Of a DNA stretch of 30,151 nucleotides, positions 1 through 30,151 are shown piece after piece. The position numbers and the translations under genes are program-made. This DNA comes from a virus. The notes under the pieces are model-generated. The model was not told where the DNA came from and did not search any database. It was given only the letters and a program-made list of their open reading frames with translations. The stretch is from IMG/VR virus record IMGVR_UViG_3300038696_000292, positions 1 to 30,151 of that record. One strand, 5' to 3'. How positions within the stretch are numbered: position 1 is the first letter of the stretch; every line of letters begins with the position of its first letter.

Positions 1-729
1 CAGCCGGGGTGGTACATCACGGAGCCCATTAAGCAGGAGAATGACTTGCTCAGTAGCAAAGAAGACATTCTAGACAAGATCAAGAGCTTCATGGCAGGCA
101 ACCAGAAGGTCATTTATGATGAGGCGCGCGGGGTCCTCGCTACGCAAGATGCCAACCTTGCCTATATTGATCAGGCGGCGTCGGGTCATATACGCGGCGT
201 GCTGGATGATCCCGCGTGTTTTAAAGGGTCGTCGATCCAGGCGCTTAAATCTGATCTGCTGTCATTGAAGGAAAAGGTTGACCTGCAGGTGCTGTCGGAA
301 CGCAAGGCTGTGCAAACAGCGATTGCTGACGCGCGTGATAAAGTTCTGCAGACGGCAGAGTTCCAGGCTTTGTCGCCAGACAATCAGGCAAGGATCCAAT
401 CGCAGTTTGAAGCCCATGCCACGGGCCTTGATCAGGTGTCGGGGATTGCGGTTTTGCGTGATCGCGCCAATGGGATCAGCCGGGGGCTGGTGCCGCAGAT
501 GTTGGCTGAGATCGCGACTTTGGCGCGTCCGGTGGCACCCGTGGGCAATGATGATGATATCCCTAACTCGCCCATTCCGGCGCCTGTGGCCTATGTGAAC
601 GCTTCCGATATCAAGAATGGCTACAGCCAGCCCTATATTGCTGATGAGGACGATCTCGACCGCTACCTTGAAGAGATCAAGAAAACCCTGCTGGTGGAAC
701 TCCGCGCAGGCAAGAAGGTGATTGTCTGA
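1..729 (+). CDS. brxC: BREX-1 P-loop ATPase BrxC, C-terminal part (5' end outside window)
   Basis: This is the 3' end of a large gene: the frame is open from base 1 and encodes 242 visible residues ending at a TGA. The TTG at 46 is not a start, because the frame continues upstream (QPGWYITEP...). The visible part is alpha-helical and charged, with a central helical stretch and a closing segment of the form Y-L-E-E-I-K-K-T-L-L-V-E-L-R-A-G-K-K. That ending is typical of BrxC, the roughly 1,200-residue P-loop NTPase of BREX systems. The ATPase motifs would lie upstream of the window. The stop codon shares one base with the pglX start (TGATG), so the two genes are translationally coupled. Identity rests on the C-terminal pattern plus the order brxC-pglX-pglZ-brxL, and confidence is high. 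Confidence 0.9.
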   Translation, partial: QPGWYITEPIKQENDLLSSKEDILDKIKSFMAGNQKVIYDEARGVLATQDANLAYIDQAASGHIRGVLDDPACFKGSSIQALKSDLLSLKEKVDLQVLSERKAVQTAIADARDKVLQTAEFQALSPDNQARIQSQFEAHATGLDQVSGIAVLRDRANGISRGLVPQMLAEIATLARPVAPVGNDDDIPNSPIPAPVAYVNASDIKNGYSQPYIADEDDLDRYLEEIKKTLLVELRAGKKVIV

Positions 730-3700
730 TGGATACCAACGCACTCAAGAAGTTCGCCCAGGCGGCCCGCAACCTGCTGATTGATCAGGTCACCTCCAAG
801 CTTGACCTTGTTTTGGTCGATGGCAGCGCTGCGTGGCGCGAACACCCGCAAGCGATGAAGGATCTGGATGCGGCGATTGCGCGAGACGGCAGGCAGCAGG
901 TCATTGAGCAAGTGGCCTATACCTGGTTCAACCGTTTCACTGCACTGCGGTTTATGGATGCCAATGATTACACCTCGGTCGGGATCGTCTCGCCTGCTGA
1001 CGGGCAAACCCGCCCTGAAATCTTGTCCGAGGCGATGGCGGGCAACTTTCCTGAGGATGCGCCGGAACGGGTTGTGGCGCTGCTGGATGGTCGTATCCCT
1101 TCGTCCGATCCGCAGGCCGAGGCGTACCGGCTGCTGCTGGTCCATGCCTGCAACCAGTGGCACGGGCCGATGCCCTTTATGTTCGAGCAGATCGACGACT
1201 ATTCTGAGTTGCTGATGCCCGAGGATCTGCTGTCGCAAACCTCCATCCTGGCGGAGGTGCGCGCCGTTATGACGGATGATGCCTGTCAAGATGTCGAGAT
1301 CATCGGCTGGCTCTACCAGTTCTACATTTCGGAAAAAAAAGACCAGGTCTTCGCGGGCCTCAAGAAGAACCAGAAGATCACGGCCGAGAACATCCCCGCC
1401 GCGACGCAGCTCTTCACGCCGCATTGGATCGTGCGCTATCTGGTGGAGAACTCGCTGGGGCGGCTCTGGTTGCTCAACCGGCCTGACAGCAAGCTGGCCG
1501 AGCGGATGGACTACTACATCGCGCCGGAAGAGCCTGAGACGGATTTCCTGAAAATCACCAAGCCCGAGGACATCCGCATCTGCGATCCCGCCGCCGGGTC
1601 GGGGCACATGCTGACCTATGCCTTCGATTTGCTCTACGCCATCTACGAGGAAGAGGGATATGACGCGACCGAGATCCCCGCGCTGATCCTCACGCACAAC
1701 CTGACGGGGGTCGAGATTGATGACCGCGCGGGCGCGCTGGCGGCCTTTGCGCTGGCGATGAAGGCGGCGGCCAAGCTGGGGCGGCGGCGGTTTTTGCGGA
1801 TGGAGGCGAAACCCGACATCTGCGTTTTGCAAAACGTGGCCTTTACCGATGCCGAGATGCAGGACGTCGCCGCCGTGGTGGGGCGCGATCTGTTTACGGA
1901 CGCGCTGCGCGAGACGCTGGGGCAGTTCGAGCAGGCCAAGAACTTCGGATCGTTGATCGTGCCGAAGCTACGCGATCCGGCAGAGGCGCTACGGGTGGTG
2001 GAGGCCAAGCGGCTCGACAGCGATCTGTTACTGCGACCTGTGCTGGACCGCCTCGCAAAAGTGCTGCTTATGGCAGAGGCGTTGTCGCCGAGGTATCACA
2101 TGGTAGTGGCCAACCCGCCGTATATGGGCTCGAAAGAAATGAACGGGAAGCTGGGAGACTTCGCAAAGGAGCAGTATCCGGACAGCAAGTCTGACCTCTT
2201 TGCCATTTTCATGGAACGAACCCTTCGAATGTCGGTCAACCACGGCATGATGGCGATGATTAACATGCAGTCTTGGATGTTCCTTTCCTCTTTTGAGAAG
2301 CTGCGTGGCAAGCTGCTGTCTAATGCAACACTCTTGTCCATGGCGCATTTGGGTGAACGCGGTTTTGACACCATTGGCGGCGCAGTCGTCTCGACCACGG
2401 CCTTTGTCTTCCAAAATGCGCACCACGCTACATTCAAAGGCAACTATGTGCGCCTTGTGGATGGCGCGAATGAGGCCGAGAAAGCTGCTCAAATGCAGGA
2501 AGCCATCAAAAATAACGATTGCGGCTGGTTCTATCGCGCATCAGCAAAAGACTTTGAGAAAGTTCCGGGTATCCCGATTTCGTATTGGCTATCTGATACA
2601 TTCAGAAGTGCATTCAGTGGTGAGAACTTCGTTTCTAAAGCTACGCCGATACAGGGTATCATCACTGGAAAAACAGATCATTTTTTGAGGCTTTGGCCTG
2701 AGATAGGTTACAATAACGTCCGAAAACCAAGTGAACCCACAGACAATCAATATTGGGTCCCCTACGCCAAAGGTGGCGAGGGCCGCAAATGGTATGGGAA
2801 TAATGAGCACCTTCTAAATTGGAAAAATGAAGGGCGAGATCTTGTAAGATCCCGATCAACGAACTCCAAATATTATTTTCAACCGTGTTTAACTTGGACT
2901 TTGATTACGTCCTCTGATTACACCGCGAGATATTGTCCAGAGGGCTTCCTATGGGATGTGGCAGGTTCAATCGCTTTTCCAAACCCGCCGCAACGAATAG
3001 AACCCCTGCTGGGTTTTCTTTGTTCTAATGTTTGCAGAATAATGTTGAAATCAACAAATCCAACAATGAATACAAACATTGAGAATATCGAGAACCTTCC
3101 GATTAGGGAGCCGAACTTACATTCGGCAATTGAAATCTTCGATAGTGCCGTAGGCATCGCCAAGTCTGACTGGGACGCCTACGAAACCTCATGGGATTTC
3201 ACTACGCTCCCGCTGCTCCACCCCGACCACCGCGCCGAGACGATGGAACACACCTACACCACCCTGCGCACCCATTGGCAGGGCATGACGGACGAAATGC
3301 AGCGGCTGGAGGAAGAGAACAACCGCATCTTCATCGACGCCTACGGGTTGCAAGACGAGCTGACCCCCGAGGTGCCATTGAACGAAATCACTCTCACCTG
3401 CAACCCCGCCTATCGCTATGGCATCAAGAACGACGCGGCGGCCAACGAGGCCCGCCTGCGCGCCGATACCATGGCCGAGTTCCTCTCCTACGCCGTGGGC
3501 TGCATGTTCGGCCGTTACAGCGTTGATGCCCCCGGCCTGATCCTCGCCAATCAGGGCGAGACACTGGCTGAATACCTCGCCCGTATCCCCGAGCCGTCTT
3601 TCACGCCCGACGATGACAACGTCATCCCTGTGCTCGACGCGGATTGGTTCGCCGACGACATCACAGAGCGCTTTCGCCTGTTCCTGCGCGTGACCTTCGG

Positions 3701-4196
3701 CGAGGACCATTTCCAAGAAAACCTGCGCTATATCGAGGACGCGCTTGGCAAGGACCTGCGCAAATACTTCACCAAGGACTTTTACGCCGACCACGTGAAG
3801 CGCTACAAGAAACGCCCGATCTACTGGTTGTTCTCCAGCTCCAAGGGCAGCTTTCAGGCGCTGGTCTATATGCACCGCTACCGCTCTGACACCGTCTCGG
3901 TCGTGCTGAACGACTACTTGCGCGAATACATCAGCAAGCTTGAGGGCGAACGCGGGCGGCTGGAAAAGCTGTCTGATGACGCAAGTGCTGGCCAGGCCCA
4001 GCGCACCAAGGCGCTGAAAGATATGGCTGGTGTCGGTAAACAGATTGAAGAGCTGAATGCCTGGGAACGCGATGTGGTCTTTCCGATGGCGCAGCAAAAG
4101 ATCGAAATTGATCTCGACGATGGCGTCAAAGCGAATTACCCGAAGTTCGGCACCGCGTTGAAAAAAATTCCCGGGTTGGAAGCCAAGAATGACTGA
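729..4196 (+). CDS. pglX: BREX-1 adenine-specific DNA methyltransferase PglX
   Basis: The product has 1155 residues, a normal length for PglX. It is the modification enzyme of type 1 BREX: it methylates an adenine in a non-palindromic site on host DNA and is also needed for exclusion of unmodified phage. SAM-binding motif I is DPAAGSGH at residues 286-293, and catalytic motif IV is NPPY at 462-465, typical of gamma-class N6-adenine methyltransferases. The start ATG overlaps the brxC stop by one base, and the 3' end overlaps pglZ by 8 bases. Residues about 621-814 (bases about 2590-3170) are encoded by distinctly AT-richer DNA than both flanks. This is the region after motif IV where the target-recognition part is expected. 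The C-terminal third returns to GC-rich DNA and is charged and helical. Confidence 0.95.
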   Translation: MDTNALKKFAQAARNLLIDQVTSKLDLVLVDGSAAWREHPQAMKDLDAAIARDGRQQVIEQVAYTWFNRFTALRFMDANDYTSVGIVSPADGQTRPEILSEAMAGNFPEDAPERVVALLDGRIPSSDPQAEAYRLLLVHACNQWHGPMPFMFEQIDDYSELLMPEDLLSQTSILAEVRAVMTDDACQDVEIIGWLYQFYISEKKDQVFAGLKKNQKITAENIPAATQLFTPHWIVRYLVENSLGRLWLLNRPDSKLAERMDYYIAPEEPETDFLKITKPEDIRICDPAAGSGHMLTYAFDLLYAIYEEEGYDATEIPALILTHNLTGVEIDDRAGALAAFALAMKAAAKLGRRRFLRMEAKPDICVLQNVAFTDAEMQDVAAVVGRDLFTDALRETLGQFEQAKNFGSLIVPKLRDPAEALRVVEAKRLDSDLLLRPVLDRLAKVLLMAEALSPRYHMVVANPPYMGSKEMNGKLGDFAKEQYPDSKSDLFAIFMERTLRMSVNHGMMAMINMQSWMFLSSFEKLRGKLLSNATLLSMAHLGERGFDTIGGAVVSTTAFVFQNAHHATFKGNYVRLVDGANEAEKAAQMQEAIKNNDCGWFYRASAKDFEKVPGIPISYWLSDTFRSAFSGENFVSKATPIQGIITGKTDHFLRLWPEIGYNNVRKPSEPTDNQYWVPYAKGGEGRKWYGNNEHLLNWKNEGRDLVRSRSTNSKYYFQPCLTWTLITSSDYTARYCPEGFLWDVAGSIAFPNPPQRIEPLLGFLCSNVCRIMLKSTNPTMNTNIENIENLPIREPNLHSAIEIFDSAVGIAKSDWDAYETSWDFTTLPLLHPDHRAETMEHTYTTLRTHWQGMTDEMQRLEEENNRIFIDAYGLQDELTPEVPLNEITLTCNPAYRYGIKNDAAANEARLRADTMAEFLSYAVGCMFGRYSVDAPGLILANQGETLAEYLARIPEPSFTPDDDNVIPVLDADWFADDITERFRLFLRVTFGEDHFQENLRYIEDALGKDLRKYFTKDFYADHVKRYKKRPIYWLFSSSKGSFQALVYMHRYRSDTVSVVLNDYLREYISKLEGERGRLEKLSDDASAGQAQRTKALKDMAGVGKQIEELNAWERDVVFPMAQQKIEIDLDDGVKANYPKFGTALKKIPGLEAKND

Positions 4197-6690
4197 TCGT
4201 ATTTCCGCCAGCCTGCGACGACAGTTTGATGATCACCGAATTGTCTTTTGGTATGATGCAGACCGCGACATGCGAGACACGTTCGAGGCCGTAGATCTTC
4301 CCGATGTCACGAAGGTCGAGATCGCAAATAACGAGTTTGGGTTGAAACACCGCATGCTGCGACAAGAGCCAGAGACACGGTTTTTGGTGTTTCATGACGG
4401 CCCGGCACCGCAGGATGCTGCAAACTGGCTGTTGGATCTGCAGCTTGCAACTTCGGTGTTTAAAGCTGATCAAGCGGCGATATGGCTGGCGGAACTGGGC
4501 CTGCCCACGCAATTGGAAGCGGTCGTGCGTGACCACATGGAGTTCTACCGCTCGCAAGGGCGCATCGAAGCCCTAAAGCGATTGGCAACCCCAACGGATA
4601 CCCAGACCCAAGTGCGCCAAAAGATGCTGGCAGTCTGCGCGGGGGTGACCGGACGTCTCGACACAGTGATTGAGGCCTTGCTGGGCGATTTAGCTGAAAA
4701 CCGTGACGACATCCTGCGCTTAATGGCGCGTGCGAACCTCACGGATTTCTTCTGGAAGCAGGTTGCGCAGGACTACGGATATCAATCCGACGCACCGGAT
4801 TTTGAAGATTTCGGGATTACGCTGTTTCAATCGGCCTATGCGCATGCCCTGGGCGAGACAGGCGAGCTCAACGATGAGGCAAGCCTGGTGTTCAGCCGCT
4901 GGAAGAACGCGCGCACAAGCGGTGAGGCGTTCACCAGCCTTGCGACCAAGTATCAAGAACTGCTCAATATCGCGGGTGACCTGACGGGACGTGAAGTCCG
5001 CACTGTCATGGGGATGGATACGTTCGAGGAAATCGACCGGCACATTATCCGCGGTCTAGTGCATGCGATGTCCACCCAAACTGTCAGTGCCCCGGATGTC
5101 TTGAAATGGGTCCGGCAACGTCGTCAAAGCCATTGGTTCGCGGGATATGCCGATACCTACCAAGCGATCGCTTTTGCCACCGAATTCCAACAAGCACTTG
5201 CGGAGATCAACCTTGGCATGTCCAGCCTGGCCGAGGGTGTGAAGCGTTACACCAGCAGCTGGTACCGTCTTGATCAGCTTTATCGCAAGTTCATTTTCCA
5301 CTTCCAGAAGGCCGGGCAATCATCGCTTCTGGGCGAGCTCTTTGAGGCGGTCGAGAACCGGTACACGAACTCCTTTGTGCGGCCCATGAACGACGCTTGG
5401 CAAGATCATCTGGCGAAGACCGCCGCGTGGGAGATTACCGGATACCCCAAGCAGGGAGATTTCTACCGCGATCAAGCGGCGATGTTCCGGCGGCAGGACC
5501 AGAAGGTTGTCGTGATTGTTTCTGATGCGCTGCGCTATGAGGTGGCAGAGGAATGCCTGCGTCGCATCCGGGGGCTGAACCGGTTCGATGCTGATCTTAA
5601 ACCGATGATTTCATCCTTGCCAAGCTATACGCAGCTCGGCATGGCCGCACTCCTGCCTCACAGCACGCTTGAGCTGGCAGCAGATGGCAATGGGACAGTT
5701 TTGGCAGACGGAGCCAACACAGTGGGTCTGCAGGCGCGTGAGAAGCGCTTGGCGGCTGGGCGTGTCGGCGACCGCGCTAAGACGATCTCTGCCGAGGATA
5801 TTATGGGAATGCGCACGGATGAGGGCAAAGACCTCTTTCGCGACCATGATATTGTTTACGTTTATCACAACAGGATCGATGCCATTGGCGATAAACGCGC
5901 CACAGAAGATCAGACCTTTGACGCAGTGGAAGATGCGCTTGAGGATCTGCTCAAGCTTGTGCGCAAGCTCACGTCAGCGAATTTCTCGAACATCTTGATC
6001 ACCGCTGACCACGGCTTTCTTTATCAGCACCAGTCTTTGGATGAGGCCACATTTGCGCTGGCAGATCCTGATGGGGATGAAATCTTGATGCGCAACCGGC
6101 GCTTTGTCATCGGTAAGGGACTGCGCGACACCACAGGCATGAAAAAATACGCCGCTGCAGATCTGAGGCTCTCGGGTGCGCTGGATGTCCTGATCCCAAA
6201 TTCTTTGAACCGCCTGCGTGTTAAAGGGGCGGGCAGCCGCTTCGTGCACGGCGGCGCCACATTGCAGGAAATCGTCGTTCCCGTCATCCGGGTTGGAAAG
6301 AAACGCTTGGCGGATGTAAATCAGGTCGAGGTGCAGATCATTGTCACAGGGCGCACCCTGATCAGTTCGGGCCAGATGGCGATCACCTTCTATCAAGGCC
6401 AGGCTGTGTCAGAGAAAATTCAGGCCCGCGACCTGATGGCGGGCATCTATGCCGCCGATGGCACATTGATCTCGGATGAACATGTTCTGACCTTTGATTA
6501 CACGTCGCCCAACGCACGTGAGCGCGAAATGCCCTGCAAATTCCTGCTGACCCGGGCGGCGGATGACTACAACAATCAAGATGTGTTTTTGAAGCTGCGC
6601 GAGCGGATCGGCAAAACCAGTCATTATCAGGACTACGCCAGCCAACGGCTGCAATTGCGACGCGGCATTTCCACAGACTTCGACTTTTAA
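4189..6690 (+). CDS. pglZ: BREX-1 phosphatase-superfamily protein PglZ
   Basis: The product has 833 residues, as expected for type A PglZ of BREX-1. The central PglZ domain belongs to the alkaline phosphatase superfamily. The metal-binding motifs are visible as SDALRYE (445-451, Asp446) and TADHGF (605-610, Asp607 and His608). PglZ proteins are core BREX components with metal-dependent phosphodiesterase/nuclease-like potential, and their precise substrate in defence is unsettled. The N-terminal half is a helical region of unknown role. The C-terminal part (about 690-833) is beta-rich and may mediate contacts with partners. The ATG lies inside the end of pglX (8-base overlap), which fits one polycistronic transcript. 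brxL follows 11 bases after the stop. Confidence 0.94.
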   Translation: MTDRISASLRRQFDDHRIVFWYDADRDMRDTFEAVDLPDVTKVEIANNEFGLKHRMLRQEPETRFLVFHDGPAPQDAANWLLDLQLATSVFKADQAAIWLAELGLPTQLEAVVRDHMEFYRSQGRIEALKRLATPTDTQTQVRQKMLAVCAGVTGRLDTVIEALLGDLAENRDDILRLMARANLTDFFWKQVAQDYGYQSDAPDFEDFGITLFQSAYAHALGETGELNDEASLVFSRWKNARTSGEAFTSLATKYQELLNIAGDLTGREVRTVMGMDTFEEIDRHIIRGLVHAMSTQTVSAPDVLKWVRQRRQSHWFAGYADTYQAIAFATEFQQALAEINLGMSSLAEGVKRYTSSWYRLDQLYRKFIFHFQKAGQSSLLGELFEAVENRYTNSFVRPMNDAWQDHLAKTAAWEITGYPKQGDFYRDQAAMFRRQDQKVVVIVSDALRYEVAEECLRRIRGLNRFDADLKPMISSLPSYTQLGMAALLPHSTLELAADGNGTVLADGANTVGLQAREKRLAAGRVGDRAKTISAEDIMGMRTDEGKDLFRDHDIVYVYHNRIDAIGDKRATEDQTFDAVEDALEDLLKLVRKLTSANFSNILITADHGFLYQHQSLDEATFALADPDGDEILMRNRRFVIGKGLRDTTGMKKYAAADLRLSGALDVLIPNSLNRLRVKGAGSRFVHGGATLQEIVVPVIRVGKKRLADVNQVEVQIIVTGRTLISSGQMAITFYQGQAVSEKIQARDLMAGIYAADGTLISDEHVLTFDYTSPNAREREMPCKFLLTRAADDYNNQDVFLKLRERIGKTSHYQDYASQRLQLRRGISTDFDF

Positions 6691-6701
6691 GGACCGAGCC
6701 C

Positions 6702-8807
6702 ATGAGTGACCTGAACGCCAAGATCAATGAACACTTCGCGGGCTTTGTGGTGCGCAAAGACCTGGTGAAGGCGGTTAAGGGCAATGCCATCGTCCCAACC
6801 TATGTTCTGGAATATCTGCTGGGCCAATATTGCGCGACCGATGATGAAGCATCGATCCAAACGGGCATTGAGACGGTCAAGGACATCCTGCGCAAACATT
6901 ATGTCCACCGCAGTGAGGCGGGGCTAATCCAGTCCACGATCAAGGAAAAGGGCCGGTACAAGGTCATCGACATGGTCAGCGTGGCGCTGAATGAGAAGAC
7001 CGACAGTTACGAGGCGACTTTTGAAAACCTCGGGATCAAAAAAGTTGCCGTGGACAGTGGCACGGTAAAACAACACCCGAAGCTACTTGTCACAGGCGTC
7101 TGGTCGATTGCCGATGTGCAATATGAATACTCCGAGGATGCCCGGGTCTCGCCCTGGATCTTGGAAGCCATCAAGCCGATCCAGATTGCCAAGGTCGACT
7201 TTGAGCAATTCAAGTCAGCACGCGCGGCCTTCACCACGGATGAGTGGATCGACATTTTGATGCAGAGCATCGGGTTCAATCCAGAGGCGTTCGGACGGCG
7301 CAGCAAGCTTTTGCAACTGATGCGGCTGATTCCGTTTGTTGAGCGCAATTACAACATGATCGAACTGGGCCCGAAGGGCACCGGTAAATCTCACATCTAT
7401 TCGGAGTTCTCGCCGCATGGTCAGCTGATCTCGGGAGGCGAAGTCTCGACCCCCAAGCTTTTTGTGAACAACGCGAATGGCCGGATTGGTCTCGTCGGGT
7501 TCTGGGATGTGGTCGCCTTTGACGAATTTGCCGGTCGCGACAAGAAGGCCAATCGGGCCTTGGTCGACATCATGAAGAATTACATGGCCAATAAATCATT
7601 CTCGCGTGGCGTGACCTCCATTGGAGCTGAGGCCAGCTTTGCGTTTGTGGGCAACACCGACCACAACGTGCCGTTCATGCTCAAAAACAGCGATCTTTTT
7701 GAAGCGCTTCCGGCGCAGTTCCACGATTCAGCATTCATCGACCGTCTGCACGCTTATCTGCCGGGCTGGGAAATCGACGTAATCCGCACCGAAATGTTCA
7801 CTTCCGGCTATGGGTTCATCGTGGATTACCTGGCCGAGATTCTGCGCAAGCTGCGCTCGGATGACTTCTCCAATCGGGCGGATGCGTTCTTTAAGGTGGG
7901 GGCGCAAATCTCGACGCGCGACCGCGATGCAATTTTCAAAACGCTGTCAGGCTATCTCAAGCTCATTTTTCCAGACGGGGGCGAAACGGAGGATGACGTC
8001 GAGGATATGCTGCGGATTGCAATGGAAAGCCGCAAACGGGTGAAAGACCAGCTGGCCCGGATCGACAGCACCTATCCGGATGTGGATTTCCATTACGTGG
8101 GCTCTGACGGTCAGAAGCGATCAGTCACGACGGTTGAGGAGGAAGAGTTTCCGCAGTTCTATCATCTTAAGCCGGCACTTGATCCAAAGGAGCAGGGCCA
8201 GGAAGGAGAGGAGACATCTGCAGAGGCTGCAACAGGGGAGGACGTTGGCGCAGGCGCACCTGCGACCGTATCAGAGCCTGTCGAGGACCAAGGCAAACAA
8301 GCAGACCCGGTGACGCCAGTCCTTGAAGAAGGCCACAAAGTCTTCACGGAAAACCGCAAGGGCGTCAGTTATGACACTCTTTTTGGGCCCTATATTGATG
8401 GTGCTTCGCGGATCATCGTGACCGATCCCTACATCCGCTACTTTTATCAGACCCGCAACATGATGGAATTTGTGGAAATGGTCATCCGCCGTAAGGCGCC
8501 GGAAGACCAGGTTGCCGTTCATCTCGTGACCGGCGCTGATGATGGTAATGTCGGACAGCAGCGCGAACTGCTTGAATCGATCAGCACGGCCTGCCTTGGG
8601 TCCGGGGTCGAGTTCACATGGGGCTTTGATGCGTCGGGTACAGCGCATGCCCGGGATATTGTCACGGATACCGGCTGGAAGATCGTCCTCGATCGTGGGC
8701 TGGATATCTTTCAAGCGCCTGTGAAAACTGGTGGGTTTTCGCTCAGCGACCGAATGCAGGAGCACAGGATGCTGAAGGGGTTTTATGTGACGTATGTGCG
8801 GACTTAA
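6702..8807 (+). CDS. brxL: BREX-1 AAA+ protein BrxL with MIT_C-like C-terminal domain
   Basis: The product has 701 residues. The N-terminal part (1-200) matches BrxL in style. The AAA+ core has Walker A GPKGTGKS (223-230) and Walker B VVAFDE (270-275), and BrxL AAA+ rings bind DNA. Residues about 490-550 form a Glu/Ala/Gly/Pro-rich linker. From about 555 the protein does not look like the Lon protease domain. Instead it reads like the C-terminal domain of human MITD1, which has a phospholipase-D fold without a working HKD pair. Matching signatures are YDTLFGPY (557-564), TDPYIR, then QTRNMMEF, HLVT, HARDI, and DTGWKIVLDRGLDIF followed by FSL. The RBS AAGGA overlaps the pglZ stop. It is the last recognised BREX gene of the operon. 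The family call is firm; the domain call comes from sequence memory, not a profile search. Confidence 0.9.
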   Translation: MSDLNAKINEHFAGFVVRKDLVKAVKGNAIVPTYVLEYLLGQYCATDDEASIQTGIETVKDILRKHYVHRSEAGLIQSTIKEKGRYKVIDMVSVALNEKTDSYEATFENLGIKKVAVDSGTVKQHPKLLVTGVWSIADVQYEYSEDARVSPWILEAIKPIQIAKVDFEQFKSARAAFTTDEWIDILMQSIGFNPEAFGRRSKLLQLMRLIPFVERNYNMIELGPKGTGKSHIYSEFSPHGQLISGGEVSTPKLFVNNANGRIGLVGFWDVVAFDEFAGRDKKANRALVDIMKNYMANKSFSRGVTSIGAEASFAFVGNTDHNVPFMLKNSDLFEALPAQFHDSAFIDRLHAYLPGWEIDVIRTEMFTSGYGFIVDYLAEILRKLRSDDFSNRADAFFKVGAQISTRDRDAIFKTLSGYLKLIFPDGGETEDDVEDMLRIAMESRKRVKDQLARIDSTYPDVDFHYVGSDGQKRSVTTVEEEEFPQFYHLKPALDPKEQGQEGEETSAEAATGEDVGAGAPATVSEPVEDQGKQADPVTPVLEEGHKVFTENRKGVSYDTLFGPYIDGASRIIVTDPYIRYFYQTRNMMEFVEMVIRRKAPEDQVAVHLVTGADDGNVGQQRELLESISTACLGSGVEFTWGFDASGTAHARDIVTDTGWKIVLDRGLDIFQAPVKTGGFSLSDRMQEHRMLKGFYVTYVRT

Positions 8808-8843
8808 GCCAATGACAATACTCACGTACAGATCAGTGGAGAG

Positions 8844-9113
8844 ATGGATTTGAAACGCAAAGATGATATTGAAGTGCTGTCTGGCCAGCTTGTCGCGCAG
8901 AACATGATGTTGCAAATAATGTTAGGCCAGAGCGTTCTACTGACGGCTGATGCTGGGGCGGAGCTGCGTGGCTCTATTGAAGCTGGTTTGGCAGCGATCA
9001 AGGGCAACCCTAACATGACTGACCGCGAAAAGTTCGGTTGTGAAAAGACGCTTGAAGATGCGATAGACACGATCGATCAGGTCCAGACGCTGGCGGGCTT
9101 AAAGACACGCTGA
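8844..9113 (+). CDS. small hypothetical protein downstream of brxL
   Basis: This gene encodes 89 residues that I do not recognise. The protein is mostly helical and soluble, without a signal peptide or membrane segment. Leucine- and methionine-rich helices occur near residues 10-35, and a charged helical end follows. The start ATG at 8844 directly follows a GGAGAG at 8838-8843, which is very close for a ribosome-binding site, so the true start is uncertain. It lies 36 bases after brxL on the same strand and its stop codon shares one base with the next ATG (TGATG), so it is coupled to the next gene. Together the two look like an accessory pair appended to the BREX operon. Its function is unknown. 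Confidence 0.65.
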   Translation: MDLKRKDDIEVLSGQLVAQNMMLQIMLGQSVLLTADAGAELRGSIEAGLAAIKGNPNMTDREKFGCEKTLEDAIDTIDQVQTLAGLKTR

Positions 9114-9643
9114 TGTTCGGACTTGGCAAGAAAGACGAAGACGGCAAGCAGGTCCGCATCGAGCACCGGGGCAAATATACGCGTGCCTCGCGCACGGGCG
9201 GTGTGGCAGTTCGTGCCGAACAGAAGGTCGGCCGGGTCAATCTGACTGCCAATTCGTCAAAGGGTGTGCGCGCCTCAACGCGGATCGCAAATGGCACGCG
9301 GGTTGCTTTTCAAAACGGTCGGTTTCAACTGATCGGCCGCTGGCGAGCAGGACCACTTGGTTTCAACTTGTCCAAGACCGGTGTCAGCGCGTCGATGAAG
9401 AACAAGGCAGGGACCTTCAACTTTCTCAAGCCGCAGTATTCGTCGTTCAAGATTGCTGGCGTGCAGCTGCGGGGCAAAAAGGCGGCCCAACTTCAGATTA
9501 TGTACATGCTGATCATGGCGGCGGTGTTTACCGTCGTCTTTGGCGCGAAGCTGCTTGTGTTTTTGTTATGGCTTATTGCGCTGCCCGTTTTGTTCATATG
9601 GGACATGGTGGTCGGGTTTGTGCGGGGCGCTAGCAATACCTGA
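9113..9643 (+). CDS. hypothetical protein with DUF4236-like segment and C-terminal membrane hairpin
   Basis: The product has 176 residues. The N-terminal half is basic and beta-rich, with a repeated style of short strands. A segment near residues 80-95, containing GPLGFNLSKTGVSAS, resembles the glycine/serine-rich motif of DUF4236 proteins; this is a loose similarity. Residues about 129-169 are strongly hydrophobic and can form two transmembrane helices, leaving a short C-terminal tail. It has no N-terminal signal peptide, so it is predicted to be an inner-membrane protein anchored at its C-terminus with a cytosolic basic domain. Its ATG overlaps the stop of the preceding small gene by one base. 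It is the last plus-strand gene before the convergent prophage genes. Function is unknown; membrane-attached accessory proteins are common in defence loci. Confidence 0.7.
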   Translation: MFGLGKKDEDGKQVRIEHRGKYTRASRTGGVAVRAEQKVGRVNLTANSSKGVRASTRIANGTRVAFQNGRFQLIGRWRAGPLGFNLSKTGVSASMKNKAGTFNFLKPQYSSFKIAGVQLRGKKAAQLQIMYMLIMAAVFTVVFGAKLLVFLLWLIALPVLFIWDMVVGFVRGASNT

Positions 9644-9697
9644 TCTGGCCATGCAGGCTTGCCAAGCTGTTGGTTGACCATCGCGAGGGTTATCGGT

Positions 9698-10357
9698 TCA
9701 CCCATCTTTCACAGTCACCCAAACCGCAAACGCCCCACTCTCATCACTGATCCTGCGTTCGATCCGCGCTGCTCGCTCTGCGGCTTCAATCGCATCGAGG
9801 ACTTTCGCCTGCTCGGCATCAAACTTGGCGGCCTCAGCCGCGCTGTCGGTCCGGTGGTTCAGCCCGGTGGTGCTATCATGCCAAACGAAGGCATCAAAGC
9901 CCGCGAGATCGTCCTGCGCTGGATCCACCACCTCCCAAGTCTCTGCGCCGCCCTCGCCAAACCGCACCCCGTTGATCACCCGCGCCGCGGCATGATCGCT
10001 GCGCAATTCGGCGTAGCGGTGCCGATCATGATCGCGCGCGGCCTCCAGCGTGTCATGCAGCTGCCCGTCCGCCGTGCGGAATACGTCCTCTGCGATATGA
10101 TCCCCAAAATACACGATAGCCTCGGGCCGGGTGCGCAGCTCATAGCACCAAGCCAGCCAGCCTTCGGCGGTGGCATGATCCGGGTCGCCGCTTTGGGCAG
10201 CCTCGACCTCAAGCTGGTCCATCATGCCCAGCATCAACTGATAGCCTTGGGCGTAATCAAACTCGGTCACACCGGCCTGCTCAAACACGCGCTCAAGCAC
10301 AGCGTATGCGCCATCACAGACGCCCATGTCTTTAAAAAACTGTAGGGACGTTTTCAT
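9698..10357 (-). CDS. hypothetical phage protein at the end of the fibre cluster
   Basis: This gene encodes 219 residues from the ATG at 10357, which overlaps the stop of the upstream adhesin gene in an ATGA; the frame extends 13 codons further upstream but that start is less likely. The protein is acidic, Asp/Glu/Ala/His-rich, soluble and helical, with no membrane segment. A charged alanine-rich helix at about residues 165-205 could be a coiled coil. I do not recognise a family. Its place as the last gene after the tail-fibre and adhesin genes is where tail-fibre assembly chaperones often sit, but that role is only inferred. The long plus-strand frame across the same bases has a less protein-like composition and was rejected. 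Confidence 0.65.
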   Translation of the reverse strand: MKTSLQFFKDMGVCDGAYAVLERVFEQAGVTEFDYAQGYQLMLGMMDQLEVEAAQSGDPDHATAEGWLAWCYELRTRPEAIVYFGDHIAEDVFRTADGQLHDTLEAARDHDRHRYAELRSDHAAARVINGVRFGEGGAETWEVVDPAQDDLAGFDAFVWHDSTTGLNHRTDSAAEAAKFDAEQAKVLDAIEAAERAARIERRISDESGAFAVWVTVKDG

Positions 10358-10836
10358 CCGATTGCTCCGTATGCGCGATCTGAGCCGCCGAGCCAAGTGA
10401 CGGCATACCCGTTTGTTTTGATGGCCTTGCCACCGGCAGCGCCGGGATTGCCGCCTTTCTGGGGAGCAAAATCAATGATTTGCGTGCCAGAGCCACCAGC
10501 TGCGCCCCATCCACCCCCACCACCAGACGTCGGTGTCACAGGTGCTGTCGTACCATCATTGGTATTTACGGCGATATAAACTGCAAACGCATCGCCCTTA
10601 CCGGGTTGTCCGGGCCCGCCGCCAGGTGCTGCGAAGTATGTATCAAACGCGGCCCCAAAAGGCGGGGCCGGTCGATAATCCGGCTGCCCCGCCGCAACGT
10701 TGGCCGTCACGTCAATCCGGCTCGCGTTGAGGATCAGTTCTCCGACACCGCCGCCCGTCCCTGGTAGAATGCGCCCGCCACCCTGACCTGATATCCCGCC
10801 AATTTTGAGCGGACCACCGCCACTACCACTTCCCAT
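10354..10836 (-). CDS. glycine-rich phage tail tip/adhesin-like protein
   Basis: The product has 160 residues and is dominated by glycine runs separated by short hydrophobic strands, with segments such as GPGQPGKGDAF and GGGGGWGAAGG. It lacks a signal peptide and membrane segment. Such glycine-rich modules form polyglycine-helix folds in distal adhesins of tailed phages (for example the gp38 type), where the loops bind the receptor. An excellent ribosome-binding site AGGAGGA (10842-10848) precedes the ATG at 10836 and overlaps the stop of the preceding glycine-rich gene, so the two are separate cistrons and not one broken gene. Receptor binding is an inference from composition and position. 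Confidence 0.65.
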   Translation of the reverse strand: MGSGSGGGPLKIGGISGQGGGRILPGTGGGVGELILNASRIDVTANVAAGQPDYRPAPPFGAAFDTYFAAPGGGPGQPGKGDAFAVYIAVNTNDGTTAPVTPTSGGGGGWGAAGGSGTQIIDFAPQKGGNPGAAGGKAIKTNGYAVTWLGGSDRAYGAIG

Positions 10837-10847
10837 GTTGTATCCTC

Positions 10848-11627
10848 CTAAATACCGCCGCCAGCTGTGGCGCCGGCGCCACCCGCACCACCGGCTCCGC
10901 CGTGGTTTGGAATGGTTGCTCCGGCCCAGTTGTTCGAATTCGTAGCCACTGAACCCTGCTGGCCGATTGCACCACCGAGGCCAAAATCGCCCAGCACAAG
11001 GCTTGATGTATTGCCGTAAGGCATCGGCCCGCCACGCCCGCCACCCGCACCGCCGCCACCGGGGCTGTGCGATGGGTTATTCAGGATCGCGATGGGGCTG
11101 CCGGTTGCCGCTGCACCGCCACCACCCCCGCCGCCAATATATCCGGTGCTGTTGTTGATGGTGATTGGACCTGTCAGGCCCATCGCCGGCCCGCCTGATG
11201 TCGGTGCGACGTAACTGGTACGGTCTGTCAGCTGGTAACCGCCGTCGCCGCCTTTGCCCATGATAAAGCCACGATTGACCAGCGTCAGCCCGCCCGGGAA
11301 GGCCCCACCCATATCGAGGGCTGGCGTTGTGGCGGTATCCGACCAGATGTAGATGCCGGCGGCCACCGTCACCTCGACTTTGCTTGTGCCATCCCAGCCT
11401 TGCGCTTGGAGATATGTGTGCAGGTTCAGCTCCAGCTGATGGGTGGTGATCGTGTGCGTGAACTGGGCAGATTTGCCGCGCAAGTTGCCGAGCCCGATGG
11501 CACCATTGGCCACGCCCGCCAGCCCGCGCACACCCGCGTCCCCCAGCGAGATCGTAGTGCCAGAGGCACGGCCAAGTTCGGTGTTCACCTGGCTGAGCGA
11601 GATCGAACCTGTCGATGGAAGCGCCAT
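10848..11627 (-). CDS. glycine-rich tail fibre protein
   Basis: The product has 259 residues. The N-terminal 55 residues have the form frequently found at the start of phage fibre proteins: LPSTGSISLSQVNTELGR, then ISLGDAGVRGLAGV, then GAIGLGNLRGKS. A beta-rich middle part (about 56-150) follows, and then a glycine-rich end with blocks such as GYIGGGGGGG and GGGGAGGGRGG. The N-terminal module probably attaches the protein to the tail or to another fibre, while the glycine-rich end resembles polyglycine adhesin tips. It lies between a short fibre-anchor-like gene and another glycine-rich gene, all in the same direction. The TAG stop is part of the next gene's Shine-Dalgarno sequence. Confidence 0.7.
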   Translation of the reverse strand: MALPSTGSISLSQVNTELGRASGTTISLGDAGVRGLAGVANGAIGLGNLRGKSAQFTHTITTHQLELNLHTYLQAQGWDGTSKVEVTVAAGIYIWSDTATTPALDMGGAFPGGLTLVNRGFIMGKGGDGGYQLTDRTSYVAPTSGGPAMGLTGPITINNSTGYIGGGGGGGAAATGSPIAILNNPSHSPGGGGAGGGRGGPMPYGNTSSLVLGDFGLGGAIGQQGSVATNSNNWAGATIPNHGGAGGAGGAGATAGGGI

Positions 11628-11630
11628 GGT

Positions 11631-11921
11631 TTACGGGCTCCCAAATGCGGTGATATCGCCCAGCAGCGTCAGATTGCCGGAGCCGTCGAGCGTCATCACG
11701 TCGGTGCCATTATATCGGAAAGTCAGGCTTGACCCCGCAGCATGGGCCGTGAATGCCCCCCAACGGGCACCGACCTCAATGATCTCCTCGCTGCCATCCG
11801 CGCGTTTGAGGAAGAGTTTGCCATCCCGGGTATTGATCGCGAGCTCGCCCAGATCGAGCTGGGTCGGGGTTGGGACCTTTGTCGCGATGCCGGATCGTTT
11901 CATACGGATTGTGCTGGCCAT
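11631..11921 (-). CDS. short tail fibre protein with fibre-anchor N-terminus
   Basis: The product has 96 residues. The start follows the pattern MASTIRMKRSG, then P-T-x-x-Q-L-x-L-GELAINT-x-DGKLFLKR. This pattern recurs at the N-terminus of many phage tail fibre and tropism-determinant proteins. The second half (about 60-96) has short beta strands (SLTFRYNGTDVMTLDGSGNLTLLG), as in fibre shafts. The beginning resembles the start of the larger fibre gene directly upstream (MANTIQFKRR...), so the two look like paralogues. The next gene starts 4 bases after its stop. It is too short to be a complete receptor-binding fibre and may be a shaft or adaptor piece. Confidence 0.7.
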   Translation of the reverse strand: MASTIRMKRSGIATKVPTPTQLDLGELAINTRDGKLFLKRADGSEEIIEVGARWGAFTAHAAGSSLTFRYNGTDVMTLDGSGNLTLLGDITAFGSP

Positions 11922-11968
11922 AGGGCCTCCTGCGGTTCAGCTTCAATTGAGGGAAGGATCAAAGCGGA

Positions 11969-13084
11969 TCAGAACGTGCCGCCATCAAGTGCGATGCCAG
12001 TAATGCTCCCGCCGGTGATGGCCACTGCATTGGCCGCTTGCACAGCCAGCGAGCCGAGCCCCAGATTGGACCGCGCCGTCGCCTTATTGGGCAGATCTGC
12101 AAGGTTCGATGCTGCAGCCAGCTTGCCCGCCAGCCCATTGGTGATGGTGCTTGCGAAGTTGGGATCATCGCCCAAGGCCGCAGCCAACTCATTCAAGGTG
12201 TTCAGCGCGCCAGGGGCTGCATCAATCAGGGTTGCGATGGCGGCCTGTACAAAAGCTGTATTCGCGATCTGGGTTGTGTTGGTGCCACTTGATGCCGTCG
12301 GCGCACTCGGCGTGCCGGTCAAGGCAGGTGAGGCAAGCCCGGCTTTGCTTTCAATCGCCGCCTGAAGGCCGCTGACTTGCGAGATCGCATGGCTGTGGGC
12401 CGCTGGGGCAAAGGTGGCGGGTTTGCCTGTGACACCTGCCCAAGGCACGCTGTCTGCCACCTCAGCCGCATCAACCTTACCATCGTTGTCCGCATCATAA
12501 GCGGATTTGAGCATATCCCCGGCACCAAAGCCTGCCAGTGCGGTTTGCACAAAAGCCGTCGTGGCTAGCTGGGTTGTATTGGTCCCGCCAGTGGCCGTCG
12601 GCGCGGTAGGCGTGCCAGTCAGGTTTGGCGAGTTCACCGGAGCCTTCGCGCTCAACGCCGACTGCAAACCGGTCACATCCGATATGCCATGGCCGTGCCC
12701 GTCGCTGGATTTCCCATCAAGAGCGGCCTGCAACCCGCTCACCTCCGAGATTGCATGACCGTGGGTTGCCGCCGCTTTGCCCGCCAGCCCCGCATCAAAC
12801 TGCGATTTGCGCACAAGATCGGTGCTGCCGCTGGCGTCCTGGCTTGATTTTGGCGCAATCGCGAATGTCTTTGCGCCACCAATGGTCTGGCTGCCAACGC
12901 GGGCGACAAACCCGCCCGCACCCGCCAGCGGCACGATGGCTGTGGCATTGCCGCTCCCATCATCGCCTTTGCCGATATAAAGCGTATCGTCGACCTCGTT
13001 ATGGGCGACCTCGCCGGATTTGAGCGCAGCAGGCGCGCCAGCATTGCCGGCCTGGCGGCGTTTGAACTGGATCGTATTGGCCAT
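11969..13084 (-). CDS. repeat-rich tail fibre protein with an EF-hand-like loop
   Basis: The product has 371 residues. The N-terminus (1-45) is a fibre-anchor-like module. Two repeat families follow. Type A, around H-x-HxIS-x-VxGLQ-A, occurs at residues 105-125, 126-147 and 227-247. Type B, around LTGTP-x-APTA and GTNTTQ-x-A-x-TAFVQ, occurs at 151-187 and 251-287. Between them residues 197-208 read DADNDGKVDAAE, a full 12-residue EF-hand calcium-loop pattern. The C-terminal part is alanine-rich and ends in GGSITGIALDGGTF. Repeats like these form trimeric shafts in tail fibres. The start codon shares one base with the stop of the collagen-like gene, indicating coupling. It is probably the main side or tip fibre shaft. 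Confidence 0.82.
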   Translation of the reverse strand: MANTIQFKRRQAGNAGAPAALKSGEVAHNEVDDTLYIGKGDDGSGNATAIVPLAGAGGFVARVGSQTIGGAKTFAIAPKSSQDASGSTDLVRKSQFDAGLAGKAAATHGHAISEVSGLQAALDGKSSDGHGHGISDVTGLQSALSAKAPVNSPNLTGTPTAPTATGGTNTTQLATTAFVQTALAGFGAGDMLKSAYDADNDGKVDAAEVADSVPWAGVTGKPATFAPAAHSHAISQVSGLQAAIESKAGLASPALTGTPSAPTASSGTNTTQIANTAFVQAAIATLIDAAPGALNTLNELAAALGDDPNFASTITNGLAGKLAAASNLADLPNKATARSNLGLGSLAVQAANAVAITGGSITGIALDGGTF

Positions 13085-13290
13085 CAGAAGAAGCCTCCGT
13101 TGATTGGGGTGTTGGTGGGCAGGATGGTGATGCCGGGATCACCCTGATCGCCTTTGTCACCGGGTGGACCGGGTTTGCCCTCTGGGCCCGGCTGGCCACC
13201 AAGGCGGATCCGCAGCGGCCCGGTCACCACGCTGACCTTGATCGGTGCGGTGATCGTGATGGGTCCGGTTTGAGAGCTGGCGGCATTCAT
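13084..13290 (-). CDS. small collagen-like phage tail protein
   Basis: The product has 68 residues. Residues 32-53 contain seven consecutive Gly-X-Y triplets (GQP, GPE, GKP, GPP, GDK, GDQ, GDP), a collagen-like stretch able to form a triple helix. A beta-rich N-terminal part (1-31) precedes it, and the protein ends ITILPTNTPINGGFF. Collagen-like triplets are known in phage fibres, where they help trimerisation. The start overlaps the preceding gene by four bases (ATGA) and the stop overlaps the next fibre gene by one base, so it is tightly embedded in the fibre operon. It probably acts as a connector or trimerisation element for the neighbouring fibre; this is inferred. Confidence 0.75.
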   Translation of the reverse strand: MNAASSQTGPITITAPIKVSVVTGPLRIRLGGQPGPEGKPGPPGDKGDQGDPGITILPTNTPINGGFF

Positions 13291-13640
13291 GGGACAAGCC
13301 CGCGCGTCACCGGCAAGATGACCGGGAGTTCCAGGAGAAAGCCCAAGTGCAGATCAGGTGCGAGATTGGTTCGCACGAGATCAAGCACAACACGTCCGGG
13401 TGCGAGAACAGCGGTTTGGTCCGGGCGTAACGCCAGTTCCAGCACGGTGTCGCTGATCCGCAGGATGCCGTGATCGGCGCTGGAAAGTGTGGCTAGGACC
13501 TCAGCGTCGCTTGGCCGCCCACGGATTTGACCCGCATAAATGGCACCCTCGGCAAAGACCGGCGCCTCCGCCTCAATCTGCAGCCGCCATGCGTAGCCGA
13601 TCAGCACGGCTGGGCCCTCCGTGACAATGGTGGTTGTCAT
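13287..13640 (-). CDS. hypothetical phage tail-associated protein
   Basis: The product has 117 residues. It is beta-rich and soluble, without membrane or signal segments. Strands alternate with acidic loops, and a leucine-rich region lies near residues 60-110. I do not recognise a family, although the layout (short beta-sandwich-like protein at the head of a fibre cluster) is common in phage. Its stop overlaps the collagen-like gene by four bases, so it is co-translated with the fibre genes. It is the first gene of the fibre cluster downstream of the plus-strand SEC-C gene. A structural role in attaching fibres is possible but unsupported by motif. Confidence 0.7.
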   Translation of the reverse strand: MTTTIVTEGPAVLIGYAWRLQIEAEAPVFAEGAIYAGQIRGRPSDAEVLATLSSADHGILRISDTVLELALRPDQTAVLAPGRVVLDLVRTNLAPDLHLGFLLELPVILPVTRGLVP

Positions 13641-13671
13641 GTTTTACTCCAAAAGCCGGGATTGCGCCGGA

Positions 13672-13700
13672 TTGCGACTTGGCAAACGCAAGGTTAGAAA
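13672..13700 (+). promoter_or_regulatory. candidate promoter of the SEC-C gene
   Basis: TTGCGA at 13672-13677 and TAGAAA at 13695-13700 are separated by exactly 17 bases, each matching four of six consensus positions. It lies 28 bases before the ATG at 13729. The gene points against the late operon, so it needs its own promoter. Confidence 0.45.
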
Positions 13701-13728
13701 ACCCCCCGGAAATGCCGGGAGAATGCAC

Positions 13729-14412
13729 ATGGGACAATCCGATCAAGATCTCGATCACCTGAGCCAGTTGCTGCATGCGCTGCCCACTCAGAACATGCCC
13801 ATGACGCTCAGCGAGCTGGATGGGTATGTGACCGGCGTACTGACCTGTCCGGACATGATTGCACCATCGGAATGGTTGCCACATGTCTGGGGAGAAACCG
13901 GCGACGCCGCGTTTCCCAACCCGCAGGCGGCCGAAGAAACAATCGGAGCCGTCATGGCCCATTACAATTCCGTTGCCGACGCGATCACGCGCACGCTGAG
14001 GGTTGAACCTATCTACGAGATTGACCCCAACAGCGACGAGACGATGTGGGAGCCATGGATCGATGGCTTTACCCGCGCGATGGGCCTCAGACCGGATGCC
14101 TGGTCAAACCTGCTCGACGCCGCCGATGAAGAAACACAGGCCACACTGATTTTCATGATGGCACTGCAGGACATCTATACAGGAAATAGCAAATTCACGG
14201 AGGAAGAGATCGACCAGATCGACCTCGAAGCGCCTGATCTGATTCCGGGGTGCGTGGTGACGATCCTCCACCAATCTCGCCCAGAACTCGCTGGAAAAGC
14301 GCCAGCCAACCTGCCGGGCCAGCCGTTTCAGGCAGGTAAGCGCCCAGGCCGGAACGATCCATGTACCTGTGGCTCGGGCCGTAAATACAAGCAGTGTTGC
14401 GGCCGCAACTGA
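13729..14412 (+). CDS. YecA/UPF0149-family protein with C-terminal SEC-C zinc motif
   Basis: The product has 227 residues from the ATG at 13729, chosen because GGGAG at 13717-13721 lies seven bases upstream; an ATG at 13723 is too close and the longer upstream frame runs into the fibre gene. The body is a helical acidic domain of the YecA/YgfB (UPF0149) type, including LSELDGYVTGVLTCPD and WEPWIDGFTRAM. The end carries a SEC-C motif with Cys212, Cys214, Cys223 and Cys224 in the CxCx8CC spacing, in the context GRNDPC. SEC-C motifs bind zinc, as in SecA. It is transcribed opposite to the surrounding late genes, between fibre and lysis modules, which marks it as a moron. Its role in the host or phage is unknown. 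Confidence 0.88.
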   Translation: MGQSDQDLDHLSQLLHALPTQNMPMTLSELDGYVTGVLTCPDMIAPSEWLPHVWGETGDAAFPNPQAAEETIGAVMAHYNSVADAITRTLRVEPIYEIDPNSDETMWEPWIDGFTRAMGLRPDAWSNLLDAADEETQATLIFMMALQDIYTGNSKFTEEEIDQIDLEAPDLIPGCVVTILHQSRPELAGKAPANLPGQPFQAGKRPGRNDPCTCGSGRKYKQCCGRN

Positions 14413-14428
14413 ACGCCAACGATCAATT

Positions 14429-14632
14429 TCAGGGCCGCCACCCGCATAGCCGCGCGCCGACCTCGTTATGGGCCACAATCTGCGCCAGCGTCACGTCACT
14501 CAGAACGTCCTGCCGCGACGGTCGAATAGGCTCTGCCCAATCGCAATCATCATACACACTGCGCGGGTTAATCCCGCATCCAGCGGTCAGCGCGACGCTC
14601 AAGATCAGCGAGGTCAGTGTTTTGCACGTCAT
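14429..14632 (-). CDS. Rz1-like outer-membrane spanin lipoprotein
   Basis: The product has 67 residues from the ATG at 14632. A signal peptide (about residues 2-18) ends in the lipobox LTAGC, with Cys19 as the lipidation site. The mature part of 49 residues contains a W-x-x-PI-x-PS-x-x-DVL pattern, then QIVAHN and a Cys near the end, a pattern I recall from lipoproteins in this position in other phages. The start lies inside the preceding Rz-like gene in another frame, the classic nested Rz/Rz1 arrangement. The protein should sit in the outer membrane and pair with the inner-membrane spanin to fuse the membranes in the final step of lysis. Longer in-frame starts exist upstream but would bury the signal peptide. 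Confidence 0.75.
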   Translation of the reverse strand: MTCKTLTSLILSVALTAGCGINPRSVYDDCDWAEPIRPSRQDVLSDVTLAQIVAHNEVGARLCGWRP

Positions 14633-14825
14633 GGCGGATGTCCTTTGAGGTTTGCATAGATCTGACGCGTGCATCGGCTCGGCGGATGGTAAACTCGGCC
14701 TCGGCCGCTTGGCGGCCCTGGCGGAAAGCAATCCAGAGGGCAGCTAGGACAGCCAAAGCGATTGCGCCGTAAAGAACAGTCTGCCTGCCAATGCCACTCA
14801 GAAGTGCGCGGACGACGGTGATCAT
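14568..14825 (-). CDS. Rz-like inner-membrane spanin
   Basis: The product has 85 residues. One transmembrane helix (about 17-34, VLYGAIALAVLAALWIAF) near the N-terminus is followed by a charged, coiled-coil-prone periplasmic part (38-80) rich in Arg, Glu, Asp and Ala. This is the layout of an i-spanin. The start overlaps the endolysin stop in an ATGA, and the last third overlaps the Rz1-like gene in a different frame. Together with the lipoprotein it should form the spanin complex linking the inner and outer membranes. The length is shorter than lambda Rz (153), but short i-spanins are common. Confidence 0.75.
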   Translation of the reverse strand: MITVVRALLSGIGRQTVLYGAIALAVLAALWIAFRQGRQAAEAEFTIRRADARVRSMQTSKDIRHDVQNTDLADLERRADRWMRD

Positions 14826-15754
14826 GGCGTGCGCCCTGTCCGGTGATCTTCAATGCGGGCGGACCGTCCCTTGAACGCATAGAGGATGACACCGACAAAC
14901 ATCGCCATCCCGATCCATGGCAGGGCCACGGCCAGCCACGCCTCCAGACCTGCGAGCGCAAAGATCCGGGAGGCTGTATCGCGTGCCTGTTCGGCCTCAC
15001 ATAATGCTGGTGCGATCTGAGAGGTGATGGATCCTGCAGCCCCCAGAACTCCGAGCCCGATTTGCGCATTCGCTGCCGTCACGATGCGGCTGTTCTCGGG
15101 TGCGCCTGTAGCACGTTCCGGCGCAACCGTTCGCCGTGACGCCACGTCCAATGCCTCCTCCAGCGCCACATCAATGATGGGAACCAGCGGCAGGGCATGA
15201 TCATCGCGGAACGCGAGGATCGCCGCGCGCGTGCGTGGACCGATGTCTCCGTCGATGCGGCCGACCTCGTGATATCCGAGATCCTTTAACCGGCGCTGCA
15301 CTGCCTTGACGGATAGGGCCACTGATGGTGCCACATTCCCAGCCCGCCGCACGCCCAAGAGTTTTGAGACCGGATAGCGTTTCACATTCACCGCATCAAA
15401 CTGATTGCCGCCAAGCCCCCAAACCCAGGCTCCCTCAATGCGATCGATGAAGAACACATGCCCTTGCCAGCTCGAAGAACCCCGCGGGATCACACCGATA
15501 TCGCCAGGCTGCGCGTCCGCAATCTCCACCGGCACACCCCACTCGAGATAGGACCGCGCCGTCAGCTTGCGCGTCGAGCGAATGCCCGCCTGCTCCAGAC
15601 AATGCCCGACGAAGGCGGCGCACCAGGCCACAGAGTCGTGCTCCACCCAATCGTGACCGACCGAGGCATACATCTCCATAACGACGGGGTTGTTCGCGGG
15701 GCCTGGGCCCTCGGTAGTACCGATATACCCGCGGGCAATTTCAAAAGGTGTCAT
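14822..15754 (-). CDS. endolysin: TIGR02594-type CHAP/NlpC-like peptidase with peptidoglycan-binding domain and C-terminal membrane helix
   Basis: The product has 310 residues. The N-terminal catalytic domain (about 1-140) resembles the TIGR02594 family. The likely nucleophile is Cys45 in AWCAAFVGHCL and the likely partner is His99 in GHVFFID. A peptidoglycan-binding type 1 domain follows at about 150-200 (VKAVQRRLKDLGY, then IDGDIGPRTRAAILAF). Near the C-terminus residues about 265-293 form a strongly hydrophobic membrane segment before a short basic tail. It cleaves peptide bonds of peptidoglycan during lysis, and the membrane segment may tether it or keep it inactive until the holin fires. 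The RBS GGGAG lies six bases before the ATG. A terminator hairpin lies just upstream at 15770-15793. Rz and Rz1 genes follow with overlaps. Confidence 0.85.
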   Translation of the reverse strand: MTPFEIARGYIGTTEGPGPANNPVVMEMYASVGHDWVEHDSVAWCAAFVGHCLEQAGIRSTRKLTARSYLEWGVPVEIADAQPGDIGVIPRGSSSWQGHVFFIDRIEGAWVWGLGGNQFDAVNVKRYPVSKLLGVRRAGNVAPSVALSVKAVQRRLKDLGYHEVGRIDGDIGPRTRAAILAFRDDHALPLVPIIDVALEEALDVASRRTVAPERATGAPENSRIVTAANAQIGLGVLGAAGSITSQIAPALCEAEQARDTASRIFALAGLEAWLAVALPWIGMAMFVGVILYAFKGRSARIEDHRTGRTP

Positions 15755-15769
15755 GTTGTTCTCCCATGC

Positions 15770-15793
15770 AAAAAGCCGCCCCGGAGGGCGGCT
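15770..15793 (-). terminator. intrinsic terminator upstream of the endolysin gene
   Basis: On the minus strand an 8-bp perfect stem (arms 15786-15793 and 15774-15781) with a 4-base loop is followed by a run of T (complement of the As at 15770-15774). It sits between the 75-residue gene and the endolysin gene, so endolysin expression from the late promoter would require readthrough or antitermination. Confidence 0.75.
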
Positions 15794-15853
15794 GTGGTGG
15801 TCGTAAAATAATTGCTGAGCCCTGCGGGCTGGGCTGATTAGGCGGCGCCTGCT

Positions 15854-16081
15854 TTAGGCGGCTGTGCGCGCATACGCATTGGCTTGCACAACCCAGTCAT
15901 CCACTGCGGCCGCTAGCGACGGGCCAATGCCGACCACGCCAAAGAGTTGAACTTCATAGATCCCAACGCCCGCCTGTTGCGCGGGCCAAAACCCATCTTG
16001 TGACAAAACCGCAGCGCGCAGAACGTCGACCGGATCAGCCGCGGCGGATACCTTGCTGAGAACCTGCGCAATATCAGTCAT
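15854..16081 (-). CDS. small hypothetical protein between holin and endolysin
   Basis: The product has 75 residues from the ATG at 16081; GGAGG nine bases upstream supports this start over one eight codons earlier. The protein is soluble and alanine/valine-rich, with a first helical part (DIAQVLSKVSAAADPVDVLRAAV) and a second part (VGIYEVQLFGVVGIGPSLAAAVDDWVVQA). No membrane segment or signal is visible. I do not recognise it. Its position inside the lysis cassette, before a terminator, suggests either a lysis regulator or a small structural protein, but neither is shown by the sequence. Confidence 0.65.
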   Translation of the reverse strand: MTDIAQVLSKVSAAADPVDVLRAAVLSQDGFWPAQQAGVGIYEVQLFGVVGIGPSLAAAVDDWVVQANAYARTAA

Positions 16082-16167
16082 AAGAAAGCGCCTCCCTTTA
16101 TCCAATCATTGGCATTCAGATGGCGTCACCCTGCTGAACATCAAGAGATGACCAGGCAGATGCGCGC

Positions 16168-16479
16168 CTATTTCTTGCGGCAGAGCCAGGCTGTCATCAG
16201 GGCCTCCGCACCGCGCGGCCCCAGATAGGCCAGAGTGGCCACAAGACCTGTGCGCACCGGCTGGCCCAGATCAAAGTGACTTGCAACAGCCTCGCCAATA
16301 ATCGCCATGCCGATGGCGACAGGGATTTCCCACAAGAGCTCCTTGCCAAAAAACCGCCGCCGGCCCAGCTTCACCTCACCCGAGTGATACATCAGCCGTC
16401 CGGTAAAGGCCCCGATCAGCGTCGTCACCGCCCCGCCAAACAGGCTGTTCAGCGTTTCCAAAAAGCCCGGCTCAGTCAT
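16168..16479 (-). CDS. LydA-like phage holin
   Basis: The product has 103 residues. Hydrophobic segments at about 14-31, 50-68 and 75-95 give a three-helix membrane protein, as in class I holins and LydA (holin superfamily III). The motif GEVKLGRRRFFGKELLWEIPVAIGM around residues 34-58 matches the style of that family; the rest is short loops and a basic C-terminus (LCRKK). It should form pores in the inner membrane that release or activate the endolysin. It sits upstream of the endolysin, Rz and Rz1 genes in the same direction. Confidence is good because family style, size and context agree. Confidence 0.8.
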   Translation of the reverse strand: MTEPGFLETLNSLFGGAVTTLIGAFTGRLMYHSGEVKLGRRRFFGKELLWEIPVAIGMAIIGEAVASHFDLGQPVRTGLVATLAYLGPRGAEALMTAWLCRKK

Positions 16480-16517
16480 GGGCGCCTCCTGTGGTCATGT
16501 TCATTTCGTGGCATCGG

Positions 16518-16748
16518 TCAGTACTCCCCACCATCAAGCAGCGGCTCAAAGGCGGCATCGGCCAGATTGCGCAGCTTGAGCGTCGGCGGCGTGGTGCTGG
16601 TATCGAGCCACAGCATGCCGGGCGCGGTTGCCGTAGGTTCCACCGCACCGCTGCTGGTGGAGCGCAATGCGGCGACAATCTGGTTGATCTGGGCGCGCAC
16701 GGCCGCCCCGTTGTCGTTGATGATCACAAAGCTTGGGGTCTGCGCCAT
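16518..16748 (-). CDS. small phage tail-associated protein
   Basis: The product has 76 residues. It follows the pattern of short fibre-linked proteins found after the central tail fibre gene in many phages: an N-terminal segment with a conserved N-x-x-GAAVRAQIN helix, a Thr/Ser-rich middle, and a GMLWLDTSTTPPTLKLRN strand pair. This GMLW-x-D-T pattern also occurs within larger fibre proteins, where it forms a trimeric shaft module. It lies between the J-like gene and the holin gene. It may be a fibre adaptor. The exact role is not established. Confidence 0.7.
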   Translation of the reverse strand: MAQTPSFVIINDNGAAVRAQINQIVAALRSTSSGAVEPTATAPGMLWLDTSTTPPTLKLRNLADAAFEPLLDGGEY

Positions 16749-16848
16749 AAGTGGATTTCCCGTTTCTCAATAAAACTGCGTGCGGCTGTTCCCGTTTGAG
16801 GCGCAGCCGAACGACAGCGAAGGGACGCCCTGCACAAACGGGATGTCC

Positions 16849-19443
16849 TCAAACCACCTCATCCGCTATCAGCCGCAATTCCGAGACGATCGGCGTGAAG
16901 GCCGGATCACTGGTTCTGAGCCAGGCGCGTGCCTCAACCGCGTGCGCCTCGATTTCGCTGTTGTCGATCCGCCCCCAAGGTCCCCAAGCGGGGTTTGCAC
17001 CTACTGGGTCATCATCGGTTTCGCGCACCTCGAGCACGACGTCGATATCGGCGCCCTCGGAGCCGTCAAAATCCGCCCAAGCATCAATGGGCGTCATGCG
17101 GTCATCGATGTAATCCGACAGAGCCGACGCCCCGACCAAGATGTCCGAGCGCAGACGGACGCGCCGAAGTGCGCCAAAGTCGAGAAGGCCATCGAACTGA
17201 TAGAGCCCTTCAGTCGCCAGTACGACGGGTGACCCTTTAGCATCCGTTCCGGTTTGCAGTTTCAACATCCCGGCGGTGGCCACCAGACCGGTTTTCAGGC
17301 CGGGGAAGCCTGGCTCAGCTGCCAGCGTATTCAGCTGCGCAAAGCTCAGGATCTGCACGCCCTTGGTGCTCACCGTACTGACAGGACCAATGCGCCCTTC
17401 GCTGTCCTCGGCACGCAGCAGATAAGTTCCGGGTTTCAGGGGCACGACCGCAATCGCCTCACCGCCTGAGACCCGGTCCATCAGCGTGGAGTTCGCCCAG
17501 GTGGCCGCCATTTCCTTACTGTGACGGATAATGACATTGCCGCCCACGCGCACATCCACATCAACGGAACGCTGCCATTTCAGCACGGCAAGACCGCCGG
17601 CAGACTGGATGGTCAGCCCTGTGAGTGCCGCCGGTGGCGCCGTGAGCCCCACGATCTCCAAAGCCCCCTCGCGCCAGGCCGACGAGACCCCTAACACCGA
17701 GATCGCCTTGATCCGCACGTCCCATTGACCTGGCTGGATGTCGCGCAGCTCCATCACCGTGCCGGAGGTGCGGCCCCGGTCCAGCCAGTCACCGCCATTG
17801 CGCCGCGTCTCCACCTGATAGGTATCGACAAACCCCGAGGCTGCGGGCTCCCAGGCGATCCGCGCCAGGACTTTCACCGCAGAGCCATCGCGCGTCACAT
17901 AAAGCTCTTCCGTGATCTGCGGCGCACCCGGTGGCGCGATGTCAAAAGCCGTTGGCAACGTCGTGCGTGGTGCTTCCGCATAAATCTGTTCTTCCGACGC
18001 ATCCCAGTCGTAAATGAGGGGAGAGGTTTCCCGCAGAAGGAGTTCCGGTGCCAGACGCGGACCCGCTCCAACTTGGCTTAGATCCAGCCGCACCGCTTCA
18101 ACTTCAAAGGGTTTGCCCTCGGGCAGAGCCGCGCCGCCAAAGCCCCAGCGGGCGTAGTGCACGTAAGTGGTCTCTCCGGCCGCAACGCGCCAGGCTTTCA
18201 ACTTGCCCGCCACCTTTAGGCTCATTTGCCGGCGCGCGCGCTCTAGCTCGATCTTGGCCAGCCGCTGCGCCATGGACGCGGAGATCGTGAACGGGAGCGA
18301 GATATCCCGCCAGACCCGCTCGCCATTGTCTTCCAACCGGTAGGCCTCACTGGCGTAAGCCGGGAAGTCATCAGGCTGCCAGCTGTTCTCGGGGCTCACG
18401 AACTGGCCCCGCACCGCATTGAAGTTTGACACCCGGCTTTGCCGTGTGGTCAGGGTCATGCCACCCTCGCGCACATCATCGGCGCTGATCGTCGTGTCTG
18501 GCACCCGGTAGGCCCCCGCCCGCATGCGCCATTGGCCCGCTTGCCAAATGCAGCGCCCTGCCATGGCCGTGAGCATGGCCTCGATGATGGTTTTGGGCGT
18601 CTCCGAGAGCGAGACCACACCATTGCAGGTATAACGTCGCTCGGTCCCACCTGCGGCCAATGGCACAGCCTCATCGCAGATATTGGCCGCCTCAATGAGA
18701 CTGTCGGTCTCGATCCCGTCTGCACCGCCGATCACGGCCCCGATGCCATAGGTCGGATGGGCCATATAGTCTGCCACACAGAGCGCCGCATTGTCGGTAT
18801 AGGCCTGCGCACCGGTCCGGGGATCAAGAATGTCGGCCTTGCCTTCGAGATCGACGGTGATGTTTGGAATGCCGCCCGGAAAGGCATCTGCGTCATAGGT
18901 CAGCTTCAAATAGATCGCGGCACAGCCCGCTAGACGGTGGTCGTCGGTCCAATGCTCCGGCGCCGCCGCAATGAGCCCTGCAAAGGCGGCTTGATCCTCA
19001 GTCCCGAGGCGGGTTTCAACGGCAACCTTGCCCGCCCAACGGCCTTGGGCAGCCCCTGAGGCATCCACCGCCTCTTCGCCCTCAAAATAGATGGCCCCAA
19101 TGGATTTGATGCGGTGCGCGGCCAAGACGATCACCAGATGCAGGTCTTTGTCTTTCGCCCCCGTCGCATGCAGGAACACAATCACACCGCCCTTGCGCGT
19201 GCGGCCGTAGACCATTTCGCGGGGCATCACCGGCTCGCGCACCGTCACCGTACGGGCCTTCATTTCCATCTGGCCCAGGCTTGGCGTCGGCATCAACGCC
19301 TGTGCGGCCGCCGAGAGCAGCATCGACGCCCCGAACTGGGCGGCAAAGCCGACCAGACCCGTCGCCGCAAAAGCCGCGGCCACACCGCCTGCGGCAATGG
19401 CAGCGCCCCCGAGAGCGACAGCACCTAGAACCACTGGTGGCAT
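16849..19443 (-). CDS. central tail fibre / host specificity protein (lambda J-like)
   Basis: The product has 864 residues, shorter than lambda J (1132). The N-terminus (1-50) is very hydrophobic and alanine/glycine-rich. The main part (60-500) is the conserved tail-tip hub region of J-like proteins, including PREMVYGRTRKGG and Y-x-ADAFPGGIPNITVDLEG. Two fibronectin-type beta domains follow at about 503-605 and 605-700. The C-terminal region includes a WGPWGRIDNSEIEA segment and probably reaches the distal tip. It is expected to form the trimeric central spike that contacts the host and closes the tail tube. The gene follows the K-like gene immediately, as in lambda, but no I-like gene intervenes. 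Confidence 0.87.
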   Translation of the reverse strand: MPPVVLGAVALGGAAIAAGGVAAAFAATGLVGFAAQFGASMLLSAAAQALMPTPSLGQMEMKARTVTVREPVMPREMVYGRTRKGGVIVFLHATGAKDKDLHLVIVLAAHRIKSIGAIYFEGEEAVDASGAAQGRWAGKVAVETRLGTEDQAAFAGLIAAAPEHWTDDHRLAGCAAIYLKLTYDADAFPGGIPNITVDLEGKADILDPRTGAQAYTDNAALCVADYMAHPTYGIGAVIGGADGIETDSLIEAANICDEAVPLAAGGTERRYTCNGVVSLSETPKTIIEAMLTAMAGRCIWQAGQWRMRAGAYRVPDTTISADDVREGGMTLTTRQSRVSNFNAVRGQFVSPENSWQPDDFPAYASEAYRLEDNGERVWRDISLPFTISASMAQRLAKIELERARRQMSLKVAGKLKAWRVAAGETTYVHYARWGFGGAALPEGKPFEVEAVRLDLSQVGAGPRLAPELLLRETSPLIYDWDASEEQIYAEAPRTTLPTAFDIAPPGAPQITEELYVTRDGSAVKVLARIAWEPAASGFVDTYQVETRRNGGDWLDRGRTSGTVMELRDIQPGQWDVRIKAISVLGVSSAWREGALEIVGLTAPPAALTGLTIQSAGGLAVLKWQRSVDVDVRVGGNVIIRHSKEMAATWANSTLMDRVSGGEAIAVVPLKPGTYLLRAEDSEGRIGPVSTVSTKGVQILSFAQLNTLAAEPGFPGLKTGLVATAGMLKLQTGTDAKGSPVVLATEGLYQFDGLLDFGALRRVRLRSDILVGASALSDYIDDRMTPIDAWADFDGSEGADIDVVLEVRETDDDPVGANPAWGPWGRIDNSEIEAHAVEARAWLRTSDPAFTPIVSELRLIADEVV

Positions 19444-19446
19444 AGA

Positions 19447-19884
19447 TCACGTCCTCCAGGCGAGACGGCAGGTTGCAAGGGACAGGCGCACCAGACCTTC
19501 AGGCGCGACAAAAACGGCCTTAGCGCCGATGACGACGCCAAAGGCTTCCTGCTCTCCGCCCAAGATCAGATCGCCACGATGCGCGAGCCGCACATCATCA
19601 AGCGGGTCGCCCAACAAAGCGCGCCCGCCGTCTTCAAGGCTTGTCCAGCCAAGCCGGCGCAACACCCGCCCGCAGCCGACCCTTGTACGGTAGCGCCCCC
19701 GCCATAAGGCCGCATGATCCGGGCCATCTGTGAGGTCGCGATACAAGTCAAAGGCCCAGGTGGCGCAGTCGTGTTGGCCCCAGACAAACGGGCGCGCGCT
19801 GGCCTGCTGGATCGCGTTCGCCAAGACCTGCTCCCAATGGGGCACGCGGGTGGCAACATGAGTGACAATGCGGTTCTGTTTCAT
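19447..19884 (-). CDS. NlpC/P60-related tail assembly protein (DUF6950-like, lambda K position)
   Basis: The product has 145 residues from the ATG at 19884, whose first base pair set overlaps the previous stop (TGATG); the frame runs five codons further but that start is less likely. The pattern PFVWGQHDCATWAFDLY around residues 32-48, then RGRYRT, RGDLILGG and GVVIG, matches DUF6950, a relative of NlpC/P60 peptidases found in tail operons. Asp39 and Cys40 give the DC signature of the nucleophile. The position where NlpC/P60 enzymes carry the catalytic His (before VGIYLG) reads AFGVVIG, so the His appears to be missing. It holds the place of lambda K, which acts at the tail tip. Confidence 0.82.
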   Translation of the reverse strand: MKQNRIVTHVATRVPHWEQVLANAIQQASARPFVWGQHDCATWAFDLYRDLTDGPDHAALWRGRYRTRVGCGRVLRRLGWTSLEDGGRALLGDPLDDVRLAHRGDLILGGEQEAFGVVIGAKAVFVAPEGLVRLSLATCRLAWRT

Positions 19885-20444
19885 CAGCCGCGCCCCCAAG
19901 TGATCTCTTGATCTTGAATGGCCGTCACATGCTCAAACCCACGATCCCCCGGGTGCAGGACCTGTTGGCTCTCATGTGTATAGCGCCAGTTGCGCGGGAC
20001 ACTCAGATCAATGAGCCGGCTCTCATAGCTGATTGTGATCCTGCAGCTCTGCCCATCCTCTTGCAGTTCCGGCACATCGAGACGGCCTGTAAAGGCCTGC
20101 ACAGGATCGGCAATCACCGTGCGGTCCTCCGTCAGCAGCGCCAGCCAAATGCGCCCTGCCTGACCCTGGCGCGCCTGATCGATCGCAAGCCCCACCAGAT
20201 CCAGCGGTACACCTGAGAGCGACACTGTCGTCCCAGAGGCCACAACATCTGAGGTTTCTTCCAGAGCGCCAAGGCCAAGGAGCACGCCGACGCCGGTCCA
20301 GGTCTTGCCGTTCCAGTCTATCGGACCCGGACCCGTCCAGATCCGCACCATGCCGGACGGGAATTCTCCCTCAAAAAAGATCGCAGGCTGCAGATCAGCA
20401 CTGTCGAGCGCCTCGGCCATGCCACTTGTGATATCCCGGCTCAT
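19884..20444 (-). CDS. tail tip protein (lambda L position)
   Basis: The product has 186 residues. It is beta-rich with many short strands, including a WTGPGPIDWNGKTWTGVGVLLGL segment near residues 36-58 and a VQAFTGRLDVPEL segment near 114-126. I associate it with phage proteins of the DUF2163-like type found between tape measure and central fibre genes. Lambda L in this position builds the tip ring and holds an iron-sulphur cluster. Here no cysteine cluster is visible, so a cluster of that kind is unlikely. The start overlaps the previous gene by four bases (ATGA) and the end overlaps the K-like gene. Confidence 0.72.
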   Translation of the reverse strand: MSRDITSGMAEALDSADLQPAIFFEGEFPSGMVRIWTGPGPIDWNGKTWTGVGVLLGLGALEETSDVVASGTTVSLSGVPLDLVGLAIDQARQGQAGRIWLALLTEDRTVIADPVQAFTGRLDVPELQEDGQSCRITISYESRLIDLSVPRNWRYTHESQQVLHPGDRGFEHVTAIQDQEITWGRG

Positions 20445-21040
20445 AGCGCCTCGCGGGCTGACAGGGTGAACCGATGACGCGCCGCACGTTCAATGCGGGT
20501 TGGCACCGCACTCGTAGGGCGCAGCAGCACTTGCGGTCTGTTCACCTCCAACGGTGTATTGGCCGACAGTGCGCTGCGAATGGCCGGAAAGAGCGTCAGC
20601 GTCGCCAGACCATTGATGTCCGCTGTGACATCAAAGGCGATCTGGTGCAGCCGTGTGTCACGCGCGGTGCCAATCGATACAAAGTCACCTGAGGCTATAG
20701 CGGGCAGACCCGGTGGCCAGCCCTGCGTCTGCACCACATTGCCGCCTGTGATGGGGGCCGCCAGCGTGATCGGTTGCGCAAGGGTCTTTGGCTCAATCGA
20801 AGGGTCGGCAAACAGTAGAAGCCTCCGGCCAGAGCCAAGCGCCGCGAGGGCCGCAGAGACCGAGCGCGCCAGCGGTCCGGATTGCGCGGCGAATTCAATG
20901 TCGTATTCCCACCATTCACCACCCCAGTCCTGCACTTCTGTCGTGCCGGTAAAGGGCGACTGCGTCTGGCTGGTGGCGGTCACCAAGCGCCGCTCAATGC
21001 CGGCCACCCAGGTGCGCGGCAATTCAACAATGATGTTCAT
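20441..21040 (-). CDS. tail tip protein (lambda M position)
   Basis: The product has 199 residues, longer than lambda M (109). It is a beta-rich soluble protein. Notable stretches are WGGEWWEYDIEFAAQSG near residues 40-56, a leucine/alanine helix at about 58-72, and LLFADPSIEP near 74-83. In lambda-type tails the gene after the tape measure builds the tip from which the tube grows. Overlaps of four bases with both neighbours show tight coupling with tape measure and L-like genes. Family assignment rests on position and general character. Confidence 0.72.
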   Translation of the reverse strand: MNIIVELPRTWVAGIERRLVTATSQTQSPFTGTTEVQDWGGEWWEYDIEFAAQSGPLARSVSAALAALGSGRRLLLFADPSIEPKTLAQPITLAAPITGGNVVQTQGWPPGLPAIASGDFVSIGTARDTRLHQIAFDVTADINGLATLTLFPAIRSALSANTPLEVNRPQVLLRPTSAVPTRIERAARHRFTLSAREAL

Positions 21041-23502
21041 GCCATGCGTCCCCGCCGCATGGCATTGCCAACGGCGGCCACCGCAATGCGTTCAAATTCC
21101 GGCTGGGCGCTGCGCATCACCGCAGCGATCTGCTCGGCCACGCCCATCTGCGCGCCGCGGGCATCCACATTGAGATTTATGGCCACCGGGGTAGTACCAC
21201 CTCCGCCGCGCGCAACCTCTGCGCGTGACAACACCCGTTCACCGTGCTGCAGGATGGTGGGCACCTCATCAGGACGCAGCCCGGCCCAACCCCCAGTATG
21301 CATGCGCGGCGCACCCGCAAAGACCGCTGCGGGCACGGCGCGTGTATGACCGGAGATCCCAACCATGCCGCCGGCATGCGAGACCGCTGCAGCAACAGAT
21401 CCACCACCGCCAAAAGCGCCTGAGAGCGCGTTGGCAATGGGTCCGAGCACCGCATTCTTAAATGCCAACACGGCCAGATCCGCCAGGATCGATCGCACCA
21501 GCCCCTTGAAGTCGAGCTTGCCGGTTTCCACAAAACTACGGAATGCACTCTCGGCACCAGAAAAGGCGCTTGATAAGGTTTCGCCGAGACCTTTGCCCCA
21601 GTTCAGGGCATCCGTGGCATAAGAATTCAGGGCTTGCGAGACGGCCTGCCAGCCGGTCACGATCTTCTCGGCCGCCCCGCGACTGGCACCGCTACCGCCG
21701 CCACCCACGGCATCACCGGCCTGGGCCATGGCGCCTGCCAGACGGTCAGCGGCGGCGGTCGCGTCATCAAGAGCGGCAGCCCCGTCCTCGCCAGTGCCCG
21801 CAACAGCATCGCGGAGTGCCGCCCAGGATGTCAGCGGGGCTGTGGCCCCGGCCGCCAAATCGGTGGCGGCCTGCCGGTAGGTGTTCGCCGTGTCGAGTGC
21901 CTCGGCGGCAATCCCATCAAGTCCAAGGTCGGGCGCTGTAAGCGGGTTATCTTCAAAAGCCCTGCGGAATGCATCTGCAGCGGCACTTCCAGCATCTGCT
22001 GAAGAACCAGCGAAAGGATTGTCGATATCGCCAAGACTGATGTCACCAATTTCGCCGAAGGTCGTCTCGATCCCCACAGCTGCCAGCGCATCGCGGATCT
22101 TGCCGGTAAAGGCGTCAATCCGGGCGATCGCACCATTCAGCATGGCCTCAATCCCGTCGAGCATGCGATTGGCGGCCGCGTAAACAAGATCGCCGATCAC
22201 GGCCGGCAGGCGGGACCAGATTTCTCGGACGGCGAGAAGTGCCCCCTCAAAGGTATTCGCCGTGGCGTTACCAAAGGCGACAACGCTTTCAATCGCCCCC
22301 GCCATGCCCGTCGCAGCATCAGCTTTCAGATCAAAGAACATCGCCGTGGCGCGCGCGCCGGCAGCTGAGGCGCCCATCTTGATTCTGTCCCAGACCTCGA
22401 CAGCCACATCCTTCAGGAGGCGCATTGCCTCACCAAAACTGCCTGCACCGGACGTCAGCTGGGTGAACCAATAGACCAGTTCGCCTGCGCCCACGATCAG
22501 CGCCCCAATGCCCGTGCGGATGAGGGCACCTTTCAGAACCACCAGCGTCGTTGCCAACCCGCGCACCGAAAAGGCCGCCGCGGCCATCGCGGCAACCCAG
22601 CGGCCGGCGAGAAAGGTCGCGAAAGTCCCCGCGTAGATCGCCAACCGGTCAAGGTTACTCAGAACCGCATCAAAGGCCCGGCTGATCGGACTGGTCGAAG
22701 AGGCCAGCGCGACAAAAGCATTGGCCACCGCCTCCAGCGAGGGAGCAAGCGCCACGGCAATTCGGTTGCGCACGCCGGTGAAGACTTGGCCGATGCTAAC
22801 CAGTGCCAGTTCCGATCGGCGCATCGCGGCGATGGCATCCGCATCCAGAACAGCCCCAAGCGCCTGCGCCTGCGCCCCAAGCCGGGTCATCTCCGCTCCA
22901 CCATTTTGCAGCAGCGGGATCAGCCGCGTTGTGTCGGACGCCATGGCCTCGAGATAGAAGGTCATCTCTTGTTGGCTGACGCCTGCCTTCTCAAGGCTGT
23001 CGACGTAAAGCTGCAGCGCCTCAGGACCGGAAAGGCGGGCGAACTGGTCGGCAGTCACGCCCACGCGGGGCGCGATGTTCTCAAAAAAGTCCGCCATCGG
23101 GCCGCCGCCCGTTTGCAGGAAGTCCCCCACACGGTCGTTCACGTCCTTCAGAATATCGGCGAGCTTTTCCTGCTCAATGCCCACTGTGGCGGAGGCCGCA
23201 GACCACCGCTGGAACACCTCAGGTGCCGCATTGGCAACCTGGGAGAGCTGATTGATTTCATTGGCGGCCGCCACCGTGGACCGCGTCATCGCAACGACAG
23301 CACCGGCCAACGCAGTTGCGGCAGCAGTTGCCGCAATCTTGGCGCGGCGCGCGAAGGCGGCCAAGCGGGCATTTGCCTGGTCCAATTCACGGCTCAGACG
23401 CCCCATGCCGCGAGATCCGGCCGCGCCGACACCTTCCAGCTCGGCGCGCACCTGTCGCCCGCCGGTCGCTGAGAGCCGGACGGAAACGCGTTTTTCTGCC
23501 AT
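21037..23502 (-). CDS. tail tape measure protein (lambda H-like)
   Basis: The product has 821 residues, close to lambda H (853). The N-terminal part (1-110) is a helical region with RRAKIAATAAATALAGAV, typical of tape measure proteins. Hydrophobic stretches at about 330-350 (alanine-rich GIGALIVGAGELVYWF) and elsewhere can cross the membrane when DNA is ejected. Long coiled-coil-prone helices and glycine/alanine-rich linkers fill the rest, and the end is a helical region (GVAEQIAAVMRS). Tape measure length sets tail length; by comparison with lambda a tail of roughly lambda length, about 140-150 nm, is inferred. It follows the chaperone genes, which wrap it before assembly. Confidence 0.9.
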   Translation of the reverse strand: MAEKRVSVRLSATGGRQVRAELEGVGAAGSRGMGRLSRELDQANARLAAFARRAKIAATAAATALAGAVVAMTRSTVAAANEINQLSQVANAAPEVFQRWSAASATVGIEQEKLADILKDVNDRVGDFLQTGGGPMADFFENIAPRVGVTADQFARLSGPEALQLYVDSLEKAGVSQQEMTFYLEAMASDTTRLIPLLQNGGAEMTRLGAQAQALGAVLDADAIAAMRRSELALVSIGQVFTGVRNRIAVALAPSLEAVANAFVALASSTSPISRAFDAVLSNLDRLAIYAGTFATFLAGRWVAAMAAAAFSVRGLATTLVVLKGALIRTGIGALIVGAGELVYWFTQLTSGAGSFGEAMRLLKDVAVEVWDRIKMGASAAGARATAMFFDLKADAATGMAGAIESVVAFGNATANTFEGALLAVREIWSRLPAVIGDLVYAAANRMLDGIEAMLNGAIARIDAFTGKIRDALAAVGIETTFGEIGDISLGDIDNPFAGSSADAGSAAADAFRRAFEDNPLTAPDLGLDGIAAEALDTANTYRQAATDLAAGATAPLTSWAALRDAVAGTGEDGAAALDDATAAADRLAGAMAQAGDAVGGGGSGASRGAAEKIVTGWQAVSQALNSYATDALNWGKGLGETLSSAFSGAESAFRSFVETGKLDFKGLVRSILADLAVLAFKNAVLGPIANALSGAFGGGGSVAAAVSHAGGMVGISGHTRAVPAAVFAGAPRMHTGGWAGLRPDEVPTILQHGERVLSRAEVARGGGGTTPVAINLNVDARGAQMGVAEQIAAVMRSAQPEFERIAVAAVGNAMRRGRMA

Positions 23503-23553
23503 GAGAGTAAGACCTCGGAATGCGATGATACCTCGTTTCCATTGGGAGCGAGG

Positions 23554-24248
23554 TCAGGTTAGGCTTAATCCGGCCTGCATGGTTTCATTGATCTTACGCA
23601 CCATCACCGCCTCAATCGGGGGCAAGAGTTCCGCGATGATGAGCGGCGAAAGCCCGAGGGCCTCCCCGAGTTGCAGCGCCGCACCCATGTCCCAACCGAG
23701 GACAGCGCCACCGCTCATCCCGCCTGCAACGCGAACTTGCCCGCCAAGCCGCTGAACAAGATCCCAGATCTTCCAGCCCTCAAGTGTGCGTGGCGCATGA
23801 CTGCTACGCGGACAGTCCGGACATACCGATGGGCATGCCGCGCAATACTCACCGCCCCCGCCGAACTCCCAGTCGGCGAGAGCGGTCAGGCGTTTTTTTC
23901 CGCATCCAGTATCAGCGCGCCTGCGATGTATTTGGTCTGGAAGGCTTCAAAAATTGGCCAGAGTTCCAAGAGCGCATCGATGCCTTCTGGGGTCAGTGGC
24001 AGAGGTTTATCGTCCTCATCGCCCACACCCTCCCAGTCCTTCACGACGATGCGCGCGACAGCTTTGGCCACGATACGCGCGAGATCGTCGTTGGACGCGT
24101 TGGTTTCAGCATCAGTCGCGGCGGCGACAATCGCCGGATCGCTGCGCGCGGCCAGCATAATGGCAGTGGTGAGCGGCTCCACAAGCAGGCCGACACCATG
24201 ACCCAAGTCGAGCCACTGTGGGTCCGTGGATAGGTTGAGTTGCAGCAT
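23554..24248 (-). CDS. tail assembly chaperone fusion GT (made by -1 frameshift)
   Basis: The first 118 codons are those of the G-like gene. A slip by one base at A-AAA-AAC (23892-23898) then leads into the -1 frame, which is open for 112 more codons to a TGA at 23554-23556, giving 231 residues (lambda GT is 279). The second part has no ATG near its start and would be missed as a gene. It reads RLTALADWEF, then a four-cysteine group (Cys136, 139, 143 and 146 of the fusion), then helices with IAELLPPIEAVMVRKI. In lambda the G and GT proteins bind the tape measure and recruit tube subunits. Here the T-like part ends 51 bases before the tape measure gene. Frameshifting is inferred from the site, the frames and the synteny. 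Confidence 0.8.
23886..24248 (-). CDS. tail assembly chaperone (lambda G-like)
   Basis: The product has 120 residues (lambda G has 140). It is acidic and helical, with an N-terminal WLDLGHGVGLLVEPLTTA segment and a C-terminal helical region rich in Asp/Glu. It fits phage tail assembly chaperones by size and position between tail tube and tape measure genes. The RBS GAAGGA lies eight bases upstream of the ATG. The last codons are GAA AAA AAC GCC TGA: the slippery heptamer A-AAA-AAC is in the right register, two codons before the stop. Termination gives this short product and slippage gives the GT fusion. Confidence 0.82.
   Translation of the reverse strand: MLQLNLSTDPQWLDLGHGVGLLVEPLTTAIMLAARSDPAIVAAATDAETNASNDDLARIVAKAVARIVVKDWEGVGDEDDKPLPLTPEGIDALLELWPIFEAFQTKYIAGALILDAEKNA
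23892..23898 (-). promoter_or_regulatory. -1 frameshift slippery site A-AAA-AAC
   Basis: On the minus strand the zero frame reads GAA-AAA-AAC, so the heptamer A-AAA-AAC is in the X-XXY-YYZ register. The zero-frame stop follows one codon later, and the -1 frame is open for 112 codons. A-AAA-AAC is a known slippery type, although in E. coli AAG is a better final codon than AAC, so efficiency is uncertain. Confidence 0.72.
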
Positions 24249-24294
24249 ATTTGTATCCTTCGTTGTTTGTTTTGCAGTTCTGAGGACGTTGTAA

Positions 24295-24324
24295 ATCCAA
24301 GGAGATAAAAACCGCTCTTTGGAT
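24295..24324 (+). other. stem-loop on the plus strand
   Basis: A 10-bp stem (arms 24295-24304 and 24315-24324) with a 10-base loop contains one pair that is G-U on the plus strand and a C-A mismatch on the minus strand. It precedes the plus-strand terminator at 24423-24454 and could belong to the same RNA. On the minus strand it would lie in the leader of the chaperone gene, where it would be weaker. Confidence 0.5.
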
Positions 24325-24422
24325 GTGTTGCTTTATTGCTCACTGGGAAAGATGCTGATTAGGCAGCCATGAATTAGAATGGCAGGTTATTATAACCGAC
24401 TACGAAAACGCCCCCACTCACG

Positions 24423-24454
24423 GCCCTCCGAGCGTAACGCTTGGAGGGCTTTTT
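24423..24454 (+). terminator. strong plus-strand intrinsic terminator inside the tail operon
   Basis: A 12-bp stem (arms 24423-24434 and 24438-24449, one G-U pair) with a 3-base loop is followed by five Ts at 24450-24454. The T-run and the G-U pair (C-A on the other strand) both set the direction to plus, against all neighbouring genes. Confidence 0.8.
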
Positions 24455-24514
24455 CGTCAGAGGCACCAGGCAGGGCACCGGCCCACCATCAGGAAGGTTC
24501 AATGTGACCGCGGC

Positions 24515-25453
24515 TCAATACATCTCAATCCCGTTTGTGATGGTCACGCTGACCATTGGATCCCCATTGGCCTGCTGGGCGGCCTGCCAGGCGAAGGTGA
24601 CCTGCACACCTTGTGGTCCGGAGATTTCCCGGCGTGGACGTGGCAAAAAGACCCGCGGGACGGACACGGTGAGCGCCTCGCCTGTGGGGAGGGCATAACC
24701 GAACGTCAGCGCGCAGGCCTGACCACCAATCGCTTGATTGAGCAGCGCAGTGTCTGCAAAGCGCACGGTGATATTGCCTGTCATGGCGGCGATCGACGGA
24801 TCCGCGCCTTCGATCTTGCCGTCCGCGCGGATTGTTTCGATGCGATCAAGGTTGTTTTGATAGCTGAGTTCGGCGCTGACAATGTTGCCGATATCGACGC
24901 CGTTGCGCTGCACCGCGCCGTTGAAATGACCGAAACGCTTGAGAGACAGCGTGGCGGGTGTCCCGACTTGGGTTGATGTGTCCAGATCCTCACCTTGGGC
25001 GACGATGTCTACTGTGGATGTCAACAGCCCTGACCGGCCCATGGTCCAGCTGAAGCTGTCCACCATGCAGCCCGAATACATCGCAAAGCTGGGTACCTCC
25101 GGCATGCCCACTTCGACAGAAAAGCCGGGCAGGCTCCAGTTTCCGCTTGCGTAGATGTGGGTATAGGGGCCCTCGCCAGTTGTCGTCGGAGCACCAAAAG
25201 CGCCCTTCATCCAAAAGCCGTATCCTTCGGCATCGATTGGCACAACAACGTTGCCATCGGCGGTCAGTGCATTCTTGATGGGCTCAAGCGGATCACGACC
25301 GTACCCCAAAAGCTCTGATGCCTGTAGCGGCTGCTCGGCACCCAGCGACGCCGTTGCAAAGGGCATCCGCGTAAAGCCGCCAAGAGGCGGAGTGCCATAG
25401 ATCGTCTCGAACGCCAGCGCCATCTGCGCCCGCGCCCCTTGGGCTCGTGCCAT
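24515..25453 (-). CDS. major tail tube protein (lambda V position)
   Basis: The product has 312 residues (lambda V has 246). It is rich in beta strands with a Gly/Ser/Thr-heavy composition and lacks membrane or signal segments. It begins with ARAQGARAQMALAFETIYGTPP, followed by a WMKGAFGAP segment and a GFSVEVGMPEVP segment, in the style of phage tube proteins of the Phage_tube_2 type. It should polymerise into the hexameric rings of a long non-contractile tail. Its place between tail terminator and chaperone genes is the lambda V position. An in-frame continuation of 46 codons follows its TGA stop, noted separately. The ATG and Gly-rich loops give no ambiguity over the start. Confidence 0.85.
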   Translation of the reverse strand: MARAQGARAQMALAFETIYGTPPLGGFTRMPFATASLGAEQPLQASELLGYGRDPLEPIKNALTADGNVVVPIDAEGYGFWMKGAFGAPTTTGEGPYTHIYASGNWSLPGFSVEVGMPEVPSFAMYSGCMVDSFSWTMGRSGLLTSTVDIVAQGEDLDTSTQVGTPATLSLKRFGHFNGAVQRNGVDIGNIVSAELSYQNNLDRIETIRADGKIEGADPSIAAMTGNITVRFADTALLNQAIGGQACALTFGYALPTGEALTVSVPRVFLPRPRREISGPQGVQVTFAWQAAQQANGDPMVSVTITNGIEMY

Positions 25454-25488
25454 TTTGTCTCTCCTTCAATGTCAGGTATTTGGTGCAG

Positions 25489-25914
25489 TCAGGCTAGCGG
25501 GTCGCTGGTCGCGTAATGCAGAATGATCGGAATGATCCCGGCTTTTAGAGACGCAGCGCCCTCAACTGGTACATCAACGGGTTCAGCAGCCTCCGGCTCA
25601 ACCCAGTCGCATAATCCCCGCAAAGTGCGGTCAGCCGCGATCACTGCACTGATTTGGGCCAATAGCGCGTCGAAGATGGCGTCTCGATCTGTCGTCTGTT
25701 GCACGATCACCTCGAGCTCGGCTCGGTGCTGGAAATGATAGGTCAGTGGCGACAATGTCACGCCGGGCTCACCCGGACTGCCATCGCGCAGGATCATCAG
25801 CCCCGCGGGCGGAATGCGTTCTGGTAGGACTTCTCCGCGCAGCACAGGCACATGCGGGATCGTGCTGAGCAGGTCCGCCAGGGCGGTCAGGATGGTTTCG
25901 CGTGTGGTGGGCAT
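25489..25914 (-). CDS. tail terminator protein (lambda U-like)
   Basis: The product has 141 residues (lambda U has 131). It begins with a helix (RETILTALADLLSTI) followed by strands and a central ELEVIVQQTTDRDAIFDALLAQISAVIAAD stretch, as in minor tail protein U. It should form the hexameric ring that ends tail growth and joins the head. Proteins of this type in Rhodobacterales are often labelled acyl-CoA transferase, a label without support in the sequence. It lies upstream of the tail tube gene and downstream of the inserted toxin-antitoxin pair. Confidence 0.8.
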   Translation of the reverse strand: MPTTRETILTALADLLSTIPHVPVLRGEVLPERIPPAGLMILRDGSPGEPGVTLSPLTYHFQHRAELEVIVQQTTDRDAIFDALLAQISAVIAADRTLRGLCDWVEPEAAEPVDVPVEGAASLKAGIIPIILHYATSDPLA

Positions 25915-25941
25915 TTAAGAGCCTAACGGTAAATTCGTGTC

Positions 25942-25970
25942 TGTTATCACAGCCAAGAAAGTGTTATAGG
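25942..25970 (+). promoter_or_regulatory. candidate promoter of the toxin-antitoxin pair
   Basis: TGTTAT at 25942-25947 and TATAGG at 25965-25970 are separated by 17 bases. The -10 overlaps the left arm of the palindrome at 25966-25980, which is the expected layout for autorepression by the antitoxin. The match to consensus is only moderate. Confidence 0.45.
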
Positions 25971-25980
25971 TAATACCTAT
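25966..25980 (+). promoter_or_regulatory. palindromic operator upstream of the antitoxin gene
   Basis: ATAGGTA-A-TACCTAT is a perfect 7-bp inverted repeat around one central base, 24 bases before the antitoxin start. RHH antitoxins bind such short palindromes as dimers of dimers and repress their own operon. Confidence 0.7.
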
Positions 25981-26003
25981 GGATACTCACGAGGTCTAAT
26001 CCC

Positions 26004-26288
26004 ATGAATGCTGTTCGCCCCATTGCCGTGAAGCTTGATCAGGAAACCCGCGACCGCCTCAAACGGCTTGCGGATGCGAAGGATCGTTCGACGCATTGGA
26101 TGCTGCGCGAAGCCGTCTCGCAGTTCCTATCCCGTGAAGAGGCACGTGAGGCCTTTCGCCAGGCAGGTCTCGCGGCCTGGCAGGAATATCAGATGACAGG
26201 CCAACATGTGACGCATCAGGATGCAGATGCCTGGCTCGCCAAGCTCGAGGCTGGTGAAGAGGCAGATATTCCTCAATGCCGCAACTGA
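26004..26288 (+). CDS. CopG/ribbon-helix-helix antitoxin (ParD/RelB-like)
   Basis: The product has 94 residues. The N-terminal RHH motif is visible as PIAVKLDQETRDRLKRLADAKDRS (about 6-29), a beta strand followed by two helices, with THWMLREAVSQFL continuing the second helix. The acidic C-terminal half (about 50-94) should bind and neutralise the toxin. GAGG lies nine bases upstream of the ATG. The stop region overlaps the toxin gene by 13 bases. The module sits on the plus strand, opposite to the phage late genes. The palindrome upstream fits autoregulation. Family call is confident; no gene symbol is given because ParD- and RelB-type names are used loosely for this group. Confidence 0.88.
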   Translation: MNAVRPIAVKLDQETRDRLKRLADAKDRSTHWMLREAVSQFLSREEAREAFRQAGLAAWQEYQMTGQHVTHQDADAWLAKLEAGEEADIPQCRN

Positions 26289-26566
26289 TCTGGTCTCCCG
26301 CAGCGCTGCGGGATGTGGAGCGGCTTTACAAGTTCTTGGCCGACAATAACCCTGACGCGGCACGCCGCGCCGCCAAGTCCATCCGCGAGGGGATGCAGAT
26401 TTTGCGCGACCAGCCGGGAGCAGGGCGCCCTGTGGAGGACATGGATCCAGAGTTTCGCGAGTGGTTCATCACCTTCGGAGGCAGCGGGTACGTTGCTCTT
26501 TACCGTTTGGACGTCGACACGGCTGTCGTTCTTGCTGTGCGACATCAACGTGAGGCCGGGTACTGA
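26276..26566 (+). CDS. ParE/RelE-superfamily toxin
   Basis: The product has 96 residues. It follows the ParE pattern: I-x-WSPAALRDVERLYKFLADNNPDAARRA at the start, then GRPVEDMDPEFREWFITFGGSGYVALYR and a terminal VVLAVRHQREAGY strand and tail. Toxins of this superfamily inhibit DNA gyrase (ParE) or cleave mRNA on ribosomes (RelE). The FREWFI-x-FGGSGY-x-ALYR pattern fits the ParE side, but this cannot be settled from sequence alone. The gene overlaps the antitoxin by 13 bases, and its stop is eight bases from the convergent DUF6441-like gene. All expected parts are present, so it is probably functional. Confidence 0.88.
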   Translation: MPQLIWSPAALRDVERLYKFLADNNPDAARRAAKSIREGMQILRDQPGAGRPVEDMDPEFREWFITFGGSGYVALYRLDVDTAVVLAVRHQREAGY

Positions 26567-26574
26567 ACCGGCTG

Positions 26575-27207
26575 TCACCCCAGTTTAGCGTCAACCCACC
26601 CTGAAACAATTAACCTTGGAATTGATGCCTGCGCGCGGTCAGCATCGCGCGCCAGATCGAGCCGTTTCGCGAGCTTCACTTGCGGCACAAGCAGAAAGAT
26701 CGGCACCGTCGCCTTCCCGCGTCCGGTTTTCGACCGAGATGCCACGCCCAGCCCGCGACTGTTCAGCCGACCATCTGCGACCAACAGGCTTGGACCCCGG
26801 CGTCGATAGATAAAACGCAATCGCAGCCCGCGCCGGCGTTCCCATTCGCCGGGTGTGAGCGCCTTGCCGCGGGCGCCTTTGCCTGCCGCCGGCGTAGGAA
26901 TGGCAAGCCAGAAGCCGTCCTTTGACCGGATCAGCGGGCCGGTGTCATGCGCGCCGATGATATGAGGCGCATTGGACCAGACCAGTGCTGCAGCATCAAA
27001 GCTTTCGCCCGTAGCAGGATAGATCTTGGACCGGATCGTGTTGGCAAGCCGTTGTCCAAGACGAGCACGCGTGACCTGCGCCCGCCAGTCCGACTTCAGG
27101 GTATTACCCGCAACGCGCATGGCAGCTGTGACTGCCTTTTCGCCTGTGAGGATTTCGGCCTGCATTGCGATAACGATGTCGCCCGCGACAGACAGGTCGA
27201 GCTTCAT
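26575..27207 (-). CDS. tail completion protein, DUF6441-like (lambda Z position)
   Basis: The product has 210 residues (lambda Z has 192). Features of DUF6441 are visible: WRAQVTRARLGQRLANTIRS at about residues 41-60, SKDGFWLAIPTPAAGKG near 94-110, and LTPGEWERRRGLRLRFIYRRRGPSLLVAD near 116-144. It is very basic in the middle, which would suit contact with DNA or the acidic tail terminator. In lambda the gene between FII and U takes part in head-tail joining. The start overlaps the preceding gene by four bases. The convergent toxin gene ends eight bases beyond its stop. Confidence 0.8.
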   Translation of the reverse strand: MKLDLSVAGDIVIAMQAEILTGEKAVTAAMRVAGNTLKSDWRAQVTRARLGQRLANTIRSKIYPATGESFDAAALVWSNAPHIIGAHDTGPLIRSKDGFWLAIPTPAAGKGARGKALTPGEWERRRGLRLRFIYRRRGPSLLVADGRLNSRGLGVASRSKTGRGKATVPIFLLVPQVKLAKRLDLARDADRAQASIPRLIVSGWVDAKLG

Positions 27208-27515
27208 GCCGGTTTTGCCTCAATGGTCCAGATCAGCCGCTCGCGATCCCGCAGGGGTTCGCCCTGGATCAGGAAGGTTTCTTCGCCAAAGAGGATCTGC
27301 TCATCGGGGCGGGGTGCGGGCACTTCAGACACGCGCACATCGAAACGGAATGTCTCCGAGACCAACCGTGCGGCCCCGAAGGTGGTCACATCATCATTGC
27401 GACGCATGATAATGCGGATGCGGGTGAACTGCCCTTCGCTGTCACGATGCCATGCCTCATGGGCAAGGTTTGGATCAGCAAAGAGCAGATCAAGGGCTGC
27501 AATGAATGCCGTCAT
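27204..27515 (-). CDS. head-tail joining protein (lambda FII-like)
   Basis: The product has 103 residues (lambda FII has 117). It starts with a short helix and FADPNLAHEAWH, followed by strands such as RIRIIMRRNDD, FRFDVRVSEVPAPRPDEQILFGEETFLIQGEP and a terminal ERLIWTIEA. That beta-barrel layout is typical of the phage attachment (FII) family. It should complete the head after packaging and make the interface for tail joining. It is placed 12 bases after the capsid gene and overlaps the next gene by four bases (ATGA). Confidence 0.78.
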   Translation of the reverse strand: MTAFIAALDLLFADPNLAHEAWHRDSEGQFTRIRIIMRRNDDVTTFGAARLVSETFRFDVRVSEVPAPRPDEQILFGEETFLIQGEPLRDRERLIWTIEAKPA

Positions 27516-27527
27516 ACCCGTTCAGCC

Positions 27528-28550
27528 TCAGTTGCCTGAGTGCAAACGGATCGCCATGCGAGGCCGCTTATTGACGGGCAGGATCGAACTTTCCGTCATC
27601 AGATCGATCCAGCGGCCTTTTGCGTCAATCATCTGGCGCGCGTAAAGCGGCAGGCCGGTGGTGTTGGCGGTTTCCAGAAGGTTGGCTGGCCCACCATAGG
27701 TGGTGAACGTGTCAAAGGTGCCAAGCGGAAAAGCGATACCCTCGCCTGCGGGGATCAGACGTTCCGAGGTGCCGTTCGAGAGGGTGACCGAACCATTGTA
27801 TTCCTCGAACAGCATGCCGGCGAAGGGGAAGGCGCGGCGCATGTCCTCACGCAGTGGCTGGCCACCAGTGGCGGAGAAGAACTTATAGGCCTCTTCTGTC
27901 TTGGGATGGCTGATCAACTTGTCGAAGAATTCCGAGCTGACCAGTGCATGCGCGGTGGTCATGGTCTCACCCAGCAGGTTGTCCTCCATGGCGCGCAAAA
28001 CGCTGCGGACTTTGCCCTGCACATTGGTGCCTGCGGTTCCAAAGACGAAGTCGATGGAGATTTTCTCAAGCCCGAACTCGGTGAAGTAGTTGTATAGCGT
28101 GGTGCCAGCACCATCCTTCACGATACCGCGCAGCGCATTCATCTCCATGTATTCGCGGGTCTGGGCATGCTTGCGGCGCATCAACGTGAGCTTGCGGTTC
28201 ATCACCTCAACCAGCGGATCAGCTGCGTCCGATACACCCAGCGCTGGCATCCCCTGGATATCTGCAGGCAGGATCACGTCATCATGCTGGATCCAGGGCA
28301 GGGCAAAGGACCGCATCGAGCGCTGTTCGCGGTTACCCACGGTGGCTGGCGCACCCAGCGGCACGGAGGGCAGAAGGCTGAGAACGCCCTCGCGCTGTTC
28401 GATCACGATGGAGCGTTGCGTTACGCCCTCAAAGCGGAAGAGGCCGATCTGGCCCAGACGGGTGTAGAGATTGGGCAGGATATTGATGGCCTGCGTCATT
28501 TCAGCGAGCGAATAGCCGCCCGCGTCAAACGGGTTGCGCGTGATGGTCAT
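27528..28550 (-). CDS. major capsid protein (lambda E-like)
   Basis: The product has 340 residues, nearly the same as lambda E (341). It fits the gpE family of HK97-fold capsid proteins, with an N-terminal YSLAEMTQAINILPNLYTRLG (about 13-33) region and an E-loop-like and spine-helix region near 105-150 including MRRKHAQTREYMEMNALRG. The C-terminus reads SILPVNKRPRMAIRLHSGN. It forms the icosahedral shell, stabilised here by the decoration protein encoded just upstream. The RBS GGAG precedes the ATG by a few bases. The strong family pattern, the size and the neighbours agree. Confidence 0.92.
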   Translation of the reverse strand: MTITRNPFDAGGYSLAEMTQAINILPNLYTRLGQIGLFRFEGVTQRSIVIEQREGVLSLLPSVPLGAPATVGNREQRSMRSFALPWIQHDDVILPADIQGMPALGVSDAADPLVEVMNRKLTLMRRKHAQTREYMEMNALRGIVKDGAGTTLYNYFTEFGLEKISIDFVFGTAGTNVQGKVRSVLRAMEDNLLGETMTTAHALVSSEFFDKLISHPKTEEAYKFFSATGGQPLREDMRRAFPFAGMLFEEYNGSVTLSNGTSERLIPAGEGIAFPLGTFDTFTTYGGPANLLETANTTGLPLYARQMIDAKGRWIDLMTESSILPVNKRPRMAIRLHSGN

Positions 28551-28606
28551 GGGGAAACTCCGGGGGAAAAGGGCAGGGGGATGGTTGGCAGCTGCAGGCA
28601 GCCGGA

Positions 28607-28987
28607 TCAGGCGCTATCGCGCGGGATGATGCCCAGCGCAGTCAGCTGACCGTGCTTTGTGGCAATTTTCGCACCGTCATCGACGGTGGCATCAAAGACG
28701 AGCGCTGCTTTCGAGACAATGGCTGGGCCGCGGGCGAGGATGATGGCGGTGGCATCAGCATCGGAGGCATCGACCGCGTAGAGCAGAACGGCCGCGGCCG
28801 TTTGGGCGCCATCCGATCCGCCCGAAGTTGCCATCTTGTACTTGCCATTGGCCGTGATGCGTCCGAGGACGGCGCCGACGGGATAGGCGGTGCCCGCCAG
28901 CAGGGTCACTGATTCACGGGTAAAGTTGGGGTTCAGTTCGTATTTGAGAACATCGCCCATAGTGGGCGGCTGGGTCAGGACGGTCAT
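28607..28987 (-). CDS. head decoration protein (lambda D-like)
   Basis: The product has 126 residues (lambda D has 110). It starts MTVLTQPPTMGDVLKYELNPNFTRE and continues with strands around TLLAGTAYPVGAVLGRITANGKYK and AVLLYAVDASDADATAIILARGPAIV, in the style of lambda D (HDPD family). It should bind as trimers to the expanded capsid and stabilise it against DNA pressure. It follows the scaffold/protease gene after a terminator-like hairpin, and lies 56 bases upstream of the capsid gene. A single start is plausible. Confidence 0.88.
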   Translation of the reverse strand: MTVLTQPPTMGDVLKYELNPNFTRESVTLLAGTAYPVGAVLGRITANGKYKMATSGGSDGAQTAAAVLLYAVDASDADATAIILARGPAIVSKAALVFDATVDDGAKIATKHGQLTALGIIPRDSA

Positions 28988-29013
28988 GTCGGGGATCCTT
29001 GTGATCAGTGGTC

Positions 29014-29051
29014 AAAACGAAATCCCCTGCCGGGAAGGTGCGGCAGGGGAT
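29014..29051 (-). terminator. terminator-like hairpin between protease/scaffold and decoration genes
   Basis: On the minus strand an 11-bp perfect stem (arms 29041-29051 and 29022-29032) with an 8-base loop is followed by TTCGTTTTG. The stem is very stable, but the T-run is interrupted by CG, so it may act as a partial terminator, an attenuator or an mRNA 3'-end stabiliser. Confidence 0.6.
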
Positions 29052-29082
29052 CAGGTGGCAGGGCAAGAGGGTGGGGTGGGAC

Positions 29083-29580
29083 TCAGCCCTTTGCGCCCGC
29101 AGAGGCCGCGCGTTTTGCGGCGGCAATGATCGGGCTTTCAGCAGATTTTGGCAGCACGGGCGAAGGTGGGGCTGCCACAATGTCGCGGGCATCAGCTGCT
29201 GCGGCAGCGCGCTGCAACACGAGTGAGCGCAAAGCCTCTGGTGTGGTCCCGTCGCGCAGCGCCTGTGCGGCATCAATGGCGATGCCGAGCCGTCCGGCTT
29301 GTGCGGCTATTTCGGTGACCTCCGCGGCCGCCTCGCGCAGCTGCGCCGAGATTTCGGCCAGATTGCCGGGTTGTGCTGCCGCTGGGGCGGGCGCCTCTGC
29401 AGTGGAGGGCGCAGGTGGCGTGGGTAAGCTTGCTTCCGGTACCAATGCAGCAGGCGCGCTGGCGGCGGCGAGGGCATCATCATGTGCTGGTGCAGCATCA
29501 GAAGTGTTGCTTGTATCATCCATCTGCAGACCATCGGCATCCTCCGGCGAGGTGGTTTCGGTATCGGGCACTTGGGCCAT
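29083..29580 (-). CDS. nested scaffold protein (lambda Nu3-like), in-frame internal start
   Basis: An in-frame ATG at 29580 has a good ribosome-binding site, GAAAGGA at 29588-29594, seven bases upstream. Translation from it gives 165 residues, the C-terminal part of the protease protein. This part is rich in Pro/Ala/Asp/Glu at first (about 1-75), then forms an alanine-rich coiled-coil-prone helical region (about 78-150) with a basic end (AAAKRAASAGAKG). This is the layout of lambda C/Nu3, in which the scaffold is made alone from an internal start and also fused to the protease. It should fill the procapsid and be cleaved out. The internal start is inferred from the signal and by analogy. Confidence 0.72.
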   Translation of the reverse strand: MAQVPDTETTSPEDADGLQMDDTSNTSDAAPAHDDALAAASAPAALVPEASLPTPPAPSTAEAPAPAAAQPGNLAEISAQLREAAAEVTEIAAQAGRLGIAIDAAQALRDGTTPEALRSLVLQRAAAAADARDIVAAPPSPVLPKSAESPIIAAAKRAASAGAKG

Positions 29581-30151
29581 GGCTAATTCCTTTCGGGAGC
29601 TGGTTTGGTGGGTGATGGTCTGGCGTGCTGATGCGGGAATTCGGCGTGTGATCGTGGATGCTGAACCGCTGGATATGACCTCTCGGAACGCGGTCAACCC
29701 GCCAGCCAGATCGGTCACCTCATCAGCAAGGCCCGCGGCAACGGCATCGACGCCGCGATAAGTGGCGGCCTCAGTGGCCATGGCGGCATCAATATCCAAC
29801 CGTCCCGTACGACCCGCCGCAACGGTCTTGGCAAAGAGGAACCGCAGCACATCGATTTCGCGCTGGATATCGCCCCGCACATCTTCGGGCAGTGGCTCAT
29901 AAGGATTGCCATCGACCTTGTGCTCACCGGAGTGGATCAGCGTGACACGCATGCCGTCCTGATCCAGCTGACCACTCATGTCGGCATGCATGACGACCAC
30001 ACCGATGCTGCCTACGGCCCCAGTGCGAGGTAGCAAGATCCGATCAGCCTGACTGGCCAGCGCATAGCCGGCCGAGAAGGCGTGTTCGGCCACAAAGGCC
30101 CAGACCGGCTTGCTGCCCCGGATAGCACGAATGCGATCTGCCAAGTCAAAA
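29083..30151 (-). CDS. S49-family capsid protease with C-terminal scaffold region (lambda C-like; 5' end outside window)
   Basis: The frame is open to the window edge, so the visible 355 residues are the C-terminal part; the TTG at 30144 is not a likely start. Numbering from that TTG, Ser24 lies in the context HAFSAGYALASQADRI, matching the S49 (SppA/ClpP-fold) nucleophile, and GSIGVVVMHADMS follows. Lys76 in SGEHKVDGNPY fits the catalytic base. Residues about 190-353 are the scaffold region, also made separately from an internal start. The protease should cleave scaffold and capsid parts during head maturation. The portal gene is expected upstream, outside the window. Confidence 0.88.
   Translation of the reverse strand, partial: FDLADRIRAIRGSKPVWAFVAEHAFSAGYALASQADRILLPRTGAVGSIGVVVMHADMSGQLDQDGMRVTLIHSGEHKVDGNPYEPLPEDVRGDIQREIDVLRFLFAKTVAAGRTGRLDIDAAMATEAATYRGVDAVAAGLADEVTDLAGGLTAFREVISSGSASTITRRIPASARQTITHQTSSRKELAMAQVPDTETTSPEDADGLQMDDTSNTSDAAPAHDDALAAASAPAALVPEASLPTPPAPSTAEAPAPAAAQPGNLAEISAQLREAAAEVTEIAAQAGRLGIAIDAAQALRDGTTPEALRSLVLQRAAAAADARDIVAAPPSPVLPKSAESPIIAAAKRAASAGAKG

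What the first reader, a model, noticed from the sequence alone, without database searches (positions are those of the whole stretch)
6702..8807. BrxL whose Lon-like part is replaced by a MITD1-type (MIT_C) domain
The AAA+ core is standard (Walker A 223-230, Walker B 270-275). The last 145 residues align by eye with the C-terminal domain of human MITD1: YDTLFGPY, DPYIR, QTRNMMEF, HLVT, HARDI, DTGWKIVLDRGLDIF, FSL in the same order and spacing. MITD1's domain has a phospholipase-D fold and binds membrane lipids. A BREX effector with such a domain could use a membrane or nucleic-acid contact in place of a protease-like part. The adjacent membrane-anchored protein makes a membrane link worth considering.
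Basis: partly seen in the sequence, partly recalled or inferred. Interest (0 to 1): 0.78.

Follow-up and report, generated by a model that had tools for sequence, protein, structure and literature searches.

The report
BrxL with a MITD1-type PLD-fold tail
This phage-linked bacterial defence protein really does end in the same domain as the human cell-division protein MITD1, but this kind of BrxL is already known and common; what is unsettled is whether the domain cuts DNA, as the literature assumes, or only binds something.

Summary
The ORF at 6702-8807 is a 701-aa BrxL in a type-1 BREX operon. Residues 1-480 are standard BrxL, about 485-540 are a disordered linker, and 554-700 are a full Pfam MIT_C domain (136.9 bits, cut-off 25). 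The domain model matches solved human MITD1 at Z 22.7, 1.4 Å. No Lon part remains. It is not new: a 2023 PADLOC BrxL profile covers it end to end, and a 2026 paper reports 1030 of 2913 type-1 BrxL taxa with the Lon-like domain replaced by an 'HKD-endoDNase' with an HRD motif. I take this to be the same domain (inference; that text does not name MITD1). The membrane idea is weak: neighbours are not conserved and relatives are swapped among DNA-directed defence proteins. The nuclease reading is likelier but unproven: the catalytic Lys is Arg, GSxN is replaced by GRGLD, and Asp656 is often Asn. Human MITD1 groups with one set of bacterial BrxL tails (48% identity) and keeps their invariant pocket residues. 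In passing: in a related 62-kb phage contig the whole BREX operon, with BrxL-MIT_C, lies inside the phage gene order.

The parts
6702..8807 (+). brxL, 701 aa: BrxL N-terminal and AAA+ core, disordered linker, C-terminal MIT_C (PLD-fold) domain
6729..7124 (+). BrxL_N domain (residues 10-141; PF20442)
   Evidence: E 1.2e-48
7155..8090 (+). BrxL AAA+ ATPase domain (residues 152-463; PF13337)
   Evidence: E 3.8e-129; Walker residues invariant
8145..8324 (+). flexible linker, residues about 482-541
   Evidence: pLDDT under 50 over 492-537
8361..8801 (+). MIT_C / MITD1-type PLD-fold domain (residues 554-700; PF16565)
8646..8669 (+). H-x-R-x4-D motif, residues 649-656 (HARDIVTD), at the place of the PLD-family HxKx4D
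   Evidence: H and R nearly invariant, D replaced by N or S in 14 of 98 and 11 of 46 sequences
8694..8705 (+). RGLD, residues 665-668, near the place of the PLD-family GSxN
   Evidence: both samples partly selected on this motif
1..729 (+). C-terminal part of brxC (open at the window edge)
729..4196 (+). pglX (BREX-1 adenine methyltransferase)
   Evidence: NF033452, 1443.9 bits
4189..6690 (+). pglZ type A
   Evidence: TIGR02687, 800.5 bits
9113..9643 (+).

Best explanation
It is a type-1 BREX BrxL of the known class whose C-terminal Lon-like domain is exchanged for a PLD-fold MIT_C module. The N-terminal and AAA+ parts most likely assemble into an ATP-driven ring on DNA, as in the solved BrxL (inferred by homology). 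The MIT_C module hangs on a linker of about 55 residues (predicted) and most likely acts on the captured phage DNA through its conserved polar pocket (H649, R651, R665, D668, with D575, Y577, R579, Q583, N586, R689). I think it more likely than not that the pocket handles a phosphodiester of DNA: either cutting it, probably as a two-domain composite site between protomers, or gripping it. Shown: the architecture, the fold, the conservation, the operon. Inferred: the DNA target, the pairing of domains, any cleavage.
For: Architecture and fold. Type-1 operon context. Known class: PADLOC BrxL profile over the whole length; 1030 of 2913 type-1 BrxL taxa with an 'HKD-endoDNase' and HRD motif. Weaker fold matches include PLD-family nucleases: SauUSI Z 9.6, NgoAVII Z 8.8, NucT Z 8.2. 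The polar pocket residues are nearly invariant across bacteria, one archaeal genome bin and human. The module recurs in other defence contexts: a Druantia DruE-like helicase, a weak match of one BrxL tail to Menshen NsnC (E 5e-5), a second MIT_C protein beside a BrxL. 36 of 43 MIT_C loci from HMM-based genome searches sit next to a BrxL core.
Against: The PLD-family catalytic Lys is Arg in essentially all members; GSxN is replaced by GRGLD; D656 is N or S in 11 of 46 and 14 of 98 sequences, so the published 'HRD triad' is not strict. MITD1, with the same pocket, is reported as a PI(4,5)P2 binder. The fold matches include lipid enzymes as well as nucleases. A profile-profile comparison with PLDc_2 sequences gave no alignment. 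No measured activity is reported in the text I could read.
Confidence: 0.6

Rival explanations
1. The MIT_C module is a pseudo-enzyme scaffold: it replaces the Lon-like domain in holding two BrxL rings tail to tail, or docks other BREX proteins, without catalysis.
For: In the solved BrxL the C-terminal domain joins the two rings. The canonical PLD Lys and GSxN are missing here.
Against: Strict conservation of a polar pocket, including in non-BrxL proteins, is more than a scaffold needs. A long disordered linker is a poor way to hold rings together. In the solved BrxL, two interface mutants still restricted phage like wild type.
Confidence: 0.22
2. Membrane recruitment: the domain binds acidic phospholipid as MITD1's does and places BrxL at the inner membrane, where phage DNA enters.
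For: Strong homology to MITD1, which is listed as a PI(4,5)P2 binder. One relative carries MIT_C on a dynamin-like GTPase. The window has a membrane-type gene downstream.
Against: That gene is not conserved beside BrxL-MIT_C. MIT_C also sits on a helicase-type defence protein. The MITD1-like set is only one part of the family and the window's domain is not in it.
Confidence: 0.12
3. Chance resemblance or mis-called domain.
For: None.
Against: E 6e-40 in Pfam, Z 22.7 in structure.
Confidence: 0.01

Closest known systems
BrxL-HKD class of type-1 BREX (NAR 2026, gkag035, PMC12839542) and PADLOC BrxL profile PDLC02508
   Same: BrxL N-terminal and AAA+ parts, Lon-like domain replaced by a PLD-fold domain with an HxR..D motif; PADLOC profile covers residues 1-701
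   Different: Nothing in architecture. I inferred, and could not check in the supplement, that its HKD-endoDNase is PF16565. Its 'HRD triad' is not strict in my sample (D often N).
Human MITD1 C-terminal domain (PDB 4a5z, 2ymb)
   Same: Same Pfam family, same fold (Z 22.7, 1.4 A), same pocket residues apart from D656 to N
   Different: MITD1 has an N-terminal MIT domain for ESCRT-III and no AAA+ part. The window's domain is not among the bacterial ones closest to MITD1.
BrxL with Lon-like C-terminus (PDB 8emc, 8emh)
   Same: Residues 1-480, Z 46.5, 47% identity
   Different: Its C-terminal domain is Lon/RadA-like and joins the rings; absent here
PLD-family restriction nucleases (SauUSI, NgoAVII, BfiI, NucT)
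   Same: Fold (Z 7 to 10), and an H-x-[KR] motif in corresponding order
   Different: Catalytic Lys and GSxN are not kept in MIT_C

Membership tests
Type-1 BREX BrxL | BrxL_N and BrxL AAA+ domains with intact Walker A and B | tested here: met
Type-1 BREX BrxL | encoded with brxC, pglX, pglZ type A | tested here: met
   brxA and brxB lie beyond the window edge but are present in the related contig
Type-1 BREX BrxL | Lon-like C-terminal domain (majority class) | tested here: not met
   TIGR02653 and solved BrxL stop at residue 481. Also absent in the published HKD class
MIT_C (PF16565) | score over Pfam's cut-off, whole profile | tested here: met
   136.9 bits against 25, positions 1-142/142
MIT_C (PF16565) | MITD1 C-terminal fold | tested here: met
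   Z 22.7
MITD1 protein | N-terminal MIT domain | tested here: not met
   none
HKD (PLD-family) endonuclease | PLD fold | tested here: met
   Z 7 to 10 to several PLD enzymes; a moderate Z alone proves little, but MITD1 itself is described as a PLD fold
HKD (PLD-family) endonuclease | HxK catalytic pair | tested here: not met
   Arg in place of Lys in all but one sequence, where it is Cys
HKD (PLD-family) endonuclease | GSxN motif after the HKD | tested here: not met
   GRGLD or DRGLD
HKD (PLD-family) endonuclease | DNA cleavage | not testable with these tools
   needs an assay
Membrane-binding domain | binds acidic lipid | not testable with these tools
   needs a liposome assay

The most novel reading that the evidence does not exclude
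The PLD-fold domain of the human abscission protein MITD1 belongs inside the radiation of a prokaryotic anti-phage module, best known from BREX BrxL, and both keep one non-canonical pocket (HxR plus RGLD) whose chemistry has been overlooked in both the defence and the ESCRT field.
Probability: 0.35. Interest if true: 0.75.

Novelty: new member of a known kind. Interest (0 to 1): 0.35.

Why it matters
About a third of type-1 BREX BrxL proteins are reported to carry a domain in place of the Lon-like part that the literature calls a nuclease from its motif, while the same domain in MITD1 is known as a lipid binder. The pocket is kept from bacteria to human, so one pair of assays (DNA cleavage and lipid binding, wild type against H/R/D mutants, for BrxL and MITD1) would settle a disputed step in BREX restriction and show whether MITD1 is a domesticated defence domain.

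Tried and rejected
hhalign of the MIT_C alignment with six PLDc_2 domains gave no alignment, so the equivalence of HxR with HxK rests on fold and motif order, not on a sequence profile. Weak PF16565 hits at profile positions 59-125 in genomes are ABC transporter ATPases, false positives. A test whether the eight MITD1-like bacterial domains exclude human MITD1 could not decide between sister and nested (p-AU 0.54). The 2012 MITD1 structure paper and the Menshen domain paper are not held. Paper searches found no text linking MITD1 or PF16565 with BREX evolution; one paper lists PF16565 among BREX Pfams.

Full report
What is there. The ORF at 6702-8807 (+) is a 701-residue BrxL, fourth gene of a type-1 BREX run: brxC (open at the window edge), pglX, pglZ type A, brxL. 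Its first 480 residues are ordinary BrxL: BrxL_N 10-141 and BrxL AAA+ 152-463, superposing on the solved BrxL 8emh at Z 46.5, with Walker residues invariant in 27 aligned relatives. Residues 492-537 are predicted disordered. Residues 554-700 are a full-length MIT_C domain, PF16565, 136.9 bits against a cut-off of 25.

Is the MITD1 match real? Yes. phmmer finds MITD1 in the PDB at E 4e-16 with the window protein alone. A profile of 67 domains fetched here finds MITD1 at E 6e-43 with no other significant hit. The AlphaFold model of the domain (pLDDT 94.8) matches MITD1 at Z 22.7, 1.4 A over 149 residues; the next matches are mostly PLD-fold proteins at Z 7 to 10: SauUSI, phosphatidylserine synthase, NgoAVII, PLD3/PLD4, NucT, Tdp1, BfiI, the FAM83 DUF1669 domain. 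No Lon domain is found: matches to the Lon-tailed model TIGR02653 and to solved BrxL stop at residue 481.

Is it new? No. PADLOC's 2023 BrxL profile PDLC02508 covers residues 1-701 with 1158 bits, so the class was in a public library. A 2026 paper (PMC12839542) reports 1030 of 2913 type-1 BrxL taxa in which the Lon-like domain is replaced by an 'HKD-endoDNase' with a Lys-to-Arg change, and suggests it degrades invading DNA. The window's H649-x-R651-x4-D656 fits that description; that the paper's domain is PF16565 is my inference, since its text does not name MITD1 and its supplement was not readable. Another paper lists PF16565 among BREX Pfams. In HMM-based samples, genomes with a match over the cut-off were 7/398, 1/295, 27/395, 5/296 and 3/294, the five phyla being those of a Halochromatium, a Methanophagales archaeon, a Gillisia, a Rhodococcoides and a Planctomycetota genome; each sample includes its own centre genome and a few weak hits, so the counts are slightly high. 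36 of 43 such loci have a BrxL core beside the domain.

What does it do? The residues under constraint are polar: H649 and R651 (98/98 and 97/98), D575, Y577, R579, Q583, N586, R665, D668, R689. Human MITD1 keeps all of them, with N at D656. Columns 664-671 were partly forced by how loci were found, so their invariance is inflated; H649, R651, D656, Q583, N586 and R689 were not forced. In motif order the set reads H-x-R-x4-[DN]-x7-[GD]-R-G-L-D, against H-x-K-x4-D-x6-G-S-x-N in PLD enzymes (the latter from general knowledge of the family). So the published call of an active HRD triad is weaker than stated: Lys and GSxN are both changed and the Asp is N or S in 14 of 98 and 11 of 46 sequences. 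Yet a conserved polar pocket across bacteria and human argues for a ligand or a reaction, not a bare scaffold. BrxL assembles on double-stranded DNA and in the solved form its C-terminal domain joins rings, although two interface mutants there did not lose restriction. My best reading is a DNA-directed module on a tether, nuclease or phosphodiester binder.

Why not membrane? MITD1 is listed as a PI(4,5)P2 binder, and one MIT_C relative is a dynamin-like GTPase, so the idea is not absurd. But the window's membrane-type gene has no relatives in 72,556 plasmid records and lies beside no other BrxL-MIT_C I looked at; other carriers include a Druantia DruE-like helicase, an IF2_N protein and a Sel1-repeat protein.

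Evolution. The test could not tell sister from nested, only one eukaryotic sequence was available, its branch is long, and the tree is unrooted. The window's domain lies elsewhere in the tree.

Setting. The window is a virus record of 30,151 bases: BREX on the + strand, then phage tail and head genes on the - strand. Two other viral contigs, L002 and L004, have the same junction, with phage proteins 62-82% identical to the window's. In L002's 62-kb contig the order is tail genes, BREX (brxL back to brxA and a WYL regulator), other genes, integrase, terminase, a type III restriction pair, portal, contig end. Since tail genes open the contig and the portal closes it, the phage gene order runs round a circle with BREX inside. 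So this BREX is most likely phage cargo; for the window itself this is by similarity.

Noticed in passing
window 1-30151; L002, L004, L176-L178: The BREX operon abuts the tail-fibre end of a temperate-phage late operon in three contigs. In the 62-kb contig of L002 a whole BREX operon plus a type III restriction pair lie within the circular phage gene order with integrase, terminase and portal, so BREX looks phage-carried.
   Followed up: partly
L003 and L006: BrxL-MIT_C tails also lie near genes resembling gene-transfer-agent tail genes (judged by eye).
   Followed up: no
L021-L034, detail L026/L173 and L033/L174: BrxL-MIT_C in operons that look neither type 1 nor type 4: DUF4007 protein, Eco57I-type methyltransferase, SspC/BrxC-like ATPase, PglZ-like protein, BrxL-MIT_C. 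The 2026 paper says HKD-fused BrxL is specific to type 1.
   Followed up: partly
L008:4616-7471: Plasmid protein of Thiodictyon with Dynamin_N and a C-terminal MIT_C.
   Followed up: partly
L149:1-1932: Druantia DruE-like helicase (2168-aa frame) with MZB and C-terminal MIT_C.
   Followed up: partly
L092:10123-11052: A 310-aa non-BrxL MIT_C protein about 0.7 kb downstream of a BrxL-MIT_C in the same locus; its N-terminal part has no family match.
   Followed up: partly
L136:790-3411; L007:5452-6501: MIT_C with Sel1 repeats, and MIT_C with an IF2_N domain.
   Followed up: no
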